From an uncultured Hyphomicrobiales bacterium (lineage in GTDB: Bacteria; Pseudomonadota; Alphaproteobacteria; Rhizobiales; Devosiaceae), in contig CAIMLX010000074.1 in assembly GCA_903842455.1 (NCBI GenBank), forward strand, positions 1 through 48,175: DNA of 48,175 nt, read 5' to 3'. Both the position numbers and the translations under genes were made by a program. The notes under the pieces are model-generated. The model was not told the origin of the DNA and did not search any database. It saw nothing but the letters and a program-made list of their open reading frames with translations. Below are positions 1 through 48,175 of this stretch, in pieces (within the stretch, counting starts at the first letter, position 1; the number at the start of each line of letters is the position of its first letter).

Positions 1-120
1 CACGGCAAGGACAACGATAGCGGGCAAATCGCATCTCAAACTCGCTGGGTACGCTACTGGTGCTGTTCAAATCGGCGCTCCAAATCGGCTTCGCCCGGAC
101 AATCCTCCCGGTAACCCGGA

Positions 121-162
121 GAAATCGCAGGTCTTTGCAGCGACCAAAAGTGGTGCGATTTC
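121..162. repeat. Inverted repeat left of the tRNA fragment
   Basis: A perfect 9-base inverted repeat, GAAATCGCA at 121-129 and TGCGATTTC at 154-162, encloses a second small hairpin (GGTC...GACC). The surrounding 1-275 stretch carries several copies of the word AAATCG. I see no convincing gene in 1-275 on either strand. It lies on the side where the missing 3' half of the adjacent tRNA should be, so it may be the end of an integrated element (inference). Confidence 0.4.
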
Positions 163-275
163 CTGTGCGGCTCTACCGCAATTTCGGGCTATTTTCGGGG
201 TGTTTCTGGACTGACGCTCCCGCTTAACCGACTGCTAAATAAGCATTTTCGGTAACAGTTTCAACCGCTTCGAGA

Positions 276-313
276 CTTGGGAAGCTTCTGCTCTACCATT
301 GAGCTACACCCGC
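276..313 (-). pseudogene. Truncated tRNA-Gly(CCC), 5' half only
   Basis: Read on the minus strand from 313, the sequence begins GCGGGTGTAGCTCAATGG and continues through a normal D arm (GCTC/GAGC), anticodon stem GAAGC and loop TTCCCAA, giving anticodon CCC (Gly). From base 39 onward the tRNA is lost: the 3' anticodon strand is GTCTC, not the expected GCTTC, and there is no T arm and no CACCCGC acceptor strand anywhere in the remaining 275 bases. A tRNA-like promoter precedes it, so it appears to be a genuine tRNA locus broken in its 3' half. tRNA-Gly(CCC) is often dispensable because tRNA-Gly(TCC) reads GGG by wobble. An intron with its 3' exon beyond the window is a less likely alternative. 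Confidence 0.7.
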
Positions 314-324
314 GAGGTGAGGAC

Positions 325-354
325 GTATTTGCCGGAGTGTGGGGCGGGCGTCAA
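325..354 (-). promoter_or_regulatory. Promoter of the truncated tRNA-Gly
   Basis: On the minus strand a -35 box TTGACG (349-354) and a -10 box AAATAC (325-330) are separated by 18 bases. The -10 ends 11 bases before the tRNA 5' end, the usual geometry for a stable-RNA gene. Seen directly; activity is inferred. Confidence 0.6.
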
Positions 355-544
355 GGTGGTGAGGGCTCAGGCCTCGCTTGCTGTAGACCAGTACCGCACC
401 CGACCGCTCGTTGCGGGGTGCAGTGCGCCAGCGGATGTCGACTTCAGCAAGTCCTTGCTGGAATCCGCGACCCTCGTTCAGCCGGAAGCCTGTGCGTTTT
501 GCGAGACAGCGTCGCGGGTGCGGGGGCCACGAGGCAACCGGAGA

Positions 545-562
545 TCTGCCCGCCCGGGCAGA
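545..562 (-). terminator. Hairpin after the 145-aa secreted protein gene
   Basis: A 7-bp stem, TCTGCCC/GGGCAGA, with a 4-base loop lies 20 bases past the stop codon of the minus-strand gene ending at 583. There is no T run, so it may act as an mRNA end stabiliser or a weak terminator. Confidence 0.4.
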
Positions 563-582
563 CGCTAGCGACAGACCGCTTG

Positions 583-1020
583 CTATCGGGGCGTGCCGAG
601 CTTTTCGAGCAGTGTGCTGCCGGTGGCGTAGGCTATGTCGTCGATGCGCAGCCGTTGATCGACGAAGCGCAATACCAGTCTGTCGGCGTACTGGGCCTTG
701 TCGGGGTCCCGGTAGCCGAAGGCGATGATGACTTCGGGCGCAGCGGCGGTGCCACTGGCGCCAACCGGCATGCAGGTGTTGGCGTAGTCTGCGCTGCTTT
801 GCCAGGGGATCGCAGTGGCGGGGTCGGCACCCTCCGGCACTTGCCGGGCGATGAGCGCGGCCAACTCCGGGGTCAGGATGGCGAGGATCGGCGCCATGTC
901 GCCGCTGAGCCGGGCGGCACAGTAGATGTCGCCCACCTGAGTTGAGGTCAGCGAAACGGCGGCAGCAGGGCTGGCGGTGAGCGCCAGTGCGGCGCCGACG
1001 AACACGTTGGTGAGTTTCAT
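583..1020 (-). CDS. Small secreted protein of unknown function (145 aa)
   Basis: The ATG at 1018-1020 was chosen because AAGGGG stands just upstream and the protein then begins with a clear Sec signal peptide (MKLTNVF, hydrophobic core, AAA cleavage region near residue 20). An upstream in-frame start at 1068 would put an Arg-rich stretch before the signal and is unlikely. The mature part of about 122 residues has two Cys (in IYCA and NTCMP) that could form a disulfide. I do not recognise the family. It is divergent from the DUF3429 gene with a 131-base shared upstream region, and may or may not belong to the light cluster. Confidence 0.6.
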   Translation of the reverse strand: MKLTNVFVGAALALTASPAAAVSLTSTQVGDIYCAARLSGDMAPILAILTPELAALIARQVPEGADPATAIPWQSSADYANTCMPVGASGTAAAPEVIIAFGYRDPDKAQYADRLVLRFVDQRLRIDDIAYATGSTLLEKLGTPR

Positions 1021-1151
1021 GCCCCTTTGATGCCACGCCCTGGCGCGGGGCGCACCTATATCGCGCATCGGCCGGTACGATTGCCTGGTCGACGGTCAGG
1101 CCCGCAGGCTGCTACCTAGCAACTGTCTTTCGACAACCGGGGCTTGAGCCG

Positions 1152-1586
1152 ATGCATGCACACCATCAACGCCTTGCCATGGGCCTGACCTATGCCGGGG
1201 TCCTGCCGGTGTGGGTCGGTCTGGGTGCTTCACAGTTCGCGGACATCCCGTGGGTAGGCTCTGGCATGCTTGCCTACGGTGCCATCATCGTCAGTTTCGT
1301 CTGCGGGATGCACTGGGCTACGTTCATGAACGCTGCCGGGCCTCTGCCAATCAACCTGCTGGTCACCAGCAACCTTGGAGCATTGTCGGCGTGGGGGCTC
1401 ATGCTGATATCGCCCTGGTCCATGCCGGTCGCGTTCCTGGGACTGGCGGCGGTGCTGGGAATGCTTTTGGGCGTCGATCGACTGCTATTCTCGGCTCGCG
1501 CGATCGAGCCCTGGTTCTGGATGCTGAGGCGCAACGCATCGATCGGCCTGGGGGCGGGACTGCTGATCTGGGCGGCAATATCCTGA
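1152..1586 (+). CDS. DUF3429 family membrane protein
   Basis: This 144-aa protein has four to five hydrophobic segments (about residues 10-28, 33-55, 65-85, 90-110 and 125-143) and the conserved GMHW-type motif of DUF3429 proteins near residue 53. The biochemical function of the family is unknown; from memory its members often occur near photolyase/cryptochrome and other light- or stress-related genes. It is convergent with the rhodopsin gene, separated by a strong hairpin. The start is the first ATG; the Shine-Dalgarno (GGGG) is weak. Family assignment is by recognition, not by search. Confidence 0.75.
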   Translation: MHAHHQRLAMGLTYAGVLPVWVGLGASQFADIPWVGSGMLAYGAIIVSFVCGMHWATFMNAAGPLPINLLVTSNLGALSAWGLMLISPWSMPVAFLGLAAVLGMLLGVDRLLFSARAIEPWFWMLRRNASIGLGAGLLIWAAIS

Positions 1587-1659
1587 CTGAATGCCGGTGC
1601 TTGCCATTCGCGCTGCATTGGCAAAGCAGCACTGGCTGGCTCGACCCGATGGGCGCACA

Positions 1660-1687
1660 GGCCCGGGCAAGTGCAACAGCCCGGGCC
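1660..1687. terminator. Bidirectional hairpin between DUF3429 and rhodopsin genes
   Basis: A perfect 9-bp stem, GGCCCGGGC/GCCCGGGCC, with a 10-base loop sits in the convergent gap between the two genes. There is no T run, so termination efficiency is uncertain. Confidence 0.5.
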
Positions 1688-1705
1688 ATAGCGGCGACTA
1701 CCCTA

Positions 1706-2470
1706 TCAGGCCGCCCTGGCCTCCTGGGCCTCCTCGGCCTGGGACTTACGAACAGCGATGAGGTAGATCAGGATGCCCACGCCAGCCTTGGCGATGATGT
1801 CGGCGATGGTGTAGCCGACCTGCACGTACGTCTCGGTCACAGCGCCCCCGAGGTTGGTGTAGGGGATCATGTAGACGATGGGATAAAAGCCCCACGACGC
1901 GAAGGTCAGCAGCCTGGCCTGCTTGATGAGCCCGCGAACACTGGCCGGCTGACGCTCGATCGCAGCACCCAAGCCCCTGAACAGTTCCCAGACGATATAC
2001 AGGAACGGAACGGTCGAGAGCGTGCCCCAGATGGCGCGGGTGATATTGTCGTCGGCAATCTCGCCCGGGTAGCCCAGAACGATCATCAGCGCAGCGGCAA
2101 GCCCCAGCCTGACCGACTTGGACACGGTCTCCTGCTGGCTGAGCCGCATGACCAGGACCAGTTCGATCAGCAATAGCGGCACGGTCAGGAGCCAGTCGAC
2201 GTATCGGTAGGCGTCGTTGAAGGCGAGGCCCGTGACTGTGATGACGCCATCGCGCACTTCATAGGCTGTTTCCCAGCTCTCAAAGATACGGAAGTAGTGA
2301 TAGGCAGCGATGGCTGTGACCAGCCCAGAAATCGTCAGTGCAGTCTTGTATCCAGGTCCTACCTGCGATCGGCCGAACCATAGAAATATCGTCGCTGCCG
2401 CCATGGTAGCGAACGTGAATGAAAATGCGTTGTATACGAGCAGGTACTGCCCGATCTCGATCGTCGGCAT
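1706..2470 (-). CDS. Xanthorhodopsin-type light-driven proton pump
   Basis: A 254-aa microbial rhodopsin with seven predicted helices. Helix C reads RYVDWLLTVPLLLIE: Asp92, Thr96 and Glu103 form the DTE motif of outward proton pumps (Schiff-base counterion/acceptor Asp, donor Glu). Leu100 aligns with position 105 of proteorhodopsin, predicting green absorption. His58 matches the helix-B histidine that pairs with the acceptor Asp. Helix G has Asp224 and the retinal lysine Lys228 (ADIIAKAG). In helix E, WGTLST places Gly149 where bacteriorhodopsin has Trp138; in xanthorhodopsin this Gly opens a slot for a carotenoid antenna. Start ATG follows GAGAGG. The upstream region carries a palindrome shared with the gene at 3447. 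No blh or crt gene is nearby, so retinal must come from elsewhere in the genome. Confidence 0.95.
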   Translation of the reverse strand: MPTIEIGQYLLVYNAFSFTFATMAAATIFLWFGRSQVGPGYKTALTISGLVTAIAAYHYFRIFESWETAYEVRDGVITVTGLAFNDAYRYVDWLLTVPLLLIELVLVMRLSQQETVSKSVRLGLAAALMIVLGYPGEIADDNITRAIWGTLSTVPFLYIVWELFRGLGAAIERQPASVRGLIKQARLLTFASWGFYPIVYMIPYTNLGGAVTETYVQVGYTIADIIAKAGVGILIYLIAVRKSQAEEAQEARAA

Positions 2471-2571
2471 TGTAGCAAACCTCTCACTCGACTTTTCTGC
2501 CAGGTGTCGGTTGGGCGCGGAGCGACCCGGACACTGACCGGACGAGAGATATGCACTTCGGCTTTATCGGA

Positions 2572-2592
2572 CCATACGGCTTTTAAGCCGTG
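2572..2592. promoter_or_regulatory. Palindromic candidate LOV-regulator operator upstream of rhodopsin
   Basis: ACGGCTTTTAAGCCGT (2576-2591) is a perfect 16-base palindrome. Together with flanking bases it matches the site at 3903-3923 at 20 of 21 positions. It lies about 100 bases upstream of the rhodopsin start, ahead of a possible -10 (CATATC on the minus strand), a suitable position for an activator. Its 12-base core agrees at 10 of 12 positions with the EL222 consensus RGNCYWWRGNCY as I remember it. Binding by the LOV-HTH protein at 3934 is inference. Confidence 0.6.
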
Positions 2593-2688
2593 GTGCGGGG
2601 GCCGCGTCTGTGTGTCGATCCGTTCGTTCGCAGGAAGTCCATGCGGCAGACGGGGGTGCGGGCGGCGCGCCCAGCAGCTAGTCGGCGC

Positions 2689-3348
2689 TTACCAACTCAC
2701 CAGCCCAGGCGCAGCACCGATATAGGCGCGGTCTTGGATCTGCCGGACAAGAAAATCGGCGAGATCCGAACGCGAAATGAGCCCGTTTCGCCACTGCGAG
2801 GGCTCGCGCAGCACCTTGTAGCGGCCCGAGCGCCCGCCAGGTGTCAGGACACCGGGCCGCACGATTGTCCAGTCCAGCGCACTGCGCTTGATCAGCTCCT
2901 CCTGCCGTGTCTTGTCGTCATAGGCGCGGCCGAAGACGATCTGGAACGGGACTCTCTGCAGGCAGTTGATGCTCGCCCGGCTCTCACCGGCTCCGAATCC
3001 GGTCACGCAGATCAGCCGCTTGACCGACTGACCCTGCATTGCACTCAACAGAACGCGCGTCGCCTCCGAGAACAGGTGGACCGGCCGCGCCAATTCACCA
3101 AGCCCGATGCCCAGCGTCATGATCACTGCATCGACTCCGGCTAGGGAGGCCCTGACGTCGGTGAGGTCAAGCGCATCGCCGCTGACTTTTTCCAGTCTGG
3201 GGCTGACCAAAGACATCGTAGAGGCGGATCGCGCCAACGCCCTGACGTCGTAGCCAGCGTCGATGGCCTGGCGGGTGGTTTCTAGCCCGACGCCCTTGCT
3301 CGCCCCAATGATCAGTACTTTCAAGCCACTGTCCTCTACGTTACTCAC
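2689..3348 (-). CDS. SDR / NAD(P)-binding (NmrA-like, atypical SDR) protein
   Basis: The N-terminal Rossmann fold has the nucleotide motif GASKGVG (about residues 16-22) after beta-strand LKVLIIG, a following strand YDVRALAR, and VDAVIMTLG at the third strand, as in atypical SDR/NmrA-like proteins (about 219 aa). There is no classic YxxxK catalytic pair that I can place with confidence, so reductase activity is not assured. The GTG at 3348 has GGAA upstream; a TTG at 3324 with AGAGGA upstream would begin MKVLIIGASKG and is an equally credible start. It lies between the rhodopsin and the small membrane protein, all on the minus strand, 99 bases from the latter. Confidence 0.75.
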   Translation of the reverse strand: MSNVEDSGLKVLIIGASKGVGLETTRQAIDAGYDVRALARSASTMSLVSPRLEKVSGDALDLTDVRASLAGVDAVIMTLGIGLGELARPVHLFSEATRVLLSAMQGQSVKRLICVTGFGAGESRASINCLQRVPFQIVFGRAYDDKTRQEELIKRSALDWTIVRPGVLTPGGRSGRYKVLREPSQWRNGLISRSDLADFLVRQIQDRAYIGAAPGLVSW

Positions 3349-3446
3349 GCGTTCCGCTCGCGTTCATGCCCGGCATTCAGATACCGCTGCTTTGCCCAGG
3401 CTGCAGGGCTCGCAGTCACGCCTCTGTCGAGGGGCGGGGGTACCCT

Positions 3447-3755
3447 TCAGTCGTGCTCGCCAGTCTTGCCGCGACCAAGGCTACGCATGAAAAGCTGTGG
3501 CCGCGTGGCCGCCGAGGTCAGGGTCGCGACCGTTACGGCCGCAGCGGCAATCAACACCGTGTGCCCGACAGCGCTTGCCACGAATCCGGCGTAGCTGCCG
3601 ATCGCAAGCGAGAAACTGGTTGCCCACATCAGGCCGAGCGCCTGCAGGATGTAATGCCGGATTGCAATGTCGGGAATATTGCGAACCGGACTGACCTCAT
3701 GATTGAATACGAAGTTCCACGCCAGCAAGACGTAACCGCCGAGTTTATTCGCCAT
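3447..3755 (-). CDS. Small membrane protein of unknown function in the light cluster (102 aa)
   Basis: Starting at the ATG at 3753-3755, preceded by GGAGG nine bases away (an upstream in-frame start would swallow this ribosome site), the protein begins MANKLGGYVLLAWNFVFNHE. Hydrophobic segments lie near residues 5-17, 37-58 and 62-82, so two to three membrane passes are likely, with a basic C-terminal tail. I do not recognise the family. Its upstream region has a near-identical copy of the rhodopsin operator, which suggests that it and the SDR gene downstream are controlled together with the pump. Confidence 0.65.
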   Translation of the reverse strand: MANKLGGYVLLAWNFVFNHEVSPVRNIPDIAIRHYILQALGLMWATSFSLAIGSYAGFVASAVGHTVLIAAAAVTVATLTSAATRPQLFMRSLGRGKTGEHD

Positions 3756-3902
3756 AGGGATTTCCTCCTCGACTGGCCGAAGCTCGCCAGCCACTGTGTT
3801 TCAACCAATAGTTCGGGATGCGCCGCCTTGATCCACGCTCGTTTCCGCGGATCATCTGCAAAGCCTGCAAGTCTGTGATTTACGGGGTTAGGCGATGCCG
3901 CG

Positions 3903-3923
3903 CCATACGGCTTTTAGGCCGTG
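3903..3923. promoter_or_regulatory. Palindromic candidate LOV-regulator operator upstream of the 102-aa membrane protein
   Basis: ACGGCTTTTAGGCCGT (3907-3922) is a near-perfect palindrome and, with flanks, repeats the site at 2572-2592 with one difference. It lies between the LOV-HTH gene (stop at 3934) and the minus-strand gene starting at 3755, about 150 bases upstream of the latter. The 12-base core matches the remembered EL222 consensus at 11 of 12 positions. A possible minus-strand -10 (GTAAAT) lies about 30 bases downstream. Confidence 0.6.
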
Positions 3924-3933
3924 CAGGGGCGGC

Positions 3934-4551
3934 TCAAAGGCCGGCCTCTACTGCCAACCGAATGGCGTCGGCGACGTTGTGGGTGCCGATCTTCTCGAGG
4001 ATGATCGCGCGATGCATCTTCACGGTTTTCTCGCTCAGGCCCAGATGAAACGAGATCTGCTTGCTGCGATAGCCAGCGGCAATCTGTTGAAGGACTTCGC
4101 GCTGGCGTGGCGAAAGGGTCTTCACCACCTCCACGGCGTGACGATGGCGACTCGACGACGGCCCGACGGCATCCTCGTCCAGTTCGACCTGGGTGCCGAT
4201 GAAATACTCCAGCTCCCCGTCAGGTAGAAAAACAGGCGCTACAAGGACCGCGTTGCGGAAGGGGCTCCCGTCGCGCTTGTAGTTGAGGATTTCCACCAGC
4301 ACCGGCTTGCGGTCTCGGGTCCCCTGTCGAATGCGCTCTGTCAGCCACGGCTCGGTAGCCGGCCCGGCGAGGAACCGGCAGTTCCGCCCGACAATTTCAT
4401 CCACGCGATACCCGGTAAGGGTGCAGAACGCGGAATTGACGGCAATTATCGGATTGTCTGGAAGACGCGGGTTGCTGATCACCGAGGCGATCGGGCTGGC
4501 GGCGATCGATGACAGCAGCGCGCTGCTTGAGTCAGAATCGTAGTCGATCAC
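3934..4551 (-). CDS. EL222-like LOV-HTH (LuxR-type) blue-light transcription factor
   Basis: A 205-aa protein from the GTG at 4549-4551, which has GGGAGG ten bases upstream; a TTG 18 bases further upstream would destroy that ribosome site. The LOV/PAS domain (about residues 15-115) contains GRNCRFLAG with the flavin-adduct Cys58, then EPWLT, RQG and a [13 protein letters not shown] strand, all closely matching EL222 of Erythrobacter litoralis. A short linker leads to a C-terminal LuxR HTH (about 146-205: [21 protein letters not shown]). In EL222 blue light forms a Cys-FMN adduct that frees the HTH to dimerise and activate transcription; the same is expected here. It is flanked by the two candidate target operons and is the obvious local regulator of the rhodopsin cluster (inference). 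Confidence 0.93.
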
Positions 4552-4743
4552 GAGAACCGCACCTCCCAAACCAGCCTATGCCGATTCATGGGCCGATAGT
4601 GCGGGGCAATCAATACGCCCTCCCGCCTCATAGGGTCGCAACATCTTGCGTGATGTGCCGGCCAGAACCACCCTGGCTCCATCGCTTTGCCAGGTTGTAC
4701 TGGTGTCGACCTAATGGTTCGAGCATCGGCGCTCCAGCCAGCC

Positions 4744-4899
4744 TTATCCGGGTTTGGCGTGCCTTTGGGCCCGGCAGGCGTCCGAACAGTATTTGACATC
4801 CTCCCAGACCTTCTCCCACTTCTTGCGCCAGACAAAAGGGCGCCCGCAAACCGCACAGCTCTTGACCGGCAGGTCTCTCTTTTCGACACGCTTTGCCAT
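4744..4899 (-). CDS. DUF2256 family zinc-ribbon-like small protein (51 aa)
   Basis: Read from the ATG at 4897-4899 to a TAA at 4744-4746, this 51-aa protein begins [15 protein letters not shown] and has two Cys pairs: CAVC (15-18) and C38SDAC42, separated by the aromatic/basic segment [16 protein letters not shown]. That is the DUF2256 pattern, probably a small metal-binding ribbon. Function is unknown; from memory it is commonly encoded beside photolyase/cryptochrome genes, which fits the LOV regulator and rhodopsin here although no photolyase is present. It is on the same strand as the LOV gene, 192 bases upstream of it. Confidence 0.85.
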
Positions 4900-5051
4900 C
4901 TCACTTCCACGCCCAGGGCGGTGCCTCGCGCATCATCCGGCCGATTCTTCGTTGCACGCATTTCTTCGGGATCACCGAACGGTGGCGCCACCATGCTCAA
5001 CTTTCCGAAGACAGCCTTGTGAGACCGCTGCGGACGACCACATATTCGGTT

Positions 5052-5780
5052 ATGGCAAGCAAAGACCACATACCGACGAAATTTGGAAAGCCGGCCGAGG
5101 TCCAGAGCACCCCGTCATCGAGCGGCGAGATCGCTGACTTTGTTCGGCAAGTGGGCCTGAGTGTTCGAACTGGCGGCGCCAACGAACAAGGCAGGCTGCT
5201 GTTTGCCCTCGATGCGACGATGAGCCGGCAACCGACCTGGGATCTCGCCTCTTCCCTGCACGCTGAGATGTTCAAGGCACTGCCGGCCGATGGGAAACTG
5301 TCGGTTCAGCTTCTCTATTTCCGCGGCCTCGCCGAGTGTCGCGCTTCGAAGTGGGTAAATGACGCCGCGGGCCTCGGCCGGCTGATGTCGGGTGTAGCCT
5401 GCCAGGGTGGCAACACCCAGATCAGCAAGGTCCTGGCACATGCCCGGCGCGAGCATGGGAAGCAGCCCCTGGACGCCTTGGTCTATGTCGGAGATGCGAT
5501 CGAGGAGAATGTCGATAGCCTCGCAGCCAAAGCGGGCGAACTCGGTCTTCTCGGCTGCAGGATGTTCATCTTCCAGGAGGGTCACGACCCCAGGGTCGAG
5601 GCAGCATTCCGGGAATTTGCGAGGCTGACCAAGGGGGCTTACGCCCGTTTCGACACCGGTGCACCGGCAGAACTGGCGGCGCTGCTGCGCGCGGTAGCGG
5701 CCTATGCGACTGGCGGTCGCGCAGCGCTCAAGTTGCAGAATTCGGCTCGTGCAACTGCGCTGCTCCAGCAGTTGAAATAG
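5052..5780 (+). CDS. VWA-like domain protein paired with a DnaJ-domain protein
   Basis: A 242-aa protein from the ATG at 5052; the frame stays open upstream to 4893 but that part overlaps the DUF2256 gene and has no protein-like character. After a polar N-terminus (about 1-50) comes FALDATMSRQPTW, an altered VWA/MIDAS start (DATMS in place of DxSxS), then a Rossmann-like core ending in LVYVGDAIEENVD and GCRMFIFQEG. Alphaproteobacteria often encode such a protein directly before a membrane-anchored DnaJ protein; only one base separates the two genes here, implying an operon and probably a shared complex. Exact role unknown. Confidence 0.75.
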   Translation: MASKDHIPTKFGKPAEVQSTPSSSGEIADFVRQVGLSVRTGGANEQGRLLFALDATMSRQPTWDLASSLHAEMFKALPADGKLSVQLLYFRGLAECRASKWVNDAAGLGRLMSGVACQGGNTQISKVLAHARREHGKQPLDALVYVGDAIEENVDSLAAKAGELGLLGCRMFIFQEGHDPRVEAAFREFARLTKGAYARFDTGAPAELAALLRAVAAYATGGRAALKLQNSARATALLQQLK

Positions 5781-5781
5781 C

Positions 5782-6492
5782 ATGGGCTACGTGCTTCTGG
5801 GCTTGGTCGCAGTGCTTGCAGCTGCAGGGGGTTGGAGGGTCTATTCCGGTTTGCGTCCGGCGGCACGCGCCGGGCTCTTGCGGTGGGGGCTGGGTGGCGG
5901 TGCGGCTCTGTTGACCATCGGCCTCGTCTTCGTCCGGCGCATCGATGTGGCCACCTTCACCGGAGCGGCCGCCTTCTCGATCCTGCGGTATGGGAGGCTT
6001 GGCCCGTTCACGCTGGGAGGCGGCGACGTCAGTGCCGAGAATGTCTCGAAAGCCCGCAGCCGCTATTTTGCGCTTACCCTCGATCACGACAGCGGTGCGG
6101 TCTCGGGCCGGATTGTCGCGGGGCAGTTTGCTGGGCGTGACCTGACCGAGCTTGGCGAAATGGAGACCCGGGCGCTTTTCCAGGAGATCGCGGCTGACGC
6201 CGACAGCATTGCCTTGCTCGAAAGCTGGCTGGACGCCAACCGCGCCGGTTGGCGCGAGTATTTCGAGGAAACAGCCGGCGCATCAGGTGCCCCCAAGTCA
6301 GAAGCCGATCAGACCGCAGAGGCATATGCCGTTCTGGGGCTGCGCCCCGGAGCCACAGCCGACGAGATCAGGAAGGCTCATCGGGAGCTGATGAAGGGTG
6401 TTCATCCAGACCACGGCGGCTCGAGCTACCTCGCCGCCAAGGTCAATGAGGCGCGTGACAGGTTGCTCCGGCTGGCGGGCGACGGAAGCTAG
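5782..6492 (+). CDS. Membrane-anchored DnaJ-domain protein
   Basis: A 236-aa protein with an N-terminal membrane segment (about 3-20), a second hydrophobic segment (about 33-51) and a third short one near 55-70, a soluble middle region, and a C-terminal J domain (about 175-234). The J domain has AYAVLGLRPGATADEI, the diagnostic HPD in KGVHPDHGGS, and AAKVNEARDRLL, closest to the TIM14/DjlA-like type that stimulates Hsp70 ATPase at a membrane. It follows the VWA gene by one base. The client is unknown; the pair probably handles a membrane-associated folding or assembly task (inference). Confidence 0.8.
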   Translation: MGYVLLGLVAVLAAAGGWRVYSGLRPAARAGLLRWGLGGGAALLTIGLVFVRRIDVATFTGAAAFSILRYGRLGPFTLGGGDVSAENVSKARSRYFALTLDHDSGAVSGRIVAGQFAGRDLTELGEMETRALFQEIAADADSIALLESWLDANRAGWREYFEETAGASGAPKSEADQTAEAYAVLGLRPGATADEIRKAHRELMKGVHPDHGGSSYLAAKVNEARDRLLRLAGDGS

Positions 6493-6546
6493 GGCTGAGG
6501 GTAGCGAGCGCGATCGACGCGGCCCCAGCAGGCAATATTGGCCCTT

Positions 6547-7680
6547 CTATCCTCGCACAGCTGCGCGGCTGAGGTTCTGTCCGCTAGCCGGATCGAAGAA
6601 GCAGGCGTGCGTGGTATCGACTGCCAGATGGAGTTCGCTGCGAGGCGCTATCTTCGTGCGACCGGGCAAGCGGGCGGTGATGACCTTGCCACCGAGCTCC
6701 GTGGTCAGGAAGGTGTCGGACCCCGAGCTTTCCACCAGTTGCGGGGAGACCTTCACGCCTTCGGTTCCGGCCGCCAGCGCAAACGCTTCCGGGCGGAGGC
6801 CGACCACGAGTTCGGTGCCGTGGCGAGACGCGAGCGTGGCTGGAGGGTTGGCGAGCGGTAGGTGATTGCCGTCGGACAAGGTCAACCGCGCGCCGTCCGG
6901 CCCGGAAGTCAGGGTCGCCGGCACGAGGTTCATCGGCGGCGATCCCATGAAATCGGCAACGAACAGGTTCGCCGGCTGGTCGAACACTTCTTCAGGTGTG
7001 CCGATCTGCTGCACCAGCCCCTGGTTCAGCACGACGATGCGCGTGCCCAGTGTCATCGCCTCGATCTGATCGTGGGTGACGTAGACGATCGAGGCGCCGA
7101 GCCGCTCGTGCAGCCGCTTGATTTCGCCGCGCAGCTCGACCCGCAGCTTGGCGTCGAGATTGGAGAGCGGCTCGTCGAACAGGAACAGCACCGGCTCGCG
7201 CACCAGCGCCCGCCCCATGGCGACGCGCTGGCGCTGACCACCCGACAGCGCGCCGGGCTTGCGGTCGAGCAGGTGCGATATCTGCAGCAGGTTGCTGACA
7301 TCGCGGACCTTTTCGGCCTGCTGTGGTTTGGGAACGTTGCGCACCTTCATACCGAAGGCGATGTTCTCGGCCACGGTCATGGTCGGATAGAGCGCGTAGC
7401 TCTGGAACACCATGGCGATGTCGCGATCGCGCGGCGGCACCTCGGTGACATCGCGGCCGCCGATGACGATGCTGCCACCGGACGTCGTGTCGAGCCCGGC
7501 AATGCAGTTGAGCAGCGTGGACTTGCCGCATCCGGACGGACCGACGAGGACGAGGAACTCCCCCGCAGCCATGGAGACGCTGATATCCTTCAGCACCTCG
7601 ACGGCGCCGAAGCGTTTCACGAGGTTGCTCACCTGCAGAACCGGCGGTTGCGGTTCGATTTTCTCGGCTAGTGCGGCCAT
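6547..7680 (-). CDS. malK: Maltose/maltodextrin ABC transporter ATP-binding protein (MalK/UgpC family)
   Basis: A 377-aa ATPase with Walker [10 protein letters not shown] (about 48-56), Q-loop FQSYALYPTMTV, signature LSGGQRQRV, Walker B VLFLFDEPLSNLD and H-loop YVTHDQIEAMTL, followed by the C-terminal TOBE/regulatory domain (about 250-370) typical of MalK and UgpC. It would energise the MalFG channel. It is downstream of and overlaps the lacI-type regulator by 13 bases, so the two are translated from one message, divergent from malEFG. Sequence alone cannot exclude another disaccharide such as trehalose or sucrose. Confidence 0.9.
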   Translation of the reverse strand: MAALAEKIEPQPPVLQVSNLVKRFGAVEVLKDISVSMAAGEFLVLVGPSGCGKSTLLNCIAGLDTTSGGSIVIGGRDVTEVPPRDRDIAMVFQSYALYPTMTVAENIAFGMKVRNVPKPQQAEKVRDVSNLLQISHLLDRKPGALSGGQRQRVAMGRALVREPVLFLFDEPLSNLDAKLRVELRGEIKRLHERLGASIVYVTHDQIEAMTLGTRIVVLNQGLVQQIGTPEEVFDQPANLFVADFMGSPPMNLVPATLTSGPDGARLTLSDGNHLPLANPPATLASRHGTELVVGLRPEAFALAAGTEGVKVSPQLVESSGSDTFLTTELGGKVITARLPGRTKIAPRSELHLAVDTTHACFFDPASGQNLSRAAVRG

Positions 7681-8720
7681 CCTGCCCTCCCAGTCAGCGG
7701 CGCGGCGCCTGTCGAGGCGCGTACGATCAGATCGGCGCTGACCATGCGCTGCAGCTGCAGCGGGTCGACGCCCGAAATCCTGGCCCCCATCATTTCGGCG
7801 AGTGCCGTCCCCGCCATGCGGATGGGCGAACGGGTCACCGTCAGGGGTGGATTGAAATTCTCGGGCCGCAGATGCGGCAACACGTCGTCATGGGCGATGA
7901 TGCTGAGGTCGGTCCCGATGACCAGGCCCGCTGCGCTGGCCGCACGGATGACGCCCAGCGCCTGCAGTGTCGATGAACACAGGAAAGCAGTTGGCGCAGG
8001 GCCAAGCCGACCTGAAAGCATCTCGGTGGCATGGACGAAGGCGTGCTCCTCGCTCATCAGGTCATGGCTGACGAAACGGTCTGGAATGTGCAGGCCGCGC
8101 ATCGCAGCGACCCGCCGGAATGCAATCTCGCGCTGCACCACGAACGCGAGCCCGGCTTCACCGTTGAGGAGCGCAATCCTGTTGTGTCCGAGGTCGATGA
8201 GCAACGAGGTCGCAGCGGCAAAGGCGGCGTCGTTGTCGATGTCGAAGTACGCGTAACCGACATCGTCGCCCGTCCGGCCGTGGACGACAAAGGGGAAGTC
8301 GCGCTCGTTCAGGGTGGTGATGCGGCGGTCGTTCAGTTCGGGGGCCGAAACGATCATCCCATCGACCGAGCCCGACGACGCGAACCTCTCGTAGTGAGCC
8401 AACAGGTCACGCTGCGGCGCGGTGTGGATGATGAGGTCGAGTTCATGATCGGCGAGGCCGGTGGACAGGCCGGCGAGGAAATCGACGAAGTGCGGATCGA
8501 CGAGCAGGTTTCGGCTCGACCGAAAGATCATGCCAACCATGCCGGACTTGCCGGTGGCGAGCCGCTTGGCGGTGGAGTTGGCCTTGTAGCGCAGCCGTTC
8601 GGACGCCTCGAGCACCCGGATGCGGGTTTTCTCGCCGACCTCGGGGAAGCCGTTCAGCGCCCGGCTCACCGTCGCCGGGCTCAGCCCCAAGTGTTTCGCG
8701 AGGTCGCGAAGCGTTGTCAA
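7668..8720 (-). CDS. LacI-family transcriptional regulator of the mal locus
   Basis: A 350-aa regulator starting at a TTG (8718-8720) with GGGA upstream. The N-terminal HTH (TTLRDLAKHLGLSPATVSRA) and hinge helix (NSTAKRLATG) are of LacI type, followed by a periplasmic-binding-like sugar-sensing domain. Being divergent from malEFG and co-transcribed with malK, it most likely represses both in the absence of the sugar. A perfect AAACCGGTTT palindrome overlapping the malE promoter is its probable operator (inference). Confidence 0.9.
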   Translation of the reverse strand: MTTLRDLAKHLGLSPATVSRALNGFPEVGEKTRIRVLEASERLRYKANSTAKRLATGKSGMVGMIFRSSRNLLVDPHFVDFLAGLSTGLADHELDLIIHTAPQRDLLAHYERFASSGSVDGMIVSAPELNDRRITTLNERDFPFVVHGRTGDDVGYAYFDIDNDAAFAAATSLLIDLGHNRIALLNGEAGLAFVVQREIAFRRVAAMRGLHIPDRFVSHDLMSEEHAFVHATEMLSGRLGPAPTAFLCSSTLQALGVIRAASAAGLVIGTDLSIIAHDDVLPHLRPENFNPPLTVTRSPIRMAGTALAEMMGARISGVDPLQLQRMVSADLIVRASTGAAPLTGRAGWPH

Positions 8721-8770
8721 AATTCGTCCCTTCAGGGCCTAAACCGCTTCGAAACTTGCATATCATCTGT

Positions 8771-8790
8771 CCTCGCGCAATTCCGCGAGG
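8771..8790. repeat. Hairpin in the lacI-malE divergent promoter region
   Basis: CCTCGCG and CGCGAGG form a 7-bp stem around a 6-base loop, between the lacI gene and the malE operator. It could be an early transcript hairpin of lacI or a second protein-binding site. The whole 8721-9053 gap holds promoters, operators and a roughly 200-base malE leader, but no gene that I can support. Confidence 0.35.
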
Positions 8791-8806
8791 CAGCTGGCAG
8801 ACGCAA

Positions 8807-8845
8807 TTAAACCGGTTTGAAAAAGTTCTTGGCCGCGGCTATGGT
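8807..8845 (+). promoter_or_regulatory. malE promoter with overlapping LacI-type operator
   Basis: The palindrome AAACCGGTTT (8809-8818) overlaps a -35 box TTGAAA (8817-8822); a -10 box TATGGT (8840-8845) follows at 17-base spacing. A CG-centred palindrome is typical of LacI-family operators, and its place over the -35 means binding would block RNA polymerase. A related half-site sequence (AAACCGCTTCGAAAC, 8741-8755) lies nearer lacI and could be an auxiliary operator. Confidence 0.65.
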
Positions 8846-9053
8846 GTGGTCAAATGGCTGTTGCAACCGCCTGAGGAGGAACGGAAGGCGGGGACTGCCA
8901 AGGGTTTTCGAATTCGCTTTTTGCCACGACTGCCGGTGTGCGATCCGAGGAGTACGGACGCAGCGCAGCGGAGCGGCGAAAATCGGATGGCCCTGCCGCA
9001 CGAGGCGCCGGGCCACCAAGCAATGACTGAGGAAAACTGTCTGGGAGGACAAT

Positions 9054-10238
9054 TTGACCAAGACCGCACTGAAGGCACTCACATTGGGGGTGAGCCTGCT
9101 GCTCGCCTCGACCTCGATCAGTTCCGCCTTCGAGGAAGGCAAGCTCGTCGTCTGGATCAACGGCGACAAGGGCTTCACCGGGCTCGAGGCACTTGGGGCC
9201 AAGTTCACCGAAGAGCTCGGCGTCGAAGTGGTTGTCGAGCATCCGGAAGCCGTCACCGACAAGTTCCAGCAGTCGGCCGCTACGGGCGATGGCCCGGACA
9301 TCTTCATTTGGGCCCATGACCGCTTCGGCGAGTGGGCGGCCGGTGGGCTGATCCAGCCGGTCGAGCCGAGCCAGGCCGTGCGCGACGGCATTTTCGACTT
9401 CGCCTGGGATGCGGTGACGTTCGACGGCAAGACCTGGGGTTACCCGCTGGCCGTGGAAGCCGTTGGCCTGATCTATAACAAGGACCTCGTCCCCACCCCG
9501 CCCGCGACCATGGAAGAGGTTGCTGCGCTGCAGTTGCCGGCAAACGTCAAGCCGATCCTGTGGGACTACAACAACACCTATTTCACCTTCCCCTTGCTGA
9601 TGGCCAATGGCGGCTACGCCTTCAAGAAGGACGATGCCACCGGCAGCTACGACCCGAAGGACACCGGCGTCGCCAATGACGGTGCCAAGGCCGGTGCCAG
9701 CTTGCTGCGCAAGCTGATCGACGATGGCGTGATGCCGTCGGGCGTCGACTACGGCGTGATGGACGCCGCGATCAACAAGGGTGAAGTCGCCATGGTGATC
9801 AACGGGCCGTGGGCCTGGGCCAACCTCGCGACCTCCGGCATCAATTTCGGCGTCGCGCCGATCCCGTCGGTCAATGGCCAGCCGAGCAAGTCGTTCGTCG
9901 GTGTGCTTGCCGCCAACGTCAATGCGGCGACCCCCAACAAGGATCTCGCCATCGAGTTCATCGAGAACTACCTCGTCACCGACGAGGGGCTCAAGATGAT
10001 CAACGACGACGTGCCGCTCGGTGCCGTTGCGGACGAGAGCTTTGCCGAGACGCTGGCCGGTGACGCCAATGTCGCGGCGACGCTCGCCAATGCGCAGGCG
10101 GGCGTCGCGATGCCTTCCACTCCCGCGATGGGCAAGTTCTGGGCCGCTATGGGCCCGGCACTCGCCTCGATCACCGACAAGTCGGCAACGGTCGACCAGG
10201 CGCTCGACGACGCGGCAACGCGTATCCTCGCCGAGTAG
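9054..10238 (+). CDS. malE: Maltose/maltodextrin-binding periplasmic protein
   Basis: A 394-aa solute-binding protein that uses a TTG start preceded by GGGAGGAC. Signal peptide at residues 1-25 (cleavage after ISSA). The mature N-terminus, EEGKLVVWINGDKG then VEHPEAVTDKFQ, AATGDGPDIF and WAHDRFG, matches Escherichia coli MalE nearly block by block, as do NGPWAW and the sugar-stacking aromatic regions. It captures maltose or maltodextrins for MalFGK2. It is first of malEFG, with about 200 bases of untranslated leader between promoter and start. Confidence 0.95.
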   Translation: MTKTALKALTLGVSLLLASTSISSAFEEGKLVVWINGDKGFTGLEALGAKFTEELGVEVVVEHPEAVTDKFQQSAATGDGPDIFIWAHDRFGEWAAGGLIQPVEPSQAVRDGIFDFAWDAVTFDGKTWGYPLAVEAVGLIYNKDLVPTPPATMEEVAALQLPANVKPILWDYNNTYFTFPLLMANGGYAFKKDDATGSYDPKDTGVANDGAKAGASLLRKLIDDGVMPSGVDYGVMDAAINKGEVAMVINGPWAWANLATSGINFGVAPIPSVNGQPSKSFVGVLAANVNAATPNKDLAIEFIENYLVTDEGLKMINDDVPLGAVADESFAETLAGDANVAATLANAQAGVAMPSTPAMGKFWAAMGPALASITDKSATVDQALDDAATRILAE

Positions 10239-10308
10239 GCCGCCGGATTGGCCGGCTCCGGGGCATAACGTCCTGGGGCCGGCGTTCGCTCGCGCCTTGG
10301 GAGGGGCC

Positions 10309-11868
10309 ATGACCGCGACCAGTCTGTCTGAACCGACCACTATGCCTGTGCGGCGAGCCCAGCCGCTGGTGGGGCTATTGCGGTATGGCCTGCTCGCCGC
10401 TCTGGCACTCGGACTGATGTACGTGGTGTGGGGCTTGTACCTCGCCGGTGAGCCACTGTTCGCCGCCGTCGTCATGGCGCTGCTCGTCGGCATCGTCATC
10501 ATCTTTGGGGCGAGGCGGTTCTACACTGCCCGCTTCGTCTTTCCCGGCATTGCGGCGGTGCTGATCTTCATCGTGCTGCCGGTGCTCTACACGACCTATG
10601 TCGGCTTCACCAATTACAGCGCCCGGAACCTCCTGACCTTCGATCGGGTGACGGAGCTTTTCCTCAACCAGAAAGCAGTCGATAAATCCACGGAGCGTCC
10701 CTTCGGGCTGGTCGCCGATGGCACGCAGTTCAGGCTTTACCTCACCGAGGGCAGTGGCGGCCTCCTGTCCGACCCGTTCACGCTCGACGGAACGCCGGTG
10801 GAACTGGCCCTGAACCCGGTCACAGAGGCGCCCGAGACGGTGCCGCTCAAGGACGTGGTCAAGTTCCGCACTGAGCTGGGTGCGGTTACCGCCACCCTGC
10901 CCGATGGCAGCCAGGTTACCTCGTCGGGCCTGCGAAGCTTCGCCAAGGTCACCCCGATCTACGAACGCCAGCCGGACGGCTCGCTGCTCAACCGCGCCGA
11001 TGGCACCCAGCTGGTGCGCGATGAAAGCGTCGGGTTCTACCGTAACGAGGCCGGCGCCACCGTGGCCCCCGGATGGCGAGTGAATGTCGGGCTCGCCAAC
11101 TTCCAGCGCGTACTGTTCAGCGAGGGCATCCGCCAGCCCATGCTGCAGATCTTCGTGTGGACAATCACCTTCGCACTGCTCTCGGTGTTCTTCGGCTTCG
11201 CCGTCGGGCTGGCGCTCGCGACCGTGCTGCAGTGGCCCCACCTGCGCGGCAAGGCGATCTACCGCATCCTGCTGATCCTGCCCTACGCAGTGCCGGCGTT
11301 CATTTCGATCCTCGTGTTCCGCGGGCTGTTCAACCAGAATTTTGGTGAGATCAACCTGATCCTCCGCGGGCTGTTCGGGATCCAGCCGCAGTGGTTCACC
11401 GACCCGACGCTGGCGCGGATGATGCTGGTCATGGTCAATGTCTGGCTGGGCTATCCCTACATGATGCTGCTCGCGACGGGTTACCTCCAGTCGATCCCGC
11501 AGGACCACTACAAGGCGGCGGCACTCGAAGGCGCCGGGCCGATCCGCAACTTCTTTTCCATCACCCTGCCCCAGATCCTGCCGCCGTTCGTGCCGCTGCT
11601 GATCTCGAGCTTCGCCTTCAACTTCAACAATGTCGTCCTGATCCTGCTGCTGACGCGCGGGGCACCCGACATTCCGGGAACGCTCGTGCCGGCGGGGCAA
11701 ACCGACATTCTCGGTTCCTTCACCTTCCGCGTCTCGTTCCAGGACGCAGGGCAGAATTTCGGCATTGCCGGAGCGATCTCGACGCTGATCTTCCTCTTGG
11801 TGGGCGTCCTCGCCTACGCCAATTTCTATGCCTTGCGGCGAGCCGCCAACGCACGTGGGAGAGGCTGA
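10309..11868 (+). CDS. malF: Maltose/maltodextrin ABC transporter permease MalF
   Basis: A 519-aa permease from the ATG at 10309, preceded by GGGAGGGG. It has N-terminal helices (about 22-85), then a large periplasmic loop (about 100-265) corresponding to the MalE-contacting P2 loop of enterobacterial MalF, and a C-terminal BPD_transp_1 core. The EAA-type coupling motif is at about residues 403-420 (AAALEGAGPIRNFFSITLP). Length is close to E. coli MalF (514 aa). It pairs with MalG in the inner membrane. Confidence 0.95.
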   Translation: MTATSLSEPTTMPVRRAQPLVGLLRYGLLAALALGLMYVVWGLYLAGEPLFAAVVMALLVGIVIIFGARRFYTARFVFPGIAAVLIFIVLPVLYTTYVGFTNYSARNLLTFDRVTELFLNQKAVDKSTERPFGLVADGTQFRLYLTEGSGGLLSDPFTLDGTPVELALNPVTEAPETVPLKDVVKFRTELGAVTATLPDGSQVTSSGLRSFAKVTPIYERQPDGSLLNRADGTQLVRDESVGFYRNEAGATVAPGWRVNVGLANFQRVLFSEGIRQPMLQIFVWTITFALLSVFFGFAVGLALATVLQWPHLRGKAIYRILLILPYAVPAFISILVFRGLFNQNFGEINLILRGLFGIQPQWFTDPTLARMMLVMVNVWLGYPYMMLLATGYLQSIPQDHYKAAALEGAGPIRNFFSITLPQILPPFVPLLISSFAFNFNNVVLILLLTRGAPDIPGTLVPAGQTDILGSFTFRVSFQDAGQNFGIAGAISTLIFLLVGVLAYANFYALRRAANARGRG

Positions 11869-11871
11869 GCG

Positions 11872-12762
11872 ATGATCGTAGAACGCCCGCGCGACCTGTT
11901 CTGGAAGAAGCTTGCAGCCCACACCTTCCTCATCTGCTTCATCGCGCTGATCCTGTTTCCGTTCCTGATCGTGTTGTCGATCTCGCTCCGGCCGGGGAAC
12001 TTCTCGACCGGTAGCCTGATCCCCAACCCCATCAGCTTCGAACACTGGTCGCTGGCGCTGGGGATACCCTTCACCACGCCCGACGGAACCGTCCTGCAGC
12101 CGCCCTTCCCGGTGATGCTGTGGCTGTTCAACTCGATCAAGATCGGCACCATTGCTTCAGCCGGTATCCTGGTCTTGTCGATGACGGCCGCCTACGCGTT
12201 CTCCCGGCTGCAGTTCCGCGGCCGGGCAGCGATCCTCGATGCATTGCTGATCATCCAGATGTTCCCTGCAGCGCTGACTGTCATTGCGCTCTACACCATC
12301 TTCGACGCGCTCGGGAACGTGACCCCAATCCTTGGCGTCGACAGCCACTGGTCGCTCATCATCGCCTATCTCAGCGGGATCACGCTGCATATCTGGACGA
12401 TCAAGGGCTATTTCGACTCGATCGATCCGGCGATGGACAAGGCGGCGGAAATCGATGGCGCGACGCCCTGGCAGACCTTCCGGCTTGTGCTGCTGCCCAT
12501 GTCGGTGCCGATCCTCGCGGTTGTCTTCGTGCTCAGCTTCATCGGGCATGTCACCGAGTATCCGGTGGCCTCCGTGCTGCTGCGCGAAACCAACAACATG
12601 ACGCTGGCCGTCGGGGCACGCTCATATCTTTACGAGCAGCGCTATCTGTGGGGCGATTTCGCCGCGGCCGCGATCCTCTCCGGGCTGCCGATCACGGCAG
12701 TCTTCCTGCTGGCCCAGCGCTTCCTGGTGAGCGGACTTTCGGACGGCGGGGTGAAGGGGTAG
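11872..12762 (+). CDS. malG: Maltose/maltodextrin ABC transporter permease MalG
   Basis: A 296-aa inner-membrane permease with six predicted helices and the EAA coupling motif [19 protein letters not shown] (about residues 190-208) that docks on MalK. It starts 3 bases after malF and so is translationally coupled. The C-terminal region ([19 protein letters not shown] and [11 protein letters not shown]) matches the MalG family, where the tail reaches the MalK dimer interface. Length equals that of E. coli MalG. No glucosidase or glycosyl hydrolase follows in this locus. Confidence 0.95.
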
Positions 12763-12791
12763 CGCATGCAACAGCGGTTGGCGGCGCCCGA

Positions 12792-13787
12792 TTAGCGAGG
12801 GAGCATCACTTCGTTGATCTTGAGCACCACGACGACGCCATCTTCGGACCAATCGTAGCCGATGGTGCCGCCGAGGCCCCTGATGCTCCTCGTCACCAGC
12901 TGGCTGCCGTAGCCTTCTGCCCCGTTCGGGGGTTCGACGTCCGGGCCACCCCGCTCCGTCCAGACGATAGTGACGTACTCGCCGTCGGTTGCGCCGGAAA
13001 CATCGAGTGTTCCGGTGTCCGCCGAGAGGGCACCATACTTCATGGAGTTGGTCGCCAGCTCGTGGACGGTAAGAGCCAGAGCCGTCGCGGCCCGCTCGCC
13101 GATGCCCATGCGGGGGACGGCCACCCGGATGCGGCCACTGAAGGCGCCGGTGTCTTCGTAGGGGGCAAGCAGGATAGTCAACAGGTCGCCCAGGAGCGCC
13201 GCGCTGCCCTGATTGCCAGGCAGTGGCCTGACCAGATCATGCGCCCGCCCCAGAGCAGTCAGCCTATCGGTGAGCACGTTGGCCATTTCACTGGCGGTAG
13301 TGGTCGAGCGGGCGGAGATACGGGTGAGCCCGGATGCGATCGCCAGCAGGTTCTTGACGCGATGACTCATCTCGCCAGCCAGCAGTTCGTGCCCCTCCTC
13401 GGCCTGCTTTCGGCCGGTCACGTCCAGGAACACGCCGAACATCACCCTTTCGTGGAGGCCGGAATCGTTGCCGAGACCACGCGCGGAGATCCAGCGAATG
13501 ACCTCGCCGACCATGACGCGGAAGTCGATCTCGTAAGCCCCGACGATCGCTCGCGTCGCAGTAAACGCCGCCCGTACCCGGTCGAGGTCAGCGGGATGTA
13601 TATGCGCAGAAAGATCCTCAAACGTGACCGTGCCGCTCTGGTCCAGGCCCCAGTGGATGAATCCCTGATCATCCATGGTCAGGGCGTCCCTGTCCACGTT
13701 CCACGACCACTGGGAAACGCCTGCGGCCTGAAGGGCACGCCGCAGGTTGTCCGGTTCCCACAGGGGGTGATGAGTGTCTGGCTGCAT
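12792..13787 (-). CDS. HWE-family sensor histidine kinase with PAS domain
   Basis: A 331-aa cytosolic kinase; the ATG at 13785-13787 was chosen because AGAGGG precedes it. An N-terminal PAS fold (about 15-125) ends in FGVFLDVTGRKQAEE, followed by the phospho-acceptor helix with EMSHRVKNLLA (His about 141). The ATP-binding part has HELATNSMKYGALS and a WTE motif in IVWTERGGP, the hallmarks of HWE kinases, then GYGSQLV. There are no membrane segments and no linked response regulator, so it is an orphan. HWE kinases often feed the PhyR-NepR-EcfG stress pathway or sense light; neither is shown here. Confidence 0.85.
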   Translation of the reverse strand: MQPDTHHPLWEPDNLRRALQAAGVSQWSWNVDRDALTMDDQGFIHWGLDQSGTVTFEDLSAHIHPADLDRVRAAFTATRAIVGAYEIDFRVMVGEVIRWISARGLGNDSGLHERVMFGVFLDVTGRKQAEEGHELLAGEMSHRVKNLLAIASGLTRISARSTTTASEMANVLTDRLTALGRAHDLVRPLPGNQGSAALLGDLLTILLAPYEDTGAFSGRIRVAVPRMGIGERAATALALTVHELATNSMKYGALSADTGTLDVSGATDGEYVTIVWTERGGPDVEPPNGAEGYGSQLVTRSIRGLGGTIGYDWSEDGVVVVLKINEVMLPR

Positions 13788-13897
13788 CGTGTACGCCCTC
13801 TGTGCAACCCCTTGTAGCGCATCTCGGCCAGGGACGGGCATCGATAAGCCGGTCGGGAGAGGATTGGTGAATCAGGATTTGCCGCACCGTGTCGGCA

Positions 13898-13930
13898 AAG
13901 AAAAGCCCGGGCCGCGAGGACCCGGGATTT
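13898..13930 (-). terminator. Rho-independent terminator of the OmpA-like gene
   Basis: On the minus strand a 6-bp CCCGGG/CCCGGG stem with a 9-base loop is followed by CTTTTCTTT. It lies 23 bases beyond the stop codon of the OmpA-like gene. Confidence 0.75.
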
Positions 13931-13952
13931 CTGGTTTGCTGTGGTCAGCCGC

Positions 13953-15827
13953 TTAGCTGGCGCTGGGCGCGACCAGCGAGGTGATGCGGCGAACCGTGGC
14001 GCGGCGGTTGGCCCGCTCGGCATTCTCCGTCTCGACCTTCAGGTAGCTCTCGCCGTAACCCTGCGTGGTGAGATTTTCCGGCGGGATCTCGTAGAACTCG
14101 GTCATGATCCGGGCCACGGCCTCGGCACGATCATCCGAGAGCACGAGGTTGGACTCGTCCGAGCCTACCGCGTCGGTATGCCCTTCGATCAGGAACACTT
14201 CCCCCGGGCTGCGCTCGAGGATCTGCAACATGGCGGCTGCCACCTTGCCGAGCGACCCGACCTGGTCGCGCCCGATCTGGGCGGAACCGGTTTCGAAGGT
14301 GAGATCGCCGATCTCGACGCGACGAACCGTGTCACGCAGACGGGCCGAGCGCTTCACTTCATCCACGGTGTAGACGCGGGCCGCAACTTCCAGCGGCGGC
14401 TGGATGAAGAAGTCCTCGATGGAACCCTCGTCAGCGCTTTCGCTGTAGAGCACGTACTCGTTCACCGGGACGTTCAGGTAGAACGGCGGCAGGTCGTTAC
14501 CCGGATCGCGCCAGTCGTTATCGCGGTCATCATCGGCATAGTAGACGAGGATGATGCGCGTACCGTCCGGCAGAACCTTCACGCGGCGGATGATCTCGCC
14601 ATCTCGGTCCCAAACGGTAATGACGCGGGTGCCATTCGGACGGATCACCGTCTGGCGATAGCGGTCGTTCTCGAGACGCTCGTAGTAGACCTCATCGTCT
14701 TCCCGCCAGATCCGATCGCGATCATCGTAGGGCGTGAAGATATTGATGTTCACACCGATATTGATGAAGAAACGGCGGTCGTCCTCGTCATCGTCGCGGG
14801 CCCGCCGCGCTTCGGTCGGCGGCTCGATCGCGGGCGGAGCATCGACACGCTCGCCCTCGGTCTCGATCTGGGCCGTGACTTCCTCTTCGGTGGGCGGGGC
14901 AGTCGGCTGGACTTCCGCGTCAGAAGCAGGCGGAGTTGCCGGCTCGGCAGGCGCAGCTTCAGGAGTCTCGCCGGCCTCGGAGCCATCCTTGGCGCTGTCA
15001 AGCACGGGAGCAACCGCAGCGTCCGGCGTCTCCTGGTTGGGGACAGTTTCAAGCGGCTGCACCGACGGATCCAGCGGAGCGTCACCGACCGGGGCCGTAA
15101 CTTCACCAGGCTGCGCCGGGGCTGCCGGAGCGCCGCCCATCAGCGCCAGACATTCATCGAGCGAGGCAATGCCCAGACGGTTGCATTCAACGAGGAAGGC
15201 AGCCTCGGCCCCAGCTGTTGCCTCGGCGTCCCCACCAGAACTGGCCGACACGTAGGCCTCGTACGCTGAAATCAGCGCGGGATCGGATGCAGGACTTGCC
15301 GGCTGCTCAGCCGCAGGCTCGGCAGGCGCCGGTTCGGCGGGCGCGGGTTCAGCCGGCTGTTCCGCCGCGGGCTCTGCGGGAGCAGGTTCAGTAGCTTCGG
15401 GTGCGGCTTCAGCAGGCGCGGGTTCGGCAGGCGCAGGGGCCGGTTCCTCAGGGACCGGGGCTGGCTCCTCGGGAGCCGGAGCCGGCTCCTCAGCGACCGG
15501 GGCCTGCTCCTCAGGGACAGGAGCGGGCTCCTCAGCGACCGGAGCGGGCTCCTCCTCGACGGGTGCGGGTTCTTCTGCCGGTGCTACTGGCTCTGCACTG
15601 GCCGCGCCGGTTGCAAGAGCGATGCACTCCGCGAGACTCGGCAGGCCGCAGGCCGCAAGAAATGCTGCTTCGGCCGAAGCCGTGGCATCGGCATCCGAGC
15701 CGCTGCTTGCTTCGACATAAGCGTTGTAAGCGGCCACCAGAGCCGCGTCCTGCGCCAGCACCGGGAGAGGTGCGAAGGTCAGCAGGCAAAGGCTAGTGGT
15801 GGTCAGCAACAATCGTTTGAGTTGCAC
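13953..15827 (-). CDS. OmpA-family envelope protein with duplicated module and Pro/Ala/Glu-rich linker
   Basis: A 624-aa exported protein starting at a GTG with GGAG nine bases upstream; signal peptide about residues 1-25 (cleavage at LAQ). A roughly 50-residue module ([13 protein letters not shown]...AAFLAACG...CIALATG, about 30-77) recurs after a long Pro-Ala-Glu repeat linker ([13 protein letters not shown]...AAFLVECN...CLALMGG, about 180-232). A second acidic/Pro linker, a central Asp/Arg-rich region (about 340-470), and a C-terminal OmpA peptidoglycan-binding domain (about 500-615; [21 protein letters not shown]) follow. It probably tethers the outer envelope to peptidoglycan. It has its own EcfG-type promoter and terminator, implying stress-induced monocistronic expression. 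Confidence 0.88.
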
Positions 15828-15885
15828 TGGAGTTCTCCATTCGTATTTTACGCAACAGCCACCCGCCCAGGGCCTGCCCCTTTCA

Positions 15886-15910
15886 AACGGAAGCGCACTC
15901 CAAACGTTCC
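15886..15910 (-). promoter_or_regulatory. EcfG-type general stress promoter of the OmpA-like gene
   Basis: On the minus strand GGAAC (15906-15910) and CGTT (15886-15889) are 16 bases apart, matching the alphaproteobacterial sigma-EcfG consensus GGAAC-N16/17-CGTT. It lies about 60 bases upstream of the GTG start. Confidence 0.7.
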
Positions 15911-16002
15911 GCTTCTAGAGGTAATGGGCTTTCATTCTCATTGCGCGGACGGGGATCAATACCGCTTGCGCCGCGTTGGACCTTCTCATCGAGGCCGCGC
16001 TT

Positions 16003-16680
16003 ATGTTTGACTCCCCCTCCCTGACCTTCAGCGAACGCACGTGGTGGCATCGCGGTAAGCCGTATACCCCGCTCGAGTTGACGCTCGACGCAGTCGTGCA
16101 CTCGCTCGGATTGCTCCTGGCACTCGGTCTGGGCGGAGTGCTGTTGTCCATCGGGGAGACTGGGCGCCTTGCCCTGGCGATCTACGTCGCCTCCCTCGTG
16201 ATAGTGCTGACCGTGTCGTTGGCGTTCAACCTTGCGCCGGTCACTCCACTGAAGCGATTCCTGGCGCGGCTTGATCAGGCTGCGATCTTCCTGCTGATTG
16301 CCGGAACGTACACTCCGCTGCTGAGCATGCTCGGGGGAACGACCACTCGCGACGTGATGCTGGCGTTCGTGTGGGGTGCGTCGATCGTCGGCATCGCGCT
16401 CAAGCTAGTGGTGCCAGAGCGGTTCGGACGCCTCGCACTCCTGCTGTATCTGGGGATCGGCTGGAGCGGTGTTGCCGTATTCGGCTCGCTGGCCGAAGCC
16501 GTCCCGGCCAACACCCTGGGGCTGCTGCTGGCCGGCGGCGTAGCTTACTGCTCGGGCATCATTTTCCATCTTTGGGAGCGCCTGCGTTTCCACAACGTGC
16601 TGTGGCACTGCTTCGTCGTGCTGGGCGCATCGCTGCACCTGTGGGCGATCCTGGAAGGCGTCATGGGACGTTCGGCGTGA
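16003..16680 (+). CDS. Hemolysin III / YqfA (PAQR-like) family membrane protein
   Basis: A 225-aa protein with seven hydrophobic segments. The first conserved block is KPYTPLELTLDAVVHSLG (His about 38), a middle block is FLLIAGTYTP (about 100), and the C-terminal block is FHNVLWHCFVVLGASLHLWAI with two His, typical of the metal-binding sites of the hemolysin III/PAQR superfamily. Despite the name, haemolysis is not established for most members; membrane-lipid or stress roles are more likely. The ATG at 16003 with GAGG upstream was preferred to a TTG at 15976. Confidence 0.85.
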   Translation: MFDSPSLTFSERTWWHRGKPYTPLELTLDAVVHSLGLLLALGLGGVLLSIGETGRLALAIYVASLVIVLTVSLAFNLAPVTPLKRFLARLDQAAIFLLIAGTYTPLLSMLGGTTTRDVMLAFVWGASIVGIALKLVVPERFGRLALLLYLGIGWSGVAVFGSLAEAVPANTLGLLLAGGVAYCSGIIFHLWERLRFHNVLWHCFVVLGASLHLWAILEGVMGRSA

Positions 16681-16729
16681 CGGCGTCCAACCGTGTTCAA
16701 ACCAGATCTGGCTTGCGAAAGGGACGATC

Positions 16730-17215
16730 ATGCGGATGAAAACTGGATTGGCGATCGCGATGCTGGTCGGCATGGCGGGTCACGCCAGCGCAGCAAGCTG
16801 GGACCGATACGCCAGCGATACGATGGGCTACTCCGTCGAAGTTCCCACGGAACGCTTCGTTCTCGAGCAGGAGACCGAGGGCAGGCTGTCGTTCCGTCAG
16901 GTCGACGGCGCAGCCCAACTCGACGTGTTCGGCGTGACCAACCCTGAACGGCTCACGGTAGCGGCCTTTCAGGCGATGATGGAGGCGGCGGACCCGAACC
17001 GACGCATCACCTATCGCGCCGCGGGCGGGAGTTGGTTCGTCCTGTCGGGTTATCTCGAAAACGAAGTCGAGCCGACCATATTCTACGCGAAATTCATGCT
17101 GAACGGCCAAGGCACGGCACTCTCGGCATTCGAGATCAGCTATCCCCGGGCCGACCGGGCCGAGTTTGATCCGCTGGTTGAGCGGATCGAAGACAGTCTG
17201 ACGTCGCCCCGCTAG
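16730..17215 (+). CDS. Secreted protein of unknown function (161 aa)
   Basis: ATG at 16730 has AAGGGA seven bases upstream. The N-terminus (MRMKTGLAIAMLVGMAGHASA) is a Sec signal peptide with cleavage near residue 21. The mature part starts with WDRYASDTMGYSVEVP and has alternating strand-like segments with no Cys, resembling small periplasmic proteins encoded as singletons in Hyphomicrobiales. I cannot name the family. It is downstream of the hemolysin III gene by 49 bases and ends at a bidirectional terminator. Confidence 0.65.
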   Translation: MRMKTGLAIAMLVGMAGHASAASWDRYASDTMGYSVEVPTERFVLEQETEGRLSFRQVDGAAQLDVFGVTNPERLTVAAFQAMMEAADPNRRITYRAAGGSWFVLSGYLENEVEPTIFYAKFMLNGQGTALSAFEISYPRADRAEFDPLVERIEDSLTSPR

Positions 17216-17220
17216 CACGG

Positions 17221-17251
17221 AAAAAACCCGGCCTCCATCGAGACCGGGTTT
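17221..17251. terminator. Bidirectional rho-independent terminator
   Basis: AAACCCGG (17224-17231) and CCGGGTTT (17244-17251) form an 8-bp stem with a 12-base loop and A/T runs at both sides, between the convergent secreted-protein and general-stress genes. Confidence 0.85.
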
Positions 17252-17274
17252 CACTGCGATGGTTGTGTCGCGCG

Positions 17275-17880
17275 TTAGCGCATCGGCGGAACCAGGCCAG
17301 CGCGGTAGTCGCGAATCTGGTCGGGCGCATAGGGGTCGGCAGCTTCGTCGAAGCTTTCCCAGCCGGTGGCTTCATAGTCGCGGCGACGCGTTTCGATGTT
17401 GACCCCGTCGTCGCTCTGCAGGATCCCCTGAGCTACGTCAGCGCGATCTTCGTCGACCCGTGCGGTAACCAGTACGCCACCGCGGCGAACGCCTTCGGCA
17501 TAGACATGAGCGTCGCGCTCATCCACGCCGGCATCGGTCAGCGCACCAATCAGGCCGCCGGTCGCACCGCCCACTACGGCGCCTGCTGCGGCACCGACCA
17601 CCGTGGACAGCAGCCAGCCACCAGCGACAACCGGACCAATGCCCGGAATTGCCAGCATGCCGAGCCCGGTCAGCAGGCCGCCCGCGCCGCCAACTGCAGC
17701 GCCAATGCCCGCTCCAGCGCCGGCGCCTTCCGCCACATCGTCACCGTCCGTCGCGGCTACGCCGTCGGCACCGTTGGCCACGATCGAGATATCGTCCGAG
17801 GCGATGCCGGCATCCTTGAGGGAACGCACGGCCCTGTCGGCCTGGTCGTGGGTGTCAAACAACCCGGTGATGGTTCGCAT
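17275..17880 (-). CDS. General stress protein (YflT/17M-like) with glycine-zipper region
   Basis: A 201-aa protein; the first 40 residues (MRTITGLFDTHDQADRAVRSL...ISIVAN) form the YflT-like domain found in general stress protein 17M homologues. Residues about 50-115 are a Gly/Ala-rich glycine-zipper stretch that could insert into a membrane, and a C-terminal part resembles the first domain (DERDAHVYAEGVRRGG). AGGAG precedes the ATG. An EcfG-type promoter 47 bases upstream supports a stress role directly from sequence. Molecular function is unknown. Confidence 0.85.
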   Translation of the reverse strand: MRTITGLFDTHDQADRAVRSLKDAGIASDDISIVANGADGVAATDGDDVAEGAGAGAGIGAAVGGAGGLLTGLGMLAIPGIGPVVAGGWLLSTVVGAAAGAVVGGATGGLIGALTDAGVDERDAHVYAEGVRRGGVLVTARVDEDRADVAQGILQSDDGVNIETRRRDYEATGWESFDEAADPYAPDQIRDYRAGLVPPMR

Positions 17881-17926
17881 CTGTTATCTCCTTGTTGTCA
17901 CGGCATTGTCGCCGTTGAGCACGATC

Positions 17927-17951
17927 AACGGAGGTGCGCTCGATGCGTTCC
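17927..17951 (-). promoter_or_regulatory. EcfG-type general stress promoter of the YflT-like gene
   Basis: On the minus strand GGAAC (17947-17951) and CGTT (17927-17930) are 16 bases apart, the same geometry as upstream of the OmpA-like gene. The start codon is 46 bases downstream. Confidence 0.75.
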
Positions 17952-18130
17952 GATCCTGTGGGGCCGTTGTGGCGGTTGTCGCGCAAGGATAACGGCGCTG
18001 CGCCTTACGATAGACCGTCGGCGCAGATCGGCAGCCCGGCTGCCGGAACGTGGCGGCTTGCCCTCCCCGGCGGCTACGGCTCGAACGCAGATTTCGCCCG
18101 ATGGCTAGCGAACAACCAGCGCGGGTGGCC

Positions 18131-19135
18131 CTACTTGCTGGCTTGCCGGCTGTCACGCCACTGGCGATAGCGATCGAGGAGGGCCGCTGGAACAAGTGGC
18201 CGCAGGACGTCACGCACTGCGAGGTCGATCTGTCGGGCGACCGTCCGGCGGGGGCGCGGGAGCCGGAGGATGCGAACAGCGCTCCTGGGCTCCGTAGACG
18301 GCGGCATGGCCATCACTTCGCGCGCGATAAAAAAGAGGGTGTTGTACTTGTTCAGGCAGAGGTCACGGGCCTCTTCCAGTGCCGAAAGGTTGTCCTCGTG
18401 GAAGCCGGAGGCGATCGTGTCCTGCATCTTTTCGAAGACGTGGGGATCATCCGGGTCAATCGAGACATACGACCTCGACGGAAAATACCGATCAATGTCC
18501 CGCGCGCCGAAGTAGAATGGCGTGCTGTAGGCAAGGAAGCTGTCCGTCAGTTTTTCGGACCAGTACACCCCGCCGCCGTAGTTCTCGAAGCTGACAGAGT
18601 ACCGGGATGGGGCGAGCACGTCCCACTTGACCGCAATCTCTCGAAAGCCACGGCCCCACAGGTCCACAGCGATACCCTTCTGCTGCATGTCGCGCAGAAA
18701 CCGCATCCGTTTTCGATGCCCCTCTAGATAGCCCAGGTTGCTGGTGACCCAGCAGAGGTTGGTGGTTTTCTTCGGATAGTTCAGAGCCCCGAGTTCGTCA
18801 TAGGACTTCCCAACGTGCCAGTTCAGCGCTCCCCAAAACTGCACCCTGTTGGTGCCGGGAGCGGGGACCTCGGGTACGTACAGGCGGTGAAAGGCGGGCT
18901 GCCCTTCGTACAGGCGCGCCGTTTCGGCGACTGGGGGTTCCTGCACCATGGCCCAGATGCGGCTTGGCTGACAGTAGACAAGGGTGTCGGAATCGACGCC
19001 GTTGAGAACGACAACATGATCGGCTCCGGTAGCGTCGTCGTACTGGAACTGCACGTCTCGAAGGTCGGCGGGCGGACGCGTCGGCCAGTGCTGGTCGAGA
19101 GGGGCGCCATACAACCGCAGCACAGCGATCTTCAT
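18131..19135 (-). CDS. GT10-family (alpha-1,3/4-fucosyltransferase-like) glycosyltransferase
   Basis: A 334-aa cytosolic glycosyltransferase. The donor-binding region reads YSVSFENYGGGVYWSEKLTD followed by STPFYFGA (about residues 180-210), the GT10 signature (FxxxxEN...EKL...PxxxG), and YVSIDPDDP beyond it matches the family. Known GT10 enzymes transfer fucose from GDP-fucose to GlcNAc on LPS or glycans; the donor here is inferred. A basic C-terminus (about 280-334) could bind the membrane. The ATG overlaps the stop of the GT25 gene upstream (ATGA), so the two are translationally coupled. Confidence 0.85.
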   Translation of the reverse strand: MKIAVLRLYGAPLDQHWPTRPPADLRDVQFQYDDATGADHVVVLNGVDSDTLVYCQPSRIWAMVQEPPVAETARLYEGQPAFHRLYVPEVPAPGTNRVQFWGALNWHVGKSYDELGALNYPKKTTNLCWVTSNLGYLEGHRKRMRFLRDMQQKGIAVDLWGRGFREIAVKWDVLAPSRYSVSFENYGGGVYWSEKLTDSFLAYSTPFYFGARDIDRYFPSRSYVSIDPDDPHVFEKMQDTIASGFHEDNLSALEEARDLCLNKYNTLFFIAREVMAMPPSTEPRSAVRILRLPRPRRTVARQIDLAVRDVLRPLVPAALLDRYRQWRDSRQASK

Positions 19136-19998
19136 CGTTGCTTGCCCGGATTGACCGAAGCGCCCGAGTACGGAATTTTGGTCAAGCGAGTACCGACCCG
19201 GCGCCAGACTGCCCGCACCAGCCTCGCCGGCAGATTCCGCAAGGGTCGGAGCCGATCGAGCCCACGACGGTTTCCGCGCGACGCCTGGGCGGACTGCAGG
19301 ATACGTTCAGGCTCAATAAGACTGGCGAGTTCCGGCGCCCGCGTGTGGGTGGGCAGAACATTATCCTGGATGGCCAGCGCAGGTATCACCTGGTACTTCC
19401 GAAAGGCTCTCCCAACCGGGTGCAGTGGCTCGAAAATGGCATCGTCGACGGGCAGGTCGAACAACGAGAGCATGTGCGTTGCACGTTGCGCGGCGGCCCT
19501 GGAAATGACGTATGCTGCAGAGCCCGAGTGCAGGCTGTGAAGGCGCGCGAACGCAACGCCCGATGGGCCGGAAGCTTGAGATCTCGATATCGCCACGGGG
19601 ACGTTGAATGTCTCGAGCTTGACGATGTCAGCATCGGCCGGGATGGCCCCCGCACGCAAGACGTCGCGAAGACGAGCGTCGATGTGGAGATCATCTTCGA
19701 ACACGGCGGCCAGCCCCTCCGTGCTCCGGGCGATCTCAGTCCAGACGTTGTAGTGCGACAACAGGCACGCCACTTCGCCGGCAACCCAGGTCCGCCCCTG
19801 CCGCGTTGGTATCAGCCGATACGCAGGGTGCGATGCCACCTTTCGGGCATCGACAGCCTCGATGCGCGTGAACGCAATCTGCGCCGCGCCGAGGACGCTC
19901 CTCATGTGCTGCAGGCGAGCCGTCGAGTGTTCGAGATTGATCACGTAGCAGCGGATCTGTGCGTCTCGATCGCTAGACACTACCGCCCCCAAGGACAT
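19132..19998 (-). CDS. GT25-family glycosyltransferase (LPS/glycan biosynthesis)
   Basis: A 288-aa protein from the ATG at 19996-19998. The core has CYVINLEHSTARLQHM (about 14-29), GEVACLLSHYNVW, and the catalytic FEDDLHID (about 90-97), the three blocks of the GT25 family (LOS/LPS galactosyltransferase type). The SxAYVISRAAA and DLPVDDAIF segments also match. The frame is open upstream to 20187, but that part overlaps a degenerate gene and looks non-coding. It is first of a two-gene unit with the GT10 gene, probably building a surface oligosaccharide. Confidence 0.85.
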   Translation of the reverse strand: MSLGAVVSSDRDAQIRCYVINLEHSTARLQHMRSVLGAAQIAFTRIEAVDARKVASHPAYRLIPTRQGRTWVAGEVACLLSHYNVWTEIARSTEGLAAVFEDDLHIDARLRDVLRAGAIPADADIVKLETFNVPVAISRSQASGPSGVAFARLHSLHSGSAAYVISRAAAQRATHMLSLFDLPVDDAIFEPLHPVGRAFRKYQVIPALAIQDNVLPTHTRAPELASLIEPERILQSAQASRGNRRGLDRLRPLRNLPARLVRAVWRRVGTRLTKIPYSGASVNPGKQR

Positions 19999-20203
19999 GA
20001 CCGCTACCGGAACACTCCCGGTGCACGACACTACCGCAGAGCAATGGGCCATGTACAACTGCGGAAAGTGCTGTTCGAAGGCAAAGGCCCGTGGAAGGCC
20101 GTGGAGCTGTTCATGGCCGGCCAAGGCGATCAGCCTTCTCAAGGAAGCGGCAGAACCCGGCAGCGAGCTGGCAAAGCAGCGGCTCAAGGAACTGCGGGGA
20201 TAA
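19997..20203 (+). pseudogene. Possible frameshifted Sel1-repeat-like remnant
   Basis: In one frame TTAEQWAMYNCG is followed, after a frame change, by KVLFEGKGPWKAVELF and then back in the first frame by AISLLKEAAEPGSELAKQR. Put together this resembles a Sel1/TPR-like repeat (Y.xG.GxxxxxxKAxxLLxxAAxxGxxxAxxxL). Two frame changes are needed, so it would be a broken gene or chance similarity. It overlaps the possible upstream extension of the GT25 gene. Confidence 0.3.
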
Positions 20204-20219
20204 GGGCCCTAAAGGCCGT

Positions 20220-20732
20220 TTAGCGCGCCTTCTCGATTGCTGCCGTAAAGCCTGCGAGGGACATGGGCAGGGTGACCGTGCGCTGCGTGCCGTCCTGGAA
20301 GAGGATGTTGAGCTTCTGACCGCCGCGCATGGCCTCAAGGGCATTGGCGCTCAGTGCGATATCGGCGACGCAGCCGCCGCGCTCGCAGGTTCGCAGTTGC
20401 AGCGGCTGGAGAGTGCCCTCGTCGATTGCATAGGAGATCCCTGCCGGGATGTAGAGGCCCAGCGGGGCGGTGACCACCATGATCGGGTCAGCACCATCGG
20501 GCAGCATGCGGATGCTGACGGCACCGACGAGTTGACCCTGCTGGGTGACGGCGCGCTGGGAGATCGAACAGTCCAAAGGCTCGGCCCGTCCACCCGAAAC
20601 GCAGCGTGTGGCCCAACTGGCCGGCGGCGGCGCATCCTCGGCGCCCGCGACCGGGTTCTGTGCCTCCTGCGCCACCGCCGCGAGGGGGCCCGCTGCAAGA
20701 CAAAGCACGGCGAAAATTGCTAGCGAGCGCAT
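20220..20732 (-). CDS. Invasion-associated locus B (IalB) family protein
   Basis: A 170-aa periplasmic protein from the ATG at 20730-20732. Signal peptide about 1-21 (MRSLAIFAVL...AVAQ). The mature protein begins WATRCVSGG and has LDCSISQ, LPLGLYIPAGI-like PLGLYIPAGISYAID, and LRTCERGGCVAD, the Cys pattern and order of the IalB family. In Bartonella IalB aids erythrocyte invasion, but homologues are widespread in free-living Hyphomicrobiales, probably as envelope stress proteins. It interrupts the glycan genes and is convergent with none of them in sense. Confidence 0.85.
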   Translation of the reverse strand: MRSLAIFAVLCLAAGPLAAVAQEAQNPVAGAEDAPPPASWATRCVSGGRAEPLDCSISQRAVTQQGQLVGAVSIRMLPDGADPIMVVTAPLGLYIPAGISYAIDEGTLQPLQLRTCERGGCVADIALSANALEAMRGGQKLNILFQDGTQRTVTLPMSLAGFTAAIEKAR

Positions 20733-20932
20733 GGTATGATCCGCACCATCTGGGTCGTTGTCCCTAGCCGGATACCGAACCGACCTGCGATATGCAAGGT
20801 GATCGGCGGCATCAACCAGCCCTGTGCAGCATTCCTGGAGGGTTGCGACGAATCGCCGGTCGCAAAGTTCGACGGTCATCGGCGCTTATCGCGTGTTATC
20901 GGTGACAGCTGTTTCGACGATCGGGTTGGCGA

Positions 20933-22219
20933 GTGGCAGGAATGCGGGAATTGCGGCGGCGAGCGATGGTGGCCGCGAGTGCGGCCTTCAGGCTGCTGCC
21001 CAGCGATATCAGACAGCGGCTGGCGCCTGTGCTGCGGCGCATCTACCACCGGCAGATCGCTTCGAGCATGCCGCAGGCGGCAGCGCAGGTTGACCTTACC
21101 CGGCCCTGGGGTGTCGGGGTGTTCGGCTATCTCACCGCAGAAAGCGGCATCGGTGAAGGGGCCCGCAGTTCGGTGCTGTCGCTGCAGGCGGCAGGCGTGC
21201 CGGTCAGGCCGATCAACGTCGAAGTCGGGGCCTTCGCCAATACCGAGGCATCGTTCGCGGTGGCGGACAGCGCGGACAACCCGTTCGCCGTCAACCTGGT
21301 GCATCTCAACGCGGACCATGCCGCGATGCTCCCGGAGCGCATCGGAGCGGCCAATTATGCGGGGCGGTACACCATCGGGTTCTGGGCATGGGAACTGGCG
21401 GAGTTTCCAGAGGCCCTGATCCCGGCGTTCGAGGCAGTTCACGAGGTGTGGGTACCGAGCAGGTACGTGGCCCGCGCCCTGAGCCGAAAGACGACGAAGC
21501 CTGTGCGGGTGATGCCGCACCGGGTGGTCGTGGAGGCCCCGGCCGTGGTGTCACGCGCAAAGTTCGGACTGCCCGACGATGCGGTGCTGTTCCTCGCAGC
21601 GATCGACTTCAACTCCTTCCTCGAGCGCAAGAATATCCTGGGGACGATCACGGCGTTCCAGGCGGCCTTTGCCGACGGCAGCACGAAGGCGCACCTGGTG
21701 ATCAAGGCGCATGGCGGTGCGAGTTCGTTCAGGACGCCGCGGGCGCAACTGCTCGAGGCGGTGGGAAGCGACAGCCGGATCACGGTGCTCGACCAGGTGC
21801 TGCCGCGCAGCGAGGTGACCGAACTGCAGGCGGCGGCGGATGTGTTCGTTTCGCTGCACCGGGCCGAGGGTTTCGGGCTGCCGATCGCCGAATGCATGGC
21901 GCTCGGCAGGCTGGTGATTGCTACCGACTATTCGGGCTCGACGGATTTCGTGACAGCCGATTGCGCCATGCCGGTCCCGTACCGGCTGGTCGAGGTGGGC
22001 GACACCGCATACCCGCTCGGCGGCGGCCAGCGCTGGGCGGAACCCGACCTCGGCGAGGCCGCGCGGCTGATGCGCCTTGCGGCCGACGATCCGGCGCTGC
22101 GGGCTCGGATCGGGGCAGCGGCGGCCGAGCGGGTGAGGCGTCAGTTCAGCGGCGAAGTGGTCGGGGCCGGCATGGCGGCCCGGCTGGCAAAGATCAGGGC
22201 TGGGCTCGCAGCGGGGTGA
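20933..22219 (+). CDS. GT4-family glycosyltransferase
   Basis: A 428-aa GT-B enzyme. The N-terminal half begins WGVGVFGYLTAESGIGEGAR (about residues 59-78), the acceptor-side Gly-rich loop. The C-terminal domain has FLERKNILGTITAF, LVIKAHGG, and the donor-site motif HRAEGFGLPIAECMALG (E-x7-E, about 330-346), then YSGSTDF, all typical of GT4 enzymes using nucleotide-sugar donors. The start may be the GTG at 20933 or the ATG at 20942; neither has a good ribosome site. Its end overlaps the convergent neighbouring glycosyltransferase by 26 bases. Confidence 0.85.
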   Translation: MAGMRELRRRAMVAASAAFRLLPSDIRQRLAPVLRRIYHRQIASSMPQAAAQVDLTRPWGVGVFGYLTAESGIGEGARSSVLSLQAAGVPVRPINVEVGAFANTEASFAVADSADNPFAVNLVHLNADHAAMLPERIGAANYAGRYTIGFWAWELAEFPEALIPAFEAVHEVWVPSRYVARALSRKTTKPVRVMPHRVVVEAPAVVSRAKFGLPDDAVLFLAAIDFNSFLERKNILGTITAFQAAFADGSTKAHLVIKAHGGASSFRTPRAQLLEAVGSDSRITVLDQVLPRSEVTELQAAADVFVSLHRAEGFGLPIAECMALGRLVIATDYSGSTDFVTADCAMPVPYRLVEVGDTAYPLGGGQRWAEPDLGEAARLMRLAADDPALRARIGAAAAERVRRQFSGEVVGAGMAARLAKIRAGLAAG

Positions 22220-23606
22220 CCTGCGCCACGGGCGCAGCGACCGGCTCCATCCCTAGGACCGACAGGAAGTGGGCGTTGAAGGCCGCCAGCGAATGCTCGC
22301 GAACGTAGCGTTGCATGGCCAGGTGATCGACCGTCAGCCCGCGTTCGAGCAGGTCGGCGAGCGCCACCGGATCATATCCGTCGAACGTCTGTACCGCGTC
22401 CCCGTACTCCCCGAAGGCTCCAATCGTGGAAACGACAGTGGGGACGCCGAGCGCCAGGAGAGTGGGGACCACACCGCTAGACTCGCCGAGGTTCGAGCGG
22501 CGGAGCTGTACGGCGACATCGCATTTCAGCATATCGAGCTGCAGTTCACGCTCGGTGGTGGGCTCGGCAAGTTCGAGCCAGCTGCGATCCTCGTGCTTTG
22601 CCAGCTCGCCATCGGCGAAATAGTTGGCATCGAACCCGGCGACGATGAGCCTGGCCCGGACGCCGCGTCGCCGCAGTTCCTGAACTGCTGCAAGAGCGAT
22701 GTCGGTCCCCTTTGAGACCGACGGTGCGCCATAGGTACCGATGATCAGGCTGCCATCGTGGGGCTCTGCCTCTCGCCGGGAGACCTCGGGCTGGAACACC
22801 GGATGGTACAGTACGTCGACGCGGGCCTCGGCGCTCTCGGCCGGCGACAGGTCTTCGCGGACGATGCTGGCCGCGGCCTGGGAGTTGACGATGAAGTGGC
22901 GGACGCCGACATCGAACAGCGTGCGGATACCGAGGATGCCTGCATCGACGGCGGCCTTGTGGGCCTGCCAGTTCTCGGAGCCAAAATTGGAGAGCAGTTG
23001 CGGGTTGTCGTAGAGGCGGCCGAGATAAGCGAGGTACGGGCCGGGCTCGAGGCCTTTGCCCAGTTGCACCACGTTGTGGCAGCACGGATCGTGCAGGTGA
23101 CAGACGATGCGATCGCCGGCGCCGAAGCCGGCCAGCGTCTCCATGCTGCGATAGACCTCGAGGTTGTGGCGGGAATTGCCCAGCATGAAGACCAGCCGCT
23201 CGTAGCGGTTGGTCACATCGCGCGACAGCAGGCTGGCCATGGGATGCAGGCGCACCCGGCTGCCGGTGTGGGCCGCAAAGATGGCGCGGACGCGCAGGAA
23301 GTGCGCCACGCTGCGGACCTGCGAGAACACGTCGACGGCAACATCGATCTCGGAAAGCTGCTTCAGCGCGAAATTGGCGATGCCGGTCGCGTCGGGCGGC
23401 AGGCAGGTGACGACGGCGAGCCGCGCCGGCCGGCCGGTTTCGACGTCCTTCGATTCAAGCAGTGCCAGAGTGGCGTCGGCTTCGCTGCCGATCGCCTGAT
23501 CGACATAGGACTTCAGGTCGGAGAAGCGCCAACCCGACAGCGTGTAGTACGCCTGCACGGGCAGGGCACGGAGTCGCCGGGCGAGGCGCAGCAGGCGGTT
23601 GAACAT
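22194..23606 (-). CDS. GT4-like glycosyltransferase
   Basis: A 470-aa GT-B protein. The N-terminus has basic residues that could bind the membrane, then LAVVTCLPPDATGIANFALK (about 63-82) as the acceptor-side loop. The second domain shows LIIGTYGAPSVSKGTDIALA, RLIVAGFDANYF and LRRSNLGESSGVVPTLLALG (donor region with E near 395), followed by PTVVSTIGAFGEY. The Cys/His stretch VCHLHDPCCH is unusual. It is 2 bases upstream of the methyltransferase stop in gene order methyltransferase then GT, so these form an operon on the minus strand. Confidence 0.8.
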   Translation of the reverse strand: MFNRLLRLARRLRALPVQAYYTLSGWRFSDLKSYVDQAIGSEADATLALLESKDVETGRPARLAVVTCLPPDATGIANFALKQLSEIDVAVDVFSQVRSVAHFLRVRAIFAAHTGSRVRLHPMASLLSRDVTNRYERLVFMLGNSRHNLEVYRSMETLAGFGAGDRIVCHLHDPCCHNVVQLGKGLEPGPYLAYLGRLYDNPQLLSNFGSENWQAHKAAVDAGILGIRTLFDVGVRHFIVNSQAAASIVREDLSPAESAEARVDVLYHPVFQPEVSRREAEPHDGSLIIGTYGAPSVSKGTDIALAAVQELRRRGVRARLIVAGFDANYFADGELAKHEDRSWLELAEPTTERELQLDMLKCDVAVQLRRSNLGESSGVVPTLLALGVPTVVSTIGAFGEYGDAVQTFDGYDPVALADLLERGLTVDHLAMQRYVREHSLAAFNAHFLSVLGMEPVAAPVAQVTPLRAQP

Positions 23607-23608
23607 TG

Positions 23609-24412
23609 CTATACGTACATCCCATAGGGCCAGCGGTCGATCACAGGGCCGACTTTGGTGGCGAGAATGAAGATGTCGTCGCCGCGGTTATCGGTGGGTA
23701 GATGGTTGCGCTTGAGAAAATCAAGCGCTTCGGGAACCGGCTCTTCGAACACGTCGACGGTGTAGAGTCGATCGACGTGGAAGCCCGCCGCTTCGACGAG
23801 TTGTCTCGCGGCGTGCACGTCGTACTCGAAATTGTGGCGGTAGGGCGAGCGGCTCTTCTCGTACTGCATGAAGAAATGCGGGCGGTAGCCCTGCAGGATC
23901 TTCCAGGTGTTGCGGGCCGAGCAGCAGTTCGGCGTGGTGATGACCAGTTGCCCGCCGACCGGCAGGATGCGGTTGAACTCGGCCAGAGCGAACATCGGGT
24001 CGATGTCCATGTGCTCGAGCACCTCACAGAACAGCACGAGGTCGAAATAGCCTTCGGTGACCGGGAAGAGTTCGCGCTCAACATCGAGGCTGAGCGTGGT
24101 CGAGCGGATGCTGTGGCCGGCGGCCCCGACCTCGCGCTGGTACAGCTTGTGCTCGACATGGTCGGAGAAGATGCTGCCCCAGACTTCGGAAAATCCGAAG
24201 GTGGTGCCGAGCGCGACCTGGAAGTACTCGGTTGCGCCGATCTCGATGGCGCGCTTGCCTCGCCGGCCGGCGCCGATCAGCCGGGTCGTCTCGTCGAAGC
24301 GGCGAGCGTGCGTGTTGAGGTACTCCGCCGAAAACGTGCTTGGGGCGTCAGGACCGCCCAGCGAACGCAGGTAGGCCTCTAGGCTGAAGACTGGCGGGCT
24401 GGCGATGGCCAA
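23609..24412 (-). CDS. Class I SAM-dependent methyltransferase in the glycan cluster
   Basis: About 267 aa from a TTG at 24410-24412 (GGGGATAGGAT upstream); the start is uncertain because the frame continues upstream without a good ribosome site. After an N-terminal helical part, RAIEIGATEY (about 53-62) is the SAM-binding motif I, and FDLVLFCEVLEHMDIDP (about 120-136) with LPVGGQLVITTPN is the motif IV/V region of class I enzymes. Possibly it caps or modifies a polysaccharide sugar, as such genes next to ABC exporters often do (inference). Confidence 0.8.
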   Translation of the reverse strand: MAIASPPVFSLEAYLRSLGGPDAPSTFSAEYLNTHARRFDETTRLIGAGRRGKRAIEIGATEYFQVALGTTFGFSEVWGSIFSDHVEHKLYQREVGAAGHSIRSTTLSLDVERELFPVTEGYFDLVLFCEVLEHMDIDPMFALAEFNRILPVGGQLVITTPNCCSARNTWKILQGYRPHFFMQYEKSRSPYRHNFEYDVHAARQLVEAAGFHVDRLYTVDVFEEPVPEALDFLKRNHLPTDNRGDDIFILATKVGPVIDRWPYGMYV

Positions 24413-24567
24413 TAATCCTATCCCCGGACGATACGGTTGCCTGAGATAGCCCACGAGGGATCGGCAACTCAACTGTTTCCGGCATGGGTCCGTTGAACAG
24501 TGCGTGCTTGCAGTGTGGCCTGCCGCGCACATATACCCCCGCGGGACGGCGGCTGCGGAAGGTGTTC

Positions 24568-25356
24568 GTGAACAGCATAGCAGATGGAGTGGCTGACCTG
24601 AGGGCCGCGTGGGATCGGCGTCAGCTGGCGATGTACCTCTCCTGGAGCGAGACCGTGGCGCGCTACCGGCGCAGCACGCTTGGGCCCATCTGGCTGGTCC
24701 TCGGGACCGCCGTGGGCGTGGTGGGCATGGGCTTCATCTGGTCCATCCTGCTGCAGCAGGAGATGGAAAGCTTCATCCCCTCGATCACCGTGGGGCTCGT
24801 GGTGTGGCAGTTCATCTCGGGCGTGGTGACGGAAAGCCCCGGCATGTTCGTGAAGAACTCCACCATGCTGGTGAACATCCGCATGCCGGTCTACCTCATT
24901 ACCTTCCAGTCCTTTGGCCGACATTTCATCAACCTGCTCCACAACCTCGTGGTGGTGCTCGTGGTGTTCATCATTTTCCCGCACTACAACTCGTGGACCA
25001 GCCTCGCGGCAATTCCTGGGCTGCTGATCGTGTGCATCAACCTCGTCGCCATCATGCAGCTGATCGGGATCATCGGCGCCCGCTTCCGCGACCTCGAGCC
25101 GCTGATCCTGGCGTTCTTCCCGATCCTGTTCTTCCTGTCGCCGGTCATCTACCGTCCCGGGCAGCTCGGTGCGGCGGAGGCAATCATGACCTTCAACCCG
25201 ATCGCCCACTATATCCGGGTGATCCGCGACCCGATGCTGGGCGTCATTCCCAGCGTCGGGAGCTACCTGACCGTGCTGGCCCTGACGGCGGTGACCGTGC
25301 TGCTGTCGGTGTGGATGACCGGCAGCCGCGCCTATCGCCTGCCCTACTGGATGTGA
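24568..25356 (+). CDS. ABC-2 type polysaccharide export permease (Wzm/KpsM family)
   Basis: A 262-aa inner-membrane permease; a GTG at 24568 with GGAAGG five bases upstream was chosen over longer in-frame extensions. The N-terminal cytoplasmic segment LSWSETVARYRRSTLGPIWL (about residues 23-42) is the conserved coupling helix of Wzm/KpsM proteins. Six membrane helices follow and the last cytoplasmic loop has PVIYRPGQLG and NPIAHYIRVIRDP, diagnostic of the family. It exports an undecaprenyl- or lipid-linked glycan together with the ATPase 4 bases downstream. Confidence 0.92.
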   Translation: MNSIADGVADLRAAWDRRQLAMYLSWSETVARYRRSTLGPIWLVLGTAVGVVGMGFIWSILLQQEMESFIPSITVGLVVWQFISGVVTESPGMFVKNSTMLVNIRMPVYLITFQSFGRHFINLLHNLVVVLVVFIIFPHYNSWTSLAAIPGLLIVCINLVAIMQLIGIIGARFRDLEPLILAFFPILFFLSPVIYRPGQLGAAEAIMTFNPIAHYIRVIRDPMLGVIPSVGSYLTVLALTAVTVLLSVWMTGSRAYRLPYWM

Positions 25357-25360
25357 CCCG

Positions 25361-26134
25361 ATGGCCCGGATGAAACTCGACGGCGTAGGCGTCGCCTACC
25401 CGATCTACAACGCGGCGAGCAAGTCGCTGCGCAAGCAGATCGTTTCGATCTCGACCGGCGGCCGGGTTTCGGCGGCCAAGGGTCACGTGGCGACGGTGCA
25501 GGCACTCGACGACATCAACCTCGACCTGAAGGACGGCGACCGGATCGGGCTGATCGGCCACAACGGCTCGGGCAAGACGACGCTGCTGCGCACGATGGCG
25601 GGCATCTTCCGCCCGACGCGGGGCCGGATGACGGTCGAAGGACGCGTGTCGACGGTGTTCGGGCTGGGCGCGGGCATGGACCCTGAACTCACCGGCTACG
25701 AGAACATCACCCGCATGTCGATGCTGCTGGGAGCGACGCAGCGGGAGGCGCTGGCATCCATTCCGGGGGTCGAGGAATTCACCGAACTGGGTCAGTTCCT
25801 CGCCATGCCGGTGCGAACCTACTCGGCCGGCATGACGACGCGGCTGCTGTTCGCGGTGGCGACGGCGGTGCATCCCGAGATCCTGCTGGTCGACGAAGTG
25901 CTGGGGGCCGGCGATGCGGCGTTCCAGGAAAAGGCCCGACAGCGCATGAGCGATTTCGTGGCCCGGGCCAGCATCTTCGTGCTCGCCTCGCACTCGCCCG
26001 ACCTGATGAAGCAGTTCTGCACCCGGATGATCAAGCTCGAGCACGGCAAGATCGTCAGCGACGAGGTGATCCCGCCCGATCCGCCCAAGGACGAGACGCC
26101 GGCAGCCGAGGCGATCAAAGAGCGAACGGCTTGA
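25361..26134 (+). CDS. Polysaccharide export ABC transporter ATPase (Wzt/KpsT family)
   Basis: A 257-aa ATPase with Walker A GHNGSGKTT (about 66-74), a Q-loop region at VFGLGAGMDPELTGYENI, signature YSAGMTTRLLFAVAT, Walker B ILLVDEVLGAGD and H-loop VLASHS. It ends about 20 residues after the nucleotide-binding domain and so lacks the C-terminal carbohydrate-binding domain of long Wzt proteins, meaning export should not need recognition of a terminal cap. Its last 20 bases overlap the convergent dCTP deaminase gene. Confidence 0.93.
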   Translation: MARMKLDGVGVAYPIYNAASKSLRKQIVSISTGGRVSAAKGHVATVQALDDINLDLKDGDRIGLIGHNGSGKTTLLRTMAGIFRPTRGRMTVEGRVSTVFGLGAGMDPELTGYENITRMSMLLGATQREALASIPGVEEFTELGQFLAMPVRTYSAGMTTRLLFAVATAVHPEILLVDEVLGAGDAAFQEKARQRMSDFVARASIFVLASHSPDLMKQFCTRMIKLEHGKIVSDEVIPPDPPKDETPAAEAIKERTA

Positions 26135-27236
26135 AGTGCTTGGACAGCTTCAGTGTCTGGGCCTGGTAGTTTGAACCGACGCCCGTGCCGTAGAGCCGAT
26201 CCGGGGCCTCGCTGAGGCGTTCGTAGATCAGCCGGCCGATAGTCTGGCCGTGGCCGAGCAGGAATGGCACTTCGCGGCTGCGCACTTCGAGCACGGCGCG
26301 GCTGCCGGTACCGCCGGCGGCGGAGTGGCCGAAGCCGGGGTCGAAGAAGCCGGCATAGTGGACGCGGAACTCACCCACCAGCGGATCGAACGGCACCATC
26401 TCGGCGGCGTAGGCCGGCGGGACGTGGACGCTCTCGCGGGAAACGAGGATATAGAACTCGTCGGGATCGAGGATGAACTCGTCCGAACCGCGGTTGATCA
26501 ACGGCTCCCAGTAGTCGAGGACATCGAGCGTGTCCTTGAGGTCCATGTCGATGACCGGGGTGTGGCGCTTCGAACGGAAGCCGATGAGGCCGTTGCGGTC
26601 GGCGCCCTTCAGGTCGATCGACAGCAGCACCCCCTCCCCCACTTCGGCGTTGGCGTCGAAGACCAGGGTTTCGACGTTGTGCAGCGTCTTGTGCTCATGC
26701 GCATCGAGGCGGCTGTCGCCGATGCGGAAACGCATCTGGGAGAGGCGGGTACCGGTGCGGATGCGGACCGGGAAGGTGCGCGGGCTGATCTCGAGGTAGA
26801 GCGGCCCCTTGTAGCCAGCCGACAGGGTATCGAAGCCGCGGGCGCGGTCGCCGATGACGCGGGTGAACACGTCGAGCCGGCCGGTGGAGCTCTTGGGGTT
26901 GGCGCCGGCGGAGATGTTGTCGGGCAGCTGCAGCGAGTCCTGCAGCGGCACCAGGTATACGCAGCCGCGCTCGAGCACGGCACCGTGCCGGAGGTCGAGT
27001 TCGTGCAGCGTCAGCGTCTCGATGCGGTCGGCGACGGTGTGCTCGGGGCCGGGCAGGAAGCTCGAGCGGATGCGGTAGGCGACGTCACCGAGGCGGAGGT
27101 CGAGGCTCGCCGGTTGCACCTGGTCGGCGTCGAAAGCCGGCGCGACGATGCCACCGTGGCTCGCCAGCCGCTCGATATAGCGGGCGGGAAATACGCCCTT
27201 CGACCACAGATCGGTGTCCACTACCCTACCCCGCAC
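26115..27236 (-). CDS. dcd: dCTP deaminase, long two-domain alphaproteobacterial form
   Basis: A 373-aa protein, about twice the length of the enterobacterial Dcd (193 aa), made of two dUTPase/Dcd-fold halves. The first half has QPASLDLRLGD and ANPKSSTGRLDVFTRV; the second has GLIGFRSKRHTPVIDM and FDPGFGHSAAGGTGSRAVLEVRS. This long form is characteristic of Hyphomicrobiales, where it supplies dUMP for thymidylate synthesis. GTG start. Its neighbour metZ is divergent, with a 196-base region holding a SAM-II riboswitch. Confidence 0.92.
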   Translation of the reverse strand: MRGRVVDTDLWSKGVFPARYIERLASHGGIVAPAFDADQVQPASLDLRLGDVAYRIRSSFLPGPEHTVADRIETLTLHELDLRHGAVLERGCVYLVPLQDSLQLPDNISAGANPKSSTGRLDVFTRVIGDRARGFDTLSAGYKGPLYLEISPRTFPVRIRTGTRLSQMRFRIGDSRLDAHEHKTLHNVETLVFDANAEVGEGVLLSIDLKGADRNGLIGFRSKRHTPVIDMDLKDTLDVLDYWEPLINRGSDEFILDPDEFYILVSRESVHVPPAYAAEMVPFDPLVGEFRVHYAGFFDPGFGHSAAGGTGSRAVLEVRSREVPFLLGHGQTIGRLIYERLSEAPDRLYGTGVGSNYQAQTLKLSKHFKPFAL

Positions 27237-27267
27237 TATTCAACGCTCTCGTTAGCAACCGGATCGA

Positions 27268-27297
27268 TTGACGCCAAGCCGCCAGCGGACGTATATC
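27268..27297 (+). promoter_or_regulatory. metZ promoter
   Basis: TTGACG (27268-27273) and TATATC (27292-27297) are 18 bases apart, immediately upstream of the SAM-II riboswitch. Confidence 0.65.
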
Positions 27298-27319
27298 CCC
27301 CGTATGGCGCGTTTGTACG

Positions 27320-27377
27320 CCATGGTGGTGATTTGGCCGGTCTGATTGCAGCCACCTAAAACAAGTCGCTAAAGGGA
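27320..27377 (+). promoter_or_regulatory. SAM-II riboswitch (metA-type aptamer)
   Basis: The stretch contains GGTGATTTGGCCGGTC, TTGCAGCCACCTAAAACAAG and TCGCTAAAGGG in order, the conserved core of the SAM-II pseudoknot known from alphaproteobacterial met genes: a P1 stem (GGTGG with CCACC), the A-rich loop and the TCGCTAAA pseudoknot strand. SAM binding should repress metZ. A terminator and the start codon follow within 60 bases. Confidence 0.92.
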
Positions 27378-27384
27378 CCCTTGC

Positions 27385-27422
27385 AGCCGGCCGCTCAACA
27401 CGCGCCGGCTTTTTGTTGTTTT
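27385..27422 (+). terminator. Attenuator hairpin downstream of the SAM-II riboswitch
   Basis: AGCCGGC and GCCGGCT form a 7-bp stem with an 11-base loop, followed by TTTTTGTTGTTTT. Its place between aptamer and metZ start implies SAM-dependent transcription termination in the leader. Confidence 0.85.
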
Positions 27423-27432
27423 CGAGGATGCC

Positions 27433-28641
27433 ATGTCGAAGTCGAACAACCCGCTGAACGACCCGAAGAACCTGTCGGCGGCGACGCAGATGGTGCATGG
27501 CGGCGGCAAGCGTAGCGAATTCAACGAGACGAGCGAAGCCATCTTCATGAACTCGGGCTACGCCTACCCGAGTTCGCAGTATGCCGAGGACCTGTTCCTC
27601 AACAAGATTCCGGGCGCCCACAACTATTCCCGCTTCGCCAACCCGACGATGGACATGTTCCAGAACCGGATGGCGCTGCTCGAAGGGGCCGAGGCGGCGC
27701 GGGCGTTTGCCACCGGCATGTCCGCGGTGACCAACGCAGTGATGAGCCAGGTGCGGGCCGGTGACCATATCGTCGCGTCGCGGGCACTGTTCGGTGGTTG
27801 CCGCTATGTGGTCGAGGACCTGATGCCGCGCTTCGGCGTGCCCTCGACGCTGGTGGATGGACGGGACCCGGAGAACTTCGCCCGGGCGATGCAGCCCAAT
27901 ACCAAGCTGATCTTCATCGAGACGCCGACCAATCCCACGCTGGAACTGGTCGATATCGCGGCGGTGAGCACAATCGCCAAGGCGCATGGGGCCAAGCTGA
28001 TCGTCGACAATGTGTTCGCCACGGCGCTGTTCCAGAAGCCGCTGGAACTGGGGGCCGACCTCGTCACCTATTCGGCGACCAAGCACATCGACGGCCAGGG
28101 CCGGGCGCTGGGCGGCATAGTGCTGGGGAGCAAGGCGCTGATCGAGGGCGACGTGCATACGCTGCTGCGGCAGACGGGGCCGTCGCTGTCGCCGTTCAAC
28201 GCCTGGATCATGCTCAAGGGGATCGAGACGCTGCCGATCCGGGTCAAGGCGATGACCGAGAGCGCGGCGAAGGTCGCGGATTTCCTCGCTGATCACCCCA
28301 AGATCGAGAGCATCGCCTACCCGTTCCACCCCTCGCACCCCCAGTTCGAGCTGGCCAAGCGGCAGATGACCAGCGGCTCGACGCTGGTGGCGCTGACGCT
28401 GAAGGGCGGACGGGAGGCGGCGTTCAAGCTGTCGGACTCCCTCGCGGTGATCCTGATCTCGAACAACCTCGGTGACGCCAAGTCGCTGATCACCCATCCC
28501 GGCACCACGACGCATGCGCGCTTCACTGAGGCGGTGCGGCTCGAGGCGGGGATCACGCCGGGGCTGCTGCGGCTGTCGGTGGGGCTCGAGGATGCGGACG
28601 ACCTGATCCGCGATCTCGATTACGGGCTGAGCCAGGTCTAG
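27433..28641 (+). CDS. metZ: O-succinylhomoserine sulfhydrylase
   Basis: A 402-aa PLP enzyme of the Cys/Met metabolism family that makes homocysteine from O-succinylhomoserine and sulfide. Blocks NYSRFANPT (about 56-64), EGAEAARAFATGMSAV, FIETPTNPTLELVDI (about 159), LIVDNVFAT and the PLP-lysine segment YSATKHIDGQGR (Lys about 218) match MetZ rather than cystathionine synthase. GAGG precedes the ATG. Expression is controlled by the SAM-II riboswitch, consistent with a methionine-pathway role. Confidence 0.93.
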   Translation: MSKSNNPLNDPKNLSAATQMVHGGGKRSEFNETSEAIFMNSGYAYPSSQYAEDLFLNKIPGAHNYSRFANPTMDMFQNRMALLEGAEAARAFATGMSAVTNAVMSQVRAGDHIVASRALFGGCRYVVEDLMPRFGVPSTLVDGRDPENFARAMQPNTKLIFIETPTNPTLELVDIAAVSTIAKAHGAKLIVDNVFATALFQKPLELGADLVTYSATKHIDGQGRALGGIVLGSKALIEGDVHTLLRQTGPSLSPFNAWIMLKGIETLPIRVKAMTESAAKVADFLADHPKIESIAYPFHPSHPQFELAKRQMTSGSTLVALTLKGGREAAFKLSDSLAVILISNNLGDAKSLITHPGTTTHARFTEAVRLEAGITPGLLRLSVGLEDADDLIRDLDYGLSQV

Positions 28642-28749
28642 CCGGAGCAATCTGTCCAAGAATTCATCCACCTTACCAAGCCCTAACGGGTATCTGGCGG
28701 TCATCGCACCTATCTATAGGGGCGGGCGAGACCGGGTTGAGGTGACGAG

Positions 28750-29952
28750 ATGAAGCGCTGGCTGATCGCGACGACATTGGCAGTGCTGCTCGGCGCCGGT
28801 GCCGCGGGTTATTTCGTGCTTGGAAGCACCGCCGAGGACGAGGTGCCGCGCACCGTGCCGGTCACCCGCGGCAGCGTCGAGGAAACGGTGCTCGCCTCGG
28901 GCACGATTCAGGCCAGTTCGCTGGTTTCGGTTGGCGCCGAAGTGTCGGGCCGGATCAAGACGTTGAACGTGGCGCTCGGCGACGAGGTGAAGACCGGCGA
29001 CGTGATCGCCGAGATCGACTCGCTGAACCAGGAGAACGCCGTGAAGGCCGCAGAGGCCTCGCTCGCCAATGTCGAGGCGCAGCGGGCTATCCAGGAGGCG
29101 AGCCTGGCGCAGGCCCGGGTGGCACTGGCGCGGGCCGAGAAGCTGAACCCGGAGAAGCTGATTTCCGACGCCGACCTGCAGACCGCGCAACTCGCGGTGC
29201 AGACGGCCGAGGGGCAGCTGCAGGCGGTGGAAGCCCAGATCCTGCAGGCCAATCTCAGCGTCGACTCGGCAAAGCTCAACCTCGACCGGACGAAGATCGT
29301 GGCGCCGGCCGACGGCACCGTGGTGGCTGTGGCGGTCGAAGTCGGGCAGTCGGTGAATGCCAACAATGAATCGCCCACCATCGTGAAGCTCGCCAACCTC
29401 GACCGGATGGTGGTGAAGGCCGAGATCTCGGAGGCGGACGTGCCGCGGGTCGAGCCCGGGCAGCGGGTCTATTTCACCATTCTGGGCGATCCGGACACGC
29501 GGATCGAGGCGACGCTGCGGGCGGTGGAGCCGGCACCGGAGTCGATTGCCGACGACGCTGCCAGCTCGAGTTCCAGCACCGCGATCTACTATAACGGGCT
29601 GTTCGACGTCGAGAACCCCGACCACCGGCTGCGCATCTCGATGACGGCGCAGGTCACCATCGTGCTGCAATCGGCCGACGACGTGCTGACCGTGCCGGCA
29701 TCGGTGCTGTCGCGGAAGGATCGTGAAGGCAACTACACGGTGTCGGTGTGGAGCCCGCAGCAGGAAGCGGCGGAGCCGCGCCGGATCAGCGTCGGGCTCA
29801 ACAACAAGATCACCGCCGAAGTGACCGACGGGCTGAACGAGGGCGACCTGGTCGTCACCGGCACCGCTGCGGCGGGTGGATCGGAGTCCGGGGGCGGGAC
29901 GCGCAACCTGCTGAGCGGGGGCGGCCGCGGTGCATGCGCCCCGCCGTTCTGA
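28750..29952 (+). CDS. macA: MacA-type efflux periplasmic adaptor
   Basis: A 400-aa membrane-fusion protein with an N-terminal membrane anchor (MKRWLIATTLAVLLG, about 1-25). A biotinyl-lipoyl-like region GRIKTLNVALGDEV (about 59-72), a long helical hairpin (about 95-180) and a beta-barrel/membrane-proximal part with IVAPADGTVVAVAVEVGQ (about 180-197) and LTVPASVLSRK follow. It links MacB to an outer-membrane channel; none is encoded nearby, so a shared TolC is assumed. A GAGGTG lies before the ATG and macB starts 9 bases after the stop. Confidence 0.9.
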   Translation: MKRWLIATTLAVLLGAGAAGYFVLGSTAEDEVPRTVPVTRGSVEETVLASGTIQASSLVSVGAEVSGRIKTLNVALGDEVKTGDVIAEIDSLNQENAVKAAEASLANVEAQRAIQEASLAQARVALARAEKLNPEKLISDADLQTAQLAVQTAEGQLQAVEAQILQANLSVDSAKLNLDRTKIVAPADGTVVAVAVEVGQSVNANNESPTIVKLANLDRMVVKAEISEADVPRVEPGQRVYFTILGDPDTRIEATLRAVEPAPESIADDAASSSSSTAIYYNGLFDVENPDHRLRISMTAQVTIVLQSADDVLTVPASVLSRKDREGNYTVSVWSPQQEAAEPRRISVGLNNKITAEVTDGLNEGDLVVTGTAAAGGSESGGGTRNLLSGGGRGACAPPF

Positions 29953-29961
29953 GGTGCCTGA

Positions 29962-31911
29962 ATGACCCAGCCCATCATCCAGATCGAACAGCTGCGCCGC
30001 GAGTTTCCGGCGGGCACCGAGACAATCACCGTCCTTCGGGACATCGATCTCACCATCAATGCCGGCGAGATGGTCGCCATCATCGGGCAATCGGGCTCGG
30101 GCAAGTCGACGCTGATGAACGTGCTCGGCTGCCTCGACAATGGCTGGACCGGGTCGTACCGGCTGGCGGGCCGCGACGTCAGCAAGCTCAAGGCGGACGA
30201 GCTGGCCGAGCTGCGCCGCGAGTATTTCGGCTTCATCTTCCAGCGCTACCAGCTGCTGCCCGATCTCGATGCACGCGAGAACGTCGAGGTGCCAGCGATC
30301 TATGCCGGCGCCAACCGTTCGGCGCGGCGGGAGCGGGCAGAGGGACTGCTCGACCGGCTGGGGCTCAGCGACCGGATGACGCATCGGCCGAACGCCCTGT
30401 CGGGCGGGCAGCAGCAGCGCGTCAGCGTAGCGCGGGCGCTGGTCAATGGCGGCGACATCATTCTCGCCGACGAGCCGACCGGGGCGCTCGATTCCAAGAG
30501 CGGCAAGGAGCTGATGGCGCTGCTGCGCGAGCTGCATGCCGAGGGTCATACGATCATCATCGTGACGCACGACGCGGCGATTGCGGCGCAGGCGGAGCGG
30601 ATCGTCGAGATTTCCGACGGGGTGATCGTCTCGGACCGGCGGGCGGCCGATGCAACGGCGCCGATGGAGAAGGCGGCCCAGCCGATCAAGCGGATTCCAC
30701 GCTGGCGTGAAGCGCTCGACCGCACCGGCGAGGCGTTCGGCATGGCGCTGAGGGCGCTGTCGTCGCACCGGCTGCGGACGTTTCTGACCATGCTCGGCAT
30801 CATCATCGGCATCGCCTCGGTGGTGTCGGTGGTGGCGCTCGGACAGGGCAGCCAGCAAGCGGTGCTGGAGCGCATCAGCTCGATCGGCACCAACACGATC
30901 AACGTGCTGCCCGGCGCCAGCGCGGCCGACCGGCGCTCGAATATCCGGACGCTGGTGCCGGCCGATGCGATCGCCATCGCGGCCGAGGAATATGCCGACA
31001 GCGTGACGCCGCAGGTGTCGGCAAACGGCACGGTGCGGTACCGCAGCGTGTCGGCGACGGCGCAGGTGGTGGGCGTGGGGGCGGACTTCTTCCGCGTCAA
31101 CAATCGCAGCTTCGTCGAGGGCGCGGCCTTCGACGAGGACAGCGTATCGGCGCTGAGCCAGGACGCGGTGATCGACAGCAAGGCGCGGGATACGCTGTTC
31201 ACCAATGGCGAGGATGCCATCGGGCAGGTGATCATCATCGGCAACGTGCCGGTGCGGATCATCGGCGTGGTGGCGGCGAGCACCAACACGTTCGGGCCGG
31301 GGTCGAACTCGATCAGCGTGTGGATGCCGTACACCACGGCGATGTCGCGCATCCTCGGGCAGAGCTGGCTCTCGTCGATCACGGTGCGGGTGGCGGACGA
31401 TGCCGACATCACCGAGGCCCAGGCCGCGATCCAGGCGCTGATGGAGCAGCGGCACGGCACCGTCGACTTCAACCTGCAGAACACCGACACGATCCGCGAG
31501 ACGATCCAGTCGACCTCGCAGACGCTGACGCTGCTGATTTCGGCCATCGCGGTGATCTCGCTGGTGGTGGGCGGCATCGGGGTGATGAACATCATGCTGG
31601 TATCGGTGCGCGAGCGGACGCGGGAGATCGGCGTGCGGATGGCGGTCGGGGCGCGGCAAGGCGACATCATGCAGCAGTTCCTGATCGAGGCGGTGCTGGT
31701 GTGCCTGCTCGGCGGGGCGATCGGCGTCGGGCTGTCGCTGGCGATCGGGTTCGGGGTGGGGCAACTGGTGAGCGGGCTGAGCTTCATCTACTCGCCGACG
31801 ACGATCATTGCGGCCTTCGTCTCCTCGACGCTGATCGGGGTGGGGTTCGGGTTCATGCCGGCGCGCAGCGCGGCCCGGCTCGATCCGGTGGTAGCGCTCG
31901 CGAGCGAATAA
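29962..31911 (+). CDS. macB: MacB-type ABC transporter (ATPase-permease fusion)
   Basis: A 649-aa fusion. The N-terminal ATPase has Walker A GQSGSGKST (about 42-50), signature [10 protein letters not shown], Walker B ILADEPTGALDS and H-loop IIVTHDA. A linker leads to TM1 at about 275-297 (TFLTMLGIIIGIASVVSVVA), a long periplasmic MacB/FtsX domain (about 300-520) and three C-terminal helices with GGIGVMNIMLVSVRERTREIG. With MacA it forms a tripartite mechanotransmission exporter for macrolides, peptides or envelope components; the substrate here is unknown. Confidence 0.93.
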   Translation: MTQPIIQIEQLRREFPAGTETITVLRDIDLTINAGEMVAIIGQSGSGKSTLMNVLGCLDNGWTGSYRLAGRDVSKLKADELAELRREYFGFIFQRYQLLPDLDARENVEVPAIYAGANRSARRERAEGLLDRLGLSDRMTHRPNALSGGQQQRVSVARALVNGGDIILADEPTGALDSKSGKELMALLRELHAEGHTIIIVTHDAAIAAQAERIVEISDGVIVSDRRAADATAPMEKAAQPIKRIPRWREALDRTGEAFGMALRALSSHRLRTFLTMLGIIIGIASVVSVVALGQGSQQAVLERISSIGTNTINVLPGASAADRRSNIRTLVPADAIAIAAEEYADSVTPQVSANGTVRYRSVSATAQVVGVGADFFRVNNRSFVEGAAFDEDSVSALSQDAVIDSKARDTLFTNGEDAIGQVIIIGNVPVRIIGVVAASTNTFGPGSNSISVWMPYTTAMSRILGQSWLSSITVRVADDADITEAQAAIQALMEQRHGTVDFNLQNTDTIRETIQSTSQTLTLLISAIAVISLVVGGIGVMNIMLVSVRERTREIGVRMAVGARQGDIMQQFLIEAVLVCLLGGAIGVGLSLAIGFGVGQLVSGLSFIYSPTTIIAAFVSSTLIGVGFGFMPARSAARLDPVVALASE

Positions 31912-32529
31912 GTGCCGGCGGGCACTTTGACTTTCGATGTTGGCACCTGGGGTGGAGGGGGCGACTCCTTGGCGCGAGCGGAAGCGCCCGCCGGCCTTGC
32001 GGCCTCGGGTTGGTGGATGGGCGGGGACCGGCGGGGCTGAGCCCCAACGCGGGTAGTCCGCAAAAAAGCGAGACCTTCGCCCCGCCGGTCGATCGGGGAT
32101 GAGTTGGACGGGGGTGCAAGGGAGCGGACACGGACGTCAGTGAAGACGCACAACTGCCGGTTGCTCACACCGCGGCCCGCCGGGAACGACTTCCCGGCCC
32201 CCGATATCCCCCACCGCACGTTCGTCGCGAGCGCCCGCCCTGCGGGAGACGAGGGCAGTATGCCACCGAGCGGATTTGCGGGGATAAGTTGGTAAGTGGC
32301 TCTGGGGTATGAGGTTTTACTGTCATCCCGGCGAAGGCCGGGATCCAACCTGAGACGTTGCGGTGCTTATCCGAGCTATCAGGATGGGCCCCGGCCTTCG
32401 CCGGGGTGACAGTGGGTGTGGGGTGGTAGGAGGTGAACACGGCCTCCTCTGCCCCTCTCCTCCCTCCGCAGGGGTTGCCTTCGCTCCGCTGATTTGTTCA
32501 GGTCCGAACAAAATATTGGGAGGATGACC
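31912..32529. other. Gene-free, repeat-bearing interval between macB and the ThuA gene
   Basis: About 620 bases with no convincing gene on either strand. It contains several short GC-rich inverted repeats (for example CCGGCGGG near 31917, GCGGGGACC near 32017), and the long inverted repeat at 32321-32411. The distal end (32480-32529) is the ThuA leader with GGGAGG. Confidence 0.6.
32321..32411. repeat. Long inverted repeat with TGTCA ends
   Basis: The left arm TGTCATCCCGGCGAAGGCCG (start 32321) and the right arm ending GGCGAAGGCCGGGGTGACA in reverse complement (32389-32411) pair over about 21 of 23 bases with a 46-base centre. TGTCATCCCGGCGAAGGCCGGG is a word I know as a dispersed intergenic repeat in Hyphomicrobiales genomes, probably a REP/MITE-like element. 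No transposase is attached. Confidence 0.8.
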
Positions 32530-33165
32530 ATGAAGCGTGCCCTGATCGTCTGGGGCGGGCTCGAGCTGCATGAGCCCGAGGCCGGTGCGGAGATCGTCCG
32601 CGAGATGCTGAGCGCGGAAGGGTTCGACGTGACCGTCACGCTGGACTACCAGGCGCTCGGCAACGCGGCGGAGTATGATCTCGTGGTGCCGCAGATCACC
32701 GGTGGGGAGCTCGACCGCGAGACGACGATCCGGTTCTGCGCCGGGATCGAGGCGGGGACGGGGCTGGCGGCGTTCCACCACGGGCTGGCGACGACGTTCC
32801 AGAGCAATGCACGGTTCCGCTTCATGGCGGCCTGCACGTTTGCGACGCATCCGGGCGACATCATCGACTATCGGGTGGATACCAGGAGCTTCCATGACCC
32901 GATCATGGAGGGGATCGGCAGTTTCCCGCACCGGTCGGAGCAGTATTACATGCATGTCGATCCGGCGGTCGACGTGCTGGCCACGACGACGTTTTCGGGC
33001 GAGCACGCGAGCTGGAAGGCCAATGTGCAGATCCCGGTGGTGTTCAAGACCGTCTACGGCAAGGCGCGGGTGTTCTACACGGCGCTCGGGCACAAGCCGG
33101 CCGAGCTCGACAATCCGAAGATCAAGACCATCCTGCATCGGGGGCTGCTATGGGCGACGCGCTGA
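32530..33165 (+). CDS. ThuA-domain protein
   Basis: A 211-aa protein of the trehalose-utilisation ThuA family, a class I glutamine-amidotransferase-like fold. It starts MKRALIVWGGLELHEPE; AAFHHGLATTF (about 80) matches the family's G-x-H loop, and QYYMHVDPAVDVLATT and VFYTALGHKPAEL the C-terminal blocks. ATG at 32530 with GGGAGG six bases upstream was preferred to ATG at 32524. ThuA proteins act in oxidation of disaccharides or sugar-derived substrates with a partner oxidoreductase; here the aldo/keto reductase overlaps its end by 16 bases. Confidence 0.88.
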   Translation: MKRALIVWGGLELHEPEAGAEIVREMLSAEGFDVTVTLDYQALGNAAEYDLVVPQITGGELDRETTIRFCAGIEAGTGLAAFHHGLATTFQSNARFRFMAACTFATHPGDIIDYRVDTRSFHDPIMEGIGSFPHRSEQYYMHVDPAVDVLATTTFSGEHASWKANVQIPVVFKTVYGKARVFYTALGHKPAELDNPKIKTILHRGLLWATR

Positions 33166-34190
33166 TTCCGAAGCAGCCGGTCGGCGGTACGGGTCTTGAG
33201 ATCAGCCGGATCGGCTTTGGCGGGGCGCCGCTCGGCGACCTGAAGCGGGCGCCGACCGAGGCGGGCGCGCGCGAGGTGCTGCAAGCGGCGTGGGATGCGG
33301 GCATCCGCTATTTCGATACGGCGCCGTTCTATGGCTCCGGGCTATCCGAACGGCGGATCGGCGATTTCCTGCGCGACAAGCCGCGCGACGAGTATGTGCT
33401 CTCGACCAAGGTCGGCCGGCTGCTGGTGCCGGATCGCGCCTATGCGATGCAGCGGCATGGCAGCGCCAGCGCCCTGCCCTTCCGGCCGGTGTTCGACTTC
33501 ACCCGTGAGGGGGTGATGAAAAGCTTCGAGCAATCGCTACAGCGGCTGGGGCTCGAGCGGATCGATATCCTGTTCCTCCACGATCTCGGGTGGTTCAGCC
33601 AGAAGGACCGGCACGAGGAGACGATGCGGCAGGCGCTTTCCGGGGGCGGCATCCGTGCGCTGACCGAGTTGCGCGACAGCGGGGCCGTGCGTGCTATCGG
33701 CGCGGGGGTAAACGAGTGGCAGATCATCGACGAGCTGATGAACCACGGCCGCTTCGACATCTTCCTCCTCGCCAACCGCTACACGCTGCTCGACCAGCAG
33801 GTGATCGACACGCTGCTGCCGCGGGTGAAGCGCGAGGGCGTGGCGATCGTCGACGGGGCGCCGCTCAACAGCGGCATCCTCGCCACCGGGCCGGTGCCGA
33901 ACGCGGTCTACGACTACGCGCAGGCGAGCGGCGAGATGATCGAGAAGACGCGGCGGATCGAGGTGCTGTGCAGGAAGCATGGCACGACGCTGATCCGGGC
34001 GGCGCTGAACTTTCCGCTCGGGCATCACGCGATCACGGCGATCATCCCGGGGTTTTCGAACGTGGCGGAGTTCAGGGACAACCTCGAAGGCTATCGGCTG
34101 GGGATACCGGATGCGCTGTGGGATGAGTTGAAGGCGGAGGGGCTACTGCACAAGGATGCACCGGGGCCGGTGACGCCGGTGTTGGGGTAG
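33150..34190 (+). CDS. Aldo/keto reductase (aldose/fucose dehydrogenase-like)
   Basis: A 346-aa TIM-barrel oxidoreductase. RIGFGGAPLGDL (about 21-32), the catalytic Asp in IRYFDTAPFYGSGLSERRIG (Asp51, Tyr56), Lys in VLSTKVGR and His in DILFLHDLG (about 145) form the AKR tetrad. The family that includes D-threo-aldose/L-fucose dehydrogenase is closest, so it may oxidise a free sugar with NAD(P)+. It overlaps the ThuA gene, implying coupled translation. Substrate is inferred only. Confidence 0.88.
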   Translation: MGDALIPKQPVGGTGLEISRIGFGGAPLGDLKRAPTEAGAREVLQAAWDAGIRYFDTAPFYGSGLSERRIGDFLRDKPRDEYVLSTKVGRLLVPDRAYAMQRHGSASALPFRPVFDFTREGVMKSFEQSLQRLGLERIDILFLHDLGWFSQKDRHEETMRQALSGGGIRALTELRDSGAVRAIGAGVNEWQIIDELMNHGRFDIFLLANRYTLLDQQVIDTLLPRVKREGVAIVDGAPLNSGILATGPVPNAVYDYAQASGEMIEKTRRIEVLCRKHGTTLIRAALNFPLGHHAITAIIPGFSNVAEFRDNLEGYRLGIPDALWDELKAEGLLHKDAPGPVTPVLG

Positions 34191-34359
34191 ATACCTCGTC
34201 GAGCTCAGGCTCGTTGCTCCCCCCGGGGCGAGGCGGTGCCCACATCCAGCTCTCCTGATGCTGTAGAACAAGATCGGTGCAAGTCGATCTTTTGATTTCC
34301 GCACTATTTCGGACGTCCGTAAATTCGGGTTATGCTCGGGGACTTACGGAGGGAAACAA

Positions 34360-34869
34360 ATGCGGTCGATCGTTGCGGCGCTTGTTGTTGTGTTGGCAGT
34401 GTGTCTTTCGTCTATCGGACCCGGCCGCGCCGGTGAGGCGGAAGTCAACCTGCTGCGGTCCTATATCGGCAACTGGGCGGGGCAGAGCGTGCTGATCGGC
34501 GGGGATCAGCCCGAGGCGTTCAGCTGCCGCCTCGCGGTGACGCAGGGTCGGCTGGTCAAAATCAACTATGCTGGCCGCTGCACGCTGGTGAACATGAACC
34601 TGTCGGTCACGGGCACCATCTCCTTCAACGACGAGGCCAATCGCTACGAGGCGACGATGCGCTCCAATGTCGGCTTTTCGGCCGCTGCCGTCGGCATGCA
34701 GAAGGGCAAGACCATCGTGTTCGTGCTCAAGGAGCGGCAGGCCGACAGGGGCGGCGGCACGATGGAGGTCGACTCCGTGCTGGAACTCACCGGCAGCCGG
34801 ATCGCCGTCGATTTCAACGTGGAGTTCAACCGCTCCGGCCAGGTGCTGACGGCCAAGGTGCCCTTCTAG
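34360..34869 (+). CDS. Secreted protein of unknown function (169 aa)
   Basis: ATG with GGAGGG seven bases upstream. Signal peptide at about 1-24 (MRSIVAALVVVLAVCL...GRA) and a mature beta-rich part beginning EVNLLRSYIGNWAGQ, with FSCRLAV and GRCTLV giving two Cys in a likely disulfide. The LxxxIGxWxGxG-type opening resembles lipocalin-like/DUF proteins of Hyphomicrobiales, but I cannot name a family. It is monocistronic and convergent with gcrA. Confidence 0.65.
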   Translation: MRSIVAALVVVLAVCLSSIGPGRAGEAEVNLLRSYIGNWAGQSVLIGGDQPEAFSCRLAVTQGRLVKINYAGRCTLVNMNLSVTGTISFNDEANRYEATMRSNVGFSAAAVGMQKGKTIVFVLKERQADRGGGTMEVDSVLELTGSRIAVDFNVEFNRSGQVLTAKVPF

Positions 34870-34921
34870 CGAAACTGACCGGGCTGCATTCACCGGCTGC
34901 ACGCTGCAACCCATTGCGGGT

Positions 34922-34953
34922 CTGAAAAGCAAAGGCCGAGCTTTCGCCCGGCC
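34922..34953 (-). terminator. Rho-independent terminator of gcrA
   Basis: On the minus strand GGCCGGGC-GAAA-GCTCGGCC forms an 8-bp stem (one G-T pair) with a GAAA tetraloop, followed by TTTGCTTTT, 28 bases after the gcrA stop. Confidence 0.85.
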
Positions 34954-34981
34954 CTGGAACTGCTTTTCGGTTGCGGAAGCC

Positions 34982-35584
34982 TCAGCGCTTCTTCTTGTCC
35001 ATCTGGTGGTAGGCGCGCCGCGAGTGGAACTCGCAGTAGGGCTTGCCTTCGTCGGAGTGGCCGCCGCAGAAGTAGAAATCCGGGGTCAGCGGGTCGCCGA
35101 TCGGCCACTTGCAGGTGTGCTCGTTCAGCTGCAGCAGGGTGAGGCGCTTGTCGACCGGGATGAACAGTTCGGCCGCCTGCGGGGCCATCTGGACCTCGAC
35201 GGCGAATTCCTCATCCATCTTCAGTGCCGTGGCTCCCTGGATACCGCCGCCGCCGGACGACATCGGCCGCGACGACTTCATGGTGGCGCCCATGCTGCTG
35301 CCGCCGCCACCACCGTTGTGGCCGCCGCTGACAAACGCGCCGCTGGAGCGCACGCCGCTCGACGACGGTGCCGAGACACGACGCGCCGTCGGCCGCGGCA
35401 CCTGACGCGCCCGCGGCGCGGAACTGGCGGGCTTGGCCCGGCCGCTCAGCTTGAGCCGATGTACCTTGCCGATAACCGCATTGCGGGTGACGCCCTCGCC
35501 CAGAACTCCGGCGATCTGGCTGGCGCTCAGACCTTCAAGCCAAAGTTTCTTGAGCAGCTCGACGCGCTCTTCAGTCCAGCCCAT
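34982..35584 (-). CDS. gcrA: GcrA cell-cycle regulator
   Basis: A 200-aa protein. The N-terminal DNA-binding part MGWTEERVELLKKLWLEG...SASQIAGVLGEGVTRNAVIGK is the GcrA HTH; a low-complexity Ser/Gly/Arg linker follows, and the C-terminal domain has HTCKWPIGDP, FYFCGGHSDEGKPYC and EFH, which binds sigma-70 region 2. GcrA activates promoters with CcrM-methylated GANTC sites in Caulobacter and relatives. ATG at 35584 has AGGAG ten bases upstream. Its own promoter region holds four GANTC sites. Confidence 0.95.
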   Translation of the reverse strand: MGWTEERVELLKKLWLEGLSASQIAGVLGEGVTRNAVIGKVHRLKLSGRAKPASSAPRARQVPRPTARRVSAPSSSGVRSSGAFVSGGHNGGGGGSSMGATMKSSRPMSSGGGGIQGATALKMDEEFAVEVQMAPQAAELFIPVDKRLTLLQLNEHTCKWPIGDPLTPDFYFCGGHSDEGKPYCEFHSRRAYHQMDKKKR

Positions 35585-35622
35585 CAAAAATCAGCTCCTA
35601 ACCGCCTTAAGGATTGCTGACG

Positions 35623-35814
35623 GACTCCATTCACCTGCCCCCGCTTGCACGGAGGCACGAAACACTACAAATCGTAGGTCTGGTTGGTCCGCCACACGAT
35701 ATCTCGTGCCCCAACACCTTGATCTTACACGGCTCACGGAATCTGGATCAAGAGTCAGGCCGGTTTTACACGGGGAAAACACCGGGCCGTGGCTGGCCTT
35801 TGCGAAGCTGAGTC
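35623..35814. promoter_or_regulatory. GANTC cluster in the gcrA-argD divergent region
   Basis: GANTC occurs at 35623-35627 (GACTC), 35739-35743 (GAATC), 35752-35756 (GAGTC) and 35810-35814 (GAGTC), four sites in 192 bases. GANTC is the target of the cell-cycle methylase CcrM, and GcrA acts at methylated GANTC. The rest of the 400-base interval carries an argD promoter and a hairpin, and no gene that I can support. Confidence 0.6.
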
Positions 35815-35850
35815 AAATCAGGCACTTGGGGTGCGATTGGGGCGGCTCCG

Positions 35851-35879
35851 TTGACTTAAACGCTCCACAAAGGCATATG
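35851..35879 (+). promoter_or_regulatory. Promoter upstream of argD
   Basis: TTGACT (35851-35856) and CATATG (35874-35879) are 17 bases apart, directed toward argD. The -35 is near-consensus; the -10 is weaker. Confidence 0.55.
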
Positions 35880-35888
35880 AAAGGCCTC

Positions 35889-35920
35889 AACGCGCCGCTT
35901 TTCGCAGCGCGTTTTTGGTT
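35889..35920 (+). terminator. Terminator-like hairpin in the argD leader
   Basis: AACGCGC and GCGCGTT make a 7-bp stem with an 11-base loop, then GTTTTTGG. It lies only about 10 bases after the predicted -10, so a transcript starting there would be ended at once unless anti-terminated; the argD ATG is 65 bases further on. Confidence 0.6.
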
Positions 35921-35984
35921 TCTGTGGGCCTTTTGCAACACTTTATTAACCGGCCCTGAAATGACCCATGAAAGGGGTACTGAG

Positions 35985-37178
35985 ATGTCTGCGCTGTACG
36001 GCACGTATGCCCGGTCCAACCTCGCGTTCGAGCGGGGCGAGGGCGTGCGATTGTACGCACAGGACGGGACCGAGTACCTCGATTTCCATACCGGCGTGGC
36101 GGTGAACGCCCTCGGGCACGGCGACCCGCACATGGTGGCGGCGCTGAAGGCGGCGGCCGAGAAGGTCTGGCACACCGCCAACACCTTCACCATTCCCGAG
36201 CAGGAGCGGCTGGCGCAGCGGCTGGTGGACAACACCTTCGCCGATGCGGTGTTCTTCACCAATTCGGGCACCGAGGCGGTGGAATGCGCGGTGAAGACGG
36301 CGCGGCACCATTTCTGGGCCAAGGGGCAGCCGGAGCGCTTCGAGGTGATCGCCTTCACCGGGTCGTTCCACGGCCGGACCATGGGGATGATCGCGGCCTC
36401 GGGCAACGAGCATTACCTCGAGGGCTTCGGCAAGCCGCTCGAAGGCTTCAAGCATGTGGCGCCGGGCGACCTCGAGGCGGTGAAGGCGGCGATCACGCCC
36501 AATACCTGCGCCATCCTGATCGAGCCGGTGCAGGGCGAGGGCGGCGTTACCGCGATGACGCCCGAGTTCATGCGTGGGCTGCGCGCGCTCTGCGACGAGC
36601 ACGACATGCTGCTGGTGCTGGACGAGGTGCAGTGCGGCTATGGCCGGACGGGCAAGTTCTTCGCCTATATGTGGAGCGGCATCGAGCCCGACGTGATGGC
36701 CGTGGCCAAGGGCATCGGGGCGGGCTTCCCTCTCGGCGCCTGCCTGGCCAAGGGCGAGGTGGCGAGATCCATGGTGCCGGGCACGCATGGCTCGACCTAT
36801 GGCGGCAACCCGCTCGCTTCGGCGATGGGCAATGCGGTGCTCGACCGCATGCTGGCGCCCGGCTTCTTCGACCATGTCGACAAGATGGGCCAGCGCCTGC
36901 AGTGGCACCTGCAGCAGCTGTCGCAGCGCTTCCCGCAGCAAGTGCTGGAGTTGCGCGGCAAGGGCCTGCTCGCCGGTATCCGGATCGCCACGCCGGTGAA
37001 GGACGTGGCCGCCCGCCTGCGCGACGAGCATCACATGCTGGCGATGACGGCCAACGAGAACGTGCTGCGGCTGTTGCCGCCGCTCGTCATCACCGAGGCC
37101 GATATCGAACTGGCGGTGGGCAAGCTCGCCGCGGTGTTCGAAGCGATCGATGCAGAGGCGAACAAGGCCACCGCCTGA
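35985..37178 (+). CDS. argD: Acetylornithine aminotransferase
   Basis: A 397-aa class III PLP aminotransferase for arginine synthesis (N-acetylornithine to N-acetylglutamate semialdehyde; also succinyldiaminopimelate in related bacteria). FTNSGTEAVECAVKTAR (about 92-108), GSFHGRTMG, LDEVQCGYGRTGKFFAY (Asp about 213) and AKGIGAGFPLGACLA with the PLP Lys (about 242) are all present. ATG at 35985 follows AAAGGGG; the frame is open upstream but lies in the gcrA promoter region. It is first of argD-argF-hslO, a typical Hyphomicrobiales order. Confidence 0.95.
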   Translation: MSALYGTYARSNLAFERGEGVRLYAQDGTEYLDFHTGVAVNALGHGDPHMVAALKAAAEKVWHTANTFTIPEQERLAQRLVDNTFADAVFFTNSGTEAVECAVKTARHHFWAKGQPERFEVIAFTGSFHGRTMGMIAASGNEHYLEGFGKPLEGFKHVAPGDLEAVKAAITPNTCAILIEPVQGEGGVTAMTPEFMRGLRALCDEHDMLLVLDEVQCGYGRTGKFFAYMWSGIEPDVMAVAKGIGAGFPLGACLAKGEVARSMVPGTHGSTYGGNPLASAMGNAVLDRMLAPGFFDHVDKMGQRLQWHLQQLSQRFPQQVLELRGKGLLAGIRIATPVKDVAARLRDEHHMLAMTANENVLRLLPPLVITEADIELAVGKLAAVFEAIDAEANKATA

Positions 37179-37199
37179 CCCAATTGCCGGACGGCTCGA

Positions 37200-37224
37200 G
37201 GGCACCGGACAGCAGCCGGTGCCC
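37200..37224. repeat. Intercistronic hairpin between argD and argF
   Basis: GGGCACCGG (37200-37208) and CCGGTGCCC (37216-37224) form a perfect 9-bp stem with a 7-base loop, with no T run. Probably an RNA-stability or attenuating hairpin between co-transcribed genes. Confidence 0.6.
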
Positions 37225-37271
37225 GGCCGCATCTTCCTGAACGGGAAGAGTCCCACATGAGGAGAGGTCTG

Positions 37272-38201
37272 ATGACCACCCCGAGGCATTTTCTCAATCT
37301 CGATGATTTCGACGCGACTACCCTGCGCGGCATGCTCAGCCATGCGGTGGAACTGAAGGAGCGCCTGAAGAAGGGCGACCGCCCGCAGCTCCTCAAGGAC
37401 AAGGTGCTGGCGATGATCTTCGAGCGCCAGTCGACCCGCACCCGCGTGTCGTTCGACGTGGGCATGCGCCAGCTGGGCGGCGAGACGATCTTCCTCACCG
37501 GCGCCGAAATGCAGCTCAGCCGCGAGGAGACGCTCGCCGATACGGCCAAGGTGATGAGCCGCTACGTCGATGCGATCATGATCCGCATCCTCACCCACCA
37601 GGACCTGCTCGACCTCGCCGAGGCGGCGACCGTGCCGGTGATCAACGGGCTGACGCGCCGGGCGCACCCGTGCCAGGTGATGGCAGACGTGATGACGTTC
37701 GAGGAGCACCGCGGCAACATCAAGGGCGCCAAGATCGCCTGGGTGGGCGACAGCAACAACGTGCTGGCCAGCTGGGTGAACGCCGCCGAACTATTCGGCG
37801 CTGAGCTCACCATAGCGGTGCCGGAAGAATATGCGCCGGAAAAGGACCTGCTCACCGACATCCGCAAGGCGGGTGCGGCGGTACGGCTGATCGAGGACGC
37901 CGAGGAGGCGGTGAAGGATGCCGACCTCATCATCACCGACACCTGGGTCTCGATGGGCGACACCGACGCCGCCGAGCGCCGCCGGGCCTTGAAACCCTAC
38001 CAGGTGAATGCCCATCTGATGGGACTTGCCGACAAGGACGCACTGTTCATGCACTGCCTGCCGGCGCACCGCGGCGACGAGGTGACCGACGAGGTCATCG
38101 ACGGGCCGCAATCGGTGGTGTTCGATGAAGCCGAGAACCGCCTGCACGCCCAGAAGGCCATCCTCTGCTGGGCGCTGGGCCAGGATCGCCAGAATACCTG
38201 A
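37272..38201 (+). CDS. argF: Ornithine carbamoyltransferase
   Basis: A 309-aa enzyme that makes citrulline from ornithine and carbamoyl phosphate. The carbamoyl-phosphate motif STRTR in [13 protein letters not shown] (about 55-67), HPCQ (about 134), the SMGD loop WVSMGDTD and the ornithine motif [11 protein letters not shown] (about 260-270) are present, the last characteristic of OTC over aspartate carbamoyltransferase. ATG at 37272 has GGAGAGG upstream and is preferred to ATG at 37257. Second gene of the argD-argF-hslO unit. Confidence 0.95.
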
Positions 38202-38280
38202 CGGTCGCTACGATGGATAACGCAAGCTAGCGCGGCGCTACCCCTTCCCGGGGCGGCCTTGCCGCGGGATCGGAAGTTCG

Positions 38281-39285
38281 ATGACTGAGACGCAGCTGAG
38301 CACCTATGGCCTCGACCGCCCGGAATCCGGCGATGACGTGGTGGTGCCATTCACCGTCGATACGCTGGACAGCCGGGGGCGCGTGGTGCGCCTCGGGCCG
38401 GCGCTCGACGCCATCCTGACGCGCCACAACTACCCTGCGCCGGTCGCCCGCCTGCTCGGCGAGGCGGTGGTGCTGTCGGCGCTGATCGGCTCGTCGCTGA
38501 AGTTCGAGGGCCGCTTCATCCTGCAGACGCAGACCGACGGGCCGGTGAACCTGATCGTCGTCGATCTCGATGCGCCGGACGGGCTGCGCGGCTACGCGCG
38601 TTTCGACGCCGATGCGGTGATGATGGCGCTGGAACGCGGCGAGACCAGCCCGGCGCAGCTGCTGGGCAAGGGCCACCTGGCCATGACCATCGACCAGGGC
38701 GTCCACATGGAGCGCTACCAGGGCATCGTGGCACTGGATGGCGGCACGCTCGAGGACGTGGCGCATACCTATTTCCAGCAGTCCGAGCAGATCCCGACGC
38801 TGGTGCGGCTGGCGGTGGCCGAGCACACGGTGCGCGGCCTCGGCCATCACTGGCGCGCCGGCGGCGTGCTGGTGCAGCACCTGCCGCCGCATGGCCTGTC
38901 GGTGATGCCCGACCTGCCCGGCGATGGCAATTTCGACAACCCGGACACCGCCGACCAGCACTTCGTGCAGGACGACAAGTGGACGACGTCGCGCGCCTAT
39001 GTGAGCACCGTGGGCGACGAGGAGCTGGCCGACCCCGACCTCAGCGCCGAGCGGCTGCTGTTCCGGCTGTTCAACGAGCCGGGCGTCCGGGTGTTCGATC
39101 CGGTGGGGCTCGAAGAGCGCTGCACCTGCTCGGCCGAGCGGATCGAGTCCATGTTGCGGAACTTCTCGGCCGAGGAGCGCGCCGACATGGTGGTGGACGG
39201 CGAGATCGAGGTGGTGTGCGAGTTCTGCTCGTCGGACTACCACTTCACGCCGGACGAGCTCGAGGATCACGACCACCAGCATTGA
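38281..39285 (+). CDS. hslO: Redox-regulated chaperone Hsp33
   Basis: A 334-aa cytosolic holdase activated by oxidation. The N-terminal domain has LLGEAVVLSALIGSSLKFEG (about 60-79) and the C-terminal redox switch is CTCS (about 281-284) with CEFC (about 319-322), the CxC and CxxC pairs that bind zinc in the reduced form. Length exceeds the E. coli protein (292 aa), mainly in the middle linker. It is third in the arginine operon, as in many Hyphomicrobiales. Confidence 0.93.
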   Translation: MTETQLSTYGLDRPESGDDVVVPFTVDTLDSRGRVVRLGPALDAILTRHNYPAPVARLLGEAVVLSALIGSSLKFEGRFILQTQTDGPVNLIVVDLDAPDGLRGYARFDADAVMMALERGETSPAQLLGKGHLAMTIDQGVHMERYQGIVALDGGTLEDVAHTYFQQSEQIPTLVRLAVAEHTVRGLGHHWRAGGVLVQHLPPHGLSVMPDLPGDGNFDNPDTADQHFVQDDKWTTSRAYVSTVGDEELADPDLSAERLLFRLFNEPGVRVFDPVGLEERCTCSAERIESMLRNFSAEERADMVVDGEIEVVCEFCSSDYHFTPDELEDHDHQH

Positions 39286-39317
39286 GGGCCGGGGCGCTTC
39301 CGGGCCGTTCGTCTGGA

Positions 39318-39375
39318 CCGCCCCCTCCACCGCCTCCGGCGGTCCCCCTCCCCCGTGGCTTCGCCACAGTGGAGG
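39318..39375. repeat. Dispersed GC-rich intergenic repeat
   Basis: The stretch contains CCGCCTCCGGCGG (39330-39342) and GTGGCTTCGCCAC (39356-39368), two short perfect hairpins in a CCCCCTCC-rich context between the convergent hslO and phoB genes. This pattern is one I associate with dispersed extragenic repeats in Hyphomicrobiales (recognition, not search). Confidence 0.55.
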
Positions 39376-39401
39376 ACCCGCGGCGTTCGTGATTGGGAAA
39401 A

Positions 39402-40103
39402 TTATGCCGGGGCCTGGAAGCGTTCGTCGAAGGCGTAGCCGGCGCCGCGGACGGTGCGGATGGGGTCGGCGTCGCGGTGGCGGTTGATGGCCTTGCGCAG
39501 GCGACCGACATGCACGTCGACCGTGCGCTCGTCGACATAGACGTCGTTGCCCCAGACGCCATCGAGCAGCTGTTCGCGCGAGTAGACGCGCCCGGGGTGG
39601 CGCATCAGGTATTCGAGCAGGCGGTACTCGGTGGGACCGAGGTGCACCTCGCGTCCGCCGCGGCGGACGCGGTGGCTGGTGCGGTCGAGCTCGAGATCGC
39701 CGGCTTTCAGGACGGCGGTGACCAGCTGCGGGCTCGAGCGGCGGAGCAGCGCGTTGATGCGCGCCAGCAGCTCGGGGATGGAGAAGGGTTTGACGACATA
39801 GTCGTCGGCGCCGGTGGCGAGGCCACGGACGCGCTCTTCTTCCTCGCCGCGCGCGGTGATCATGATGATCGGGGTGCGGGCGGTTTCCTCGCGGGCCCGC
39901 CAGCGGCGGCAGAGTTCGATGCCGGAGAGGCCCGGCAGCATCCAGTCGAGCAGGATGAGGTCTGGTACGCCGTCGCGGATGCGCTCCACCGCCTCGTCGC
40001 CCGAGGCGGCCGTGGCCACCCGGAAGCCCTCGGCCTCCAGGTTGTAACGCAGCAGGACGGCGAGGTCGGCTTCGTCCTCGACGATGAGAATGGTGGCGCT
40101 CAT
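39402..40103 (-). CDS. phoB: Phosphate regulon response regulator PhoB
   Basis: A 233-aa OmpR-family regulator. The receiver domain has the acidic pair VEDEAD (about 8-13), the phospho-Asp in LILLDWMLPGLSG (Asp about 54) and the switch Lys in YVVKPFS (about 106). The C-terminal winged helix (about 130-230) has VHLGPTEYRLLEYLM, YSREQLLDGVWG and TVDVHVGRLRKAI. It binds Pho boxes such as those at 45653 and 47127 when phosphorylated by PhoR. Last gene of the pst-phoU-phoB block. Confidence 0.95.
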   Translation of the reverse strand: MSATILIVEDEADLAVLLRYNLEAEGFRVATAASGDEAVERIRDGVPDLILLDWMLPGLSGIELCRRWRAREETARTPIIMITARGEEEERVRGLATGADDYVVKPFSIPELLARINALLRRSSPQLVTAVLKAGDLELDRTSHRVRRGGREVHLGPTEYRLLEYLMRHPGRVYSREQLLDGVWGNDVYVDERTVDVHVGRLRKAINRHRDADPIRTVRGAGYAFDERFQAPA

Positions 40104-40222
40104 GTCAGCTCAATCCACGGAGCATCAGCCGTTTTCGGGAGCGGCCAATGCTCCAATCCCTTGTTTTGTCGCGCTTTCGAGCCGGACAAGTCTGCGACTT
40201 TGCCCCAAAGCGCTCCAGCGGA

Positions 40223-40921
40223 TCAGCGCGGCGCGCGCTGCTGTTCGTCGGCACCCAGGTGCCGGCCGGTTTCGAGGTAGTAGGCCGCTTCGGCGATGTT
40301 GGTGGCGTGGTCGCCAACGCGCTCGAGGCTCTTGGCGCAGAACAGCAGGTGCGTGCACTGCGTGATGTTGCGCGGGTCTTCCATCATGTAGGTCAGCAGT
40401 TCGCGGAACAGCGAATTGTAGATGGCGTCGATCTCGTCGTCGTGGTTGCAGACCTCGACGGCGGCCTTGCTGTCACGCGTCAGGTAGGCATCGAGCGCGG
40501 CCTGCAGCTGGCGCGACACCAGGTCCTTCATATGCTTGACGCCATTGTAGAATTTTGGCGCCAGCCCGAGGTTTTCGAGCTGCAGGGTGCGCTTGGCCAA
40601 TTGCTTGGCCATGTCGCCGGTGCGCTCGAGATCGTTGGCGACCTGGATGGCGGTGACGACCATGCGCAGGTCGGCGGCCATCGGCTGGCGGCGGGCGATG
40701 ATCGAGACGACGGAGTCGTTGATGCGCTGCTGCATCTGGTCGATCTGGGCGTCGAACGTGCGGACGTTCTGGGCCTGCACGTGATCCAGCTTCAGCAGCG
40801 CCATGGCGCCCTCGGTGATCGCCTGCTCGACCATGCCGCCCATCTCGGAGATGGACTTGTTGAGGTCGATCAGTTCGTCCTCGTAGGAGGTGACAATATG
40901 CTCGTTCAGCGTAGCGGGCAT
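40223..40921 (-). CDS. phoU: Phosphate transport/signalling regulator PhoU
   Basis: A 232-aa all-helical protein with two three-helix repeats. ERTGDMAKQLAKR (about 97-109) and ERVGDHATNIAEA (about 199-211) are the duplicated metal-binding motifs (E-x-x-x-D-H/M) of PhoU. ATG at 40919-40921 follows AAGGAA; a longer in-frame extension upstream overlaps pstB and is rejected. PhoU connects PstB to PhoR so that PhoB stays off when phosphate is plentiful. Confidence 0.95.
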   Translation of the reverse strand: MPATLNEHIVTSYEDELIDLNKSISEMGGMVEQAITEGAMALLKLDHVQAQNVRTFDAQIDQMQQRINDSVVSIIARRQPMAADLRMVVTAIQVANDLERTGDMAKQLAKRTLQLENLGLAPKFYNGVKHMKDLVSRQLQAALDAYLTRDSKAAVEVCNHDDEIDAIYNSLFRELLTYMMEDPRNITQCTHLLFCAKSLERVGDHATNIAEAAYYLETGRHLGADEQQRAPR

Positions 40922-40941
40922 GGTTCGGTTCCTTATCCCAA

Positions 40942-41772
40942 TCAGCCGATACGGCCGGTGATGTAGTCCTGGGTCTGCTTGTGCTTGGGATTGGTGAAGA
41001 TGTCTTCGGTCTTGCCCTCCTCGATCAGCTTGCCGAGGTGGAAGAACGCGGTCTTCTGGGAGACGCGGGCGGCCTGCTGCATCGAGTGGGTCACGATGAC
41101 GATGGTGTAGTTCTCGCGCAACTCGTCGATCAGCTCTTCGACGATGGCGGTGGCGATAGGGTCGAGGGCCGAACAGGGCTCGTCCATCAGGATCACCTCG
41201 GGCCCGACCGCGATGGCGCGGGCAATGCAAAGGCGCTGCTGCTGACCACCGGAAAGGCCGGTGCCGGGCTCGTTCAGACGATCCTTGACCTCGTTCCACA
41301 GGCCAGCCTTGCGCAACGACGAATGCACGATTTCGTCGAGAGCGGACTTGGACTGCGCGAGGCCGTGGATTTTCGGGCCATAGGCGACGTTGTCGTAGAT
41401 CGACTTGGGGAACGGGTTGGGCTTCTGGAACACCATGCCCACCCGGGCGCGCAGTTCGACGACATCGAGCGACGGATCGTAGATGTCGGCGCCCTCGAGC
41501 TCGATCTTGCCGGTCACCTTGCAGCCGACGATGGTGTCATTCATCCGGTTGATGCAGCGCAGGAAGGTCGACTTGCCGCAGCCCGAGGGGCCGATGAAGG
41601 CAGTCACCGACCGCTCGGGGATATCGATGGAGACCCCGAACAGCGCCTGCTTCGTCCCGTAGTGCACCACCACGTCGCGGGCCCGCACCGGGGTTGCATG
41701 GTTGATTTCAGACTGGATCAAGGGAGCCCCCGCAGTTTCGGTCGTCTTTGCCATTCCGAGCGTCGCGTCCAT
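40942..41772 (-). CDS. pstB: Phosphate ABC transporter ATP-binding protein
   Basis: A 276-aa ATPase from the ATG at 41770-41772. Walker [10 protein letters not shown] (about 62-70) followed by [11 protein letters not shown]-loop [19 protein letters not shown], signature [14 protein letters not shown], Walker [18 protein letters not shown] and H-loop VTHSMQQA are the PstB pattern, in particular INRMND and PNPFP. It starts 4 bases after the pstA stop and 20 bases before phoU. Confidence 0.96.
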
Positions 41773-41776
41773 TCGA

Positions 41777-43078
41777 CTACCACCGACGTTCGAGTTTGCT
41801 GCGAAGGTAGATCGCAATTGCATTCATGAAGAGAAGGAAGCCCAGCAGCACCATGATCGCGGCCGAGGTCCGTGACACAAAGCCACGCTCCGGGCTGTCG
41901 GCCCAGATGAAGATCTGGGTGGGCAGCGACGTGGACGCATCGAGGATGCCGCCCGGCGGGCTGGTCACGAAGGCGTTCATGCCGATCAGCAGGAGCGGAG
42001 CGGTCTCGCCCAGGGCCTGCGCCATACCGATGATGGTGCCGGTGAGGATGCCGGGCATGGCCAGCGGAAGGACGTGCTGCATCACGACCTGGTGCTTGGA
42101 TGCTCCCATACCCAGCGCTGCCTCGCGGATGGAGGGCGGGATAGCCTTGAGTGCGGCACGGGTGGAGATGATGATGGTCGGCAGAACCATCAGCGACAGC
42201 ACTAGGCCGCCCGACAAAGGGGCCGAACGTGGCGCGCCGAAGATCTGGATGAACACTGCAAGTCCGAGCAGGCCGTAGACGATCGACGGCATGGCGGCGA
42301 GGTTGTTGATGTTTACCTCGATCAGGTCGGTCCAGCGGTTCTTGGGCGCGAACTCTTCGAGATAGATCGCCGAGGCGATGCCAACGGGGAAACTGATCAG
42401 GAAACACACGAGCAGGAGATAGAACGATCCGGTGATCGCCCCGGCAAGGCCAGCCATCTCGGGGAAACGGCTGTCGGCATTGAAGAACAGGCCCCAGTTG
42501 AAGGGTGCGGTTACCCGCCCCTGGGCCGACAACTGGTCGAACCAAGCGATCTGAGCGTCGCTCACGCGACGGTTGGCCTCAGGCACGTCCCGGAGCACCT
42601 GCCCCTTGTTCAGCCCATCGAAGGGATCGGCGGCCGGCACCGACAGGGTGATGCTGCTGCCGACCAGCGAGGGGTTGGCGCGCACCGCATCACGAACGAT
42701 GAACTGGGCGTTGTTGGTAATGATCTGCGACAGCAAGCGCTGCTGAGCCGGGGACGCCGTTTCGCCGAGGGCCGCATTCAGCCCACCGGTGACCACGGCG
42801 CGCCAGTTGGTCGCCTCGAGGTCCGCCGGGTCGACCAGCTCGGCCGACAGCGGGAAGTCGAGCCGGACGTGCGTCTGGGTAAAGGCCGGGAGCCCCTGCG
42901 AGACGATTGTCCAGAGCAGCAGTCCCAGCATGCCCACGGCAGCCAGAATTGCGGTGAGACCGGCGACCCGCAGCCGGGTGTCGGCAGCGTAGCGGCGCTT
43001 TCGCAAGGCAGCGGCGGCTTGCGACGACGGCCTTGCCGCAACGGCGGCGCCGGTGCCTGGAATGGTGCTCTCAGTCAT
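41777..43078 (-). CDS. pstA: Phosphate ABC transporter permease PstA (long form)
   Basis: A 433-aa permease, about 140 residues longer than E. coli PstA because of an N-terminal extension (about 1-190, with one membrane helix at about 42-62 then a periplasmic part) of the DUF3333 type common in alphaproteobacteria. The C-terminal core has [34 protein letters not shown] and the coupling motif [23 protein letters not shown] start; overlaps the pstC stop by 8 bases. Confidence 0.94.
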
Positions 43079-44450
43079 ACTGCTCTCTGAACCGTTTGAC
43101 GATCGTCAATGCGATCACGTTGAGGATGAGCGTCATCAGGAAGAGGACGAGCCCCAACCCAAACGCGGCCAAGGTCTTGGGGCTATCGAACTCGGTATCG
43201 CCGGTCAGCAGCGTGATGATCTGCACGGTCACCGTGGTGACGGAGTCGAGCGGATTGATCGTCAGGCTGGCAATGAGCCCCGCCGCCATTGCGACGATCA
43301 TGGTCTCGCCGATGGCGATGGACGTCGCCAGCAACACGCCCCCCATGATCCCGGGAATTGCCGCCGGAACGAGGACCTTCATGACGGTTTCGCCCGGCGT
43401 GGCCCCCATGGCCAGAGAACCGTCGCGCATGGTGCGCGGCACGGCCCGCAGCGCGTCGTCGGACAGCGACGCGATGATCGGGATCAGCATGATGCCCATC
43501 ACCAGGCCCGCAGCGAGGGCGCTGTTGGGAGACATGACGATGCCAATCAGGCCGCCCGCTTCACGAATGGCCGGGGCCACGGTCAGCACGGCGAAGAAGC
43601 CGTAGACCACGGTGGGCACGCCGGCGAGGATTTCCAGTGTCGGCTTGATGATCGAGCGGAAGCGGTCGCTCGAGTATTCGACGAGATAGATGGCGGTGAA
43701 CAGGCCGATGGGGGTAGCCACGGCCATGGCCACGGCGGCCACGAGGAACGTGCCGACAAACACCGGGATCGCACCGAAGGCACCGGCTCCGGCCACCTGA
43801 TCAGCCCGGATGGCGATCTGGGGTTCCCAGCGCAGACCGAAGAAAAACTCCAGCGGGGGGACGACACTGAAGAACCGGATGGCTTCGTAGAGAAGCGAAA
43901 AGAAGATTGCGAGAGTGATGAGGATAGCCAGCCCCGCGCAGGCCACCATCACGCCAGAAAGCACCCGCTCGACGGCGTTGCGGGCGCGGAAGCGCACCGC
44001 AATCTGGCTGCGCACCCAGAGGAAGCCGCCGAGCATCAGCACCGCGACAAGAGCGGCGATGATCCACTCGGATACCTCACGGAAGCTCTTCAACCGCTCG
44101 GCAGCAGCGACGACATCGGGCACGGGTTCGGAGAAAACCACTCCGGCCGCGACATTCCGGATTTCGGACAGCAGCAACGACATCTGGCCGGTGCCTCGAC
44201 CCTCGATCAGCGTCGAGGGGAGGCTGTTGACCAGGAAGATATCAACGATGCGCGACTGGAACGCCAGCCAGAGCAGGAGGACGATGGCGGCCGGTATGAA
44301 CACCGCGAAAGCGCCCAGCAGTCCGTGGTAGCCCGGCAGCGAATGAACCTTCTCGCCACCTGCCGGTACCAGGCGCCGGCCAGACATGGTGCCTACGAAG
44401 TAGGCCGCGGTCGCGAGGACGACGATTGCCAGAAACAGATAGCCAGCCAC
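43071..44450 (-). CDS. pstC: Phosphate ABC transporter permease PstC (long form)
   Basis: A 459-aa permease, longer than E. coli PstC (319 aa), with an extra N-terminal region of two helices and a periplasmic part (about 1-165). The C-terminal core has IPVFVGTFLVAAVAMAVATP, EILAGVPTVVYGFFA and MRDGSLAMGATPGETVMKVL, the family coupling motif. GTG start (44448-44450). A strong hairpin stands between pstS and this gene, so pstCAB may be expressed at a lower level than pstS. Confidence 0.94.
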   Translation of the reverse strand: MAGYLFLAIVVLATAAYFVGTMSGRRLVPAGGEKVHSLPGYHGLLGAFAVFIPAAIVLLLWLAFQSRIVDIFLVNSLPSTLIEGRGTGQMSLLLSEIRNVAAGVVFSEPVPDVVAAAERLKSFREVSEWIIAALVAVLMLGGFLWVRSQIAVRFRARNAVERVLSGVMVACAGLAILITLAIFFSLLYEAIRFFSVVPPLEFFFGLRWEPQIAIRADQVAGAGAFGAIPVFVGTFLVAAVAMAVATPIGLFTAIYLVEYSSDRFRSIIKPTLEILAGVPTVVYGFFAVLTVAPAIREAGGLIGIVMSPNSALAAGLVMGIMLIPIIASLSDDALRAVPRTMRDGSLAMGATPGETVMKVLVPAAIPGIMGGVLLATSIAIGETMIVAMAAGLIASLTINPLDSVTTVTVQIITLLTGDTEFDSPKTLAAFGLGLVLFLMTLILNVIALTIVKRFREQYD

Positions 44451-44478
44451 ACTGAACCCCCATTCGAGACGAATGAAA

Positions 44479-44504
44479 GGAGGCCGGCACCAGGGCCGGC
44501 CTCC
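44479..44504 (-). terminator. Intercistronic attenuator hairpin between pstS and pstC
   Basis: GGAGGCCGGC and GCCGGCCTCC form a perfect 10-bp stem with a 6-base loop, followed on the minus strand by TTTCATT. Partial termination or mRNA stabilisation here would give more binding protein than permease, as is usual for such transporters. Confidence 0.75.
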
Positions 44505-44519
44505 AATCGATTTGGGTAC

Positions 44520-45557
44520 TTACTTCGCGGGCGCAGTCATCGCGACGCCGCCAGTGACGTTGGCGCGGACGGTCTCACGCTGGTCGGCCGGGAGCGGGAT
44601 CAGGCCGCGCTCGGACAGGTAGCCGCCTTCACCGAACGATGCTTCCGAGACGTACTCGTTGACGAAGTCCTCGAAGCCCGGGATGACACCCTTGTGAGCG
44701 TTCTTGAGGTAGATGTAGAGCGGGCGCGAAACGGCATAGCTGCCATCGGCGATGGTCTCGAAGGACGGCAACACGCCATCGACACCAACGGCCTTCAGGG
44801 TGTCGGAGTTCTCGAACAGGAACGAGTAGCCGAAGATGCCGACGGCATTGGTGTCGGCGTTGAGGCGCTGCACGATCAGGTTGTCGTTCTCACCGGCTTC
44901 GATGAACGGACCGTCCTGGCGCATGCGCTCGCAGACTTCGTCCTTGCGGTCGCCCTCGAGAGCTTCGATCGCCGGGAAGGCTTCGCAACCCTCGATCATG
45001 ACGAGTTCGACGAACGCGTCACGGGTACCGGACGTCGGCGGGGGGCCGAACACGGTGATGGCGGTGGCCGGGAGCGACGCGTCGATCTCGTTCCACATCT
45101 TGTAGGGGTTGGCGACTATCTCGCCGTTGACTTCGACTTCCGAAGCCAGCGCCTGGAAAATCTGAGCCTTGGTGAGGTTCAGTTCCGGGCCCTGCTGCGA
45201 GTGAGCAATGCTGAGACCGTCATAGCCGATCAGCACTTCGGTGACCGAGTCGACGCCGTTGGTGGCGCACAGTTCGAATTCCGACAGACGCATGGCGCGC
45301 GATGCACCAGTGATATCGGGGTGATCAGCGCCGACGCCGCCGCAGAACACCTGGAAGCCACCACCAGTACCGGTCGACTCGACAACCGGGGCAGCACCGC
45401 CGGTCGAGGCAGCGAACTGCTCGGCCACGGCCTGGGTGTAGGGGAACACGGTGGACGAACCAACGATACGGATCTGGTCGCGGGTCTGGGCCTGCGCGCC
45501 GGAGACGGCGGCGACGAGCGCCAGGGCGGCTACGCCTGCGTGAAGTGCGAGTTTCAT
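44520..45557 (-). CDS. pstS: Phosphate ABC transporter periplasmic binding protein
   Basis: A 345-aa binding protein from the ATG at 45555-45557. Signal peptide about 1-23 (MKLALHAGVAALALVAA...AQA). Phosphate-binding loops include IRIVGSSTVFPYTQ (about 28-41), TGTGGGFQVFCGG (about 60-72), ITGASRAM and FGPPPTSGTRDAF, with Ser, Thr, Arg and Asp residues that ligate phosphate in the family. First gene of the pst operon, with a four-repeat Pho box 96 bases upstream. Confidence 0.96.
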   Translation of the reverse strand: MKLALHAGVAALALVAAVSGAQAQTRDQIRIVGSSTVFPYTQAVAEQFAASTGGAAPVVESTGTGGGFQVFCGGVGADHPDITGASRAMRLSEFELCATNGVDSVTEVLIGYDGLSIAHSQQGPELNLTKAQIFQALASEVEVNGEIVANPYKMWNEIDASLPATAITVFGPPPTSGTRDAFVELVMIEGCEAFPAIEALEGDRKDEVCERMRQDGPFIEAGENDNLIVQRLNADTNAVGIFGYSFLFENSDTLKAVGVDGVLPSFETIADGSYAVSRPLYIYLKNAHKGVIPGFEDFVNEYVSEASFGEGGYLSERGLIPLPADQRETVRANVTGGVAMTAPAK

Positions 45558-45652
45558 GAAATCTTCCCTTTCGGAGACAATGGGCCAGATGCCCAATCTG
45601 CAGGCTGGCTTCCTTGCCGCCTGCTGTGACGGGCGGACCCTAGGGCCGTTGG

Positions 45653-45692
45653 GGAAAGGTTTTATGACAGTCGCACTACCGTTTTGTGACAG
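45653..45692 (-). promoter_or_regulatory. Pho box of the pst operon
   Basis: On the minus strand CTGTCAC, CGGTAGT, CTGTCAT and CCTTTCC occur at exact 11-base intervals with A/T-rich spacers (AAAA, GCGA, AAAA). The CTGTCAT words are the PhoB consensus. A possible -10 (TAGGGT) lies about ten bases downstream. Confidence 0.9.
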
Positions 45693-45763
45693 CTCAAGTT
45701 CTTGTTTTCACTACACTATCCAGAAATGGTGGATTGCGGATAGGCACACTGCCCACCCGTCCG

Positions 45764-47053
45764 TCACTTTCTGAGCAGCACTTCCACCCGTGTACCCTGC
45801 CCCGGCTGGCTCTTGATGGAGAGCACGCCGTGGTGGCGGGTGACGATATGCTTGACGATGGCGAGGCCGAGACCGGTGCCCTTCTTCTTGCGGCTCGATT
45901 CCGCATCGACGCGGTAGAAGCGCTCGGTGAGGCGCGGCACGTGCTCGGCGGCGACGCCGGGACCGTGATCGGTGACGGTGAGCGCAGCGCAGAAGCCCTG
46001 GCGCGAGGTGGCCGGGCCGAGCGCCACCTCGATATCGCCGCCCTCGGCCCCGTATTTGACGGCGTTCTCGATGAGGTTCTCGATCACTTCGTAGAGCTCG
46101 TCGCGATCGCCGGGGATCACGAGGGGCTCATCGGGAACCGAGAGGACCAGCCTGGTGCCGGAGTCGGCAGCGAGCCGTTGCAGGCCTTCGGCAACCTCGC
46201 GCACCAGGGTGTTGAGCTCGACGGGCGTGGTCGGGCGGACGTGCTGGCGCATCTCGATGCGGGACAGCGACAGCAGGTCCTCGATCAGCTTGGCCATGCG
46301 GGCAGCCTGGCCGCGCATGATGCCGAGGAAGCGCTCGCGGGCCTCCTTGTCGTTGGCGGCGGGGCCGAGCAGCGTATCGATGAAGCCGACGAGCGAGGTG
46401 AGCGGGGTGCGCAACTCGTGGCTGGCATTGGCGATGAAATCGGAGCGCAGCGACTCGAGCCGCTTGCCCTCGGTGAGGTTGTGCATGGTGATGACCAGCG
46501 CGCCGTCATTCACCGTATCGCCGGCGGCGAGGGGAGCGACGGTGACCCGGTGCCAGGTCTCGTTAGGCACCGGCTGGTGCAGTTCGATCGATTCGGGGGC
46601 GTTGGTGCGGCGGACGGTCTCGATGGCGCCGAGCAGGCTCGGGGCGCGCAGGGTGAAGGCGAGCGGCGAGTCGACGATCACGGCGGGAAATTGCTGGCGG
46701 GCCGCGGCGTTGAGGTGGAACACCACGCTGCGCCGGTCGAGCACGATGGCCGGATCGGGCAGCGCATCGGCGAACAGGCGGAGGCCATCGCCAAACGCAG
46801 GATCGCTGGCGCGTGAGACCGCCGCATGGCTGACCTGGGATTCGCTCGTCTCGGGGACGATGGCGGCGAGCAGCAGCACCACGGTGTAGGCGAGGATGCC
46901 GATCCACGGATCGATACTCTGCATGCCGGCCAGGGTCATGAAGACCAGGCCGACCGCGAGCAGGAAGAGCAGCCGGCCGTATAGCCGTGCCCTTACCACC
47001 TGGTTCCACGCGGTGGCAGCACCGCCGCCACTCCGCTGCGCTTCGTCGACCAT
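45764..47053 (-). CDS. phoR: Phosphate regulon sensor histidine kinase PhoR
   Basis: A 429-aa kinase from the ATG at 47051-47053, which has GAGGAG upstream. Two closely spaced membrane segments (about 25-43 and 48-65) leave almost no periplasmic domain, as expected for a kinase that senses through Pst/PhoU. A PAS domain (about 95-190) follows, then HisKA with FIANASHELRTPLTSL (His about 211) and the HATPase boxes NLIENAVKYG, VTDHGPGV and KKGTGLGLAIVKHI. It phosphorylates PhoB. A Pho-box-like site lies 74-91 bases upstream. Confidence 0.95.
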   Translation of the reverse strand: MVDEAQRSGGGAATAWNQVVRARLYGRLLFLLAVGLVFMTLAGMQSIDPWIGILAYTVVLLLAAIVPETSESQVSHAAVSRASDPAFGDGLRLFADALPDPAIVLDRRSVVFHLNAAARQQFPAVIVDSPLAFTLRAPSLLGAIETVRRTNAPESIELHQPVPNETWHRVTVAPLAAGDTVNDGALVITMHNLTEGKRLESLRSDFIANASHELRTPLTSLVGFIDTLLGPAANDKEARERFLGIMRGQAARMAKLIEDLLSLSRIEMRQHVRPTTPVELNTLVREVAEGLQRLAADSGTRLVLSVPDEPLVIPGDRDELYEVIENLIENAVKYGAEGGDIEVALGPATSRQGFCAALTVTDHGPGVAAEHVPRLTERFYRVDAESSRKKKGTGLGLAIVKHIVTRHHGVLSIKSQPGQGTRVEVLLRK

Positions 47054-47126
47054 AGGGGGCTCCTCACCCCGCAAGCGGGCGTGATTCGACCGCGCTTGCC
47101 AGAACTGCGTTCTTCATATCACGCTC

Positions 47127-47144
47127 GTGACGCAGTCATGACAG
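47127..47144 (-). promoter_or_regulatory. Pho-box-like site between phoR and ppk2
   Basis: On the minus strand CTGTCAT (47138-47144), 4 bases, then GCGTCAC (47127-47133): two PhoB half-sites in correct 11-base register. Orientation and distance favour phoR; the ppk2 start is only about 20 bases away on the other strand. Confidence 0.7.
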
Positions 47145-47166
47145 TCGAGTGGGAGTTTCAAGCCAA

Positions 47167-48024
47167 ATGTCCGATGCCATTGCAGGATTCGACCTGGAAG
47201 ACCCGGTGCTGCCGCGCCCCATCAAGAAGCGGACGCTGACTTCGGGCGGTTTCCCCTACGACGAGAAGCTCGACAAGGACGACTACGACACGCAAATGCT
47301 GGCGGTTCAGCGACAGCTGGCGCTGCTGCAGCATGACCAGGCCAAGACCGGCAAGCGCATCGTCATCGTGTTCGAGGGGCGCGACGCGGCCGGCAAGGGC
47401 GGCTCGATCGCCACCTACCTCGAGAACCTGAACCCGCGCTTCAACATGAGCGTGGCGCTGCCCAAGCCATCGGACCGGGAGCGGACGCAGTGGTATTTCC
47501 AGCGCTATGTCGACTGGATGCCGGCGGCCGGCGAGCAGGTGCTGTTCGACCGGTCCTGGTACAACCGGGCCGGCGTCGAGACGGTGATGGGGTTCTGCAC
47601 CCCCGACGAGACGACGCAGTTCCTCAAGGCGGTGCCGGGGTTCGAGCGGATGCTGGTGGATGACGGCATCCACCTGTTCAAGTTCTGGCTGGCGATCGGG
47701 CGGGAGATGCAGCTGAAGCGCTTCCACGACCGGCGGCACGATCCGCTGAAGGTGTGGAAGCTGTCGCCGATCGACCTCGAGGCGCTGAAGAAGTTCGACG
47801 ACTATTCGGTGGCGCGCGACCGCATGCTGGAGGCGTCGCATACCAAGGACGCGCCGTGGCGGATCATCCTCAACAACGACAAGAAGCGCGGCCGGCTGGC
47901 GATCCTGCGCTCGGTGCTGCACGGGCAGGAGTTCGAGGGCAAGGACGCGAAGGCGATCGGGGAGATCGACGGGAAGATCGCGATGGGGCCGGAGGAATTT
48001 GCCAGGGTGAACAAGGGGATGTGA
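47167..48024 (+). CDS. ppk2: Polyphosphate kinase 2 (class I PPK2)
   Basis: A 285-aa PPK2. Walker A region FEGRDAAGKGGSI (about 67-79), LPKPSDRERTQWYFQRYV (about 99-116), Walker B-like LFDRSWYNRAGVE (about 127-139) and the lid RFHDRRHDPLKVWKLSPID are characteristic, and the one-domain length fits class I enzymes that interconvert polyphosphate and nucleotide phosphates. ATG at 47167 was preferred to a GTG at 47149 that overlaps the Pho-box spacing. Its place beside phoR, as I recall for Sinorhizobium, ties it to the Pho response. Confidence 0.9.
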   Translation: MSDAIAGFDLEDPVLPRPIKKRTLTSGGFPYDEKLDKDDYDTQMLAVQRQLALLQHDQAKTGKRIVIVFEGRDAAGKGGSIATYLENLNPRFNMSVALPKPSDRERTQWYFQRYVDWMPAAGEQVLFDRSWYNRAGVETVMGFCTPDETTQFLKAVPGFERMLVDDGIHLFKFWLAIGREMQLKRFHDRRHDPLKVWKLSPIDLEALKKFDDYSVARDRMLEASHTKDAPWRIILNNDKKRGRLAILRSVLHGQEFEGKDAKAIGEIDGKIAMGPEEFARVNKGM

Positions 48025-48069
48025 GGGGGTCGGACGCTGCACGGGGAGACACGATGCAGCATGACGCTG

Positions 48070-48094
48070 GCCACCCTCCCCCTTGCGGGGAGGG
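48070..48094. repeat. GC-rich dispersed hairpin repeat
   Basis: ACCCTCCCC and GGGGAGGGT form a 9-bp stem with a short CTTGC-type loop, followed by GCGTTAGCGCCTTAGCGC. It closes the window; no gene is evident in 48025-48175. Confidence 0.5.
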
Positions 48095-48175
48095 TACCGG
48101 AGCTTGGCGCGTTAGCGCCTTAGCGCAGGTCGGGGGGGGTGACCGAGGCTCGAGCACCAGAGCCGAGCTCGGCAG

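Follow-up and report, generated by a model that had tools for sequence, protein, structure and literature searches.

The timing of rhodopsin pump production in bacteria is poorly known, and a locus of an uncultured Hyphomicrobiales bacterium (Devosiaceae; GCA_903842455.1), in which the gene for a blue-light receptor with a DNA-binding domain lies near a xanthorhodopsin (XR) gene, raises the question of whether the receptor controls the pump. The whole stretch analysed, positions 1 to 48,175 of contig CAIMLX010000074.1 (48,175 nucleotides), is here called the window. A sequence-only reading of this DNA had joined positions 583-4899 into one light-response cluster, in which an EL222-type LOV-HTH regulator would govern a rhodopsin and several accessory proteins through two palindromes.

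Genes of the locus

The regulator gene (3934..4569, minus strand) encodes an EL222-type LOV-HTH transcription factor of 211 aa with Pfam matches to PAS_9 and GerE; the protein consists of LOV and HTH parts only, and no kinase domain was present. The motif GRNCRFLAG occupies LOV residues 61-69, with Cys64 as the adduct cysteine. The closest solved relative is EL222 (8a5r, E 1e-77), collinear over 194 aa and including the C-terminal GerE/LuxR-type HTH domain. The same full-length two-domain architecture and adduct cysteine are thus found as in EL222 from Erythrobacter litoralis HTCC2594, to which the window protein is 62% identical.

The XR gene (1706..2470, minus strand; Bac_rhodopsin E 3.2e-40) encodes a xanthorhodopsin of the outward proton pump type. 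Its alignment to xanthorhodopsin 3ddl (E 1.7e-77) gives the residues D92/T96/E103, His58 and Lys228, and places Gly149, within IWG in helix E, at the glycine position that makes room for a carotenoid antenna. Pump motif and antenna glycine are common to Salinibacter ruber xanthorhodopsin and psXR (E 1.7e-77 and 3.1e-77). The retinal-forming enzymes PF15461 and PF03055 were both not found in the same genome, so XR is regarded here only as a putative working pump.

Two more minus-strand genes lie between the pair, encoding a small membrane-type protein of 102 aa (3447..3755), for which no Pfam or NCBIfam match was found, and an NAD(P)H-binding SDR/NmrA-like protein (2689..3348; NAD_binding_10, 4.1e-40). 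Among 80 EL222-like loci, the best 80 of 457 relatives, the small membrane protein has a counterpart only in the sister genome (99%), and the SDR protein has one in the sister genome (93%) and a 30% relative in L110. The accessory proteins proposed earlier are therefore reduced to these two, which stand behind an operator, are nearly confined to the window and its sister, and may have a function in the module. Also within 583-4899 are an ORF without family (583-1068), DUF3429 (1152-1586, plus strand) and DUF2256 (4744-4899, minus strand); no tie of these three to a conserved module was found. DUF3429 occurs in none and DUF2256 in six of the same best 80 of 457 loci; both are bystanders and were dropped as module members. 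What remains of the proposed cluster is its core, since the LOV-HTH gene, the xanthorhodopsin gene and the two palindromes were all found again.

Two palindromes with predicted promoters

The palindromes, at 2573-2592 and 3904-3923, are near-identical, and no such match arose in 100 shuffles of the window, confirming that matching palindromes precede two minus-strand transcription units. Putative operator 1, CACGGCTTAAAAGCCGTA (2575..2592, minus strand), lies upstream of XR, is kept in the sister genome and carries 15/18 letters of the consensus described below; putative operator 2, CACGGCCTAAAAGCCGTA (3906..3923, minus strand), lies 11 bp after the LOV gene, before the genes for the small membrane protein and the SDR protein, and carries 16/18. 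At least 15/18 consensus letters were reached in 0/5000 shuffles of either intergenic region. The published EL222 binding site, as given in the accessible part of PMC10521638, is RGNCYWWRGNCY, from which operator 1 differs by two mismatches and operator 2 by one.

Predicted -10 elements follow both operators, TATCTC (2546..2551, minus strand) for the XR promoter and TAAATC (3877..3882, minus strand) for the second promoter. The TA lies 33 bp from the operator centre in each case, and transcription would start near 2539 and near 3870, respectively; a simple sigma-70 scan gave a promoter at neither window operator. Within the same genome, the 16-mer with at most one mismatch occurs at four places, namely the two window palindromes and two intragenic positions, and the 18-mer consensus with at most three mismatches is found at the window sites and one intragenic place. 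At two to three mismatches the 16-mer has hundreds of matches, and the one examined was intragenic.

The LOV-XR pair and its operator are conserved

The EL222-like loci compared, being the best 80 of 457 relatives, are biased toward the window's kin, and because related rows are included, counts across them are not independent. The LOV gene lies directly upstream of XR, on the same strand and with a gap of 109-321 bp, in 28/79 of these loci beyond the sister (again from the best 80 of 457), which span Brevundimonas, Caulobacter, Sphingomonas, Blastomonas and Erythrobacter. The conserved pair thus consists of a LOV-HTH gene followed directly by XR; the full gene set with the DUFs, expected from the earlier reading, is not kept. 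In L105 the gene order is LOV-XR-blh; the ORF clusters across loci mix reading frames, and only four third genes are named by Pfam. Conservation across Hyphomicrobiales was not supported either, with the LOV gene in only 2/136 genomes of the window's family; the main hosts of the pair are Caulobacterales and Sphingomonadales. The window LOV-HTH protein nests, on its own branch, among Brevundimonas LOV-HTH proteins whose genes precede XR.

A version of the palindrome is present in all 28 LOV-XR gaps, with the consensus TACGGCCTAAAGGCCGTA, which includes a perfect published EL222 site; the fit to that site is exact in 18 gaps, with one mismatch in 8 and two in 2. At least 12/18 consensus letters were found in 28/28 LOV-XR gaps versus 300/5600 shuffled gaps, and the same threshold together with TA at +33 was reached in 19/28 versus 5/5600, leaving 9/28 relatives without this TA. 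Of the XR-positive and window sites, 23/32, both window sites included, have the -10 TA at exactly 33 bp from the centre of the operator. An activator site placed immediately upstream of -35 has such a fixed distance between operator and -10.

The site also follows the LOV gene between genomes. With at most two mismatches it was found at a single place per genome in 12/12 LOV-XR genomes searched, and nowhere in 4/4 XR genomes without this LOV gene. Outside the sister, sampling of the family, order and class gave seven XR genes; none has an adjacent LOV gene, and no operator was found in the roughly 1.1-1.5 kb covered upstream of them, so the LOV wiring is one option, a minority one when viewed from XR, and is not universal for XR. 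A LOV-less XR in L030 has a 12/18 match 325 bp upstream, but only 4/8 arm pairs are formed.

Probable control of XR by the LOV-HTH protein

These comparisons make the LOV-HTH protein a probable one-component activator that responds to blue light and acts on the nearby XR gene through the palindrome. The proposal of control through palindromes thus gained strong comparative support from the adjacency, the EL222-consensus fit, the fixed spacing and the seven LOV-less XR genes devoid of a site, and lost the DUF genes and the Hyphomicrobiales-wide conservation. Blue light would form a flavin-cysteine adduct in the LOV domain and free the HTH, and the freed protein would dimerise and then bind the palindrome. 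With the operator centre about 44-45 bp ahead of the start and immediately upstream of -35, RNA polymerase would be recruited to XR, and in relatives one promoter would drive both XR and blh (retinal synthesis). Since the sensor's apparent own site lies in the pump promoter, production of the pump probably coincides with usable light.

In the Devosia lineage, the LOV-operator-XR unit may have arrived jointly from a Brevundimonas-like donor; the genes for the small membrane protein and the SDR protein now stand between LOV and XR, and each transcription unit has its own operator. A tRNA-borne island was considered and rejected, as the window has no tRNA and its G+C dip is slight (0.61 vs 0.63-0.66); a mis-binned contig was likewise set aside as improbable, as locus and flank are common to the sister genome and the window LOV protein forms a separate branch.

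Palindromes of 7-2-7 form are usual for GerE-type HTH proteins, and the same genome encodes at least nine further proteins that have a related HTH, so another LuxR/NarL-type regulator or a response regulator might bind the palindrome, with the LOV gene a mere neighbour. This is quite improbable, because the site tracks the LOV gene through every LOV-XR gap, is absent from XR genes without it, occupies a single place in each of the 12 LOV-XR genomes searched and matches the EL222 consensus. Slightly less credit is given to an RNA hairpin, either a terminator or the 3' end of the LOV mRNA, in place of a DNA operator. The palindrome lies 4-57 bp past the LOV stop in relatives, its arms can pair as a 7-bp stem capped by a TAAA loop, and in some XR-less loci the next gene is convergent; however, a T run is lacking, the five terminator-like sites include neither window copy, a -10 core follows at a fixed distance, the sequence fits the EL222 DNA consensus, and one window copy precedes XR, beyond the SDR gene at a distance of 1.3 kb from LOV.

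The direction of control could also be reversed, with the LOV protein repressing XR in blue light and the pump produced in darkness or dim light, given that EL222 can repress from a site between -35 and -10 (accessible part of PMC9614035). We regard this as very unlikely, since about 36 bp separate the end of the site from the predicted start; the site thus lies upstream of -35, which is the activating position in pBLind. In that promoter an EL222 operator upstream of -35 confers blue-light activation (same part of PMC9614035); pBLind is synthetic, whereas the arrangement in the window and its relatives is natural and conserved.

Relation to the AAP5 cluster and to EL222

According to the accessible text of Kopejtka 2020, the XR-blh cluster of Sphingomonas sp. 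AAP5 lies beside a 'blue-light-activated histidine kinase', and XR was silent in all conditions, light-harvested samples included. That text interprets the partner as a kinase, considers XR a possible sensor and describes no operator; XR there adjoins blh and a LOV protein, and the locus tags are consistent with the order LOV-XR-blh found in L105. The sensor-kinase pairing proposed there is the least likely alternative, because the partner in the compared Sphingomonas loci (AAP5's own gene lies outside the set) is a 211-aa LOV-HTH protein that fits the NCBI blue-light kinase model over its LOV part only (129 bits vs a cut-off of 450), and XR bears the pump motif and precedes blh. PubMed Central, where subscription journals are mostly absent, yielded no paper in which a LOV-HTH protein controls a rhodopsin. 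In later work, from 2022, the AAP5 XR is reportedly produced only in light and in cold, and a one-component blue-light activator would offer a mechanism for such light dependence, replacing the kinase idea. EL222, mainly a tool so far, would gain candidate natural targets; the literature consulted does not name its target genes, whereas the window LOV gene has its likely target close by.

Other cargo behind the same element

The element is not confined to one type of XR. L040 and L041 have a Brevundimonas-type LOV gene and operator, but their XRs are distant and fall among the LOV-less XRs, as if a different XR had been placed behind the same switch. The LOV gene is kept without XR and without a clear site in L095 and L101, and in XR-less EL222-like loci this element often precedes a fasciclin gene or a small RNA not described before. 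The repeated presence of different XRs, fasciclin genes and the small RNA behind one element suggests a light-promoter cassette spreading with its regulator. On balance we lean, by a little, towards EL222-type genes being portable light switches with their own light promoter just past the stop codon and an exchangeable cargo (XR-blh, a fasciclin-domain protein or a structured small RNA), the natural target of the EL222 branch being a light-induced small RNA right after the regulator. If true, this would apply to the branch that is the source of a common optogenetic tool. Eight loci were searched against Rfam, and the RNA model search covered the window and 75/80 loci (L034, L036, L038, L039 and L048 left out). 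The small RNA behind LOV is predicted to be structured, with a 14-bp closing helix and a C-rich loop.

The LOV-HTH and rhodopsin locus and its palindromes

On the minus strand of the window, the order of transcription is a DUF2256 gene (4744-4899), the gene for an EL222-type regulator (LOV-HTH), operator 2, a small membrane protein, an SDR-like protein, operator 1 and the xanthorhodopsin (XR) gene, while a DUF3429 gene lies past the XR end of the cluster on the plus strand. EL222 matched along 194 residues of the LOV-HTH protein, and a direct comparison gave 62% identity. The XR is similar to Salinibacter xanthorhodopsin, with the pump residues and the antenna glycine present. DUF2256 was also found a short way upstream of the LOV gene in L080, L082, L089 and L098, and a broken copy in the Devosia sister. 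The window's genome and the Devosia equisanguinis MAG (L032 = G085) belong to one genus.

The two matching palindromes of the sequence-only reading, here named operators 1 and 2, are real and far from chance level. Both are identical in the sister genome despite drift of the surrounding sequence, and they differ from the published EL222 site at two positions (operator 1) and one (operator 2). The other near matches examined in the same assembly were intragenic. They lie in an M16-type peptidase gene, in one coding for an NmrA-like protein, and in two whose products we take to be the alpha subunit of ATP synthase and a protein resembling glycine dehydrogenase.

Conservation of the LOV-XR pair and its operator

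In a neighbourhood scan of EL222-like genes, restricted to the best 80 of 457 loci, 29 of the 80 had XR located 3' of LOV. One of these is the Devosia sister, and the 28 non-sister loci showed no gene in between, with gaps of 109-321 bp. Within the window's family, the LOV gene is present in 2 of 136 genomes, including the window's own. Viewed from the XR genes the pairing is not general, the LOV gene being absent from the available flank in genomes G098, G036, G621, G869, G147, G353 and G271. A third gene cluster was found on the same strand in 27 of the 29 LOV-XR loci, and was the retinal synthesis gene blh (beta-carotene dioxygenase) in 4/4 loci tested by Pfam. Blh was present in 7/7 XR genomes searched outside the family; both Blh (PF15461) and an RPE65-type enzyme (PF03055) were absent from 4/4 family XR genomes searched (the window's own, G085, G098 and G036).

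The 28 gaps have TACGGCCTAAAGGCCGTA in common shortly past the LOV stop, usually followed by TGG, TAG or TCG, and the operator consensus includes a stretch that fits the published rule for EL222 sites without a mismatch. At least 12 of 18 letters matched in 28/28 gaps vs 300/5600 shuffled gaps, the operator being weaker (12-13/18) in some Sphingomonas. Adding a TA at +33, the predicted -10 core 33 bp from the operator centre, left 19/28 gaps vs 5/5600. This TA occurs in 23 of 32 XR-positive and window sites, with every other single offset at four or fewer. With up to two mismatches, the site is confined to one place per genome in 12/12 LOV-XR genomes and had no occurrence in 4/4 LOV-less XR genomes. 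Among LOV-less XR genes the top operator score was 12/18, with poor symmetry, in L030, and no clear site was found in L095 and L101, two XR-negative rows of an XR-positive group in the LOV tree. The LOV-to-rhodopsin wiring is real and conserved and probably functional.

Promoter geometry

If the T of TA is taken as -12, the operator centre would be near -44 and its edge near -36. EL222 operators upstream of -35 give blue-light activation, and those between -35 and -10 repression, according to an excerpt of PMC9614035. Because the predicted operator is upstream of -35, as in activating EL222 designs, the XR promoter is likely activated in blue light via LOV-HTH. A simple promoter scan gave a sigma-70 promoter at neither window site, which is expected for an activator-dependent promoter, yet counts as a negative.

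Evolutionary history

Three XR label changes are needed on the LOV tree, at least two of them forced (shuffled mean 24), indicating repeated gain or loss of the association. In L040 and L041, LOV and operator are of Brevundimonas type, and the XRs cluster with LOV-less XRs (support 100/99); therefore, the pump was swapped behind the switch. The window LOV (best identity 91%, support 98/87) and XR (90%, 88/87) both nest among Brevundimonas-type sequences, which suggests that they were transferred jointly.

EL222-like loci without XR

A half-site (at least 5/6 letters and 4/8 arm pairs) was found close past the LOV stop in 30 of 51 XR-less loci, by a lax test with no shuffle of its own. Of the 46 XR-less rows passing a looser anchor, 31 have TA at +32 or +33. 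A GCATCG-like element comes next in 26/51 loci, with a complementary end 77-111 nt further on in 25 of these 26. A covariation-supported candidate structured RNA of ~77-92 nt, with a C-rich loop carrying CCTCC motifs, lies ~60-90 bp past the LOV stop in L049-L066, L075, L077, L094 and others (e.g. L053:8665-8749). In 17 Erythrobacter-type elements the 14-bp closing helix was paired in 97.9% of cells, and seven pairs had both sides changed (0/500 shuffles as high). The model from these 17, searched over the window and 75 of the 80 loci (all except L034, L036, L038, L039 and L048), gave three further matches behind LOV genes, in L057 (8.7e-8), L050 (5.1e-7) and L093 (5e-4), and none in the window; Rfam had no family for the element in eight loci searched. 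Since no terminator was identified, this is possibly an untranslated 3' element. EL222 itself branches with L069, which has neither operator site nor RNA element, beside the RNA-bearing Erythrobacter-type group. A longer candidate RNA, with a GCATCG start and a CCTCCCTCCTCC loop, was observed past the LOV stop in Parasphingorhabdus-type L067, L079, L080, L082, L089, L097, L098 and L109.

EL222-like genes were repeatedly found near fasciclin-domain genes with operator-like elements upstream. Such a gene is the first behind operator and TA in L072 (8669-9217), L084 (8685-9233) and L086 (8681-9253); seven more loci (L043, L087, L090, L095, L101, L103 and L108) have a weaker operator-like match without TA at +32/33. 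A more far-reaching interpretation would cover the entire EL222 family, whose genes may be light switches with exchangeable cargo behind them.

Relation to previous reports

The wiring is in part foreshadowed in the literature. The gene beside XR in Sphingomonas sp. AAP5 was described as a histidine kinase (Kopejtka 2020). In the Sphingomonas loci compared here (e.g. L105), the XR neighbours are LOV-HTH proteins in which the NCBI kinase model matched the LOV part only. XR operons are catalogued in PMC13043013, an excerpt of which mentions neither LOV nor histidine kinase. Searches of PubMed Central, where subscription journals are mostly missing, gave no article on control of a rhodopsin by a LOV-HTH protein.

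The XR leaders of Sphingomonas loci L068, L073, L076, L087, L090, L099, L103, L105 and L108 open with a strong hairpin of ~90 nt (CACAGCGGC ... GCCGCTGTGG). AAP5 XR is reportedly made only in light and cold (a 2022 PNAS paper), and because of this reported cold dependence the hairpin could possibly be a riboregulator.
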